NCBI RefSeq assembly: GCF_021917145.1
Contig: NW_025813757.1
Span: 1 to 64,000 of the forward strand
Length of the DNA: 64,000 nt
Direction: 5' to 3'
Source of the DNA: Hypomesus transpacificus
Lineage: Eukaryota > Chordata > Actinopteri > Osmeriformes > Osmeridae
Below the pieces are notes generated by a model. It saw only the letters and a list, made by a program, of their open reading frames with translations. It ran no database searches and was not told the DNA's origin. The position numbers and the translations under genes were made by a program. Of the stretch, positions 1-64,000 are shown in pieces. Numbering within the stretch: position 1 is the first letter of the stretch; each line of letters opens with the position of its first letter.

Positions 1-77
1 ACAGTGTGCACTAGACCATATGAGTGCTTAACATCTCTCTCTCTCTCCATCCCTCCCTCTCTCTCTCTGTGTACCAG

Positions 78-1545
78 GTTGTTCTTTGCCGGAGCCAGAG
101 AGGGTCACCTCCCCAGTCTGCTGGCCATGATTCATGTGAAGCGCTGCACCCCCATCCCTGCCCTGCTTTTCACTGTGAGGAGGCCTTTCTGTCTTTTCTT
201 CATGTCATTGCCACGTGTTGGTATCCATCTCACTGTACATGGTTTGATCTGAAACTTCTCTCTCTCTCTCCGTCTCTCTCTCCTTCTCTCTCTCCTTCTC
301 TCTCTCCTTCTCTCTCTCCTTCTCTCTCTCCTCTCTTTACTTCTCTGCCTCCAGTGTCTGTCCACCCTTCTGATGCTGTGCACCAGTGACATGTACACCC
401 TCATCAACTATGTGGGTTTCATCAATTACCTCTTCTACGGAGTCACTGTTGCCGGGCAGATTGTCCTGCGCATCAAGGAGCCCGACATACACCGGCCAAT
501 CAAAGTGAGCGTTGTTTGAGAGGAAGTAAAGTAGAAGATCGAAATCGCTGTCTCTTTGTTCTTGCAGTGGAAGTTAGATGTTTATAAAGACTGACACCTT
601 TTCTTTATCCCTCTCCCCGTCCTCTCCCCTCCTCTCCCCTCCTCTCAACACTTCTCTTCACCTCTGCCTTCCCACCATCTCTCCCCACCTCTCCTCTCCC
701 CTCCTCTCCCCACGTCCCCCACCTGTCTTCCCCCCTTCCAGATCAGCCTGGTGTGGCCCGTCATCTACCTGCTGTTCTGGGCCTTCCTGCTCATCTTCTC
801 CCTGTACTCGGAGCCCGTGGTCTGTGGCATCGGCCTGGCCATCATGCTGACCGGCGTGCCCGTCTACTTCCTGGGCGTCTACTGGGACAACAAGCCGCAG
901 TGCTTCAATTCGTTCGTTGGTACGTCACTCTTCCCCCCTGGTTCCCTCTCCTATCCTCTGTTCAGGTGGTTTACTGACACATTGCAACAGTTGGTTGCGA
1001 TTTTGACAGGGTTCTAGTTAAGGTTTTGTAAAGCAATTGTTTTTGCTTTGTGTTTTATTATCTTGACCCACTGGCCAAACTGTGTGATTGTACAGGGCTA
1101 CGTTTTCCCAAAAGCATCGCAAGCCTAACTTTATCGTAGAATCCATTGTACGACGAATCTTAGTTTTACGGGCCGTCCCCAAAGCCATCGTAGCTAAAGT
1201 GTCTCTTGAAAATTCAAAAATAAAAACTAATGTTTGGGAAAACGCACGTAAGAAATATCGATTGTTTTGTTTTTTGCTCAATCGTTGCTACGATCCATCG
1301 TTATCGGGAAACGTAGCCCAGGACAACATCGTATCTAACTTAGGGCATGGTTTATATTCTGGAACCTGTTTCCGCGTCACCTCAACTCTAACGACCTTCC
1401 CTCTGTTCCGACAGCCAAGATGACATACCTGGGCCAGAAGTTCTGTGTGGTGGTCTACCCAGCAATGACCGGGAGCACGGAGGACACGGGCAGCGGGGAG
1501 GAGGAGGGCGAGGAGATGGAGGCCAGGCCCGCTCTCTCGAACTGA
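78..1545 (+). CDS. slc7a8: L-type amino acid transporter LAT2, 3' part (four last coding exons)
   Basis: This is the light chain of a heterodimeric (SLC3A2-linked) exchanger of neutral amino acids at the plasma membrane. Four exons are visible: 78-174, 355-504, 742-919 and 1415-1545. All have AG/GT borders and phases that join into one frame ending in TGA at 1543-1545. They give the last ~184 residues. Family-typical stretches are [33 protein letters not shown] and [20 protein letters not shown], which cover the last transmembrane helices. The cytosolic tail is short, acidic ([11 protein letters not shown]) and less conserved. The match to LAT2 is much closer than to its y+LAT paralogue SLC7A7, as I recall those sequences. 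The 5' exons lie outside the window. The intron before the last exon carries a MITE (1093-1322). Confidence 0.93.
1093..1322. mobile_element. MITE-like element with inverted termini
   Basis: A block of about 230 bp in the last slc7a8 intron begins CAGGGCTACGTTTTCCC and ends GGGAAACGTAGCCCAGG. These ends are imperfect inverted repeats. The motif ATCGTAGC recurs inside and the block has no coding capacity. I could not identify a convincing target-site duplication, so the superfamily is open. Confidence 0.55.
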
Positions 1546-4500
1546 TGCGACGCTAAAGTAGACTGCTGAACACACAACCTCGGAAACTTACTTTCCCCAA
1601 CCTCTCTTTCCCACACACGGACACTCACACACACGCACACACACACTCGTATACACAGAGCAAGGCTAGTGTTATTAGTAGAATTAGAGGTGCTCACAGG
1701 CACAAACACGCCTGTATTGATATGCAGGGTTCATTTTCCCCTCCGAATGTGTCGTTTTAAACGTCACTGCTGTGCCAAAGAGGTTCAGGATGAAAGAGGA
1801 GGAAGGAAAGAGAAGGAAAGAAGGGAGGACGAAAGGAGTGAAAGAGGACAGGAGAACCGTAGTCAGCTCACCTCCGTTCTGCATCAGCGTTGAAGGATAA
1901 GTGAGCCAGACGGTGGGATCCACACCCTCACGCCCACTTCACATCCTCCTCATCCTTCCTCACATCCTTCCCTCCTCATCCTCTGCCCTCATCCACCTCC
2001 ACACTCTCCCTGCACACTCCCACATTAAGAGAAACATTTGTAAGAACTCTTATTGTGCTTTGTGTAGCAAATCTAAGTGGGCAATGTTTTTTTGCCACCT
2101 TGTAACTTATCATTTTCTTACTCGAAAAACACACCAATGCTGTATTCAGATTCTCAGCCCCTCAAATTCTGATCAAATTATTTTTTGTGTTTTCAGTACA
2201 CTAAATGCTGTTTTCTTTTGAGCTAAATAACTGTGATTCCAAAATGCTTTTTTGTAATTTTGTGATAATTGTTTATATCATGTGTTATTATTTTTTCAGT
2301 TCCATTTTGTTAGTTTTAATGTCTAGTTTTTTGGGGGGTTATTGTTTTTTATTCAACATAAATACCTTTTTGGGGGTCTATTTGTATTACTATTGCAACT
2401 GAAGAGGTATACAGTACATATAAGAGCCAATGTATGAACTGGTTTTGTATAGTTCAAGCAGTTCCATTTAATTGCCTTAATCATTATATATTCTGGACCT
2501 AGGTATTGGTGTAGTTTTATTCATAATTTTGAGAGATGATTCATGCTGATATTTTTGCAGAGCTACAATTTTCATGTTAAAGCAAACAAAAGAAAGTGTT
2601 TGTTTCCAAAACTTCACATCGAGTCTATGGCTTCATTCTAACCGAACACTGTAAAAGAAATCGCCTTTAAGATGGACATTAAACTACTTTTATTTTTGGT
2701 CTGCTAGACAAGGGACGTACGTCGCAAGCTAAAAAAGAGACACGTGCAGTGTTGAAAAAACGAGTTTAGTCATAATGATGTCTAGTGTGAATATGGAAAA
2801 ACACTGTATTTTATACACACACAACCATGCACCATTACACACGCACATGCACACGCACTATGTTAGTAATGTATCAGTGAGTCAGGGTCGACGTCACAGT
2901 ACCATACTGCCTCATAGATGGCTTTTCACAGTGTGTGGCCCATTTAAACAACTGGCTGCACACAAACACTCACACACACACATTCAGGCAGTTATTTGTA
3001 ATGGAGGATGCCAAACTATATATGAGAAAGTGAAAATTAATTGGAACATGTGATAAATTATAATCCTTGGAAAGAACACACACTCCAAGAAAGACGTTCT
3101 TGTAATCGGTGTTTGTTGTCTGTGTGACACTCAGGACTTTCAGACTGCCTTCTCTACACTGCCAAAGCCTTTTGGATCATTCTATAACGTAAAAGATCAA
3201 GAGGTTTTTGACAATGTTTACTAGTGCTTTTTATGAACATGCAGTTCCTCATCTTACAGAAACAATAAAAATGCGTAAGTGATGAACAGTGAGCTTTGAC
3301 TCAGCAGTTCGACAGTGTAGACCAGAAGTTTCTGTCTGAAAGGGTCAAAAGTTATCATATTGCGGTCAGTGACGTCAACGATGTAAAGCTCACAGGGTAT
3401 AGAATGTGTAAGATGTTTTTGTGCCTGCAAACCCTATACTCCCATGTATGTTATGTCATAGATATGTCGGCCTACTAATGAACGTTTCCATTTAGAAAAA
3501 AAAAAGTTCAACTGTTGGAGTGCTTTGGGGTGTCCAAAGGATTCCATTTCATCACGTCTCATTATTACCCTCCCACCATCATGCCCACTCACTGTACATA
3601 CACTACATCTTTATTACAAATCATCACACTGCACACATCACACACAACAGAGCAGTTAGAGTGCTTTGTCACAAAGACGACTTCACAACCTGAATAACAG
3701 ATTCTCAGTGCTTTGTTTCGACGGGGAAAAGCATGGGTTGGGTTGAAACAGGAGCTCACTTTATCGATGTCTTACAGATAACCTCAACGGGAACAGTCTG
3801 GTGTTTGGGTCCAGTGTTTTCGACTCTCCTTGACTGCCCAGGTCTCTAGTTCGACCTTCTTCAGTCTGTCTGATAAGCTGCAATTCCCATGCTGTGCCTT
3901 GACACTTACGTCAACGCCATACACCATCTTCAAGCCAACAGGCGGTGGTATAGTAGTGAGAAGCAACGCACTTTTTGCTCGGATTCATAAATGATTGAAA
4001 TCAAATGACAGGAATACTTTAGTGCTAAGAATACTACTTTTTCCTCTTTCCTATGCTGTAAGAGCATCGAGGGATGAGCGAAGTACTGTTGTGTCTAATA
4101 CATGCATTTTCATTGTTAAGTCTCAGTGACAGCAATGCTATTTAATTACTTCTCCACAACATTGTAGGCTGGGAGACATTCTGCTCCTACCTCTTATATG
4201 CCAAAGACTTGAGTTGCTGGATTAAGTGTTTTCTTTGTTTGTCACACTTCATTGTATGACTACCTGTTGCTTTGGCATTATCCTCACACTGTATGTTGAT
4301 GAAGAAGGGTACAGATGTGATCTAATTGGTTGTTTTTACAGATGACAGTTGGGTATAAAATGTAATGTGGAATGTTATGGAGCCTTTCTTCTTTTCTAGA
4401 TTCTGCTTATTCTTCTTTCCTTTCTTCTTCTATCCGATTTACAATAATCATGGAGTTAGTAAGATTTAAACTTCATTTTATTTGTAACGTGTTTGCCTTG

Positions 4501-4840
4501 TAAGTGATTTAGTTCATTTGCAATGTTATTAAATGTATTTTTCATTTAACTTTACTTGGTCTATTCTTGTTTTAATTTAACCTACAGTCAAAATTATTTA
4601 GCAATTCCAGTATATTTGGTTTATATTAATATACTGTTCAATTTACCCCTCTTCCATTAGACCAAGGGGCATAGTTTTGGTTGTTTACTCTACAAAATAG
4701 TAATTCCATTTCACCAACATTCCCATTTGGAGTTTGTCCAAATAAACATTTTGTCAAGTTTATGTAAATGCTTAATTTAATGAAATGCTAAAGTAATATG
4801 TTGGGTAAATTATGTAAATAAAGGTCGCAGAAGGAGTGCA
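1546..4840 (+). other. slc7a8: slc7a8 3' untranslated region
   Basis: About 3.3 kb of AT-rich sequence with no convincing ORF follows the slc7a8 stop. AATAAA signals occur at 3264-3269, 4740-4745 and 4817-4822. The last is followed within about 100 bases by the inverted signal of nedd8, so the two transcripts end tail to tail. Short CA tracts lie at 1620-1660, 2815-2860 and 2960-2985. I see no other gene here. Confidence 0.6.
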
Positions 4841-4909
4841 TCTCACATCTAACATCTCGTTAATTTGTCTTACAAGTCAACAATTCAGCATCTCCGAATG
4901 GTAACGCAA

Positions 4910-5483
4910 TTTATTTAATGACAAACAAAACCATGACATGAATCTACCAAAACGAATAACTTCTCAAACTTTCCCAGGAGTTTGTAAACGTAATATCAGC
5001 AGTCATCTGATGCTTCTTCAGGGATGGGACTGTTCGAGTCGAACATGACAACACTTCAGACAAAAACATAACAATCCACATGGAAAACACACAATCAGGA
5101 AACAAAACGTGTCTGTCTAGAGTATTCATATGAAAACAGCATTTCTGGTGATTTAACAATGAGCCTAGCCGGGGTTCAAGATTCAGCCTAAAGATAAATA
5201 ATCACCTCTCAGACAGAGTCAGAGCTGGGAAAGATTTGTCAAATACTTTAAAATGTTGGTTGGTTTGACTTCAAAGTTGTATTTAATGGTTCCATGGTTC
5301 TTTGTAAAAAGAAAATCAGGTGCACACAAAGTGCTTAATAATAATTCTGAGCAGTGTTTGACCCAGGCCTGAGCAGAGCACCTATAGTCCTCTCAGTGAC
5401 CCAGTTTAGCACAGGGAGGGATGGGTCAGCAGGATCACATGGATCTGTGCATGGGGGAGTTTCATTAAGGCGGCGTTGGCGGT
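4910..5483 (-). other. nedd8: nedd8 3' untranslated region with poly(A) signal
   Basis: On the minus strand an AATAAA lies at 4910-4915 (TTTATT on the plus strand), downstream of the nedd8 stop. The interval has no other ORF of interest. It faces the end of slc7a8. Confidence 0.6.
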
Positions 5484-6439
<956 letters not shown>

Positions 6440-6900
6440 CCTGATTTATGTTGCTTGTGAATCAAAAGTTACCTGAAATTAATATTAAGAAAGTGTGAAG
6501 ACTGAATAAATTGACTACTGGAGTACAGTGACTTGGTACTAAAATTGTTGTTTCACTGTTGGTCGCAAATTTCAATTGAGGTTCCTGTGTTGCTCTAAGA
6601 GTATCCCCATTTCCCAGTTGCTTCTAAAATATAATGTTCCGCATTTTGTTTCGCATTTTCTCTTTAGAAAATAAGGTAATATCAATGTATATAACTACAA
6701 TAATTATATTTCAGATTTTTTCATTCGAAAGTTAGTTTGTAGGTTGGTTTTGTTCTTCCACTCGCAGCAGATTCTGCACACAATTCTTTTTCAGCGACGT
6801 AAAACGAGTAGTTTTTTTTTGTAGTCTTTTGCTGAACCATATTAATAATGAAAGCTGCGACACAAACTACAAGAGCAAAATACAGTCGAGATCCGGCACC
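6440..6900. promoter_or_regulatory. Shared upstream region of nedd8 and gmpr2
   Basis: About 460 bp separate the nedd8 start codon (6439, minus) from the first apparent gmpr2 exon (plus). The spacing and orientation fit a bidirectional promoter. No specific factor site can be asserted from sequence alone. Confidence 0.4.
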
Positions 6901-6972
6901 ATGTCCCACAACGGTTATGGTTTAGGAAGCATTGAGAAGACTGACTCCGATCTGTCATACTTTCCGCAAGGT
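6901..6972 (+). other. Probable 5' exon of gmpr2 with an upstream ORF
   Basis: An ATG at 6901 in a good context (ACCATGTCC) opens 24 codons (start MSHNGYGLGSIEK) that run into a donor, either gtaacg at 6971 or gtaagt at 6976. Joining either donor to the acceptors seen before the gmpr2 start reaches a stop before MPRIEND. The ATG is therefore more likely a uORF in a 5' leader exon than an N-terminal extension of GMP reductase. Confidence 0.35.
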
Positions 6973-7507
6973 AACGTAAGTACATTATGGCATCATATAT
7001 ACAAAATAACATTAAATGTGACACAATCGTAGCCTAATTTGTTATTTTGTGCTAACAAAGCAGATGCTAATATTGAGCGTTGATAACTGCTAGCTGATGT
7101 TCTTGCTGACCTTTTGATTTTCACTTGGTATTGATTCTGGCGTGCACTGACTGAGCACTTCATGCAACACGCTGCTGCGGAATGTTAAGCTAGCATGAAG
7201 CTAGTTTAGTCAATAAGTTATTACTGAGTTATTATTACTACTCATAGATTATTACCCGTGTGTAAACCATTAGTGGTAGCTGTGCATGACTGTTGTCATA
7301 CAGTCTGAAATAATAACAGCTCCATATGGAATACCACACAGAAATGGGATATACGTGATCTGGGTCTGAGTGAATTACGTCATTGTGCATGTTTGTGTGT
7401 TTTCAAGAGGCCACAGAGGAAAAATGTGTCCTAATTGTTATGTCTACCCCAGTTTTAGATCAGCACTCCAGGATATCCACACAGTCTCAACAGTAACTGT
7501 TGCTAGT

Positions 7508-10500
7508 ATGCCTCGCATTGAGAATGACATCAAACTGGACTTCAAGGACGTGTTGCTTCGTCCTAAGAGAAGCACTCTTAAGTCACGTAGTGAGGTATTT
7601 AAATATTTTTGGTTATACAATTTACACCACATGCACCTCAGAAGACCAAGTCCAATTCAAATGTATTTTTAATAATTTATTTATAACTGCATACATTTTA
7701 GGAACTGTACTAGTTTCTCAAACGCAGTTAAAAAGTCAGTATTTGCATTTGGGCTGCTGAGACTTGGACTAGGCTTTTGGTACCTGAAGGTTGACCTCCC
7801 TCTTCTTCTCCTGTTTCTGTTCCTCCCCTCCAAGGTGGACCTGATGAGGACCTACACCTTCAGGAACTCCGGAGGAAGCTACAGAGGCATCCCTATCGTC
7901 GCGGCCAACATGGACACCGTTGGGACCTTTGAGATGGCTCTGGTCTTGAATCAGGTAGAGTTCATACCTCAAACATGCGCGACAATTACCGTCATTCTTG
8001 ACCAGGTAATAGTGTGTAATCAGAACAAACAACTATGTTTTACGAGTGACTACCTGCCAAGGCAGGAGTTACTGGAAGTACCGCCTAACAATCAACTTTG
8101 ATTGTTGTCTCTCTTTTTCCTCTCCTAGTTCACTCTCTTCACCACCATTCACAAGCATTACTCTGTGGATGACTGGAAGGAGTTTGCAGCGAAGCATCCA
8201 GACTGTGTACAGGTACAGCAGCCTCACACTGCATGAGTGTACGTGAACTGGCAGCTTGACGGTTTCCCAATTCTAGCTTAGTATGTTGTATCTGTATGAC
8301 TACCATACGACACCTCTACTCCTCCCTCAAAATATTCTCCCTCTCTGTCTTGCTTTCCCACTCACTCACTCTCGGCTTCTCCGCGTCCCTCTCTTCGTCT
8401 CAGGGAGTCAGATGGCTGAGTGGTTAGGGAATCCGGCTATTAATCAGAAGGTTACCGGTTTGATTCCCGGCTGTGCCAAATTATGTTGTGTCCTTGGGCA
8501 AGGCACTTCACCCTACTTGCCTCGGGGGGGGGGGGGGGTGTCCCTGTACTTACTGTAAGTCGCTCTGGATAAGAGCGTCTGCTAAGTTACTACATGTGAA
8601 CATGTGACATGTCTCCCCCTCAGAGCGTGGCTGTCAGCACAGGGACTGGGGAAGGAGACTTTGACAGGCTGGGTTCCATCCTAGCCGCCGTGCCTAAGCT
8701 GCAGTTCATCTGCGTAGACGTCGCCAACGGTTACTCCGAGCACTTTGTCCACTTTGTCAAAGACGTGAGGGGGAAATACCCATCGCACACCATCATGGTA
8801 AACTGGCGCCATTCTTTTTACGCTTTGTTTTTAGTCGTAACATTTACCCCATGTACAGTCTCTCACACACACTCATTTTACCTCTCTCTTTTACGCCTCT
8901 CTCACTCTCTATTGTAGTCTCTCCCTCGCTCTACCTTTCTCTCTCACACTCTCTCTCCCGTTTCTCACACTCATGAAAACAGCTTGAGGGGATTATTATT
9001 TAGTTACAGCATTGTAGTAATTGCAGTTGATGGTGATTGAACTGTCCCTATCCCAGGCAGGTAACGTGGTTACCGGGGAAATGGTGGAGGAGCTGATTCT
9101 AGCTGGCGCTGACATCATCAAAGTAGGCATCGGACCAGGTGACCTCACAACCAGACTACCTAGTAGATGGATAGATTATATTATGCTTGACTAACGTACA
9201 GCTTGAAGAATACAATTTTTATCTCGCAGAGTTCAAGAGTTTAAAATCTAATTAATGATCTCCTTCCTGTATTGTGTGTGTGTGTGTGTACAGGGTCCGT
9301 GTGTACCACTCGTAAGAAGACCGGGGTGGGCTACCCACAGCTCAGTGCTGTGATTGAGTGTGCAGATGCTGCTCACGGTCTGGGTGGACACATCATCTCT
9401 GTACGTTCTACTGAACTCTGTACTACATAACACACATCACCAAGCACTGTTATCACACAGTGACAATATATTTAAGAATGGATTATGTCTACGTTAGGAC
9501 ATTTTTTCATTCTTTTTGGGGTACTCGGGGTTGCTCTAGCTGTCAGCGGCGTAACAAGGACTTGGCAGGCCCGAGTGCAGATCTCACCAACGGGCCCCTT
9601 ACCGACCTATCGTCAGGCGAAATTATTGAGTTTTCAGTTTAGCAATGCGCAAGGAAATTTAGGCTACTCATGATGTACAATTAAGGGTAACGACTGCTCC
9701 TTCTATGTGAAGATAGATTACGGTTTTCAAAGATGAACGGCTCAGACTCGCGAGTCTCTGGCTCTAGATTATGCTTGCTACAACACGGAATGAGCATAAT
9801 GGAACAGTCAGTCATGAGCCGACGTATCTGAGACGTTTGAAATAGAGCACGGAGATGAGAAGAAAATCTGATCATTTACCGAGGCTTATCCGACGTTATG
9901 AATGACGTTTCGATCTGTCATGTGTGCTATCTGGGTACTAGTAAAAAAAAAACAGTCACTTCGATGGTGAATATTTGATTTTATGTTCGTTAGATATGCT
10001 AGTTTACATTTAGTCTATCTAGCTTTAGCTATTTTCCGACTACATCCTGCACATAGTTTACTATATCTAACCTGGCCGCTGCCTGGTAGCCTAGGCCTAT
10101 ATGTGCATTTTTATGACGTTTAATAGCCATGTCAACTGCATACACCAGACCGTAAACGTTATATAATTATTAGCCTACCCTGGTGGCTGAGTTTCACACT
10201 CATTGCTGTTGCCGGGCTGGGGGTCAGACGTAGCGTCCTCTTCAACACGCTTCGCCACAATCCAAATGAGCATAGTTTTGACAGCTTTGCCACCCTTACA
10301 TCTTGCTCTTTTCGTTCCTGCCGCTTTCTGGAGCCACTATTATGTTAAAGGGCATGGCTTGGGGTAGCCTAATTCGCTTCAAAACACTAATGCAACACAA
10401 CTGTAGTATCCCAACAACAACTGTCTGTGGTATTCCAACAACTGGATGGGAACAATCGTGTGTGGGTGGGCGGGAATGTTTGACAACAATATTACCCAGA

Positions 10501-12322
10501 CATCCTTGCTATTTTTCGAGGGCAATATTACTTAATAAAAACGACATTTGTTTCATTCAGCAAAAGGCAAATTAGGAAAAATTAATTATTTGCTGTTGTT
10601 AACACTGACTGTTTTTAAAATGTTTATTGGGCAGGTGATAGCTCATAATTCTGAATAACTGACACCATAATTGAGAAATGTTTGCGAATTGATAACACTG
10701 GATCATATGTGATCCTCAACTTGCGGTATTACAGCGGTGCAAGGGGCCCGGTCAGATTGCCTTAAGGGGCCCGGTCAGATTGCCTTAAGGGGCCCGGTCA
10801 GGTTGTCTCACTTTTACGATGAGATCGAGGACGGGCCCCCTTTCGCCACGGGCCCTAGTGCAGCTGCACTCCTTGCACTCCCTATAGTTACGCCACTGCT
10901 AGCTGTATATACACTTTTCTTTTATACTCATGCATCTCTCTCTTTATTCTCTTATTCTCTCTCATCTCATACAGGATGGTGGATGCACTTGTCCAGGAGA
11001 TGTCTCCAAGGCCTTTGGTAGGATTAGTTTCACATCATATTTTATTTAGTAGATATAGAAACTAGCATGTAAGCCTGTGTGCTGGAGCCCAACCTCCATA
11101 GCATCTGATGTTAGCACCCCTCATTCTTTACCGAGGACACAGTTGTAATTGATTGCGTTTTTTTTTTACTTTGACTTCTTTGTGGTGGCTGTGTGACCCA
11201 CAGGTGCCGGGGCTGACTTTGTGATGCTGGGTGGAATGTTGGCGGGCCACGAGGAGAGCGGTGGCGAGGTCATCGTGAAGAACGGGAAGAAGTACAAGCT
11301 GTTCTACGGCATGAGCTCCGACACAGCCATGAAGAAACACGCAGGGGGCGTGGCTGAGTACAGGTCAGAGAGGCTGGTCGCGTGCCGCCCCGAAGTGCAA
11401 AATGAACCGTCCCAAACTGAACTTGACCCACTGAACTTGACTGTCCCAAAATGTATATTCTTGTGTTTTTGCATTTTGACATTCTGACATGTCTGACAAG
11501 AGGTCTTCAACCCTGTCCTGCACATTTTAGATGTTTCCCTGCTCCAACACACCTGATTCAAATGAATAGTCGTTAAAAGGCTTCTGCATAACTAGATAAC
11601 GACTCATTCATTTGAATCAGGTGTGTTGGAGCAGGGAAACATCAAAAATGTGCAGGACAGGGGGTCCCTGAGGACCAGGGTTGAAGACCTCTGATCTAGG
11701 TTATTTGCAACACTATGCTTTATAAATCGCCAGACTGTAAAATACAGGGGGGAATCACTTTCCCCAGGCCTCCAGGGAAATCTGTTCCCCCTGTGTTCTC
11801 AGTGTAAAAAACTGATGTATAGATGAAACTTGTTATATGGTGACAGTAAAGCAGCAGCATAGATGACCAAAGTCAAGACTAAGAAGACATGGTCGCTCAA
11901 ACATGTCTCTGTTCTCTCTGGGGGAATTTGGCTGAGCGGTTAGGGAATCGGGCTATTAATCAGAAGGTTGCCGGTACCAGGCCAGCCAAATTACGTTGTG
12001 TCCGTGGGCAAGGCACTTCACCCTACTTGCCTCGGGGGGAATGTCCCTGTACTTACTGTAAGTCGCTCTGGATAAGAGCGTCTGCTAAATGACTAAAAAT
12101 TTAAATGTCCCCTCTCTCTCTGTCCTCTCCAGGGCGTCGGAGGGGAAGACGGTAGAGGTCCCCTACAAAGGCCCCGTTGACGTCACCATACGAGATGTAC
12201 TGGGTGGGGTTCGATCCACCTGCACCTATGTGGGAGCAGCCAAGCTGAAGGAGCTGAGCCGCAGGACCACCTTCATCAGGGTCACCCAGCAGCTGAACAC
12301 CGTCTTTGGCAATGACAGCTAG
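7508..12322 (+). CDS. gmpr2: GMP reductase 2, nine coding exons
   Basis: NADPH-dependent reductive deamination of GMP to IMP in cytosolic purine salvage. The exons are 7508-7594, 7835-7954, 8129-8212, 8624-8797, 9057-9138, 9294-9400, 10975-11017, 11204-11363 and 12133-12322. They join in frame to 348 residues, the usual length of the human enzyme. The IMPDH/GMPR barrel is complete: [16 protein letters not shown] near the N terminus, the catalytic-loop motif GPGSVCTTR with the nucleophilic cysteine, and [32 protein letters not shown] in the second half (written here as adjoining motifs across an exon junction). The start at [19 protein letters not shown] is the family start. Introns carry two tRNA-derived SINEs, a fold-back MITE and a 1.36-kb hAT element. 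GMPR2 rather than GMPR1 is favoured because of linkage to nedd8 and tinf2. Confidence 0.94.
8402..8590 (+). mobile_element. tRNA-derived SINE, copy 1
   Basis: Head GTCAGATGGCTGAGTGGTTAG with RNA polymerase III A/B-box-like sequence (GGTTTGATTCCC), then the body TTGGGCAAGGCACTTCACC and the tail CGCTCTGGATAAGAGCGTCTG. It lies in a gmpr2 intron just before exon 4. The internal G tract has grown to about 16 G here (other copies have about 6). Confidence 0.85.
9544..10898. mobile_element. Non-autonomous hAT-like transposon
   Basis: The element is 1355 bp with termini CAGCGGCGTAAC and GTTACGCCACTG (inverted repeats, one mismatch), flanked by a perfect 8-bp target duplication CTAGCTGT at 9536-9543 and 10899-10906. 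An 8-bp duplication with CAGNGGCGTAAC-type ends is diagnostic of the hAT superfamily. A GGGGCCCGGTCAGATTGCCTTAA unit is tandemly repeated near the 3' end (10745-10800). No transposase ORF is visible. It sits in the gmpr2 intron between 9400 and 10975. Confidence 0.85.
11501..11692. mobile_element. Fold-back MITE, copy 1
   Basis: Near-palindrome with arms of about 90 bp. The left arm reads CTGCTCCAACACACCTGATT, and the right arm is its inverse ending in CCAGGGTTGAAGACC. Related copies occur at 44009, 56663, 57721, 57879 and 58437. It lies in a gmpr2 intron. Confidence 0.8.
11926..12104 (+). mobile_element. tRNA-derived SINE, copy 2
   Basis: Same family as the copy at 8402: head TTTGGCTGAGCGGTTAGGGA, body GGGCAAGGCACTTCACCC, tail CTCTGGATAAGAGCGTCTGC. 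It ends only about 28 bases before the last gmpr2 exon, so it supplies part of the sequence near that acceptor. Confidence 0.85.
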
Positions 12323-14376
12323 GCGAGGCCCAGGCTGGACCCGGGGCCTAACAGCACTGGAGGGGGGTTTATGCTGCCTGACCACTCTTTTGCTTCCTCT
12401 TATCTCTTTTTGTCACATGGATGTTGTCTATGTATGACACCCACACTTTTCCACTTCTTGTACTTCACCAGACAGCGAAAAGTCTTACCTTTTTGAACCA
12501 CGTGAACCAATGCATCATTCAGGAGTATTTTAGGAATACTACTGTACATCTGACTTGAGGGTTTTAGAAGGTTTTCTAAGTCTAATGTTGCTTTGTCATT
12601 CCCGTTGAACTCCAGAGGCCTTGTGTACTGGTCTCTCAGTTGAGAGGTAGCCTGACATCTTCTGCAGTTGTTCTTAAGCTGTTTAATATTAGCACTTCAT
12701 GTTATTTTGCCATCTCATCTATGCACTCTCATTCCTTATCGCCAAGCTGGAAGGAAATGTTCCTGTTTGCAGTACATGCTCAAGTTAATGATGACCATTC
12801 TTGCAAACTCTTACAAAAAAAGTATAATTTATTTGCTGTTTGCTGTAATTTTTTTAAATTTCAGTCTAAATGCTGAATTACTTTAAATGGCAAATTTGAA
12901 TGACAGGAAATACAATTGACTACATTGCACTTATAAGTGTATTTAAATAGTTTTAGAAAATGTATTCATATATACAGTATATAAATATATATATTCAGAG
13001 ATTTACAGTATTCATATTTCTAGACCTTTATGGTGTGACAAACAATATACTTCTACTTCACAGTTTTTACAAATGGCCAAAGCATGTTCGGACATCAAAG
13101 TATCTTTCAATGGCAAATATGTACAGTATTGAGTTTTACCTATGGTTAGGTTCCATTCCATAATTTTAGATCCCTCTTGCAAAGTATTACTCTGTATGTG
13201 TTACTTAACGTTACAGTTGTTATCTTTTACGTATTTCATTTGTCTATGCATCATATTACGTTTTAATATGACTGAATATGATCTTTCCATGATGGCAGTT
13301 ACTGTTAGTTGTTTTAATATCTAAAAGCATATTTTGCTGTTAGTATATTAAGCTTCTAGCTCAACATTATATACCATAAGTCTTACCTACTCTTGACCAA
13401 TAAAAAAGCATTCCATCTAGTATTGTTTTTTAGTTTCTGTTTCATCCAATTTATATTGATCAGATTTTCCAATTCTCTTTGCTTTGAAATGTTGAATTGA
13501 GTTTTACCAATACTCATTGGCGTATCTAACCCTATTTATTTATTTATTCATTTATTTATTTATTTTTGGGGGGGGGGGGGCAAAAGTTTCACCAGCCCCC
13601 TCAAAATATATTTTTTGTTTTAAACTTTATTTTTTCTTTTTTTCGTATTTTAAATGTCAATTTGTCAATGTATCTTCCTAAAACCCACTAGAGGACACTA
13701 TTTAAAAGGATATTAAAAAAATGCCCCCAGAACATGCCCCCAGACCCCCCTAGTTTTGCTTGGTCACAGGAAAAATAATAGGTTTATCTAGGGGCTTAGC
13801 CCCCCAAAAAGTGGGAACCTAGATTCGCCCCTGCCAATACTTGATTGAGGATCTCCCACCTGTTACTGGAGAGGAGAGCTACCTTCCAGTGGTCTTCGCT
13901 TCCTGTGCCTCCTGGACAAGTAACGTTTGATCGATCCTGCTTCGTCTGCCTGATCTTTTAAAGTTTTCTCGTACTTTTGTATGAGGCTTAACCTTTGGCA
14001 ACACTTTTAAAAGGTACTTGTAGCCTACACAGACAAAACCTACTCTTGTATCCATGAGGACTAGAATACCCGAACTCTAAGCTTTATTGACCTCAAATGT
14101 GAGCGGGAGCGGGAGGCCATTCCGTCAGATTGGACTTTTCTTCGATGAGTGATCAAAAATAGAAATAATCTTCCAGTTTTAGAAATTGACATAGTTACTG
14201 CTAGCTAGCAGTAGCTGACAGGTACGTGCATCCCGTTTTTCATCTAGGTCAGCCAGGAAGTTTATTTAGCAAATTCAAGCTAGCTTTGACAAATAAAGTT
14301 AGCTACTTAAGTTAGCTAAATCAGTAGCTTAAAACGCATTTTTTCTCCTAATCCAAAATAGGAGTCACTTTCACAG
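12323..14376 (+). other. gmpr2 3'UTR, intergenic spacer and homez leader
   Basis: The gmpr2 3'UTR probably ends after AATAAA at 13399-13404. A hAT-type MITE follows (13515-13833). From about 13850 the sequence leads to homez. A donor CAG|gtacgt at 14221/14222 and an acceptor TTCACAG directly before the homez ATG (14375-14376) suggest a non-coding first exon ending at 14221. No other gene is seen. Confidence 0.5.
13515..13833. mobile_element. Short hAT-type MITE
   Basis: The 319-bp element has ends CATTGGCGTATCTA and TAGATTCGCCCCTG (imperfect inverted repeats) and a perfect 8-bp target duplication CCAATACT at 13507-13514 and 13834-13841. It is internally AT-rich with a G13 run and has no ORF. 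The 8-bp duplication places it with hAT elements. Confidence 0.78.
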
Positions 14377-16086
14377 ATGACCAGTGCCCCAGAGGCAACA
14401 GAAGTATGGTTTCCCGTTCGTCAAGAAAAGACAGAACGGTTAACCTCTAAACCGAAAACAACGTCTGGAGATAACAGACATAACCAGGTCTCCACTCTGG
14501 ACCAACCCCTCCCCACAGTCTGGGAGCGGGGACAGGAGTGTGTAGATCCCACTCTAACCACTTTCCGCTTCAACCAGAACCACGTGGTGTGCCTCCCTGT
14601 GTTCACAGAGAACCTGCGGCTTATCTGGGCGCGATCGGAACAAAAAACTCAGCAAATTTGCCGGGATGCAGTTTCAGAGCTTGAGAAGCACTTCGATGTT
14701 TTCCCTTATCCGACCCTACCAGAGATGACCACCCTAGCACTCCGCTACTTGCTGCACCCGGACCAGGTCAGGGTCTGGTTCATGACCCAGAGACTCTGCT
14801 ATGGCATCAGCTGGGACTGTGAGGAAATCTGCAAGGCTCGGACCAAGTTGTTTGGGTGCCAGTCAGAGAAAGGGGTCACAGGCAAGGAGAAAATTGTTCC
14901 AAAACAATACCGCATGCCTGTCAGAACAGACAGGGTCAACCTCAAGAAACTGCGGCATTGCTTCCAGCAAACCCCAAAGCCCTCCGAAGAGCAGATTTTC
15001 TGTCTGCACAAGGAGACAGGTCTCAGCATGAAGAATATTCGCAGATGGTTCAACAACCAACGCTTTCAGAAACGGTGCCGTGAACGAATATTTCCACAAA
15101 TCCAGACCTCACCATCCCCCCAGTCAGAGGCGGGTGATTTGACGGGGTCAACAGCCAAGACTTCAAGTGATGACGGTGTTGAGGCTTGGACCAAGTTGTT
15201 TGGGTGCCAGTCAGAGAAAGGGGGCACAGGCAAGGAGGTAATTGTTCCAAAACAATACTGCATGCCTGTCAGCACAGACACAGGCAACTTCAAGAAACTG
15301 CAGAATTTCTCCCAGCAAACCCCGGAACCCTCCGAACAGCAGCTTTTCTCTCTGCACAAGGAGACGGGTCTTAGCATGAAGGATATTCGGAAGTCAGAGG
15401 CGGGTGATTTGACGGGGTCAACTGCAAAGAGTTCAAGTAAAGACGGTGTCAGCGCAACCACCTCTGTCAACTTGGCTGACGTCAGACTGGCGGACAGCAA
15501 ATGTGAAGGGTGGACCAAGAAGTGTCCGGAACTTCCGGTACAAGCAGCCAGTCAGGAGACGCTCGGTGTGTTTCCGTACGGCAACGACGGTTCCGTTTCC
15601 GACAGTTGGAAGAACGAGACGAGGCAAGAAGCCGTCGGCGAGATCCCCTCCCCCACGGACGTCGAGGGTGGACTGGTCCCTCCGCCTCCCCCAGTTCCCC
15701 AGGCCGTTCACCCCTCCCCTGGGTCTTCCGAGAGAAGGTACCGTCAGAGGAATAAGACACTGCTCCAGCTTCAGCTGCTAAGGGAGACCTTCATGATCCT
15801 CCAGTGGCCCACAGCGGAGGACTACGACGGACTGCAGAGGCTGACTGGGCTCACCCGCCGGCAGCTCACGCAATGGTTCGGAGACATGCGCTACCACGTC
15901 AAGCAAGGCTTGGCTCGCTGGGTCAGGCCAGAGGAGAGGATGAAGGTCCTGGCCAGGGTCACCCGGGGTCCTGACAGGAGAAGGGGTCGGAGGAAGAAGG
16001 CGCTGGAGATGGAGGTGGGCCCAGACACGGACCTGTCAGACGTCCATCAGATGCTCAGCCGGTTCCTTCCTTCTCTGGATGGATGA
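14377..16086 (+). CDS. homez: Homez homeodomain protein with an internal duplication, single coding exon
   Basis: Atypical multi-homeodomain nuclear protein, presumed DNA-binding transcription factor. The intronless 569-codon ORF starts right after a TTCACAG acceptor. Homeodomain 1 is about residues 75-140 (VRVWFMTQRL helix 3). Homeodomain 2 is about 185-236 (MKNIRRWFNNQRF). Homeodomain 3 is about 454-512 (LTRRQLTQWFGDMRY). A basic segment RRRGRRKK (534-541) and an acidic C terminus follow. Residues 156-223 (from TKLFGCQSEKG) recur at 272-339, and SEAGDLTGSTAK at 250 recurs at 340. The second copy lacks the 26 residues W224-Q249 that include helix 3 of homeodomain 2. This is a tandem in-frame duplication with a later or simultaneous deletion. 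Intron-free coding and three divergent homeodomains are typical of HOMEZ. Confidence 0.9.
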   Translation: MTSAPEATEVWFPVRQEKTERLTSKPKTTSGDNRHNQVSTLDQPLPTVWERGQECVDPTLTTFRFNQNHVVCLPVFTENLRLIWARSEQKTQQICRDAVSELEKHFDVFPYPTLPEMTTLALRYLLHPDQVRVWFMTQRLCYGISWDCEEICKARTKLFGCQSEKGVTGKEKIVPKQYRMPVRTDRVNLKKLRHCFQQTPKPSEEQIFCLHKETGLSMKNIRRWFNNQRFQKRCRERIFPQIQTSPSPQSEAGDLTGSTAKTSSDDGVEAWTKLFGCQSEKGGTGKEVIVPKQYCMPVSTDTGNFKKLQNFSQQTPEPSEQQLFSLHKETGLSMKDIRKSEAGDLTGSTAKSSSKDGVSATTSVNLADVRLADSKCEGWTKKCPELPVQAASQETLGVFPYGNDGSVSDSWKNETRQEAVGEIPSPTDVEGGLVPPPPPVPQAVHPSPGSSERRYRQRNKTLLQLQLLRETFMILQWPTAEDYDGLQRLTGLTRRQLTQWFGDMRYHVKQGLARWVRPEERMKVLARVTRGPDRRRGRRKKALEMEVGPDTDLSDVHQMLSRFLPSLDG

Positions 16087-16941
16087 GAGGAGGCTGGTTG
16101 CTTTTGTTTAGTTCACCTGAGGTCAGCTGACTGACCACCACCCTTCTCTTGATTGTAGTTCACACGAGAACACGTGTTGTTGACGTCGGATTAAATGTTT
16201 GTTTATTTGCAAGATCTGTTCTTGTTTGTTGTTTTTTTTACTTTTATTGTAAGGGCACACTGTTAACAAATTAACTTGATCTCAGTTTGAGTTTTTTAGT
16301 TATGCTAGTGCAGGTAGGATGATTCATCTTATGTATTTTATATTCAGTGTCTACCATTAAGTTGTTAACATACCAGTTTTAAACTCCAGTAGATATGTAA
16401 AAAAAAAAAAAAAAAAAAAAGACGTTTGATATTTCTGTTCTGGCCAATAAACTGATATTTTTGTTCTCTTAGTTGTTTGTAAGTAGAGTTGTTTATCATT
16501 ATTTATTTGTGTACCTTATAGTGTTACAGTATCACAATTTGCTTACAGGTAAAATATGTATCTTTTAAAAATGTCCTGGTTTACTGGTGTCACTGGTTTT
16601 GCTTTTAGCAGCATATCATTTATTTACTCAGAACAATCAAAACTAAAATAATTTGACCTAATTAACACATGTAAGGAGCAGAGCCTAAAGCAGCAAGCGC
16701 TCCTAACACAAGACACACACACAACTTCAGTTGAGTCTCATTACTGACGATGATTTACAACATTTACACAAAGGTCATTCATCAACAGACATCCACGGTA
16801 GTCGTGGTTCAGCGCAATCAGCTCATAGACAATACACTGGGTCAAACAGCATCACAAATCTATATCGAGAATCCAACCACACAGGGCCCTGTTCGTTTTC
16901 GTTGGAACAAAATGGCCGTTATTGGATGACAAGCTTCAGTC
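16087..16941. other. homez and cideb 3' untranslated regions
   Basis: The homez 3'UTR has AATAAA at 16446-16451, preceded by a run of about 22 A (16399-16420). The run is internal and genomic and could prime oligo-dT. The rest, to 16941, is the probable cideb 3'UTR on the minus strand. No ORF of interest. Confidence 0.5.
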
Positions 16942-18462
16942 TCAGTCCCAGTACTCTGAGGCCTCGGGTTTCTGGGTGTGCCAGATCTCGGCTCCTTCGA
17001 TGATGCGGCGGATGACGGAGGCGGAGGAGATCAGCATGTGACCCGCTGCCTGGAGTAGGGCGGAGGCCACGCGGAGAGCCTCTCTGAGGAGGGAGAGAGA
17101 GAGTCACTGTCGGTACTGTGTGATGTGTGTGTGAGAGAGAGAGTCACTGTCGGTACTGTGTGATGTGTGTGTGTGTGTGAGAGATAACGTGCATGTGCAA
17201 CAGCCCTTGGCCGGGTTTCCCAGATTCGTTAAGAAGCTCTGAGCGTTAAGAGCTCTTAGAACGCTCTTAAGAAGCTCTTAGCGTTAAGAGCTTCTTAACG
17301 AATCTGGGAAACCCGGCCCTTAACAGTTGGCAGCAATAAGGGACAGAAAACTGTTTGAGTGTCACCAAGACTGTTGGGGCGGGTAAGCCTAGAATTTTCT
17401 TCATGGATCAGGATCGGAAGTGAAACAGTATCAACATCTTCACTGACCTGATGACTTTCTTGGGCCCAAGGCATTTAAAGTCTGCACTGACAGAATACAG
17501 GCCTCGGAAGGTGGCCTTGACGCTCAAAGAACCAAAAACGTCCTTGGGGTTCAGCCTGTAGAGGTCAAAGGTCACCCGGGCAATGTCTTTTCCTGTGCGA
17601 GGTTTGGTGTTGTGCAGCTGTTTGAGGGGCATTGCACCCTATGATATTGACAGTGAAAGGAAAATTCACAAAAGAAACTAACCGTCACATCTGATGCTTG
17701 TTTGTGAGTACATTTGAAGTTTGCCTAAGATACACAGAACACATGTATCTAGCTTTACTTGCCATTTTGGACATGTAAACACTTATCTGTATACGTAGTA
17801 GGTTAGGTAAAGTAATATAGACCTACGCCCTGTCCCACACCTATGAGTAGTACATGACAACATTACATTACGTCATTTAGCAGACGCTCTTATCCAGAGC
17901 GACTTACAGTAAGTACAGGGACATTCCCCCCGAGGCAAGTAGGGTGAAGAGCCTTGCCCAAGAACACATCATCATTTTTTGGGCACGGCCAGGAATCGAA
18001 CCACCGACCTTCTGATTACTAGCCCGATTCCCTAACCGCTCAGCCACCTGACTCCCATTAGACTCCCTTTAGACGTTCATACCTTGGCAGGTCTCCATGT
18101 CTGTTTAGGTTCCAGGGCCATGAGCACAGTGTTGTCTGGTAGGGACATGAGGAAGTCCTCAGAGTTGACCTCTGTTCCGTCCTCCTCGCACACCAAGGAC
18201 ATGGCCGACATGCACAGCAGCAGCGCCTGGCAGACCTGCACTCGGCGGCAGAGACAAACGGAGACGCTTAGAACTGCCGTTGTTGACAGTTGCATGCTGC
18301 ATCGCGGAGTGTCTCTGGATTTTGAATCTTTGTCGTTTGAAGCTTTAGTTTTAAACCGACACTAAGAGGCGCTTTCTATCCTGCCGTGCTGCGAGTTTAC
18401 TGTGATACATTGCTGATGTATCTAGGAGAATGTATCTAATGTTCATGTTGTTAACTAGTTTC

Positions 18463-18536
<74 letters not shown>

Positions 18537-19174
18537 CTCTTCCTTGCTCTCTTCCTCGCTCTCTCTCTCTCTTCCTCTCTCTCTCCCCCCCCCTCTCTCT
18601 TCCTCTCTCTCTTCCCCCCCTTTCTTTTCCTCTCTCTCTTCCCCCTCTCTCTCTCTTCCTCTCTCTCTGTGTCACACACATACTCGATCTCCCTCACCTT
18701 CTCCCTCAGCTCCTCCAGGGTCCCAGCAGTGACGCCCTTCTTGATCGCCCTGTCATGACTGCACACTCTGAAGGGCCTCTGGGTGGGCGACCACACTCGC
18801 CTGGACACGGACCTGAGGAGGAAAAGGACAGGTTGGAGCGGTCATCAAATCGGCTGGACCCCAATGTTGCGTAACGCTCTTGTGCTCATACTGTTGAGAT
18901 AAGGTGTGGGATCACTGTGTGCTGTTAAGTAAATGTACTCAGGAGACAGAAAGAGAGATATTGAAAAGAGAAGTTGAAATAGTAACTCCTAATAAATACT
19001 ATAATCTTTGCTATGGATATAGCAACAAATGGCATCACCAGAGGAAGAACAGTAGGCCTATTACAGTAAACATTAAACAAAATAAGCTATGATTTTCCCC
19101 TTGTGTTACTTGTTTTAAGATGATACAAGGAAGGTATAATAAACTTACTTTAGCAGCAAGGATGTTGATTCCAT
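16942..19174 (-). CDS. cideb: CIDE-family lipid-droplet protein B, five coding exons
   Basis: CIDE proteins sit on lipid droplets and the ER, promote droplet fusion and, in liver, VLDL lipidation. The minus-strand exons are 19149-19174, 18698-18812, 18083-18235, 17448-17638 and 16942-17083. The phases join to 208 residues (human CIDEB is about 219). The CIDE-N domain spans about residues 16-97 (QRPFRVCSHDRAIKKGVTA, then CEEDGTEVNSEDFLMSLPD). The CIDE-C region spans about 105-205 (KDIARVTFDLYRLNPKDVFGS overall, FRGLYSVSADFKCLGPKKV, then an amphipathic RVASALLQAAGHMLISSAS helix). The order and linkage to tinf2/nedd8 favour CIDEB over CIDEA/CIDEC. Introns hold a 56-bp-plus (CT)n tract, a palindromic MITE and an inverted SINE. 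Confidence 0.93.
17209..17318. mobile_element. Near-perfect palindromic MITE
   Basis: The 110-bp sequence starts GGCCGGGTTTCCCAGATTCG and ends in the exact inverse. The arms contain repeated GTTAAGA/AGAGCT motifs, so the whole sequence can fold into one hairpin. It lies in the last cideb intron and is flanked by CTT on both sides, which could be a 3-bp target duplication. Confidence 0.75.
17862..18058 (-). mobile_element. tRNA-derived SINE, copy 3 (inverted)
   Basis: Reverse orientation of the same family: tail ATTTAGCAGACGCTCTTATCC first, tRNA-like head (GTTAGGGAATCGGGCTAGTAA on the minus strand) last. In a cideb intron, about 25 bases from exon 3. Confidence 0.85.
18465..18670. repeat. (CT)n microsatellite and degenerate CT-rich tract
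   Basis: An uninterrupted CT repeat of roughly 60 bp, then CT-rich sequence with C7-C9 runs, in a cideb intron. The many overlapping long frames here are repeat translations, not genes. Confidence 0.9.
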
Positions 19175-19744
19175 TCTTCAGTTTTTGACCGCCTTCAGTC
19201 TGTTTTTCTTTTCCAACAGTGACTCTGACTGTTGCGGCCTCGTCTTGCTCTTATTTGACCCAGCAATCACATTTAGATGGACTTTACTCTGCCAAATTTA
19301 TGATTCAGATTCAGACCTGCATAGACTAAAGTCCAGTGTTGTTTGTATGTTTCTATTTGTGTCTGTTAGCGCGCGTTTGTCGACAAATTAACAAACGTTT
19401 TGTCAACAACAACAACCTTTTTAAATCAGAGTTTGTAATTAAACATCACAAACTTTTTTTCTAATTAAATATCTGAATATATTTGTAAACGGACGTCTAC
19501 ATCATTTCCGGTTCTTTGCCTATGTCACGAAGGCGGGAGAGAAATAGTTGTTTTGTTTGGAGCGGTGTGTGTCATTTCTAATCAAATACAAACAAACGTT
19601 TTATAGATATTATTTACTTTTCTATATCGATGATTTAAATGTCTCCCCATTAGCTTGTTTAAAAGTGACAAGTTAATTATCTAATACTTGCAAATTAGCT
19701 TTTGCTAACAACCATACGAAAAGAAGAGTGATCAAAACTTCGAA
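19175..19744. promoter_or_regulatory. Shared upstream region of cideb and tinf2
   Basis: 570 bp between two divergent start codons. It must hold both 5' leaders and promoters. The half nearest tinf2 (19490-19560) contains GC-richer sequence (TTTCCGGTTC, AGGCGGGAGAG). No further element is claimed. Confidence 0.4.
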
Positions 19745-22700
19745 ATGGCAAAATCGTCGTCAAAGAAGGGTAAATAAAAGCTTTTTGTATCAAAGCTGCA
19801 CTGCATTTTTTGCCAAAATGGCATTTCTATCTATTGTTTTGTCTGGGCAGAACTAGAAGATAACTTGAGGTTCAGTGACAGATTTACAGCCTCTCTGCCT
19901 GTCAGCTAGCTACATTAGCTTAGTCCTATGGCTAGAAGAACTACTGGTACGCTTGCAGAGTGTCAGAGACAAGTTACCGAACTTTTTCCAATACTAACAA
20001 TGGCCACGTTTATTAAACCCGAATTCAGTTAATAATGAGTTAGATTTGTGTCGATAGGCGTAATGTAAAATAATTCCTCCAATTTGCTTTCTCGTTCCCC
20101 TCCCACAAAAGAAGACACCTTGCCCCTCCAAGCCCTGCGCCTCCTTGTCCCACCTGTGCGGCTGGTCTGTGCAGCCATGTGGAAAGTGATGAAAGAGAGG
20201 GACGTGATGCAATACGGGACCTTGGAGGAGTTTGTTACCTCCTCCTGCGAGACAGCTCCAGGTTTGCTCACCCACCGACACCAGGCCAAGCTGGGGCTGG
20301 GGCTGAGAGCACGGGTAGGTGGCACAATTATGGGGAAGTTGGGTGAAGAAGGATGCGTGGGTGTTGGTTGCATGGTCATTCTCCTCCATCTGATGAGAAC
20401 CCAGTTGTCTATGCTATGTATAGGTCTGTTTTAGGAATATAAGTAGTACACATGATGAGTATGGCTGGAGTGATCAGTGGTAAAAACAATTAATATGATT
20501 TTACACTGGGTTGGTAAATGGAAATGTATCATGTCCTCAGCTGTTGGGTCTTTTGACCTTTTCGTTCCCAGCTGATCCTGGAGCTGTGTCGTGGTCAGGA
20601 CTCTCCGGATCCTAACACCATCCTTCCTCATCTTGAAAGAATTCGTGTTCCTGTCACCTTGTCCTCCGATCTTAAAACGGTTAGTCTGGTTTTGGCCTTT
20701 ACCTCTAAGCTTAGGTCTCCATCAATGTCAAGAGAACTTTGAAACCTCCCCACCAATAATGGCAACTTTTACTTCAAGTGAACACGACTCGACACAGACC
20801 TAGTTGAACTCACGTTTAGGTTCTTCTGTAGTAATAATAATAATAGTAAGACTTTATTTATATAGCACATTTCATGCAAGAATTGCAGCCCAATGTGCTT
20901 TACATAATCAATAAAAACGATAATACAAGTGATAAAAGTAATTTTTAAAAATACATTAAAATGTAACAAAACAAAATACAAGCAGCAGTCTTTGCTGTCT
21001 CGAGTCTGTCTTAGACTCGAGCTGCCTTTGCAGTTTCCAAAACATATAACAACCATATAGTATTTGGGATGTTATCTTTTTTGAGGAACCCAAAACGGTT
21101 CAGTCCTGAGAGAACGGCTACACTACTATGCGTCTTTGTGCGTTTTGATTTCAGAAGAGGGACATCAAGATCGAGGCAGCAGTATCTAACTTCCATGACT
21201 TTGTCTCGACCATCCTGAGAGATCCCACAGAGAGAGAACAGTTCTACAAGGTCAGACTCGTGAGCTTTCATCAACTAATTCTACTCAGAAAACCTAACTT
21301 GCTTAACTCAAATCCTCCCCCTCAAACAATAGACTCACTGCCCTGGGAAGCCTGTGTGATATTGTCTGTCACTGTCTCCTCACTGTTTTAAGGAGGAGTT
21401 TCTCACAGAGTATGGGCCTCAGTTTGACCTGCAGCTAGAGAAGCTCCTATGGGAGTTTCTAGTCAGGCTGGACCAGCTGCTGCCTGTGCCCAACTTTGTT
21501 CAGGTAGGAAGGCTACTGGGACACCACCAGACCACTTTTTTCGTTGCTATGGCAACCCTGTGTTGTCTTCCTGTTGACTTTGTTGTTTTTGTTTACTTTT
21601 TGTTTTGTCGTTCAGTCTTTGTAATGCCCGAAATTGCCTGTGGTTCTAGTCAAGAAGATTTGTCAAACAATACCATTACCAAGCACAATTAATTTGGAAA
21701 GGTTCATCATTGTAGTTGACAGCTTTTAGTTATCCCTGTAATTCCTATTAAATTGATAGAAACTGGTTATTTGTTTAAAAGCCCTGTGTTATCTTTCCCT
21801 TTTGTGATTTCAGACAGTGTCCTCCTGGCTCAACGTCGCCCCCTCTGTCATGGAGGAGTGTGTGCTGGTTGCTTCCCAGCCCCAGCATATGAAGGCTCTG
21901 CTCCAGCACCAGAGCTGTCTGGGCCATATTGAACCAGCAGGTGGGACCAAATAACAAAAATAAATATCACTCAAACCATTACCATGTTCATTTTGTCAAG
22001 TCTTCCTGAGTCGTTCTATTTCATTTCCTTCGCCAGCGTCCCTCCCGCCTTGCCTGGGCGACACCATCCTCTCCTCGCTGTCTCTGCCTCCATCCAGAAA
22101 AGTGCGGGAATCCAGTCCCAGCGTTATGCAAACTGGACCACTAGCGACCAATCACAGACAGCCCAGGGACAGTTTGCCATTCATCGACCCAGTGATTGGA
22201 CGGATGTCCACCAAAGACCTGCCGATCATGTTGGCAGCTAGAAGGAGAGCAGGAAGTGATCCTGTCGGTTTAAGAGACTCTTTAGAACAGTCAGATTCAA
22301 CTGGGAGCTCCAAATGCACCGCGCTCAAACGGATCTCAACACATCTAGGTAACACGGCGAGGGAGGAGGTGGAGGAGATGCATGTTCAGGTGAAAAGTGC
22401 AGCCCAACACGAACCTGGAAAGAAAACAAGAGATGAGGGATCCGAAGCTACAAAGAAGGACGACGAGACGAACCCCGGACGAGGGACTAAGAGGAGGAGG
22501 AGGACCATGAAAGACGGAGCGAGCACGTCCTCAGAGGAGAGCGAGGCTGATGAAGAGTGCGTTTCTGGAAGAGAGGGGGCGTCCCAGGGCGACCCAAGGA
22601 ACGATGGCGCGCCTAGATCTGACGCTTCACCCCGGAAACTACCGGAAGACGTGGCCCTGTCGTCCTTGGTGACGGCTTGTCTCCGCTGCCAGCCCAGAGT

Positions 22701-23506
22701 GTTGCTACGTAGACTGGGCGAGGCAGCCTCCGCTCCTGCGCCCATGACCTCTCCGGCTCTGTGTTCCCACGGCAACGGGAAACAAACCAGGCGGTTCCTC
22801 GGCAGGTCAGTCAAGGGGACGAAGGTGGCGAGAGCAGGGCTGAGGATCTCCAGAGCTCTGAGACACGGTGCCGAGTGGCCACAAGCGGCCGATAAAGAGT
22901 GAGTGAAAGACGAGACAGCCGCCATGACTGTAACACATGGCTGTAGTCATGACGGCATATTCGTTTTTTCAGTCAACGACTGTTCCTGTGTAGAAAATGT
23001 GATCAGTCCTCATTCCTGTTTCTTTGACCTGTACAGGAACTGTGCCATGCCCCCAGTGTTGGGCTGTTCCCCCTCTATACAGGCAAACTCAGGTGAGGGT
23101 CCACAGGTGTGTTTGCAAAAGCATTACACTTATTTCAGTCAAGTGTTTAGATGCTATGTGAAGGTGATTTGTTAAAAAAGTTTTCCCGTTTACGCCCGTC
23201 AGCTAAAATATCCCCGGCCCTTACAGAATCAGGCGATGACATCATAGTGGACTCGGAGGACGAAGCAACCAAAAATTTTAAAGGCAGAGTATGATCGCTT
23301 TATCAAAACCACCACATCAGTTGCTGCCACGTGTCGTTTGTTAGCGCCTTTGCCCCTCTTTCTAACAGCATGTCTGTCTCCTCCAGCTGTTTGTTAAGCG
23401 CTACTACAAGACTAAACACGACACATACGTTCCCACTCTGAGAGAATTCTGGAGGCCTGGATTGGCTCGACGGGACCTACTGTCGCCTGGCAACGGACAC
23501 AGATGA
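19745..23506 (+). CDS. tinf2: Shelterin subunit TIN2, ten coding exons
   Basis: TIN2 bridges TRF1, TRF2 and TPP1 in the telomeric shelterin complex. The exons are 19745-19769, 20112-20314, 20572-20679, 21155-21250, 21393-21503, 21814-21940, 22037-22898, 23037-23092, 23227-23288 and 23387-23506. All phases agree and give 589 residues, longer than human TIN2 (451). Residues ~8-220 form the TRFH-like domain (LPLQALRLLVPPVRLVCAAMW, YGPQFDLQLEKLLWEFLVRLD, NVAPSVMEECVLVASQPQHM). The 862-bp exon encodes a low-complexity basic/acidic linker rich in Ser, Arg and Glu. The C terminus has an acidic patch DDIIVDSEDEATK followed by LFVKRYYKTKHDTYVPTLR. I found no clear FxLxP TRF1-docking motif in the linker. 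The motif may be diverged or the linker fast evolving. The first exon encodes only MAKSSSKK. Confidence 0.85.
20832..20960. repeat. Dispersed fish repeat fragment in tinf2 intron
   Basis: Contains TTATTTATATAGCACATTTC and CCAATGTGCTTTACATAATC, a pattern I recall as common at the ends of teleost retroelements, followed by an A-rich stretch. The class is not certain. Confidence 0.4.
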
Positions 23507-24448
23507 CAACTTGAGAAAAATTAACGGAGCTGGATGTAACAAGGAGACTATTTAAGCTCTTTAACTCGGATTAACTAATGTCGTGTGCAGTCTAGAAAGT
23601 GATTATGTATGTGAAGAGATATGGAAATTAAATTAGGCCAAATTGTTATTTTGTTGTATTGCAATGTGTATATCCTTTATTAAATATGAATGACAGTTGT
23701 TAAAACTATTCTAATAAATATATCTTCTATACAGGAGAGGCTTCTCATGGCTACTTTTTTTCCGTTTTTTCAAAAACTCCTTGTCCATCAACCAAGTTTG
23801 TACTAAACTGTCTTTCATATTCAGTTCAGGGTGCTGTAACATAGTTTTATACGATTAATATACCAGTGAAAAGTGATGGTGTTTCAATCCAGCCAGGGTC
23901 TATGTTGGGTAAAAAGAATGTAAGCTATAGAAGTTTTCTGTTTATAGTTTTGATTGGAGAAAACAGAAATTATGAATTCAATGTTTGACATTAACATAGC
24001 AAATTCTGTGATTTGGGTATTTACATTAATTAAAGTTTACAGTTGAGAGCATTTTCGTTCGACATTTACTATTGTAATCTGTTACCTCAGCTTCTGTCAA
24101 CAATTAATTGAAACTATATTTTGTCTAATGGTACATTTCTCCATATAGAATCACTTGATAAATCTTGTCTCGTCTCTGTCAATCCTTAGAATGTAAAAAG
24201 TGTTTTATATAAGGCACGTCATAAGTATGTACTTATAGCATGTTTACAAAATGTGTGCGAAGAAAACTGTTGAATCATTGTTGATCAGTGGACCTTTTTA
24301 GCTTCCATTCAGCAAAAAGAAGTAAGCATTTTGTGAAATAGGTGCTTTCCTTGCATATAGATGGACAAGTAAGAACATTATGTTGGCAGCATGTCTTGAG
24401 ATGTCTTAATTGTCTATATCTCAAGACTTGATCATGGAAGGTCCAGTT
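23507..24448. other. tinf2 and dhrs4 3' untranslated regions (convergent)
   Basis: The tinf2 3'UTR has AATAAA at 23713-23718. The following AT-rich 730 bp lead to the dhrs4 stop on the other strand. No ORF or RNA gene is recognised. Confidence 0.5.
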
Positions 24449-26246
24449 TTACAGCCTGCAGCTGATTCCTCCTGTCACAGAGACCGTCTCCCCAGTCATG
24501 TAGGAGGCCTCCTTGGAGCACAGGAAAGCAATCACGCCGCCAATCTCCTCTGGCTCTCCAATCCTGAAAAGAACGAAAAGTTTATTTTTACGTTTTCTTT
24601 CCAAACCACGTACCACAGACTCCCTTAGCCTTCACCAACAGGGTAAAACAGTAAATTCACTGAAGGGATACACATCATTACTGAGATCCGAAAGTGGAAA
24701 ACATTCGGTGACGACAGTGTGCAGAGCAGATCGAAGTTGACTTAACCTTTTAATGCAGAGCTGCTTTTTGAACTCGTCCACAACGTCTTCATTCTGCCAC
24801 AACTGTGGAAAGAACACAGCCATGTCAGCGCAGACATAAAACCACGAGATAACGTCATCACAGCAAGACCTTTTAGGTCCCCTTTGAAGGTTTTGTCAGC
24901 ACGTCAATGAGGAAAAGTGGAATAGGCCTTGTGGTGGACTGATAAACGATTAACACTATGGCAACAGTTCCAACCCGATTTTGGTCTGTCCTGAGGGGAG
25001 AGAGGACATGGAAGAGGGGGGTGCGCTGGGGATGAACGGATGCCCCTCACCGCAGAGCTGAATCGGGTCTTGATGACCCCGGGGGCCACACAGTTGACCC
25101 GGATGTTGAGCTGAGCCAGTTCTGGAGCCATGGCTCGGGTCAGTCCCAGCAGTGCTGTCTTACTGACGCTGTACGGACCCAAGGCCTGGGGGAGGACACA
25201 GAACGGCTCCAGTAAAACTCACACAGGGTCATTATCTAACAATACAAAACTTTTAGCCCCCAAAAACACCAACTCAAACTCCAGACCACATTTTTTTACT
25301 TAAAGATTTGGGGTGCCCCACCCATTATGACCTCACGCACCTGCATGGGCTGGTATGCAGCCACAGACGACACAATCACCACACTGCCGCCCCTGGAACA
25401 CAACCACCATGTAGTCAATCAATCACGGTGGATCTGTGGACGTTGCACCAATCAGGGAGCTGAATCCCACAACCGCCTCCACAACAGCAGCTTCCCCTTA
25501 CTCACCCCCTCTTCTCCATGTGAGGCACCACTAGCTTGGTCATGAGGAAAGCTGCCTTCACGTTCACACTAAGGATCTGACGGAAAGGTTGGAGAGATTC
25601 CATTATTGGCTTGGCGTTAGAGCAAGGTCGTAGCACACACGCACACACGTAGGATAGATATAGCCCGTTTCTTAACATCAGATATATCAATAGCTCAAAT
25701 GAAAGTACAAATTTAGCCGTTATATGTTTGAATTGTAAATGTTAGGGGCACCTTATCCCACACTGCCTCTGTGGAGTCCATGATGTTTCCAAAGTAGGGA
25801 TTGACAGCTGCATTGGAAACCAGGATGTCCACCCCTCCACACTTTTCCACTGTCTGAACACAACAGCGATGAACTATCAGTTATTCGTCAGGAAGCTCCT
25901 GCTCATAGCAGTAATGCCGACCTCCAGTCAAAGTGAACTTATTCATGAATACCTGAGTGAAGCTAGTGTAGCACCTTACTGGAAATAACACAGTTCATTA
26001 GGTGTGAGGCAGGCCAGTGGACGTTAAGGATGTCCTCACCATGTTGACTAAGCGCTCTCTGTCCTCGCTGATGCCGACATTACAGGTGGTCCCAGTGACT
26101 TGTATGTTCTCACTCTGCAACAGGCTCACGGCCTTGTCAACATTAGCCTGCCGCCTACTGCTCACTACCACATGGGCTCCTCTATGGCCAAGTGCCTGAG
26201 CTGCAGCAAGACCAATTCTGGAAGACAAAAGGGGGAAAGGCAGAGG

Positions 26247-26340
<94 letters not shown>

Positions 26341-26575
26341 GGGAGGGAGAGAGAGGGGGGGAGAGTGAGAAAGGGGGGGGAGAGAGAGAGAGAGAGAAAC
26401 TGTTTTTTCAAAGCTGCCCATCAGAAATGCACATCAAAAGGAGAGATCATTGGGACTCTTACCCATCTGTGGAGGCTGTCACTATGGCAACTTTTCCAGC
26501 AAGACTGTTTTGGGACATTCTCCTAAGCCCGCTGACAGGATTCGTCATAAGGCTTCTATAAACACTCCTCAGCAT
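24449..26575 (-). CDS. dhrs4: Dehydrogenase/reductase SDR family member 4, eight coding exons
   Basis: Peroxisomal/mitochondrial NADPH-dependent carbonyl (retinal, dicarbonyl) reductase. The minus-strand exons are 26463-26575, 26040-26217, 25752-25853, 25506-25576, 25341-25392, 25051-25185, 24747-24802 and 24449-24563. They join to 273 residues (human about 278). Classical SDR motifs are the cofactor loop TASTDGIG, the stability motif [10 protein letters not shown] (family NAA), the catalytic Ser in [10 protein letters not shown], and Tyr/Lys in [19 protein letters not shown]. The C terminus reads SCRL; CRL fits the PTS1 peroxisomal consensus. A basic, Arg-rich N terminus ([13 protein letters not shown]) could act as a mitochondrial signal if the first ATG is used; a second ATG ([14 protein letters not shown]) fits the shorter peroxisomal form. 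The intron between the first two coding exons carries a long (GA)n tract. Confidence 0.93.
26249..26400. repeat. (GA)n microsatellite in dhrs4 intron
   Basis: An uninterrupted GA repeat of about 86 bp (26249-26334) followed by GGGAGA-rich sequence. On the dhrs4 sense strand it is a (CT)n polypyrimidine tract about 30 bases before the acceptor of exon 2 (exon end 26217). Confidence 0.92.
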
Positions 26576-26986
26576 TACCTGTGAAATTGCACAGTTCTGT
26601 GAAATGGCACAGTTCACAGTTTAACGCCGCGGCTCGACTTATGATCAGACGCGTTGACACTGTCAGACTACTATCTGATTGAGGTTTTTGTAGTTGTTGC
26701 TAAATCACGTATTCGAAGTCAAATGTGTTAGCCAGTTGAAAAAGCACTTACCTTTGCTCTGTGCATGCAACCGTCTACTGACAAGCAGTGTATATAGGTG
26801 AAAGGTTATATTAGGTAGCTGCGTTCGAGTCGAACCATTTAGTGCGGGCGGTACAAACGTACCTACAAATAATAATGTTTAACGATAATGTTAGAAATGA
26901 TTTGGTAAAATAAGTAACTGAGTCTAAAACTCTTAAATATGTGCAGTTATGAGTAGTTAAAAAAAAAATCTTAGATTCGTGCAGCT
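26576..26986. promoter_or_regulatory. Shared upstream region of dhrs4 and the PRY/SPRY gene
   Basis: About 410 bp between the dhrs4 start codon (minus) and the first apparent leader of the plus-strand gene. The layout suggests divergent promoters. No factor site is claimed. Confidence 0.35.
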
Positions 26987-27097
26987 ATGAACCGAGATGG
27001 ACGGAAACCACTGGGGGACGTTTGGAGGAAGGGATCCGGAAGAGCGCCCATTTCTTTCCAAAATAAAAGTCCCTTTAAAGCTGTTCAGACTAAATGA
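26987..27097 (+). other. 36-codon upstream ORF in probable leader exon
   Basis: An ATG at 26987 opens a 36-residue basic peptide (start MNRDGRKPLGDVWRKG) closed by TGA at 27095-27097. A donor-like AAG|gtgagg follows about 15 bases later. It is most simply a uORF in the 5' leader of the downstream gene. The RKPLGDV segment resembles short motifs of cell-cycle proteins, but that similarity is too short to mean anything on its own. Confidence 0.3.
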
Positions 27098-27695
27098 AGG
27101 GGCAGCCAGCCCAAGGTGAGGCATAAATAATTGTTCAATGAAGTTTGAATTCTGCGCCGAACGTGTTCACCGTTTAGGATATGTAATATGGCATTTTGTG
27201 GTGTTTTTATAATGTATATTTAATCCAGGTGACGCTCACTGAACTGCGGACAACTAGGCACAATCAAACCAATCTGAAAGTTGCAGGGCACTGGTGGATG
27301 GACTTCATAAGGAATCAGTATTTAATAGATCAAATATTTTATTTCAATGCAAATGTTTCATTTGTGACACCATACTCTCTCCCTCTGACTGGCGAGAAAT
27401 AAAAACCGCTTTGTTGCAATGGCAGTTAATTGCAATTAAGCATTCCACAGGTGAGTTGATTAATAGTCAAGGTAAAGAAATCGAACTGTTTTAATTCTCT
27501 CTTCATCTTGGCCATACCAATAAGTAAGTCTTTGTTGCAACTATTTATGTCCAAGAATTGTGTCGTCGTTTTCCTTTCCTATTTATGATATAATACTTTC
27601 TCCATCTACTGTGTGAACACAAATTGTAATACGATGGCGGGGCTGTAATTTAACGCATCTAAATTGACCTTTTATTCTTGTTAGGAGCTTCAAGA

Positions 27696-28720
27696 ATGCC
27701 TTTGCTCGTCCCTATTTGGACTACTGTCACAGTCTTGCTAGTTTGTGGACTTGGTGCTTGTGGTGGGTGCCTTGCTTATCTGTGTATTTGTTAGTTAGGG
27801 TTTGTATTTTCATACTGTACATTGCCACCGGTGTTAAACTTGATTTGTAAACGCTATGTGAAGCTTTTGACCTTGACGTTTCTTTGTTTTCAGTTTATTA
27901 CATTGTACGTTTAGAGAGACAACTGTTAGAATCTTCTGGTGAGTATTTCTACTTAAGTCTGTGAACGGTTGTGCCCATGTCTTATTATTGAACTGAACAA
28001 TGGAATCTTCATTGAAGGAAATTGAGGTTATTGAAATCAAGCCGAGTTGATGGTAACAAGGGAAGCCAAACTGAGGACCTTTATGCTGTTGAAACGTTAG
28101 CATTACTACATTATCCAGTATATCAAATACATGTTGGAAGGTCAGTGGTTATCCCATTGCGTTGACTCACTAGGGCTGTATTTTGCCTACAAATTGCTCT
28201 CTGTCCTAGGTTCACTTTCAGAGTTGGAATCTGATGCAGGGTCAAGTAATCAGACAACAGGTACATATCTGATTAGAGCTTTGATATCCAACAAAAACTG
28301 AGTACCTTATGCTGTTAGAAATTTAGCATTACTACATTATCCAGTACATCAAATACATATTGGAAGGTCTGTTGTTATCCTATAATGTTCACTCACTAGG
28401 GCTGTACTTTCCCTACAAATTGCTTTCTCTGTCCTAGGTTCACTTTCAGAGTTGGAATCTGATGCAGGGTCAGAGTTGGAATCTGATGCAGGGTCAAGTA
28501 ATCAAACATCAGGTACATATCTGATTAGAGCTTTGATATACAACATATAAACTACTGAGTACCTTATGCTGTTAGAAATTTAGCATTACTACATTATCCA
28601 GGGAGTCAGGTGGCTGAGCGGTGAGGGAGTCGGGCTAGTAATCAGAAGGTTGCCGAATCGATGCCCCGCCGTGCCAAATGACGTTGTGTCCTTGGGCAAG
28701 GCACTTCACCCTACTTGCCT

Positions 28721-28799
<79 letters not shown>

Positions 28800-30291
28800 A
28801 ATGTCCCTGTACTTACTGTAAGTCGCTCTGGATAAGAGCGTCTGCTAAATGACGACATGTAGATCCAGTAAATCAAATACACGTTGGCAGGTCTGTTGTT
28901 ATCCTATATGTTCACTCACTAGGGCTGTACTTTCCCTTCAAATTGCTTTCTCTGTCCTAGGTTCACTTTCAGAGTTGGCATCTGATGCAGGGTCCAGTAT
29001 TCAGACATCAGGTACATATCTGAGTAGAGCTTTGATATCCAACATAAAAACACTTGTTTCCACGTAAGATCAGTCCAACAATTGTAAATTAGCCGTATTA
29101 ACTTTTTTCCCCCCAGTTGAACCAAACTGGAACCTCCTTGCAGGTTGGTTATAGTTTATAGTTGGAAAGAAACTGTAAATGTTTGATTATAGTCATTTTA
29201 AGATGACAAATGATCTAATTCTGGATTTAATTCATATCAATTAAGGTTTATTTGTTATTTGTTCCCCCCTATACACACTGACTCACTCACTGACTCACTG
29301 ACTCACTGACTCAGTTAAAGATGGCAGGATCACAGATGACGGTAAGGTTTTGCACAGTTCTGCTGTTTTTGCCCTCTTGTACCTTTGTCAATTCCCCCCC
29401 CCCCCAACACAGTTCTTCCTGCCCCTGTAACAGCTTCTTAAGACTTACCAAAGTCCTTCCAAAAGGTCAAAATATTCAGAGGCGATTCAGCATTTATGAG
29501 CACTGCTCTTTCCTTCCATTGACTTTCAATATCTTACTATCACCCTTATTTTAGAGATGGGTATTTTGGTTCTAGGAAGTGGGAGACAGTTTAAACATTT
29601 GGTGAAATTGGTTCTGTCAGTTCTGATACCGTTTTTACATGACAGCTGAGTGATTTCACTTTCCATTTCAGTGTGGAAGTGGATACAGAGTTCTAAAGGT
29701 ACGTGTTTGGTGTATTTTCCATTTTGTATACATGCAGAAGCTTGTTACACATCATACTGCTTTCTTTTTTTTGCAGTCAAGATTGTGCTGGAAATGAAAA
29801 CGGCCAATAGTTTTTTGAGGTTGAGTAACGACACCCAGAGGGTGTATTTGGCATTTACTAAATCAAACTCTGTAACTGCTGACCCCCTGAGATTCAGTGC
29901 ATGTACCTGCATCCTCGGAAAAGACTCCTTCAAAAAGATGTTCTACTTTGAAGTTCAGCTTCTGTCGCGCCAGTGGTCAGTGGGTGTCACTTACAGCAAT
30001 GCCAAAACCAACATTACCCCATTGTCTGATAGTGTCTGGAGTATAGGAATGAAGAAAAACAAGTTTTACACTTTTTTGACCGTTTCCAAGTTGCTTAACA
30101 AGCCTGTGCCCAAGTTATTAGGGGTACACGTGAACTACCAAAGAGGGACAGTGGCCTTCTACAACATCGAAACTCAGGAATTCATTACAGTTATATCTGT
30201 AGGTCGCACCTTCAGTAGGTCTGTAGTGCCTTTTTTCTTTGGTGTAAGTTATGAGTCAGATCTAAGCTTGTTTTTGTTGAGAAACTCGTGA
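27696..30291 (+). CDS. Single-pass membrane PRY/SPRY (B30.2) protein, butyrophilin-tail-like, nine coding exons
   Basis: I do not recognise an orthologue. The exons are 27685-27762 (ATG 27696), 27894-27938, 28210-28260, 28438-28512, 28961-29011, 29117-29143, 29315-29341, 29672-29698 and 29777-30291. They give 294 residues in one frame, and every internal junction is phase 1. Residues ~5-27 are one hydrophobic helix (PIWTTVTVLLVCGLGAC then VYYIV). Next come a short basic/coiled segment (RLERQLLESS) and three related acidic Ser/Glu repeats (SLSELESDAGSSNQT). Three 9-residue pieces from three 27-nt exons follow. The C-terminal ~170 residues form PRY-SPRY (EMKTANSFLRLS; CILGKDSFKKMFYFEVQL; WSVGVTY; LGVHVNYQRGTVAFYN). 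TM exon, short 21/27-nt phase-1 exons and one B30.2 exon is the layout of butyrophilin tails, but no Ig exon was found upstream. Function unknown; an immune role is inference. Confidence 0.72.
28080..29040 (+). repeat. Threefold tandem duplication of an exon with flanking intron
   Basis: A unit of about 230-250 bp occurs three times. Each has CTTATGCTGTT..., ACTACATTATCCAG, TCACTAGGGCTGTA, the exon GTTCACTTTCAGAGTTGG and the donor gtacatatctga. The second exon copy has an extra internal 24-bp duplication (SELESDAG). The third unit is split by a SINE (28603-28862). Confidence 0.9.
28603..28862 (+). mobile_element. tRNA-derived SINE, copy 4, with a 78-bp poly-G tract
   Basis: Same family as the copy at 8402 (head GTCAGGTGGCTGAGCGGTGAG, tail CGCTCTGGATAAGAGCGTCTG), inserted into the third exon-repeat unit. 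The position where other copies have CTCGGGGGGAATG holds 78 consecutive G (28721-28798). Confidence 0.88.
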
Positions 30292-30454
30292 TACATTATT
30301 GGGTGAACTGAACAAAATAATTTTTTATATTGTCTATACTGTACTGACACCCTTCGGAGCAAGGGGAGGACTTTGATTGTGAAAAATGGGGGTTACATTC
30401 CAGGCCAGTAATGCACCTCAAACTGCAGCAAGGGTCTCCCTCCCTCTTGTCTCA

Positions 30455-31500
30455 CATCCCATTAGGCACAACCCCTTCTATTTTCAAGTCATTGACCTGA
30501 ATCACTGCCTCAGTGTCTACCCCTATCTGATGCACTCTACACTGAATGCACTGGTACTGCTGATTTGGTGCAGACAAGTGCCAGTGAAGATGGTTTATCT
30601 CTCCTCCAATCCACCTCTGGTCCAGAGTGTGGATGTCACTGTGTTGGATGTGGAAGGGGTGCACAGGTCTCCACCCAGCCCGGTGGAGGTGCTGTACCAC
30701 AGACCGGGGACCATGCCTGTGTTCTGGCTCAGCCGACTCCTTCCAACCACAGTTCCTGGTAAGATTTCCAGTGTTCAGAATGGTTACCCTGAAGTGAGGC
30801 ACTGCAGAGATGTCTTGGGGATAAGAGGTTATTTTGAGAGTTGGTGGGTTGGAATGTATGGTGATATGTAGATGTCTGCATGTGTAGTTTGTTTCTGAAA
30901 TTGCACAAGCCACCCCCACCCCCCCCCCCAAAAAAAGAGAACCCCCACACACACTTCCTTCCTCTGTTTGGCCACACCTGTTTCCTTGTCTGGTGAGAAT
31001 TCCGACGCTATTTTTTCTCCCATTCAGTCACGGCCATCTGTCTGGAGGGACATGTTTTTTTTTCTTTTTTAACCAGACTCTAACTGTGCTGCTCCAACTC
31101 ATTCCATAATCAACCCCACAATAATGCATTCACCAAATGAATTCTGAACCTTTTCAGGGCTAAACTGTTACTTTTAGTTAGTTTTAGAACATGTACCTGG
31201 CAGTGAATTTTATTGTTGGAATTCTTTACATAATTGAGTTATGATGCACAAACTTGTTGACGATAGGGTCTTCTGCTGCTGGGAATCTTGTCATCACCAC
31301 TCTGACCCACAGTCACTGAGAGGAGAGCCAGTTTACTTAATTAAATGTCACGTTTTGCCCCCAGGTCATAGCCTCGGGGTTGACTGTACCAGCTCGGAGG
31401 TCGGCTGTGGCGTTGACTGTAGAAGCTCACAGGACTACTCTGGCTCTGCACTACTGAGTGGCTGAGCTGTTCCACCATGCACCTGGTTTCTACAGACTCA
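30455..31500 (+). pseudogene. Decayed partial duplicate of efs
   Basis: Four separate segments match efs in the same order and strand. (1) 30470-30510 (CAAGTCATTGACCTGAATCA) matches 33548-33575, the end of efs intron 1. (2) 30580-30740 matches 34132-34290 in exon 2: VYLSSNPPLVQ against VYLSPGPPLAR. (3) 30970-31025 (GGCCACACCTGTTTCC, GGTGAGAATTC) matches 35773-35830 in an efs intron. (4) 31435-31500 (GAGTGGCTGAGCTGTTCCAC, ATGCACCTGGTTTCT) matches 38572-38620 in the last exon. The SH3-coding part is missing and splice sites are not kept. The YxxP motifs have become VYLSS, VHRSP and LYHRP. Only 485 nt remain open (30386-30871). It is best called a tandem-duplicate pseudogene. Confidence 0.75.
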
Positions 31501-32967
31501 TGACATTTTTGACAACTTTTAAACGGTTTTAAATCTTTTTACCTCTTTAAAATGCCTTCATTGTATTTTTTTGTCTTTATATTAAATGATTTACCTTTTG
31601 TGTGTAAATATGCGCATGCATTTCTCCTTTTTGTTGGTTGAAAACAAATGCGATTTATAGTGTAAGGATGTATTATCCTAATGACCTTCAAAGCCAAGGG
31701 GTTGGGCTTAGGTGACAAAAGTGAAGGGTGGCGTACTGGCCAATATGTGATATGACCTTGATATCGTTTTCTAGCATGCCGTTTTAAAGACCTAAAAACT
31801 AATTTAAAATATTGAATGACGAATGTAAAACTAATGAAAATCAATGGAGTTTGGCCAATTAAGTTCCCCCTTGACTCGATAGTTCCCTCTGCTGACCATA
31901 GTTATAGGGCAAGGACATCTTAATCGAGCTTCTTATATGAGCCTCCTTTCATATGAAAACCCAACAGTTCGCATCTGTGATAAATGACTAGTACCTAAAC
32001 ACAGTAATTGACTTAAGTTAATTGTGTATGACGAATCTACACGGAATATGAATATGCCTTCAAATTCTAGACACGTGACCACGCCGCCCTAGTAATGATA
32101 GCAGTAGTCTTCTGAACGAACGCGAGATGACGGTAGTACATGGCCACACAACTCGCTCTTAGCTGAATTGTATTTGAACAAAATGTGATGTTTGCGAACT
32201 GTCTACCGTAAGTTCTCTACCTAATGGTATTTTATTTCATGCCAATATTTTGATAGGTCCGTGGAAATGTTTGTTCACAGGATTTGGCCGTCTAAACCAA
32301 ACCAAATTGTATTAGCTAGTTATCCTAGCATAGTGGCTAACCTAGCTACAAGCAAGCCATGCCTTTTGTTTTGAGTGTACTAACCACAGAGTTGTTTAGG
32401 GGCAAGTAGATTGAAACGGTAAGCATAGATTGTATAGCCTCAACTGTGATACCGTATAGATATTATAGTATGACCCTGAACCGTAGCCTACGTGTTTAGA
32501 CTACTTGATATGTGAAATAGGAAAGGTGTATGTATTTCGATTGAGCCTAGTACTGGCCTGTGATCCAGTTTGCAGGCAGTTGGCGTAGCCATCCAGCAAA
32601 TTGGAAGTCACTATCTAAAGGTTATGTTGTGAAAATATAATTTGTATGTATAATTGATGAAGCATCACCTCATACCTTGCTTAATCTCGGTTACCGACTC
32701 GTCTAGGGAGAGTGACACATCGATGCCACTGCGGAGGTTTGTGTGGTCTGGATGACAGAACCAGCAGTGTGGCTGTGTGGGCTCATGACACGCTCGACGG
32801 CTGCACCTCCAGTTCTCGGGCTGTGGAAATTAGAACAAATCCTCGGACGCTCAGATCGTTTGACGGAACCAGTCGACCTCCTGTGTATGTAGATGGACGA
32901 CCCGGAATTTTGCCGAATCTGAAGCACATCGCACTGAAGGAACTCAACGTAAAAGTCTCAAGCAAAA
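31501..32967 (+). other. Spacer and probable 5' leader of efs
   Basis: A donor ACC|gtaagt at 32207/32208 and an acceptor GTCTAG at 32701-32706 suggest a leader exon ending at 32207 and a second exon 32707-32979 that carries the efs start. Upstream sequence (31501-32090) has no ORF or repeat I can name. The 102-codon frame at 32712-33020 overlaps the leader in another frame and has no family features. Confidence 0.35.
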
Positions 32968-33130
32968 ATGTCGCTTTCAGTGAGTACCTCAGTTACTGTA
33001 CAGTTGTACAGCGGCTGTAATACATCTGTAGCTGGGTGTTAATCATTGACATGTAGATGGCAATACTGTGCTTTGTTTTCCGTAAAATATAGGAGCATTA
33101 TTATCAATAATTCTGCACTTGGGCATATAA

Positions 33131-33165
<35 letters not shown>

Positions 33166-33635
33166 TGTGGTGTGTAAAACCAAACAATAAAAGCATTTCT
33201 CCCTCATGCTACATTTTCAGTGTGGGAAAGGGAGCTTCTTTGGCGATTCTCAGGAAATAACTTTGACCAATTCTACACGAATCCAACAGTCTAATTTGCT
33301 TTCATCTGATCATCCGAAGTCAGTGTTTAAACCCTTAGTATGAAACAGTTGTCCCCCTCTTGAATAGACCTAGTCCTTGTGCTCAGCTTGACTAAGCATC
33401 TTTTCCCCAGGGAGCTTGGTTCAGAAAAGGGCAAAATGAGAGGAGGGGGGTGGGGGGGCAATTAAACCCCAAAAAGGGACAGATGTGCCACCCTCCCCCC
33501 TTTACACACCCTCATTACCATTTAGGCCTACCCCTCTTCTCCTTTTAAATCATTGACCTGAGTCACTGCCACCGTCTCTCTCCAGAATTTGCATTGATAC
33601 TGCTGTCATTGTGGCCTTAATCTCTGTCTCTCCCA

Positions 33636-33681
<46 letters not shown>

Positions 33682-36600
33682 CTCTCTGGAGCTCTCTCTG
33701 GAGCTCTCTCTGGAGCTCTCTCTGGAGCTCTCTCTCTCTCTCTGGAGCTCTCTCTCTCTGGAGCTCTCGGGCCATCACCCCGTCAATGTACTTGGCGTTA
33801 GCTTGCCATAGGGTGAATTTAAGTCCTCTCCCCCAGTTCCTGTGGATATTTGTTGTTGTCTTAAAAACTCCCTAAACTACCTATTTCTTCCCCCCCCCCC
33901 ACCACCACCCCTAGACGGTGCTTGCGAAGGCCCTGTTTGACAATGCTGCGGAGAGTCCTGAGGAGCTGGCCTTCCGGAAAGGGGACATCCTGATGGTGCT
34001 GGACCAGGATCAGAGCGGGGGGCCCGGCTGGTGGCTCTGTTCTCTGCATGGGCGCCAGGGCATCGCCCCCGCCAACCGCCTCCGCCTCCTCCAGACCGCC
34101 CCTCCCCCGGGGACCGACCCTCGGAGGACCCCCAGCGAAGACTCGGTTTACCTCTCCCCCGGCCCGCCTCTGGCCCGGGGCGCGGTTGCCGCGGCGGCGG
34201 ATGCGGAAGGGGGGGTGTACCAGTCTCCATCCAGCCAGGGGGAGGCGCTGTACCAGAGCCCCGCGGCCGTGCCCGTGTCCCGGCAAGGGGAGCTCCGCCG
34301 GGTCGAGGGCGGACGACCGCGCTCCCGGTCCAGCTCTGGTCCCCGTCCCGAATGGGATCTGGGAGTCGCCGGGCGACCCCGTTCCCCGTCCCTCCGGGGT
34401 CGTGGCACCGACGCGACCACCCTCTACCAGACCCCCACACCCCCCTCCCCCCTCATGGCCTCACAGCATCGCAGAACCCAGGTGGCCGTGGCTGTATCTG
34501 TATACGTCAGCGACAGAGAGGCTGGAACTGGACCCGAGAACCAGGAGGACAACACCTACTTGGTTCCTAGGGAACCGGTACCAGTGGCAGACCACTCTGA
34601 AGGCTCCTACCTGGTGTCTAGGGCGGCAGAGATGCCCAGCGAAGACGTGTACCAGACCCCTACCGGAGGTGCCGATGGTGTCGTTCCCTCTTTGGGAGCA
34701 CCGGTCAGCAGCAGTCCTGCTCTGACTAACGGGTCACTTCAGGTCAAACCAGCCCAAGAGAGCCCAGGATTGTACCAGGTTCCCACCCCTGTGGGAGCTG
34801 GGCTACACAGGACTCTCCAAACCAACGGCTCTGCTCTAGGCTCCCCCTCCCTGGCTGAGGCCGGCCAACAGCAAAAGGTGGCCCTCAAACCTCCAGGGGG
34901 GCAGGGCGTTCCCTCCACCTTGCCCGCCGCCAGGCAAACCAAGCTTGGCCCTTCCCCCCACAGAGGCTCCCCTCTCCTGGCTAGGCAGGCCAGGGTGCCG
35001 GCGTCACCCAACTTTGCCCGCAAGCCTCCTCCTCCTGCTCCACCGGTCAGGGGGGTGACCAGGAAAGACTTGCCTCAGCAAACCCCTGCTGTGTCCACCG
35101 GCAAACCCATCAGCGGATCCACCAATCAGCCCACTCCCTCCAGCCCCGCCCGGGGGAGGAATAAAAGGAGACCAGACGGATGGACAAAAGAGGAGAACTT
35201 TGGTCAGGTGGCGCAGACCAGGAAGGCAGGGGAATTAATCGATCACAACGACGGTGATCAGGTGAGGAAGGAGCTATGAGAGGGTCGTCTTTGAGCGAGG
35301 AGATGGTGACTGGGGGAGGAGTCACAGGCAGAGCTGGTTGTTGATATTGTGTCAGGTTTTGTAAATGTCTGCATGTGTGAGAGTCCTTAGGCTTCTGAAA
35401 AGCATCATGCGTCCAGAAAAACCGGTTTAGTCGCACAATGAGCTGCGTGCAACACAAACAACTTGGAAATGCTTTTGCAGCTCCTAGTGGGTTCTCAGCT
35501 CAGTGATGTTTGTCCCCCCCCCCCCCCCAGGTGTACGATACTCCTCCCAGCAGCAGGTGGCAGCGCCCGGCCCAGGCAGCGGTTCTGTGTGACGATGACA
35601 GCATCTACAACACGCCCAGGACCCTTCCCCCGCAGGCTGACCAGGAGTCTGAGGTCAGCGTCTTTGCCTCCTGCCAACTGTCTGCTTCTCTGCTCTCTGA
35701 GAACCCCACCACCACCACACGTACACACACACACACACACACACTACACTCCCTCTCCCGTCGCCTGTCTCTGGCCACACCTGTTTCCCACGGGGCCATC
35801 TCGTTGGACTGGTTAGAATTCTGCAGCTCTTTTTCTTTTTTTTCTTTTTTTGTAGTCAGTCAGTCAGTGCCATATGTCTTGTGTGGAATTATGTTTTACA
35901 ATGTCCCCCAATATGGCTATGCAAGTCCAACTTCTCTCCCCACAGTAATCCTTTACTCCTCTGTGGGTCATTTCAATGTGTGCTTGGTGTGTGTCTTCTG
36001 TGTCTTTCGAATTGGACTGCTGGTAGCAGTGCCACAGGGCTGCTGAACTTCTTTCTGAGACTGAAGAATCATTGTGTTGAGGCCATGCACAGTGGAGTAC
36101 TTCCTTGGGGGACATTATCACACATCAACTCACTTTCTCTCTTCATTTTTTGTTTGTTTCTCTAGGTTTATGACGTCCCAACCATAACACTAAACCTGTC
36201 GTCCGAGCCCCTTCAGCAGAAGACTTGCATCGTTACCGAGCTCGAGGTGGACGAGGATGTCTACAGTGTTCCCACCCTGCCCGGCCTGCCCCTCGCCCCG
36301 GGAGACGTATCAAACAGCCTAACTGTGGAAGAGAGCCACCACAGCCAGGTGTATTCCATCCCGGGTCCAGGAAAGCGATCTCCCATGATGGACGGCAACA
36401 GTGCAGGAGATCTTGGAGACTCATCGGAACCTGACTGTGGCATCTATGACGTCCCAGCTCTCACTCTGGACGTCCTGCCATCTTCCTCATCCTCCTCTTC
36501 CTCCACTCGTAGGCTGTCCGTGTCGAGCAACGGCTCAGGGGACGTCCAATGGAGAGCCTCCCTGTCTAGCCTCGTCCAATCGGTTCTCAACTCCGCCTCT

Positions 36601-37364
36601 TCCGTGTCCTCCAGGGACCTGGCCACGTCATTGGCTGAGATCCTTTCTGTCTGGAAGGCGAGCCAGTTCAGCGATCCAACCCTGTCCCTCCAGCAGGCGT
36701 GGGCCCGCCTCTCAGACCTCCTCCCGGCTCTTTCTGCTTGTGGCCACGCCTCCCCGTCCGAGGCCCTGCTCTCGACGGTCCAGAGGGCCCTGGAGGACAC
36801 CACCATCCTGTTACAGACGCAGAGTCGGCCCCGTCTGCCTTCCCAGGACTCTCTGTCCCGGAGGCCTCTTCCTGCCCTCCCCGTGGGGGACGTGAAGCCT
36901 TCCGGGATGGGGTCCCGCAAGGGGAGCTGGATCCAGGAGAGGCCCCTGCCCCCGACCCCCCAGCCGACCTTCCCCCTGCCCCCCGCCGTTCCCTCGGTGA
37001 CGGTGACCGTGGGGCACGACGACGGAGAGGACGACCCAGGGAACGAGTACGCTGGCATCGGCATGACCCCCATCCCCGCCCCCTTACCTGTGGGCGACAG
37101 TGTGGGCTACGTCAAGCTTCAGGTGAGGGGTGGGGCGGGGGCTTCAGGGGACCTTGGTTCTCATTGCCTATCTTTTGGTAGAAGTGCATTTTCTTTGTTT
37201 TTGGTAGTTTTGTACTCACAGTCCAGGTTTGGTCGCCTTCTTTCCTTAGGGAAAACCGGAACCTCCCCCAGATTTTCTGCTAGAGAACGGGCATACCGTC
37301 CGTATGACAGAACCCAGGGTAATTTAAACAATTCTGTTTCTCTCTGTCTCTGTCTTTCTGTTTG

Positions 37365-37400
<36 letters not shown>

Positions 37401-38643
37401 AGTTCATCGCCCTTCACATACAGTCTCACACGTTCCCATTCCCACCGTTCATACAGGTCCCCGTTCTCACCACACAACCACGCTCTCTCATTGAGTCAAC
37501 AACTGTGTGTGTTTTTCCAAATCGTCCTTGTCCTGTCAGCCGTTGACTTGTCGAGTCATCAGTGTGACACAGTAACGTCGAGGGTAACCTTGGTCTCCCA
37601 CAGCAAGTTATTCAGCATCGACCTCCACAGATCAGCTGCTCCTGTTTCCCCAGTAGGATCAGGTCTAAATCTCATCAGTCTTTGCCTGTAGCGCCGTCTC
37701 TGTCGAAAGCATGTTTATCCCTTCTGACTGGAGACTTGATGTTACATCCCAGAGGTCATCCTTCGGTCTGGGAATATGACATAATAAGGAATGGTGTTTG
37801 CCTAACAGAGGCAAAGCTCCTGGGATCACCTCTTGCTGGCTTATGTTTCATCTGTTTACTTTTTCCAATGGAAAAAACTTTATTGGCATGTTCAAGTATA
37901 ATAATGAACATAGACATGATCACTAATGAAATAATTCCATCTCAGTCAGCACTGACGAGCTAAAAAAGACCCCAGGACTATAGAACAGATGAGCTGTTTC
38001 TTATTCTTGATCCTGTTTTCTCTCTTATCCATTCCCTCCACCTCTCCCTCTCCAGGTGAGTCCCTCTCCTCCACTTCCTGTCTCTCTTTCGTTGGAGGAC
38101 TCGGAGCTCCTGTCGTTCTACTCCTCCCAGAGTCTGGCTCACCTGTCCTGCCTGGCTGACTCCATCGACCTGCTGTTCAGCAGCGTGCAGGGGAACCAGC
38201 CGCCGCGCGTCTTCGTTTCCCGGGGAAAGAGTCTGATCGTGACGGCTCACAAGCTCGTGTTCATCGGAGACACACTCTCCCGCCTCCTGACGTCCCCTGA
38301 TTTAAGAACAAAGGTTGGTGCACACACAGGACAGCGCACACACTCCAGAACTACGGTTCTACTACTGAACCATTAAACGTGGTGTGTTAGTTTTTTTTAT
38401 ACATAAACATACATTCAATAAAATGTGTTCCGTAAATAATCTCTTATTTCACTCACACAGGTCACAACCTCGGGAGGGAGACTGTGCCAGGCCCTGAAGA
38501 CGGTTGTCATAGCGACCAAAGGCGCCGCCCAGAACTACCCATCTGTCTCCGCCACACAGGAAATGGTGGACCGAGTGGCGGAGCTATCCCAGCATGCAGC
38601 TGGTTTCTCCGGCCTGCTTCAGCGTCTGGCTCAGATCTCTTGA
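32968..38643 (+). CDS. efs: Embryonal Fyn-associated substrate (CAS-family adaptor), seven coding exons
   Basis: Scaffold for Src/FAK signalling at adhesions and immune receptors. The exons are 32968-32979 (MSLS only), 33915-35261, 35531-35653, 36166-37122, 37250-37318, 38056-38313 and 38461-38643, all phase 0 and totalling 982 residues. Human EFS is 561, so the substrate region is expanded. The SH3 domain spans residues ~5-65 (AKALFDNAAESPEELAFRKG, WWLCSLHGRQGIAPANRL). It is followed by at least a dozen YxxP/YxxV sites for SH2 docking (VYLSP, VYQSP, LYQTP, VYQTP, LYQVP, VYDTP, IYNTP, VYDVP, VYSVP, VYSIP, IYDVP), interspersed with proline-rich segments. The Src-SH3 site region is GYVKLQGKPEPPPDF. 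The C-terminal FAT-like helices read EDSELLSFYSSQSLAHLSCL. The first intron ends in a (CT)n/GAGCTCTCTCTG repeat, and the third exon is preceded by a C16 tract. Confidence 0.93.
33640..33770. repeat. (CT)n with GAGCTCTCTCTG minisatellite
   Basis: CT repeat followed by several copies of a 12-bp GAGCTCTCTCTG unit in efs intron 1. Confidence 0.85.
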
Positions 38644-40855
38644 CGCTTCTTTTCCGATTTCTCAGATTTGTTTACACTACACGGTGCATTTTTCTCTTTT
38701 TTAAATGCCTTAGTTGTTACAGTGTGTGTGTGTGTGTGTGTGTAGTCTTTATATTGAATGGTTTGAAGCACAGCCCCGAGGAAGAATTTACAATTTTTGA
38801 GCAGAAGAAGTGATTGCGGTGCCTCAATTGTCGCCCACTTTGATCGTGTGTGTGTGTGTGTGTGTGTGTTTGCACTATTTGTTGGTGTGCGTGTCTGCGT
38901 ATGTGTCTGCGTATGTGTCGGTTTGGCCTTCCTTCACCACTGTGCTTTGGTGCCAAGCACACTTGTCTCTTGTCTCTCTGATAACTTATTGATTATGTTA
39001 GAAACCTCTGTGACTTGTTCACGTCTTTGTGGTTCATATGTATTTTGGGAGCCCTCTTCTATTCGTCTACCATAATTTCTTTGCTATTTACACTCATGTT
39101 TTCCTTTTTGTATCTATGCATCTCTATTTATTATGTCTCTCTTTAATGTTTTCACGTCATATAGCATGTGGGCCTCGTATTAGCTTTTGATTGCGTGTGT
39201 GTTGAGCGGATAAAAGCTTTGAGCTATGTTACTGTGGTGGTTCTGGAAACGGATATGCTGTCTAACTTTGTTAGCTGTGGGTTAAAGAGTGGAGTGGAAG
39301 GGTGTGGTGTTTCCATGCTTTTGTTAGGTTGCTAAACCTATGGTGCTTAAGTTATCTTCTAGGTATATACGTTGATACGAGACCTTCTATTCTACATCAG
39401 CCTTCTGCTGGCTAACACACATTTCCCCCTAAAAGAAAATCATTTTTGCGATGGTCTTGAGAAGGGGGTCACTACACTATCACTCCCCTTTTCTCATCAG
39501 GAAGTGTGGGGAAGCAAGTTATATGAGTGCTGTTGAGGGTGTTAGAGAGGGATTGAAAGTGAGAGTAACTGAAGAGTCTGTGTGTAGTAGGCTGTGTTCT
39601 TTCCCACGGTCTGGTCCGGTGCAGAAACACCTGTCTGCTGAGTTCAGCATGTCTCCACCTGTTTCTCTGTTCTCTCTCTGATTTTCATGACACTGCCGCC
39701 CACAAGCAGTCATTTTGGTTATTATCTTTTTGTCGGTTGCTCCTGGTGTTCCTGGGTCCATTTTGTGTCCTCTTTGGTGTTTACTAAGACAGCTGTTGTA
39801 CCAGGATTTGCCGTGTAGAGATCTGCCAGAAAACTAAGCATTTTTTTTAAGTTTGAGGTTTGTTCCAGAGAAAACAGTCTGCAAAAATGATATATTTCCT
39901 CAACCACGAAACCTTGCATACCGTTTAGCAACATCAGTTATATGATGATCTTTGTGGAGCAAACACAGCAGGCGACCCATCCTCCTGTTTGTCTTACATT
40001 TTCCACATCAGAATGTCATGTTTACCCAAAGCCACAATCTGATCACCAGTTTGTGATCGGTTTGTTTGAGAGGACAAAGATGCAACTTTGCCAAATTACA
40101 GTCGTCTGGCCGGAGTCGGAACTGAAGTGTTTTGCCTTTCAGCGACACCTAGTGGGGTACCAGTATTACTAGTATTACTACACAATGTTTGTTGGCCTTA
40201 TGTAAAAGCATCAACCATGAATAAGAACCATAATCATATTTATTGATCGTTTATTGCTTTCTGATCTGCATGGCTTTAAGTTGCGTTATTTTATAAATAC
40301 ACATTTAACCAGGGACGTTTTCACTCAGTGAATTAAATTAACTCATGGTTCAAAAGAAAAAAACAGGAACATTTACAGTCTAAGCTACAATTCTTTTTTT
40401 TCTATCAGAATGTATTTTTGACAGTTTTTCATACGTTCATTTATACACTACGTGGATTTGTTGTATGGCTCTGTGAGGTTTGTCAGTATTGAAGACAGTA
40501 TCCACAGCATTGAAGCTGAACGCTGTTCAGATGTTTGTTGATTATTTCCCCTCTAAAATGCACAAATACATTTTCCACTACACTGATGTTTGCGTGTGTT
40601 TCATTTCTGACTGTATATTGTCCATTTGAAAACTCTTTCCATAATTGCATACGTCCCTATAATGCATTTAATTTTTCGCGTACTGATAAAGATCTGTTTC
40701 CTAAATACAAAGTTCCAATGAGACTATTTGTAGTAAAATTAAAGGGACATAAGCCGATCTCTCTACTACCCCCTCCGGAGATCACCGAACTGTGACGTTG
40801 GAGAAGCCGTTGCGACGCCTGTTGGAGTTCGAGCGAAAGAGCGAAGGGAAGCAAA
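38644..40855 (+). other. efs 3'UTR, spacer and acin1 upstream region
   Basis: (GT)n tracts at 38722-38743 and 38846-38868 lie in the early efs 3'UTR. No unambiguous AATAAA was fixed. The stretch 39000-40700 is AT-rich without ORFs that look coding. The last 150 bp before the acin1 ATG (TGACGTTGGAGAAGCCGTTG, GTTCGAGCGAAAGAGCG) are GC-richer and probably hold its promoter and leader. Confidence 0.4.
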
Positions 40856-43800
40856 ATGGCGGAACTTGAAGATGTTACGCTGGATGGTAAACCTTTACAA
40901 TCGCTTCGTGTGGCGGATTTAAAACTCGCTTTGGAACAACGAAATTTGCCAAAAAGCGGGCAGAAAAATGCACTTATTAAGCGACTGAAAGGGGTAAGTT
41001 GTGTGCATGTTTAATGCTAATAGCGAGTACCTGTCAAGTTCAGCAGGAGGCGAGAGAGGGGCTTAGAGGCCGTGTGTCAGTGAATCTGAAGCGGGAATGC
41101 AAAACGTTTGCAGGTTTGCACACCTTATGTTCGTGGAGAACATGAAATGGCTATTTCCAATGTATAATTGAAATACCTCGAACTTTATTTCAAATTCATA
41201 ATCCATAACGTTACTTAATGGCTCTCGGTGGCATTGCTCGGGCCCATGCGTAGTGTTTTTTGAATGGCTAGCTCGGTGTTGCTATGCTAGCCATCATTTT
41301 CCTCACTGTATTTGAGTTGCTGTCGTCGGGCCCGCGCTCAGCCTGTAGTGAGTGAGAGAGGAGGGGGCAGGGTAATGGTGGCGCGCCAGCCCTGATTACA
41401 CAGACTGAGCGAGCTAGATTAATTGCACGCAGCATTAACTACTGGAGCTCGCTAATAAACCCGAACTACAATCGAGGAAGACATTTCGTACTCGGCCACG
41501 CAGACTTAATCAGTAAATGTTGCAGTACTGTGTAATATATGTTAGTCTTTATTAGCTGCGAAAGTTAATTTGTCCGGTACTGGCAATATAATGTCCTTAG
41601 CTTGCCATATAACTTCTTACAAATTCTGGTTTAGCACTAAAAGTCTACATGTTGACGTGATCGTTTAACTCCAAGTGTGAGCAATTTGTTCAAATTCTCA
41701 ATGAAGGAGGAATCTAAACAAGTTGAATCTCTCTCAGCGATAAACAACTGCGTGAGTGGTATATCCTGCCCTAAAACCAACGGCTACTACCCGTGTAGCC
41801 CAAGCTAGCTCTCTGTTTTGCGTTGCACGGGCCCTGTGTTTTTAGCTAAAACTGTTAGACAGAAGATCAGTACTGTTTCTTCTCCTAACTTCGGTTACAA
41901 AACAAGGCTATCTTTTTGCAAAATCACCGTGTTTGGGGGACAGAAGGTTTCTTTTTCTCAACGGTTTTTGAAACTTTATTTTATTCTGTTAACCAGTGAG
42001 TCAATAAGAGTTAGTAAGAGTTATTGACTCACTGGTGGACGATCTGGTAGTTTTAATGTACGCTAGGTGTATGTTTGAGTGCTTCTCCAATGATGATTCC
42101 GCCATGCTAATACCGATGCACCGGGCTGACAGTGTGTCTACCTGTGTGTAAGTGATGTAATGGGAGTCAGGTGGCTGAGCGGTGAGCGGTGAGGGAGTCG
42201 GGCTAGTAATCTAAAGGTCGCCAGTTCGATTCCCGGCCACACCAAATGACGTTGTGTCCTTGGGCAAGGCACTTCACCCTACTTGCCTCGGGGGGAATGT
42301 CCCTGTACTTACTGTAAGTCGCTCTGGATAAGAGCGTCTGCTAAATGACTAAATGTAAATGTAAGTGAGTTGAACTTGTCTTCTCACGCTGACGGTGTCA
42401 GGGTGTGCTGAGGGGAACCACCGAATTATAGACGTTGTAGAACACTTCTATTTCTTGCGTGGAATGCATGGAATCCTTAAAAATTCAAACTTTTCTCTGC
42501 TTTCGCGTTCTCGTTTTCCCAGGCACTGATGTTGGAGAACCTCCAGAGAACATCAACTCCTCACATTGGACTCCAGCCCAACTCCCAGGTAAGAATGCGC
42601 CAGCTCAACAGTACAGTACCAGACCACCATCTTCAGTGTGCTTTTTTGACTACTCCAGCAAAGTGTCAAATGCCATTGTGCAAATAGTCGTTTCCCTGGA
42701 CGTCTGTGTGACTCTTATTGTTGTTGTTGTTGTGTCTTGTCTCCATGCAGATAGGGGAGGAGATGAGTCAGAACAGCTTTATAAAACAGTACCTGGCCAA
42801 ACAGCAGGAGCTGCTTCGACAGAGGCTGGAGCGGGAGGCCAGGGAGGCTGCGGAGGCCGACGGTGAGGCTCACGCTCGCTCCGTTACGGCACACGCTCGC
42901 TCCGTTACGGCACACGCTCGCTCCGTTACGGCTCACGCTCGCTCCGTTACGGCTCACGCTCGCTCCGTTACGGCACATGCTCGCTCCGTTACGGCACACG
43001 CTCGCTCCGTTACGGCACACGCTTCACGACCGTCCAACCACATCTGCTGAAAGCATCCGCTTAATGAATATGTTTTAGTCTTTTATTGTCAGATGCACAG
43101 AACAACACAGGGTCAGACTGGGCACACAAAATTCTTAGGACACAAAGCAACCTGGCATAACATGACATAAATACTCAGAATATAGATTACATTTATGTTA
43201 AGCTCAAATATAATAAACCTCTGGATAAGAGCGTCTGCTAAAATGACTAAATGTAAATATACAAAATTATACACAATACAGTATATGAAACCTCTAATAC
43301 ACATAATAACCTAATGTTATGTCATCGCTTAGAGATTACTGGAACGGTCAAAAGACATCAGAAAAGTCTGTCCTCGTTATCTGGAGGGGTCAAAAGGCAT
43401 CCTTACAGATGTCAGGAATGAACAGTAGACATTGTCATCACAGTCGGACAGGAACAGCCTGTTCGGTCCAGAAAGTACGATCAACGTTGACTCTCTCATA
43501 CATGTCTATTATGGACAATAGACAGTAGCCTGAAATTGAAAACCAGTGACCACTTCGTGTTGGAACAATAGCTTTGATACTAAACAACAGAATCTTGGTT
43601 TAGATCACCATTTACGCATCTCTATAGCGATAGGCAAGGTATTTGATTGTCATTCATGTGCAGACAGTTTACTCCCCCAAACAACACCTAGGCGGGTATG
43701 GGTCCAGAATTAAATGCCAGTGGGTATAGCTCAGTAGAGAGAGCATTTGTCTGCAGATCACAAGGTTGCAAGTTCAAACCCCGCGTACTTCTCCAATGAT

Positions 43801-46800
43801 GATTCCGCCATGCTAATACCGATGCACCAGGCTGACAGTGTGTCTACCTGTGTGTAAGTGAGTTGAACTGCCCTTCTCACGCTGACGGTGTCAGAGTGTG
43901 CTGAGGAGAACTAAAAATCTTTTAGAAACTGTTTAATCTTATACTGGCCAGGATGACTCGGGAGTTACCCTCTTTCAAGTGATGCTGACGCAACCAAACA
44001 ATGAGCCAGTGGTTCTTAACCGTGGTCCTCAGGGAACACCCATCTTGCATGTTTTAGATGTTTCCCTGCTTCAACACACCTGATTCAAATAAATGGGTTG
44101 TTTTCTAGCTCTGTAGAAGCCTGGTAACCATGTATTTGAATCAGGTGTGTTGGAGCCAAGAAACATCTAAAACATGCAGGGCAGGGGTTCCCTGAGGACA
44201 TGGTTAAGAGCCACCGCAATAAGCAGTCTCCCTTGAATTGTGCCCGTTTTGAGTGTTGGGGTAAAAAAGAAAAGCTGTCAGGGTACAAATCAGCTTTTTG
44301 TTTACATAAAAGAAGCAAATTTTGCGCCTGGCTTGACCCGTGACCTCCCTTTCTCTCTGAGACAGAAAGCCCGGCCATCCCAGAAGAGATGGACCTCACC
44401 GGGGGCAACGACGGGTCCTATCTCCAAGACAAGGTCAGTAACCTCCACACACACACAAAATACATTACAAGAGGCAAAAAAGAACGTACAATAATCCCCT
44501 TTTGGTCTTTAATATCTCCTGGCAAGTGAGGACATGACTGCGTTGCAGTTTGCAAGGCAACATCTGTTCATTGCGCCCTCAAACCTTGTGTGTCTGTGTG
44601 CCTCTGTCCACAGCACCACCCAATGCCCTCTCAGCCTCCATTGACCAGGGCAGAAGAAGAAGGAGGTGGACTGCCAGGAGGTCCACTGATGATGGGCCAG
44701 GGGTTGATGGGTCAAGGGATGATAGGTCAAGGGATGATGGGCCAAGGGCTGATGGGCCAGGGGCTGATGGGCCAGGGGCTGATGGGCCAGGGGCTGATGG
44801 GCCAGGGGCTGATGGGCCCGGGGATGATGGGCCACGGAATGATGGGCCAGGGGATGATGGGCCCGGGGATGATGGGCCCGGGGATGATGGGCCAGGGGAT
44901 GATGGGCCAGGGGATGATGGGTCAAGGGATGATGGGTCGCAGGCCAGACTTCAGCTCTGGATCTGTTCCCCAGGAATCCTCTGACACCCCTGGGGGCCGT
45001 ATCCAGCGCCCTCCCCTCCACCCAGGCCACGAAGAGCCCGCCACCCCCTCCCCACCCCGGGCAGTGGCCTCCTTGTCAGTGCGTGTCCTGGGCCAGCCTG
45101 AGCGCCAGGGCCTGCCCCCCTCCATGCCCCGCCCCCAGGAGAAGGAAGGCATTGCCCCCTCAGAGCCAGGCTCCGCCCACCCCGTGCTGCACCAGAGCCG
45201 GTCCGCCGGTGCGGCAGCTGGCCGCGCCCACGACGACAGCGATGACGACGACGATGACGACGACAGCGAGGAGGACGAAGAGTGGGGCCCGGCGGCGGGG
45301 GCGAGGAGAGGTGTGGGTGGACGAGCCCCCCCCATGCCCCCGCAGCCCTCCCCCAGTGTCCCAACGGCTGGCCGGGAGAGATCCAGACGCAAGCTCCAAC
45401 CCCCGCAGCACATCCCCCCACAGCAGGTACACCAACCCCCCATGCTGCGCCAACCCACCCCACCCCCGTCTCCACCTCCAGAGCTCTCCTTCCCTCTCCC
45501 TGACACCCCCAAGCAGAGCCCGCCGGACATGGATGAGCCAGAGGGAGCAGGGCCCGGGATGGCAGGTGGGGCAGCTCGCCCCCCTCCAGGGCTCCAGAGG
45601 CAAGACTCCGACTCCAGTTCCCGCTCAAGCAGCCCAGAGCCGCCGCAACAGCGCCGGCCTGGCCCCCTCTCCCTGCTGGCCCGCAAGATGGAGTCCGAGG
45701 GAGCCTTCGGTGCGGAGGGACGGAAGAGAGGCGAGGATGGCCAGGTGGGTCCTGTCATGGCTGGCTCAGGAGAGAGCTTGCCCGGGGTAGGAGAGGGGCC
45801 AGGTGTGGTTGTGTTCCCTGGAAGTGCTCTCGCCCACACCGGCAACTCAGCGGGTCACGTTGTCCCCGTACCCGAGATTCTTTCCCCGGTTGACATGTCG
45901 GCGACTCGTCCCACGGCCGTCCCCACCATCACCCTCGGGTCCGCCTCGGAGCTCCAGAGACAGGCTGAAAGGGATAAGGGACAAACGGAGGAGAAGAAAG
46001 AAAGGGAGAGCAGTCTGCCGCCATGGAAACGTGGAAGAGACTTCAGCTCCGCAGCCCTCTCTGCTGCAGCCGCATCTCAGGTGGGGGCGGAGGAACCTCC
46101 AGGAGACCAGGGGGGGTCGGCCGCGTCCCCCCAGGCATCCAGGAAGTCATTCTTCCAGAGGGACACGCCCCAGGCCCCAACCTCCCCTCCAGGCACCACG
46201 AGGAAGCCCCGCATGTTCTCCGACACCTCCACCGGTTCCATGGTGTCTGCCGCCAAGCCAGACCACCCTCTCCGCCAGGGGGTTCTGGTCTCAGGACCCC
46301 AGTCCACAGACATGGAGGTCACCGCCACACCACCCGACAAGGCGTCCCCCAAGAAGCCAGACGGAAATGACGTGGAGATGCCCAATATGGAAATCAAAAA
46401 GAGGGGTCCGTTGGAGTTCAAGGATGTTCCAGTGAAGAGCCAGTTGGAGCCCATGGGGCCTGTGTTGCCCCCTGTAGCCCCAGCCGGTAAGGTGGCAGAG
46501 AGGGGGAGGCAGGAAAAGAAGGATAAAGGCAAGAAGTCCCCTGCCTCCAGCGCCTCGTCATCCTCCGACTCTGACTCTGGATCGTCTTCATCATCGGGAT
46601 CCTCCTCCTCCTCCCAGGACAAGTCCCGCGCCACCAGGCTAAAGAAGGTCAGTTATTGGTTGATGGAAATGTCTATCAATCTTGCTACGACAGTGCTGTC
46701 GTAGCGTCTTATTGCCACGCTTCACACACCAGCTGTGTTTGCGCCTAAGACCGTGCTTCTCCTATGATGATTCCGCCATGCTAATACCGATGCACCAGGC

Positions 46801-49800
46801 TGACAAGTGTGTCTACCTGCGTGTAAGTGAGTTGAACTCGTCTTCTCACGCTGACGGTGTCACAGTGTGCTGAGGGGGAAACCAACAAAATTTTAACAAT
46901 ATTATGATGCGCTTCTATTTCCTGTTTGGAATGCATAGAACACCTGCAAAACTCGGAACTTGAGAATGTTGCTGCTGACTTCTTCCATTCTGTGTTTAAC
47001 ATATTTCGCATTTCCAAACTGCCTCCCCTTTCCTCACACCATCCTATTGTTTGTACGTTTTAACCAATGTATTGTACCAGTCACGTGCCTTCATCTACAC
47101 TTCTACAACTCGCAACGCAAACGCTTTTGACTAATTCCAAAATAACGTCCCATCGCTGCCAAAAGTCCGGCTCATTTCTCCCCCTCTCATTTTCCTCAGA
47201 AGGCCGCCCCAGGAAAGGGGGATGGACAAAGAGGACAAGTTAAAGGACAGTCCAAAAAACTCCCTGCAAGGTAGGCAAGACGCTCCACACAGAAACACAG
47301 TCTATCCCTTTCCTTTACATTACATTTACATTTAGGGGTTTAGCAGATGCTCTTATCCAGAGCGACTTACAGTAAGTACAGGGACATTCCCCCGAGGCAA
47401 GTAAGGTGAAGTGCCTGGCCCGAGGACACAACGTCATTTGCACAGCCGGAAATACAACCGGCAACCTTCTGATTTGTAGCCCGATTCCCTAACCGCTAAA
47501 CCATCTGATTCCCCCTCTCTTTCAGTCTACAAACTTTTGTGCAATACTTTCATATTAAAACAAAAATGCAAACTGCTCTTATTTGATTTTGCATGTTGTG
47601 CGAATCTCCCCCACGTTCTATTACTTTACTCCTGTTATTATAGTGCATCGGCGGTTGACACGAGTTGGTGACAAGTTTCTTTTTGCATGTGAATGACTGT
47701 GTGGTTCAGCTTTATTTTGCTGGAGCTTGTTTGAAATTGTCTGGTGTGGATTCACGTTTCAAGGTAAATAATATAAATGTGATATTGACGCGGAATACTG
47801 CAAGAAAGCAGAATCTGTTTCTTTGAGGCCTGTGTCCTATGAACTTAGTTTTGTATTAAGGTTTATTTAGCCATACCCAGTTAATTTAGAAAAGCATTTG
47901 CAATTGGATTTGGCATAGATCTCCATTCAGTCAAATCTAAGCATGTTTTCTTTTCTTTTAATGGATGGTGGGATGGTGATAGGGACAATGGGTCACTGCC
48001 CAGCTTTGAAACTTTCAGAAATTAATATGCCGGTAGTTCAGTTCTCTAAGGGGCTGTTAGGGATGTTATTTAGAATTACCCTGCAGATACACGTACGATT
48101 CCTTTCCACATACACACATGAAACCAAACTCATTCAGCTACTCTACTGAAAACCGTACACGCATACAAGTGAAATGCTTTTACATTCACAACTGAAACAC
48201 TCTCACACTAACAGAAACATGACACTCACATACACAAGCAAAAATTATGTTTTGAACTATTAAATGTGTGACGCCTTCACACATGGTAAAGTGCTCAGAA
48301 TTGAAATGCTCTCAAATAGTAAACTACGGAAAAATACATTTAATATGAAAGCAGTTCAGTATGGTGTAGGAGAGGATTTCAGTTCAAACGAAAGGCATTT
48401 CAATCGAATCAGAAGGTTGTAAGTTTGGTTTGTGCTTGTGAGAGGAAAAGTACACGTATATCCATAGTAATCCCTCATACAGTTTAATGGTCACTGGAAG
48501 GCAGCTATTATGGCATTAATTTAAGATTGATTTGTAACAGCACAATGTTCCTGTATTAACTCGGGCACATTGGCAAGTTAGAATCTATTACTATATCGGT
48601 CTTAAAGTTATATCCTGACAGTTAACTTTGGCAATCTATCTAATTGTTACAAATTAGCGGTCGCTCAGTCACCATAGTAAACGCTCATAACTTAAAGTGC
48701 TTTGTCACGCACGCTATTACTAATTATAGACCGCACTATTTCTTGTCAGGCGTTCAATGCGGCAGCCCTACAACCGGTGTGGCCTTTCCTGTGAAAAAAA
48801 CGGTCCTTGTTCTCCCTCCCTCTTCTCGCAACGCATTAATTTCCCCTTTCGCCAGCCATCATGGCCGTCATGCGTGCATTGCTACTCTGAAACCGACGCA
48901 GTGCACAATCCCAGCTCTCGCAAAAGGATTTCGCGTCCTCGATTTCAATCCACGCCTGACCGGAATAATCGATCGCGACAGAGCTATAGTTGTCGGGGTT
49001 CCAGCCCGGCAATATGCTGTCTGAAGGCAACAAAAACGGGTAAGATAGTGTGAGAGCGAGACTGAGAGGTTAGGCTGGTGGTTAGATACCCTTCATTGGC
49101 AGACAGACAGCGGCGTTGAAATATCTCATCTCTCAACTGCTCCGTCACCCTGCCTACCTGTCTGATGCACTCTTATCAGATTACGGCTTCGTAGCCAGTG
49201 AATCTGGACCGGTAAAATGAGTGATTTAGCACATACGAGGTGTGTAACATGCGTTCCCCATGTGAGTTCCTGCGTTTATGGGGGTGGGGGAACCGGTTTT
49301 ATTTAGGAGGGGGTGGTTAGTTAATTTCGGGGGAATCACTCCACGTCTCTATGGCGCGCACAGACAGCCTTGCAAGCAGCGATATACATTTAAATATATA
49401 TATATATATATGTTCAGGTGCTTAGATTCATAGCGTCATAGGGAGAATCATGCAGCGTTTCCCATCTTATGAATTAAACAAAAGATTGACTCTGTCCATC
49501 TTCTATTCACTCGTGTCTCCTGTAGCACTTATGTAAATCTCCCCCACACTTGATATATTTCAAGTGATAAATACAAGCTTTTTTTTTTTTCTTGCATTTT
49601 TTAAGGCAAGAGACAAGAGTATCCATTTTAAAACTCAATATGGATGATCTATGTTTTGTTCTTCACCATGTTGGGGTGGAGATGATGTCAGGATAACAGT
49701 TAGCAAATGAGCTAGCATGTGTCGTGGGAGATCATTAATTCTGACATCTGTTAGCCATCCAGGCAGAGTGAAAGAGGCCTGATGGAGTGACATAATAGTC

Positions 49801-51938
49801 CGACTGTTTACCTCAGAGACGGTCTCCTGGTACAAGTACACCATCTGACTACTCTCCTCGTCTGTGTGATACTGGTATATATTCCGTGACACGCTGTTGG
49901 ACTAGAAATTCAGCCAGTTGTCGTTAGATATAGTTTTGTGTCGGGTCGTTTTTGCCTGCTCAACTAGTTACTCAAAAGCATCATGGGCCAAACCCAGGAG
50001 GAAGTCCATAGAGAGCATCAACAGGCTTCATCACTATTAACCTCCAGCCCCAGTGAGTCCAATAAGGCTACAATTCATTATTAGAGGTACAGAAGAGTGG
50101 TGGTCTAGCATCAGCAAAACTGTCTTTGTAATGGAGTGTGGGGGGGGGGGGCGGCGTGTGTGTACACACAGTAATAATCATGACTGCTCCACCAGTGTCC
50201 CTCTGGTGATGTTGTAGACATCTGTCTCCTCACAGGACTCGTATCGAAGGTGTGTATTAGTGGAATAACATGCCAATCACACACACTGAGAGAAAAAAGA
50301 GGGTTAAACCCCTCCCTCTCAAGGAACAAATCTCCAAGGCGATAGCAAAGGTTTTCTGTCTCTCCAGACTCCTATGACTACATGATGTCATCCCCCCCCC
50401 CCCCCCCCCCGAGGCACAACAAAAGCCTTCCATTGGCTGTGTTCTCTTTCAGGCAATCCAGAGAAAAGGATTGACTCCAAAAAAATACAATTGTGTGGTT
50501 GATTAGCTTGTGGGAGATGACTATCGTCATGGTTACCCTCAGCTACTTGCATTGCCCTGTGTCATTCTTAGCTTCTGCTCGTCATGCTAGTCGTATTGGC
50601 CCCCCAGCGCTCATGTCCTTGAAACTGTAACCCCCATTTACACAGCTTGTTCATGTTGGGAACCTCGCTCCTCAATTCCTGCCTCGCAGTTCTGCATTAA
50701 AGGTACGAACACGGAACAGAGGTCGTTGTTGTACCGGCAATAAGCCGGCAGCAGAGGTGGTCACGAATCGAATGGACGTCTGTGTGAAAGGTAGAGCTGG
50801 CATGGCTGCACGACACGCTAGATGCCGACTCTGACGTCACCCCTCTGATTCTGGAACGGCGGCACGATATGGAAACTCCCCTAATGGGGCAGCATCAAGT
50901 GGGAAAGTGTTTTGTTTACACCGATCGGTGTAAACAAAACAAAACATTTTGCGACGGCGTGTCTTCTGGGTTCTCTGTATGAAAGAGGCTTATGTGAGCA
51001 CATTGCTAGAAAACATGGACTACACACTCTGATGGCTGCACAGGAGAACTCTGACCCCAGTGGTCCCGCCCCAGATCTCTGTCAGCATACCAGAGACTGC
51101 CCCCTGATGCTAGCTCACCTACAGGAGACTAGTTTGTGTTTGTACGGTTTCTCATTATAAACAGAGGTCTCAGACTCATCCATCAATCAGAGAACCAGGC
51201 TGGGGTCACATGACTTGACCCAAACCAGATGTCTTTGTGACTTAAAATCTTATTTTAATAAGTTTATCTCTGTATAAGTATGTATGGCTAGTGATGCAGC
51301 AGACGAGCAATGCAGCTAGTGATGCAGCAGTATGAAGTCTGACTGTCACATCCATCCACCCCCCCCTCATTCACACCTTTAACATAATTGAGGTGTCCCT
51401 GTGTATATGTGTGGTGTTGGTGGGTTGCTGCTAATGTCAGCAGTGCTTTCCTTGCCGTGTGTTTGTGTGTCAACATCCAAGAGTTTGTTTAAGGAGTATT
51501 TGTGACCCTGGAGCATGGTGTCGCTTGGTTGGTGAGTTATTTATAGTTGGACTGACCCAGTTCACCAGCCTCAACCATCCTTGTGCTCTCTCTCTCTCTC
51601 TCCGCCCCCTCTCTCTCCTGTTTCCTGTCTCTCGGATACTTTGGATGACCCTCATCTCTGTTTCTGATGAGTGGCACAATCACTTCTGTCTTTACATATC
51701 CTCCCTCTGAGTGCCCTTTGTGTGTCATTGGCTAGCGTTGGGTTGTGACTAGCTTCTTCACTTGCAGAATCCTCTTCAGTTTGGGGGGAGATTAACTTCC
51801 GTATCGTGGCGTTTTCGTACACTGCTAATATCCACCTCGGTGTCTCTCGCTCTCTCCTCTTCCGTTCTGCCCTCATACCCTATCAACCCCCCCCCACACA
51901 CACTCTACCTCTCCCCCCACACTCTCCCTCTCCCCCCA

Positions 51939-51991
<53 letters not shown>

Positions 51992-53610
51992 CTCCCTTTC
52001 CTCTCTTTCTCCTCCAGGGAGGTGAAGTCTCAGCCCAGTGGCCCTTCGGTGATGGAGGTGGACCAGGACTCTGAGAGCTCCCCAGCCCAGGCCGTCCAGG
52101 AGGCCGACCCCGACCGCAGTGAGGTTCGTCTGGAGGAGGTAAGACCGCTGAGAGGGAGGGCCCTGGCTCCTCTACACCCAGAAGCACGTGGGAGCTAACC
52201 AGGGAAGTGGGTGGCGCTGCTGGAGACGGGTGGGACAGTCAGCCCCCGAATCAATCCTAAAGCTCCCTGACTCAACTCTACAATATTTGGTACATCTAGG
52301 AAGTAAAAACAAAAAAAAGTACAATTCCTTCTCCCTGATAGGCTTACGAGGGGGTGGGGATAAAACATCCATCCAGTAAGATCTTCACAGTTAGCATAGA
52401 TCTCAGATTGGGGGTGCGGAGTGGTTTGATTTGGGGATTGGCTGGTTCGTTACAGACATTACAATGTATACAATAGGGGCTGAGCCTTCACTAACTTCTC
52501 TGTCCTCTTGACTGAGTATGATACAGCTAACCTTGTTTCTAGATCTTTCTCTCACACGTAGGCTAGTGTTCTGCTCAACACCTTCTCCTGTCCGTACATA
52601 GATTGTTACCATAGTGACAGGACTGCAGGTGGGGGCGGTAAACGCCGCGTGAAATTAGACATGAACCCCTGACAGGTTACATGCTCCTCACCCTGATGTG
52701 TGTGTGGTAAGATGAATGTCTTGAATGATTGCCTCATGCCTTCTCACCTACCGTTGCAAGCTAACCTACCACCTTACCTTGCTGTCCTAGCTTGGGTTCA
52801 ATTTTTACCAAAGTTCTAGTTGATATCTATAGCGTCTTGTGTTACTGCAGTCATTTGATATTACATAAATCATTTACAGCCAACATTAAACCATAGTAGC
52901 TGGCTTGGCATTTTAAAAATGAGCTTATTCCTCAACAGAATTTAAACAGAACTCAGTTTTGTGACGCACTTCATACTACTTTTGTCTTCTACATGTGCTG
53001 AGATATTAATGCAGTTCGCATTTTCTAAGCCCTAATGAAATTGCCCAGCACTGTGTGTGTGTATGGGTAGGTGTGTGTGTGTGTGTATGGGTAGGTGTGT
53101 GTGTGTGTATGGGTAGGTGTGTGTGTGTGTTTGTCATTGACCCCAGGGTTTGCATGAGTAATAGCCCCTGACTGTGTGTGGGGAGAGATACATCAGGATT
53201 CTTTTTTTCTTCCTCTTTTCTCTCCCCACTCCTTTCTTCCTTATCTCTCTCTCTCTCTGTCCTGAATCTCTCCCCATACCTGATCTTCTCTCTTACACTA
53301 TACATGCTCGTTATTCTCTATCTCTTTTTGTATGGAATGACTGCTGTTTAAAACCCCATTGATTGCTTTGTTATGAAGGTGCCCATTCCTCTTCCATTGC
53401 CCCTAATGGTACCTGCGTACTACTACCAACATCACCTCCACCACTCCTTCTCCTGCCCCGCTATGCCCAAGCGTCTCGGCGGTACCTGAACTAGGCCCAG
53501 AGTCTGCGCCCACCTCCGCACTGAGCTAAGCCCCAGCCAGAGAGCCCAAGAGCTGGCCTGAGCCTACGAGGCCGATGCTGACCCCCCCCCCCCCCTCTCT
53601 CTCTCTCGCC

Positions 53611-53641
<31 letters not shown>

Positions 53642-56600
53642 GCCCAGCCCCCTTCCTTCCCAACCCTGCACACATCCCTCTGGCTCTCTGTTTGAGCCTT
53701 CTCCGGCCCGGAGCCAGCCTGGAACACTGGAACGCACAGATCCAGAGCCGGGGGGGGGGAGATGGAGGAAGGGGGGGGTGGGTTGCCACGTTGCCGTGGT
53801 AACCGCCCCGACAAGGGTGTGTGTGTGTGAGAAGGACGCTGCCTGGCCGGCGTCGGCAAAGAGAGGGACGGAGGCAGAAGACCTGCTGCCTGTCTGCTGC
53901 CCTCCTCCTGTGCAGCTTGCCAGCTGCCATTTTGTGGAGAAGGGAAAAGCTAAAGCTACCAGCCCCACTGCCACAGGAAGAGAGACAAAAAGCAAGTGAA
54001 AAGGAAGCTCTCCCTCGCTCGTCTGCAAGCTGTCTGTCTTCTGGTGGGACCTATCCTATGAGAGAGGGGATTCCTGACGTCCTGTTCCCTGTGTCCTCCC
54101 CCTCCATGCCAGCCCGCCCTCTACTGGAGGACAGCAGTACTACAAGGCAGATGTTGCTGCTTCATGTGTATGGTTGAACTGAGATCTGTTTCCCTGTGTT
54201 GAGCAGGACCCGTAAAGGTGCCCAACGTTGTATGTTGAAGGACTCCTGTTTCAAACACTGGATCTATACCGGGGAAGTTCCAATCCCTGTTGAATGTTGA
54301 TACTCTGGAATATTAGAAAAAAGGACAATGGCTTTGCGATCACTATTTGGAACTGCAACCGCAATGCACTGTTCCAGGACTATACTGATATTCACAATGA
54401 GGTTCTGTGGACTTGCTTAATGGGACCCATCTGTGTCGTATCCGGGAGGATTCTCCCTGCCCTGCACAGCTGTTGTCATATAATTGGCTGGACTGTCAAG
54501 GCTAGTTGTCATAATCTAGCATGATTGGCTGGTCAAACCCACATCCGAGACATTAGTTTGAACCACGGTGATTTAAGGACCAGGCCGCAGTCTGTGCTGG
54601 TCTTGTGTGTGCTATACGCTTGGAACCATCTTGTTTTTAAATTTTTTTGTTTTTTTAATTGGTGAACTCTGACTCGACTTGGCAGCTGTTCACCCACAAC
54701 AAAGACATTTCAAAGAGTCTCACAGAAGAGTCTATATGGACGCTTTTGCAGGATACTTTATACATCACTGGCTGTGTCTTCACCTGGGAGTCCTGCATGA
54801 ACTTCAGCCCATGATGTCGTTTTTTCTGATGGAGATGTTCACATCCACTGAGGGAACTTCGCTTCCCTTCGCCGTCTGGTTTCCTGTTACTCAGCTCCAG
54901 AGGAACATCCTGAGCCACTCTGCACGCTGTGGCCTCAGCGGATTACGGATTTGAACCGACGATTCATTTGGACTGTTCAGAGACTTTCGGAAGTCTAACT
55001 TTGCCATGGACACAAAGGAATCTGATTTTGTTTTTGGGACTTTCCGATTCCTTCCTAACTGAAATTACAACCGAAGATGCGTTTGATTTGCCGAGACAAC
55101 GCAACAAATGAAACTGTCCGTCAAACTGTCCTGTCCCCGCCCCCTTCAGGAAAAAAAGTCTGCACACTCAAACCGAGTCCCGCCCTCACTCCTCTGCCTA
55201 CTCTGATTGGACCCTTGTTGCCTAGATACAGTGCACACTGCCGTGCGGTTGGGCCATAGCCAAGCCAGTGAGGAATCAGGTGTCAATGGTACCAGGAAAT
55301 GACTTGTCATTTTTCTCTCTAATTGAGTTGTATTTATTTTTGGGAGTAACTGTAAAAAGAATGTCAGCCATTGTATTTTCTCAGAGCTTTGGGTCGTTAC
55401 TTGGATACTGAAGGAATATATTATGTTTATCTTGGTTACTATAGAGATCTTTAAACTATCAGGAATACTGCAGTTTTAATTTGATTTTATTGGTATTCAA
55501 ATATCACCATGGTAATGCGAAAGCCAACGTTGCCTCTGCATTAGCAGAGCAAGCCTATGTTGATAAAATCTCAAAGCTGGTGAATTTTTTAACTGCAGTA
55601 TGAACAGAATCCTGTCCTGGTTTCCTTGGTCCAACAGAGAGCAGTTCTCCACCAATCACCTTCCACCTCTGTTGCAATGACAGCTACTTGTCAGCGTAGG
55701 ACATGGTCACTGCAGATTAACCTTAAGTCTACAACCCCCTGGAACCTAAGTCACAAATCCTGTATGAATACGCAATACTTAAAAGAGATACACTTGCCTG
55801 AATTTATGACCATGTAGTCCCAGACCCCCCCCCCCCCACACACACACACACACACTTATGCTGTATCCACTCTCCCACACACACACACACACACACAGGA
55901 AAGGACACACACACACACAGGAAAGGCACTTTGGTTGTACTTTTCCTAACGAGCTGCCCAAGGGTATCCAGTTTCCTCCTCCTCCCCCCCCCCCCCCCCC
56001 CTCAGACTTTTGCTGGTCATTAACCTCACAGAGATCATAAAACACATCGATCCCTGGCTTTGGGTGGGTCCAGTCTCTCCTAGCAGTCTTCTCCAGACTG
56101 CTTAATGCACATTGTGAACCCTTCCCTTGGCCCAGAGTTTTGCAGCCTCTCTGTCACAGCAGTAGAAGTCCGCTAATGATTTACCGATTCCCTGTCTTAG
56201 AACAGAGGTGGAGGAGAGAGTCTGGAGTCCCTCTCTCCGTATTGACCCAAGTGCCCCCCCTCCCCCCTCTTTCTGTTCCCTCCTTTTCCTTTTTAATGTG
56301 GCTCAATAGGAGCCTGTCCTGGCTCTCTCTCTCTCTGTGTCTCTGTCTCTCCTCCCCCCCCCCCTTTCTCTTCTCTGTTTGCCTGCTGTGTTTGTGTCTG
56401 TCTCACAGTCTCACATCTCCCCACACCCCTGGGGTATCTCTCTATGTCCTCTCTATTTTTCCAGAGCTCTACTCCTAAGGCTTTTGCAGCCCGCAAGATC
56501 TCCCTGACCAGTGAGTATACCCGTCTTCAGAACAGTGAGTATACGTGTTAGCAAGCTAGCATAGCCACCTTTGGGATGATGGCAATCGGTGGCCGGAAAG

Positions 56601-59600
56601 ATGCACAACGATTAAAAAGTTGACTTGCTTTATTAGGACTTTGCCGGATCATGTTACCCTGGGGTCTTCAACCCTGGTCCTCAGGGACCTCCTGTCCTGC
56701 ATGTTTTAGATGTTTCCCTGCTCCAACACACCTGATTCAAATGAGTGGGTCATTATCTAGCTCAGCAGAAGCCTGGTAACGACCATTCATTTGAATCAGG
56801 TGTGTTGGAGCAGGGAAACATCTAAAACATGCAGGACAGGGGGTCCCTGAGGACCAGGGTTGAAGACTTCTGATGTGACCAGTCGAGGCAGAGAGTGGTC
56901 AGTTGAGTAAGGCCATGGGTTACAAACATCCTTACATAAAATGAATTGACACGTTAAAATATAGTTCCCACGGATTGTTTCTTTACAGGGCACTGCATGT
57001 GGTCAGCATGTTTGTATTCTTGAAAGATTCTAACCGACAGTATCGTAACACATTAAAGCCTTTCCCTATGTAGTGTCTCACTGCCCCCTGTTAGGTGAGT
57101 CAGATAGATGAGCGGTTAGGGAATCAGGCTATTAATCAGAAGCTTGCCGGTTCGATTCCCGTCAAATGACTTTTTGTCCTTGGGCAAGGCACTTCACCCT
57201 ACTTGCCTCGGGGGAATGTCCTTGTACTTACTGTAAGTCGCTCTGGATAAGAGTGTCTGCTAAATGACTAAATGTAAATGTTAGTTTGAACAAGTGAGGC
57301 CCTGATCTATATGTGGAATAGAGTGGGTTTATACAGCATGACCTCTTGACCTAAGTAGGAGAGAACCCTCTCTCTCAAAGAAATTCTGCACATCATCCAA
57401 CAGTGAGTTATCATGTAATTAGCATAGCCACTCACAATACGGTGAGTTATCAAGTTAGCATAGCCATCCACTGTCCAGTGAGTATACCGGTTAGCTAGCT
57501 AGCATAGCGCTCCCGTCATCCTATGACACGCCTTCTCTCCTCCCAGCAGGCAGCAAGACTTCTCCAGTTGGCGGCGAGGCCGGTGCGGGGGAGGCGGAGT
57601 CAGGAGGGCTGGGCGGGAGGAAGAGGAGGTGGGGCTCCAGCACAGCAGTCACTGCCAAGAAGCCGTCCATCAGCATCACCACCGACTCACTCAAGGTAGA
57701 GCAGCACGCTCTCTAACACAGTGGTTTTCAACCCTGGTCCTCAAGGACCCCCTGTCCTGCACGTTTTAGATACTTCCCTGTTTCCCGACACACCTGATGT
57801 GTTGGAGCACGGCAATATCTAAAACATGCAGGACACGGGGTACTTGAGGACCAAGGTTGAGAACCACTGCTCTAACAGTGGTTTTCAACCCTGGTCCTCA
57901 GGGAACCAGGTCCTACATGTTTGAGATTTTTACCCTGCTTCAGCACACCTGATTCAAATGAATGGGTCGTTACCAGGCTTCTGCAGAGCTAAATAATGAC
58001 CCATTAATTTCACCCTGAGGACCAGGTTTGAAAACCACACCAACACACACATAAACACAAGCCAACCTAATCCCACACACTCAAGCTAACTACTAGAGTC
58101 TCTGAAACACTCTGAATTTTTTTTTCTCCTTTCTTCCATTAACCTCCCTCACCCCTTTTCACTCTCTCCCACCTGCTCCTCTTCTCAAGTCTCTGATCCC
58201 AGACATAAAGGCCAGCCAGGAGGCGGTGGTTGAGCTGCACCCAGAGGAGCTGCACCTGTCTGGGGAGGAGGAGGAGGAAGAGAGGGGTGAGGAGGACACT
58301 CCCTCCAGGGAGAACAGGGAGGACCAGGGCCTGGACAAGGGCCTGCAGATCAGACGCACAGTCACTCAGGTATACTTCCATGTTTGTCTCTGGCTTCACT
58401 GATAGAAGGGGGTAATCATGTGTAGCATTTACATCAGTGGTTCTTAACCCCGGTCCTCAGGGAAACCCCTGTCCTGCATGTTTTAGATGTTTCCCTGCCC
58501 CAATACACCTGATTCAAATAAATGGATCGTTATGTAGCTCTGTAGAAGCGTGATAACGAACATGCATTTGAAATTGAATCAAGTGTGTTGGAGCCAAGAA
58601 ACATCTAAAACATGCAGGACAGGGGTTCCATGAGGACAGGGTTAAGAACCCCCTGATCTACATGATCAGTTGATGACTTTCTGAAGGTGATTCGAACCTT
58701 CTGGGGAAGTAGACCAGTGGTTTATCGTGTGGCGTTGCGGCTCACGCCCTCCGGCCTCTCTCTTTCCTCACAGGTGGTCCCTGGTGAGAGCCAGAAGAAC
58801 GGGCAGAGAGACCAGAGGGATGAGGAAGAGGAGGAGAAACGGGACCAGGAGAGAGGAAGGACACGCAAGGACAGGAGAAAGAGCAGCGCTTCAGAAGACG
58901 CCTTGAAGACCGAGCCCTCCGCACAGGACGCCGACGCCCAGAAAGGTGAACCTCATTTAGATTCCCAGCTTGTTTGCGGCCTGTATGTAGGTGGAGTTTC
59001 ACCCGATATCGATAAGAAGAAATGGAAAAACATCATTCACAATGTCTTGAACCTTACCTTCTCTGACTCCCCTCCCTCCTTCCCCAATGTCTCTTTCTCC
59101 AACTCTTCCCCCTCCCTTAGTCACCCCCAGCGACACCCTGGTGCGCCGCTCCATCAGCCAACAGAAGTCCGGCGTGTCCATCACCATCGACGACCCCGTC
59201 CGCTTGGCCAAGCAGCCCTCCCCGCCCCGCGGCAAAGTCTCCAAGATCGTCCACGTTTCCAACCTGGTAAGCATGGAGGAGAACACCTGACGTGATCCAA
59301 ACCCTCCCCCCCTCTCTCTCCCCTGCCATCTTGGGAGTGAGTCATGCTAGAGCAGATGGCTGGAGTCTCAGTGTGTCTTTCTGTATCGGGTCTGTAAATC
59401 CAGAGTCCTTAATGCTGAGTCGAGTCCCTCTGGGGCCAATTAAGCTGTTCTAGTTTGGTTTTTCATTGTGCGTGGGTCTGCGAGAAGGAAAGCGATGAAG
59501 GATCTCAGCCCGGCCCCCCTTTTCTCCCCGTGTTCCCCAACATCCTCCTAGTCTCTCACCACCAAACATGAAATGCCAACGTGCCATGAAACCTCCTTTT

Positions 59601-61594
59601 CTAGTTCCAGTGAAGCTCCACCTGAGAGATTCGATGTCTGTATTTGGGTTGTTTCCACTTCTGTAAACCATGAGTCCCATCTCTGAGGTGACCCCCTCTC
59701 CTCCGTTTTTCTCCAGGTGCGACCTTTCACCCTGGGCCAGCTGAAGGAGCTGCTGAACCGCAGCGGCTCCCTGGTGGAAGAGGGCTTCTGGATTGACAAG
59801 ATCAAGTCCCACTGCTACGTCACTGTGAGTAGCACCCCCCCCCCCCCCCCCCCCCCACTTTACTGACCCTGTAATCACATAAATAATAATATAACTCCAC
59901 GATGAATACAGCAAAGACGATGGAAGTATAACATGAATACAAAGTTTACGTTAAAAAATATTTTTCCCCCAAAAGTTTTGAAAGGTTGATAAAATATTTT
60001 CCCCAAAAAACATTTCCACACTGTCTTTGCTGTATATAAATGTCAGTCTTGAATATGAGAGAATACAGTTGACTCTTTTTCCCCAACCTCTCTCACTTTC
60101 CTTTTTAACTCCGTCATACTCTCTCTATTTCTCCCTCTCCTTTTCTCTACCTGTCTCTCTCCCTCTCCTTTTCTCTACCTGTCTCTCTCCCTCTCCTTTT
60201 CTCTACCTGTCTCTCTCTCCCTCCTTTTCTCTACCTGTCTCTCTCTCCCTCTCCTTTTCTCTACCTGTCTCTCTCCCTCTCCTTTTCTCTACCTGTCTCT
60301 CTCTCCCTCTCCTTTTCTCTACCTGTCTCTCTCCCTCTCTTTTCTCTACCTGTCTCTCCCTCTCCCTCCCTCAGTATGCCACTACAGAGGAGGCAGTGGC
60401 CACTAGGGCAGCCCTCCATGGGGTGAAGTGGCCCCAGAGCAACCCTAAAGTCCTCAGCGTGGACTTCTGTGAACAGGAAGAGGTAAGCTCACAGCCAACA
60501 CTTAGCCAACAAGCGCCGCTGTAAAACAACATGTAGTACAGATCACACACAGAGAACATCATAACTGTCTCTTTCCTCTCCGTCTTCCAGCTGGACTTCC
60601 ACCGGGGTCTCCTGGTCGTGGAGCGGGCCGGGGAGGAGCAGGGGCCCCACCCCGGGGGTCCTCACGGCCGGCCGGCCGCCCTGCCCCCCCTGATGCCCGA
60701 GCGCGGCGGGCTGGGAGGGGCGCGGGACCAGTGGGCTGAGCGAGAGAGGGAGATGGAGCGTCGGGAGAGGACCCGGGCAGAGAGGGAGTGGGACCGGGAC
60801 AAGATCCGAGACTTTGGGAGGCCGGGGGAGGAGGGCAGACGCTCCCCCTCCCGGGAGAGGAGGAGGAAGGAGAGGGGGAAGAGCAAGGAGAAGAAAACCG
60901 ACAAAAAGGGTGAGGGAAAGGCAGAGTCACTGTTTCCCCGAGGTGATAAGCTTAGACGACTGACCAACTTCCTGCTGTGATGGTTGTTGTTTTTCTCAGT
61001 AACTGACAGTTTTTTATTTTATTATTTTAGCGGAGAAAGGAGACGAGCCTCCAGTCAAACTGCTTGACGACCTGTTCCAGAAGACCAAAGCAGCTCCATG
61101 TATATACTGGCTTCCCCTCTCAGAGGAGCAGGTTAGTCTCTCTCACACGCGCACACACACACACACACACACACACAGAACATCCTCATCATCTCTGCTG
61201 TGTGTGTCCCCAGGCGGCTCAGAGGGTGCTGGACCGCGCCGAGCGGCAGAAGGAGAGAGAGAGGCGACGAAAAGAACTGCAGGAGGAGGAGGAGAAGAAA
61301 CGCGAGGAGGAGCGGAAGGAGAGGGTCAAAAACAGAGAGAAGGAGGGTGGGGCAGCTGCAGCTGCTGGAGGAGGAGGAGGAGGTGGAGCAGGAGGAGGAG
61401 CGGGCAGAGGAGTGGAGGGGGGAGACAAGGATCGAGACAGGGAGAGGGAGAGAGACAAGGGGAGGGAGCGGGGCAGGGACAGAGAGGGGGGGGATAAGAG
61501 GAGGGAGGGATACAGACCCCACGCCCCTTCCGGGGGCGTAGTTGCCGGACGGCGCTCCCGTAGCCGTAGCAACCCCAGAGACAGACGCCGCTGA
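40856..61594 (+). CDS. acin1: Acinus (apoptotic chromatin condensation inducer), 17 coding exons
   Basis: Nuclear ASAP-complex subunit (with RNPS1 and SAP18) acting in splicing and exon-junction biology. The exons are 40856-40993, 42523-42588, 42751-42862, 44366-44433, 44614-46647, 47200-47270, 52018-52138, 56465-56510, 57547-57695, 58190-58369, 58774-58945, 59121-59266, 59717-59824, 60375-60482, 60591-60909, 61031-61131 and 61214-61594. All phases agree: 1439 residues (human 1341). The SAP domain is residues ~14-46 ([20 protein letters not shown]). Residues ~154-233 are about 16 MMGQG-type pentapeptides. A long acidic/Ser/Pro region follows. The conserved half contains [27 protein letters not shown], the RRM-like domain ~1085-1175 ([37 protein letters not shown]), the RNPS1-binding segment [20 protein letters not shown] (~1290-1310) and an RE/RS-rich C terminus. 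Confidence 0.94.
42081..42418 (+). ncRNA. Candidate C/D-box snoRNA copy A, interrupted by a SINE
   Basis: The copy sits in acin1 intron 1. The 5' part (42081-42155) has terminal-stem strand GCTTCTCC and C box ATGATGA. The 3' part (42369-42418) ends with D box CTGA (42408-42411) and GGGGAA, which can pair with the 5' strand. The two parts are separated by a SINE with a 9-bp target duplication TGTAAGTGA (42147-42155 and 42360-42368). Without the insertion it aligns end to end with the copies at 43787 and 46755. The interrupted copy is unlikely to mature normally. Confidence 0.6.
42156..42359 (+). mobile_element. tRNA-derived SINE, copy 5, inside a snoRNA copy
   Basis: Head GAGTCAGGTGGCTGAGCGGT (with an extra GAGCGGT), body TTGGGCAAGGCACTTCACCC, tail CTCTGGATAAGAGCGTCTGC and ACTAAATGTAAAT. 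Flanked by the perfect 9-bp duplication TGTAAGTGA, which proves insertion into pre-existing snoRNA-like sequence. Confidence 0.92.
42871..43025. repeat. 21-bp minisatellite directly after acin1 exon 3
   Basis: Seven copies of a 21-bp unit (CACGCTCGCTCCGTTACGGC plus A or T) begin 8 bases after the donor of exon 3. The unit is a multiple of three and keeps the exon's frame open, so intron retention would add AHARSVT repeats. Confidence 0.95.
43215..43258 (+). mobile_element. SINE tail fragment
   Basis: CTCTGGATAAGAGCGTCTGC followed by ACTAAATGTAAAT, the 3' end of the same SINE family without its tRNA-like head. In acin1 intron 3. Confidence 0.75.
43720..43789 (+). tRNA. tRNA-Cys(GCA)-like fragment, probably non-functional
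   Basis: The D arm (TAGCTCAGTAGAGAGAGCA) and anticodon arm (TTTGTCTGCAGATCA, anticodon GCA) resemble eukaryotic tRNA-Cys, followed by a B-box-like AGTTCAAACC. The T stem does not pair well, and the 3' acceptor strand (GCGTACTTC) does not match the 5' GGGTATA. It runs directly into snoRNA copy B. Likely a pseudo-tRNA or a SINE head rather than a working gene. Confidence 0.4.
43787..43911 (+). ncRNA. Candidate C/D-box snoRNA copy B (intact)
   Basis: About 125 nt in acin1 intron 3. 5' ACTTCTCC can pair with 3' GGAGAAC. C box ATGATGA lies after the 5' stem, D box CTGA at 43901-43904. Internal CTGA boxes (GCACCAGGCTGAC and CTCACGCTGACGG) could serve as D'. High identity to copies at 42081 and 46755 over the whole length, including TTCCGCCATGCTAATACCGA. 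I do not recognise the snoRNA family, and no guide target is claimed. Confidence 0.62.
44009..44213. mobile_element. Fold-back MITE, copy 2
   Basis: Arms TTTCCCTGCTTCAACACACC and the inverse ending CATGCAGGGCAGGGGTTCCC. Same family as the copy at 11501. In acin1 intron 3. Confidence 0.8.
44689..44928 (+). repeat. acin1: 15-bp coding minisatellite (MMGQG repeat) in acin1
   Basis: Sixteen tandem 15-bp units of the type ATGATGGGCCAGGGG encode [15 protein letters not shown] pentapeptides. Near-identity at DNA level shows recent expansion. The array is open in several frames, so mirror ORFs such as HHPLA repeats appear on the other strand and should be ignored. Confidence 0.93.
46755..46881 (+). 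ncRNA. Candidate C/D-box snoRNA copy C (intact)
   Basis: In acin1 intron 5, about 108 bases after exon 5. 5' GCTTCTCC, C box ATGATGA, the shared core TTCCGCCATGCTAATACCGA, D box CTGA at 46870-46873, then GGGGGAA. The sequence after the D box (CTTCTATTTCCTGTTTGGAA, ATGCATAGAA) resembles that after copy A (CTTCTATTTCTTGCGTGGAA, ATGCATGGAA), so the duplicated unit includes about 65 bp of downstream flank. Confidence 0.65.
47318..47513 (-). mobile_element. tRNA-derived SINE, copy 6 (inverted)
   Basis: Reverse-oriented member of the same family (TTAGCAGATGCTCTTATCCA first, tRNA-like head last) at the start of acin1 intron 6. Confidence 0.85.
49014..49039 (+). CDS. acin1: Candidate alternative first coding exon of acin1 (short isoform)
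   Basis: An ATG at 49014 opens MLSEGNKN followed by GG and a good donor gtaaga at 49040. The 2-nt overhang exactly fits the phase of exon 7 (52018, starting G GAG GTG AAG). Mammalian ACIN1 is known to make short isoforms (Acinus-S, S') that lack the SAP half; this exon could start the fish equivalent. The evidence is the phase match and a GC-richer upstream region. No transcript evidence is available here. Confidence 0.4.
51930..51990. repeat. (CT)n microsatellite before acin1 exon 7
   Basis: Continuous CT repeat (about 51941-51986) next to the polypyrimidine tract and acceptor of exon 7. Confidence 0.9.
53379..53489 (+). CDS. acin1: Candidate alternative terminal exon of acin1
   Basis: After an acceptor-like TTATGAAG, a phase-0 frame continues exactly from exon 7. 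It encodes 36 residues ([17 protein letters not shown], then a His-rich stretch and [10 protein letters not shown]) and stops at TGA 53487-53489. The following kilobase is repeat-poor. The composition is peptide-like rather than random intron. The polypyrimidine tract is weak and no AATAAA was located close by. Confidence 0.35.
   Translation: MPIPLPLPLMVPAYYYQHHLHHSFSCPAMPKRLGGT
53581..53642. repeat. Poly-C tract
   Basis: A C run of about 16, a short CT stretch, then a C run of about 30 (53610-53640). It is a likely assembly or polymorphism hot spot. The Pro-rich and Gly-rich frames over it are artefacts. Confidence 0.9.
56663..56870. mobile_element. Fold-back MITE, copy 3
   Basis: Best-preserved copy: GGTCTTCAACCCTGGTCCTC at the left, inverse at the right, central region GTTATCTAGCTCAGCAGAAG. 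In acin1 intron 8. Confidence 0.85.
57098..57285 (+). mobile_element. tRNA-derived SINE, copy 7
   Basis: Head GTCAGATAGATGAGCGGTTA, B-box-like GGTTCGATTCCC, body GGGCAAGGCACTTCACCC, tail ACTAAATGTAAATG. A TGTTAG direct repeat flanks it (57089-57094 and about 57280), a likely target duplication. In acin1 intron 8. Confidence 0.88.
57721..57869. mobile_element. Fold-back MITE, copy 4 (shortened)
   Basis: Arms GGTTTTCAACCCTGGTCCTC and the inverse GAGGACCAAGGTTGAGAACC, with the centre deleted. In acin1 intron 9, adjacent to copy 5. Confidence 0.75.
57879..58038. mobile_element. Fold-back MITE, copy 5 (partial)
   Basis: Starts GTGGTTTTCAACCCTGGTCC and ends GAGGACCAGGTTTGAAAACC. The right arm is partly lost. 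In the same intron as copy 4. Confidence 0.75.
58437..58652. mobile_element. Fold-back MITE, copy 6
   Basis: GTGGTTCTTAACCCCGGTCC on the left, inverse GACAGGGTTAAGAACC on the right. In acin1 intron 10. Confidence 0.8.
60130..60360. repeat. 28-bp pyrimidine minisatellite before acin1 exon 14
   Basis: About eight units of CTCTCTCCCTCTCCTTTTCT plus CTACCTGT end only about 15 bases before the exon 14 acceptor, so the array forms an extended polypyrimidine tract. Confidence 0.9.
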
Positions 61595-63110
61595 GGTGCG
61601 CTGGTCTGACGAGGGGAGGGAGGGATGGAGAGAGAAGGAGGGAGGGATGGATGGATGGAGAGAGGAGAAGGGAGGGAGGGAGGGATGGATGGAGAGAGGA
61701 GAAGGAGGGATGGAAAGACAGGGGAGGAAAACAAACAAACGTGCCAGAATGCGGGGATTAATTAGCCCGTCCTCCACCTTGAGAGGGTTTCCTTTTCTCC
61801 AGAGTATGCCCAGCCTCACTTAGCCGTCTGTCTCCCTCACTGCTTCAGGTTGACCCGTTTAAAAGCCGGACGTCTCCCCCCCCTCTCTGTCCTGCTGTCT
61901 CTGCCCCCCCCTCTTGTACATTATACTGTGTTGGTCTCACATCTAGGTTGATTTGAAGTGTTTTTAGCAAAGTATACATGCCAACTCTCTCTCCGACTCC
62001 CACTTTTTCCTCTTTCGCTCTTTCTTTCTCTCCTTTACGTCTATCTAGAGCGCTATGCCTTTCTCGTATGGCCTTGTGCTCTCTCCCCCCCGTTTTTTTT
62101 ATACCAGAGAAACTAGTGAAAAGACAGGTTGGTTTGGATGGGTAGCTAGCTGGCACCTAGCTTGTGCCACTCCCTGAGGTTTGGAATGAGAAACTCCCCG
62201 TTGAAGCTCTGTGGTCACACAGTTCGAAGTCCCCTGTAATAAAGCGGCTCCCAAATAGCCCTTCTGAAATATGTGCTAGAATTCAGTTTAGTGTCTCCGC
62301 TCTTTCACGTTCCTGATACTTTTTTTCTACCGACCGTCGTCTTTGTGGGATCATATGAAGGAGTTATTTTTTTCTTTTTCTTGCTTTTGAAGTTTTACGA
62401 ATCATGTAAATTTCAGCTTTGGAGGTTTTGTGTGTTTAATATAGCGTGGTTCCGCCCCCTCCTCCCCACCAAGGGTTCAGTGACATGTCGTTACACTGTT
62501 GACAGAATGCTTGAATTTGAAACTAGAAACATTTGTCTTTCCCTTGTGACGGTTATAGACATTATACGTGTGTTGTGTAGGGGGGGGGGGGGGGTGAGGA
62601 TTATTTGAAAGGCACACCGTTAAGCATGTATAATGTTCTGTATTTGGTTGTCTCCGGTGGATGTTTGGGGATGGAGGCAGAATCCTGAGAGGGTTCTAGA
62701 ACACTCGTCACACCACCATTCTCCCTGCCCACTTTTCTGTAGAATGCTCAGCTGATTGGCTGATCTCAAATCAATTGATGGGAAGGGTTTCAGGTGTACA
62801 CTACTGAGAAAAATGGAGGGTTAGGGTGTGAAGTGGTACTGGTCTTGCCTCTTCTAGTTGCTTCTCCAGGTAGCAGTGATGACCCTTCCTGCCCCGTTTC
62901 TTTCCGCTGTTCAAATAAGGGAGTTTATCCTAAATAGATCTCACAAGTAATTATTACTGTTTTAATATTTTGGAATTTTATGTGTTTGAAACTGATTTTC
63001 TAATTTTGCTCCAATTAGATTTTTTTTGTCGGTTTATTTTTGTTTTCCTCCTGTAAGTACTGAATGTACAAAGATTAAAACAATAAATTTAAAGTTAAAC
63101 ATTTCGTTTT
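61595..63110 (+). other. acin1: acin1 3' untranslated region
   Basis: GGAGGGATGGATGGA-type purine repeats (61610-61730) follow the stop. A poly(A) signal AATAAA lies at 63082-63087, preceded by ATTAAA at about 63074. A G14 run is at 62581-62594. No coding feature. Confidence 0.6.
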
Positions 63111-64000
63111 CCAAGTTGTGTTCATTTGTGTTCTATTTCCTCAGTTTAACTGAGATGTGTTTATCTTAATTTAACTGAAGCATGCCATTTGGTTTGAGTG
63201 CCACCTACTGGTCATAATTTCTACCTGCATGAACACACAACGCCACACTTTAACCCTTTCCTGCCGGACCATTCAAATATGGGTCGAAAAAGACCCATAG
63301 AACCCGCCTTAATAACTTTGCCATCCAATCACCGATTTTATTTCTGAAAACTGCCAGATACTCATGACAACTTAAGCTCAAAGCACATATCATTGGTTAA
63401 GGGGTTAGTGGGAGGGGGAAATAAATCTATCGTCTGCAACGGCAGCCATTGTTTTCTGAGGCGGAGCCAGAGCGGAGACCATGGGAGATTGCCTACAGTG
63501 TTAGATATACAGCTTCGAATTGAAATCGGAGACGATATTATGAGTTAAGACAAGTTCCTTAATTTGTGTTGTCAATATTGTCTATTAAAAGTCTCAACTT
63601 TTTACTTACGAAGAATTTGTTTGTGGGAGTGACGCAAGTGTTTTCAGGAAAGAATGAAGTGTCCGGCTTGGCCGTTTGTGACAGGCAGCAATGACGGTAG
63701 TAGCACTGTTTAGCTTCAATTTGAGCAGATTTCTAAAAAAACTTCGAAAAACAACATTAACTAGGTAGATTATGTATACTCTAAGCTAAATGTACATGCC
63801 TTGTTTGGCCAATTCGGTCGATTGTGGAAGAAACTCGAACGTTTTTTACTTATCGAGAGGAGTATCTAGCCATAGCGCTAGCTGCTTTTAGCTGCTTTTG
63901 GGACAGGATAATTCCGGTTTCCCCCATGTCTCCACTAGTCACAAGAATGGTCATAACTTTTAATCAAAATAAGGTATTTCTAATCTGTCTTCTGTTCTAC
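63111..64000. other. Unassigned distal sequence
   Basis: No gene recognised. A TTAA followed by CCCTTTCCTGCCGG at 63250-63267 looks like a piggyBac-type terminus. GGGTCGAAAAAGACCC (63280-63296) is a short inverted repeat inside it. The sequence 63430-63520 is GC-richer and could be the start of a further transcription unit beyond the window. Confidence 0.3.

Follow-up and report, generated by a model that had tools for sequence, protein, structure and literature searches.

A candidate butyrophilin-tail gene with a membrane helix, tandemly duplicated linker exons and a B30.2 domain in Hypomesus transpacificus

The best-known butyrophilins use B30.2 to sense inside the cell, while their Ig domains report to gamma-delta T cells. 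A gene that retained only the first of these modules would uncouple the two functions naturally, and would allow cytosolic butyrophilin function to be studied alone. According to PMC12841164, non-mammalian butyrophilins are largely unexplored, and no Ig-less butyrophilin combining a transmembrane (TM) helix with a B30.2 domain was met in the literature searched, which covered few subscription journals. The candidate gene described here is located in the first 64,000 nt of contig 89 of the H. transpacificus genome (437 Mb, 376 contigs), referred to below as the window. On balance, it is read as a butyrophilin-tail gene, whose product would cross the membrane once, with hardly anything outside the cell and a B30.2 domain in the cytoplasm.

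The candidate resembles human BTN3A1 and the butyrophilins of the same fish in having a TM exon, tiny phase-1 exons including 27-nt ones, a single B30.2 exon, an early W in the last microexon, and a similar B30.2 sequence. It differs from them in that no IgV or IgC exon was found and in a longer linker made of tandemly duplicated exons. Zebrafish btr31 also carries a membrane helix ahead of B30.2, but according to PMC3137616 it retains a RING as well as both ends of a bloodthirsty-like TRIM protein, whereas no RING was found in the candidate. The cytoplasmic tail of chicken BG proteins was likewise lengthened via many small repeated exons, which are of 21 nt (PMC4046983). In PMC8813856, BG proteins are described with an Ig V domain and a long tail of heptad repeats, and no B30.2 is mentioned for them; in the candidate, B30.2 is present and no Ig V exon was found. 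Class IV TRIM proteins and fish NLRs with B30.2 share with the candidate the domain itself and a B30.2 exon with a phase-1 acceptor; in contrast to them, the candidate has a TM helix and lacks any detected RING, B-box or coiled coil.

Gene model and splice sites

The candidate gene has nine coding exons on the + strand (27696-30291) and a predicted product of 294 aa. As shown in Table 1, the hydrophobic exon is followed by one short exon, three linker exons, three microexons and the terminal exon. All eight introns are GT-AG, exons 1-8 each end in phase 1, and there is a single open frame, which bears out the nine coding exons, the phase-1 internal junctions and the three successive exons of exactly 27 nt claimed in an earlier note on this DNA.

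Table 1. Features of the candidate gene (positions in the window)
Feature	Position	Strand	Remarks
Possible first coding exon, ATG AAG GGG CAG CCA GCC CAA G	27094-27115	+	phase-1 donor gtgagg; in frame with TM exon
TM (hydrophobic) exon, phase-1 acceptor, contains ATG 27696 (MPLLVPIWTTVTVLLVCGLGAC)	27685-27762	+	donor gtgggt
45-nt phase-1 exon, TM end and basic juxtamembrane stretch (VYYIVRLERQLLESS)	27894-27938	+	
Tandem-duplicated exon-intron region with three linker exons	28081-29048	+	families D1-D6
51-nt phase-1 linker exon, copy 1 of duplicated exon-intron unit	28210-28260	+	
75-nt phase-1 linker exon, copy 2	28438-28512	+	24-nt tandem duplication inside
51-nt phase-1 linker exon, copy 3	28961-29011	+	
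27-nt phase-1 microexon VEPNWNLLA	29117-29143	+	
27-nt phase-1 microexon VKDGRITDD	29315-29341	+	weak acceptor (score -1.9)
27-nt phase-1 microexon VWKWIQSSK	29672-29698	+	
Terminal 515-nt exon, PRY-SPRY (B30.2)	29777-30291	+	stop TGA at 30289-30291

Splice sites were scored with an ad hoc position matrix. By this matrix, the phase-1 acceptor before 27685 was in the top 2.5% of the AG sites of the window. For the end of the TM exon, the donor at 27783 (score -6.5) was rejected and the donor at 27762 (score 3.5) was preferred, and judging by these scores the exon probably ends at 27762, not 27783. Upstream, the donor at 27115 scored 7.4 (top 0.2% of GT sites) and closes a possible ATG exon; the frame joined to the TM exon is open and would give a 305-aa product. 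A rival donor at 27450 scored 8.8, the ORF there has no ATG in that frame, and this donor could close a noncoding 5' exon instead. With these two strong donors, the 5' end of the gene may lie farther upstream. The phase-1 acceptor of the TM exon had been read as if an Ig exon once preceded it. The acceptor stands, but taken by itself it is not the scar of a lost Ig exon, since a 5' exon at 27094-27115 would need the same acceptor. An open stretch of 40 aa at 26975-27094 has an early ATG, and its stop overlaps the possible start ATG at 27094; it is possibly an upstream ORF or a separate small gene.

The duplication unit of the linker is about 226-228 nt between copies 1 and 2, and an insertion displaces copy 3. 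The duplicated linker exons showed identities of 0.92-0.96, compared with 0.89-0.98 in the flanks, values that are not informative on selection, and the exons are conserved no more than their own introns. Linker exons 2 and 3 are separated by an intron that contains an unbroken run of 78 G at 28721-28798, within an insertion labelled SINE-like by eye.

A stop-free stretch of 171 codons had P = 2.6e-5 at local composition, and the PRY-SPRY match is significant too, both exceeding what chance would give. Between the TM and B30.2 exons, 16 open phase-1 mini-exons passed the gene's own loosest thresholds, compared with 1.6 expected, and nine of the 16 were alternatives sharing a donor with one of the seven model exons. 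The microexons are weaker by splice score alone, and their support comes mainly from their register with other genes. Retention of the last intron (29699-29776) would preserve the frame, because it is 78 nt long, a multiple of three, and open in frame.

Twelve polyA motifs were sought in the 1.4 kb past the stop, and only AATGAA at 31136 and ATTAAA at 31340 and 31581 were found, the last of which sits past another apparent exon pair. This pair, on the + strand at 30383-30758 and 31365-31465, is in frame, with a phase-1 donor at 30758, an acceptor before 31365 and a stop near 31463, and with the ATTAAA at 31581 it looks like the 3' end of another gene. Its first ORF matched nothing in Pfam and, in the PDB, nothing better than E 0.3.

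Membrane helix and upstream region

The predicted product has one hydrophobic segment, whose highest 19-aa Kyte-Doolittle mean is 2.06. Each of the 12 windows above 1.6 begins within residues 1-12, in agreement with the single TM helix proposed earlier. The hydrophobic run from LLVPIW to VYYIV covers about 25 residues and is followed by RLER. The choice of start codon sets the charge balance around the helix and therefore the predicted topology. If translation starts at ATG 27696, an N-outside/C-inside topology is predicted, because no charged residue lies ahead of the helix and RLER lies behind it; with a start at 27094, the topology is ambiguous by eye. The hydrophobic segment starts only a few residues after ATG 27696, as it would in a cleaved signal peptide, and snake venom has secreted proteins with a signal peptide and PRY-SPRY. 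Secretion of the candidate protein is nevertheless very improbable, as the length of the run and the RLER behind it are like those of a TM anchor and a clear cleavage motif was not found by eye. As a membrane protein, the candidate would run from its anchor through a flexible Ser/Glu/Gly-rich linker encoded by the tandemly duplicated exons, and a short neck encoded by the microexons would join this linker to the cytoplasmic B30.2 domain. A search of the genome with the TM exon and first linker exon gave a best match outside the window of E 0.42, with stops.

Six Ig exons from three local butyrophilins gave no match in the 64-kb window at E 1. An Ig V pattern that found one Ig exon in each of three control loci found none in the six frames of the window, and a RING pattern also found none there. 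No Ig was detected in a Pfam scan of 19 ORFs, no RING, B-box or coiled coil by Pfam in the scanned ORFs or the candidate protein, and no NACHT by Pfam in the candidate protein. On the + strand between 26562 and the TM exon, no frame reaches 90 aa. The two longest upstream ORFs (71 and 78 aa) gave no Pfam Ig or RING and no PDB match at E 1, and their one weak Pfam match (E 0.024), with an uncharacterized family, was under the cutoff. As the searches with local Ig exons and the Ig pattern, and the Pfam scan of the longest ORFs upstream, were all negative, an upstream Ig exon joined to the candidate was rejected, and the absence of Ig exons claimed in the earlier note holds for the window searched. 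The candidate thus has the C-terminal B30.2 domain, the TM exon and the small phase-1 exons of a butyrophilin, and no IgV or IgC exon was found. A protein with no ectodomain cannot present anything outside the cell, and the candidate protein itself would not be visible to a receptor on another cell.

The candidate gene is located downstream of a minus-strand short-chain dehydrogenase gene (Pfam match, ORF 24907-25218), named dhrs4 by the earlier reader. On the + strand, a homeodomain ORF with three matching stretches was found at 14362-16083 and a TINF2_N match at 21360-21689; this neighbourhood presumably corresponds to part of the human 14q11.2 region.

Neck exons and affinities of the B30.2 domain

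At least 149 SPRY places were found in the host genome and about 25 B30.2 loci were read; statements on nearest relatives cover these approximately 25 loci, except for two BLAST-type searches. The IgV exon of butyrophilin L011 matched 27 genome places at E 1e-5. Eight B30.2 places have, by position, a same-strand IgV exon about 1.5-4.5 kb upstream, and one of these eight IgV exons is split into two pieces with stops. L011 has IgV, IgC and TM exons of 348, 282 and 120 nt, respectively, and phase-1 microexons ending with EITGKIPDS (27 nt) and VWNLMVECA (27 nt), followed by B30.2. Locus L023 has two genes, with EITNKIPES and VWGLMLEHA at the positions matching the L011 microexons; one IgV exon is intact-looking and the other is broken. 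L036 has IgV and IgC exons of 348 and 282 nt, three 21-nt and two 27-nt exons, and B30.2, and its 27-nt sequences differ. The link from TM to B30.2 by tiny phase-1 exons, given in the earlier note as typical of butyrophilin genes, was seen in L011 and L036. A possible third butyrophilin of the C15 cluster, L026, was rejected because it holds a RING gene.

The second microexon of the candidate, VKDGRITDD, is in register with EITGKIPDS and EITNKIPES, and the third, VWKWIQSSK, with VWNLMVECA and VWGLMLEHA, although it shares only V and W with L011. When these two exons were compared with three butyrophilin rows, two of them identical, 36 of 20000 shuffles reached the summed score, for a pairing chosen post hoc. 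The alignment with human BTN3A1 crosses the junction of the last microexon and B30.2, and the W of VWKWIQSSK aligns with a W of BTN3A1. Among the loci read, the exon most alike to VWKWIQSSK is VWSWISSAS of L034 (6/9 residues). No Ig or TM exon was found in L034, which was considered as a possible near relative of the candidate, and its upstream exons are not butyrophilin-like. The region of L034 and L035 (C25:5616900-5629500) has helical-looking exons ending in the 27-nt VWSWISSAS exon and B30.2, with gelsolin-like exons adjoining (labels by eye). The motif G-x-I-T-(N/D) recurs, by eye, in a 54-nt exon of L037.

The PRY-SPRY domain read in the last exon was recovered by HMM search above both Pfam cutoffs: PRY at E 5e-8 and 32.9 bits (cutoff 27.5), and SPRY at E 1.5e-6 and 28.7 bits (cutoff 26.3). 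The best PDB sequence match was the B30.2 domain of BTN3A1 (E 4.7e-16), followed by pyrin (3.2e-14) and then BTN3A3. Among the 54 PDB matches at E 1e-8 or better, only the butyrophilin alignments start as far upstream as query 120-123, which falls within the last microexon. An AlphaFold model of the B30.2 exon alone had a pLDDT of 43.7, too poor to use. In the host genome, the closest matches of the candidate B30.2 were long open frames on contig 49 (34% identity, best 6e-19), and the two of these that were read are both single-exon RING-B30.2 TRIM genes. Matches to butyrophilins were weaker: 31% and 1.6e-11 at C76:112.7k, 1.2e-6 and 6.2e-6 at two C25 loci, 30-32% with 5.9e-6 and 4.1e-5 for the L023 genes, and 27% and 1.5e-5 for L011. 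In a B30.2 tree of 23 rows, the candidate had the longest branch (3.31) and grouped weakly with L009_8308 and L010_2395 (86/88), both of which have RING exons upstream. By these sequence comparisons, the candidate B30.2 is very divergent and closer to TRIM genes than to local butyrophilins; the architecture points to a butyrophilin, whereas the B30.2 domain taken alone does not.

Such a mixture could also arise by exon shuffling, in which a TRIM-type or L034-type B30.2 exon and its 27-nt neck exon were joined to a membrane anchor; the product would then serve as a recognition module held at the membrane by its anchor, and the gene would not be a butyrophilin by descent. The affinity of the B30.2 domain to TRIM genes and that of the last microexon to L034 among the loci read agree with this, zebrafish btr31 (RING-TM-B30.2, PMC3137616) is a precedent, and the B30.2 acceptor is phase 1 in 14 of the 15 loci with a scored acceptor, TRIM and butyrophilin alike. 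However, two consecutive 27-nt exons are in register with butyrophilins L011 and L023, the best solved relative is BTN3A1, the window has no RING pattern, and the B30.2 branch is so long that its placement in the tree is unsure. Exon shuffling is therefore considered unlikely, and a butyrophilin tail is preferred. The earlier note had proposed either a butyrophilin-derived gene with its ectodomain lost or a membrane-anchored B30.2 protein. The anchored B30.2 tail is the preferred reading, given the exon logic of the local butyrophilins and the failure to find an Ig exon in the window. The gene probably descends from a butyrophilin whose Ig exons were lost or left uncopied, but this falls short of proof, because the B30.2 domain is nearer to TRIM genes and, among the loci read, the last 27-nt exon has its closest counterpart in L034.

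The phosphoantigen pocket of BTN3A1 includes W350, H351, H378, W391, K393, R412, R418 and R469, as given in PMC4337483. At these positions the candidate has A, C, S, a gap, N, T, K and F, respectively (by eye from the alignment, numbering by counting), so that 0/8 are identical and R418 to K is the only conservative change. A phosphoantigen sensor of the BTN3A1 type was rejected, and sensing of this kind is unlikely, because the pocket residues are not kept. In human and alpaca, phosphoantigens are stated to promote the association of the intracellular domains of BTN3A1 and BTN2A1 (PMC10533412), which would make pairing with full-length butyrophilins a reasonable inside-only role. The candidate may act at the membrane from the inside only, as a partner or regulator whose ligand would be a cytosolic protein or metabolite, or else the B30.2 domain of a full-length butyrophilin.

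Similar layouts elsewhere in the genome

The candidate is of interest mainly since its layout seems to recur in the same genome. Locus L027 (C60:372900-380900), on the minus strand beside butyrophilin L011, has the order TM, tandem microexons and B30.2. An ATG lies shortly inside its hydrophobic exon (best 19-aa mean 2.45), basic residues follow, and then come eight tandem phase-1 exons of 33, 39 or 42 nt (e.g. GTGVDDSTQTSHQ), one 21-nt exon and B30.2. A phase-1 acceptor is readable 26 nt before the ATG; the hydrophobic exon could be the first exon, because this acceptor scores only 0.8. No butyrophilin Ig exon was found upstream of L027 in the approximately 11 kb of L027 and L028. A further copy of B30.2 lies in this stretch; it is 95% identical over query 19-171, with a shifted frame before that, and between the B30.2 copies there are two copies, 94% alike, of another hydrophobic exon. 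A search with one of these did not find the ATG exon of L027. L027 and L028 appear as a cluster of TM-B30.2 genes in which no Ig exons were found, with retroelement-like ORFs between the copies.

A linker lengthened by tandem exon duplication is common to the candidate and L027. The two loci may be independent, because their B30.2 domains are not close (12 bits). That a single genome has two such loci with a lengthened tether suggests a design that recurs, not an isolated accident. We tentatively propose, as a doubtful but possible generalization, that fish repeatedly make inside-only butyrophilins as a class apart, ectodomain-free membrane-tethered B30.2 proteins whose tether length would evolve by tandem exon duplication, and which would serve full-length butyrophilins as cytosolic subunits or decoys, or would work alone as B30.2 sensors at the membrane.

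Butyrophilin L036 has a tail-only duplicate at L030/L039 (C76:91500-100300), in which DNA homology starts just after the TM exon, and the 2.8 kb ahead of its first heptad exon gave no Ig match. Tail-only partial duplications thus occur in the host genome and are a plausible origin for Ig-less genes. The candidate could itself have lost its function, being only partly duplicated or in decay, like this duplicate or like the frame-shifted B30.2 copy beside L027; such tail-only and frame-shifted copies exist, its B30.2 is highly divergent and its polyA context is poor. However, all introns are still GT-AG, every junction is still in phase 1 and the frame is open through all 294 codons despite the very long branch and several in-frame duplications, which is hard to square with an old pseudogene, and a relic is quite improbable. 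As far as the sequence goes, a frame that stayed open while the gene diverged and repeatedly gained in-frame duplications speaks for a functional gene. The L036 duplicate on contig 76 has heptad exons and B30.2, with the heptad cassette multiplied.
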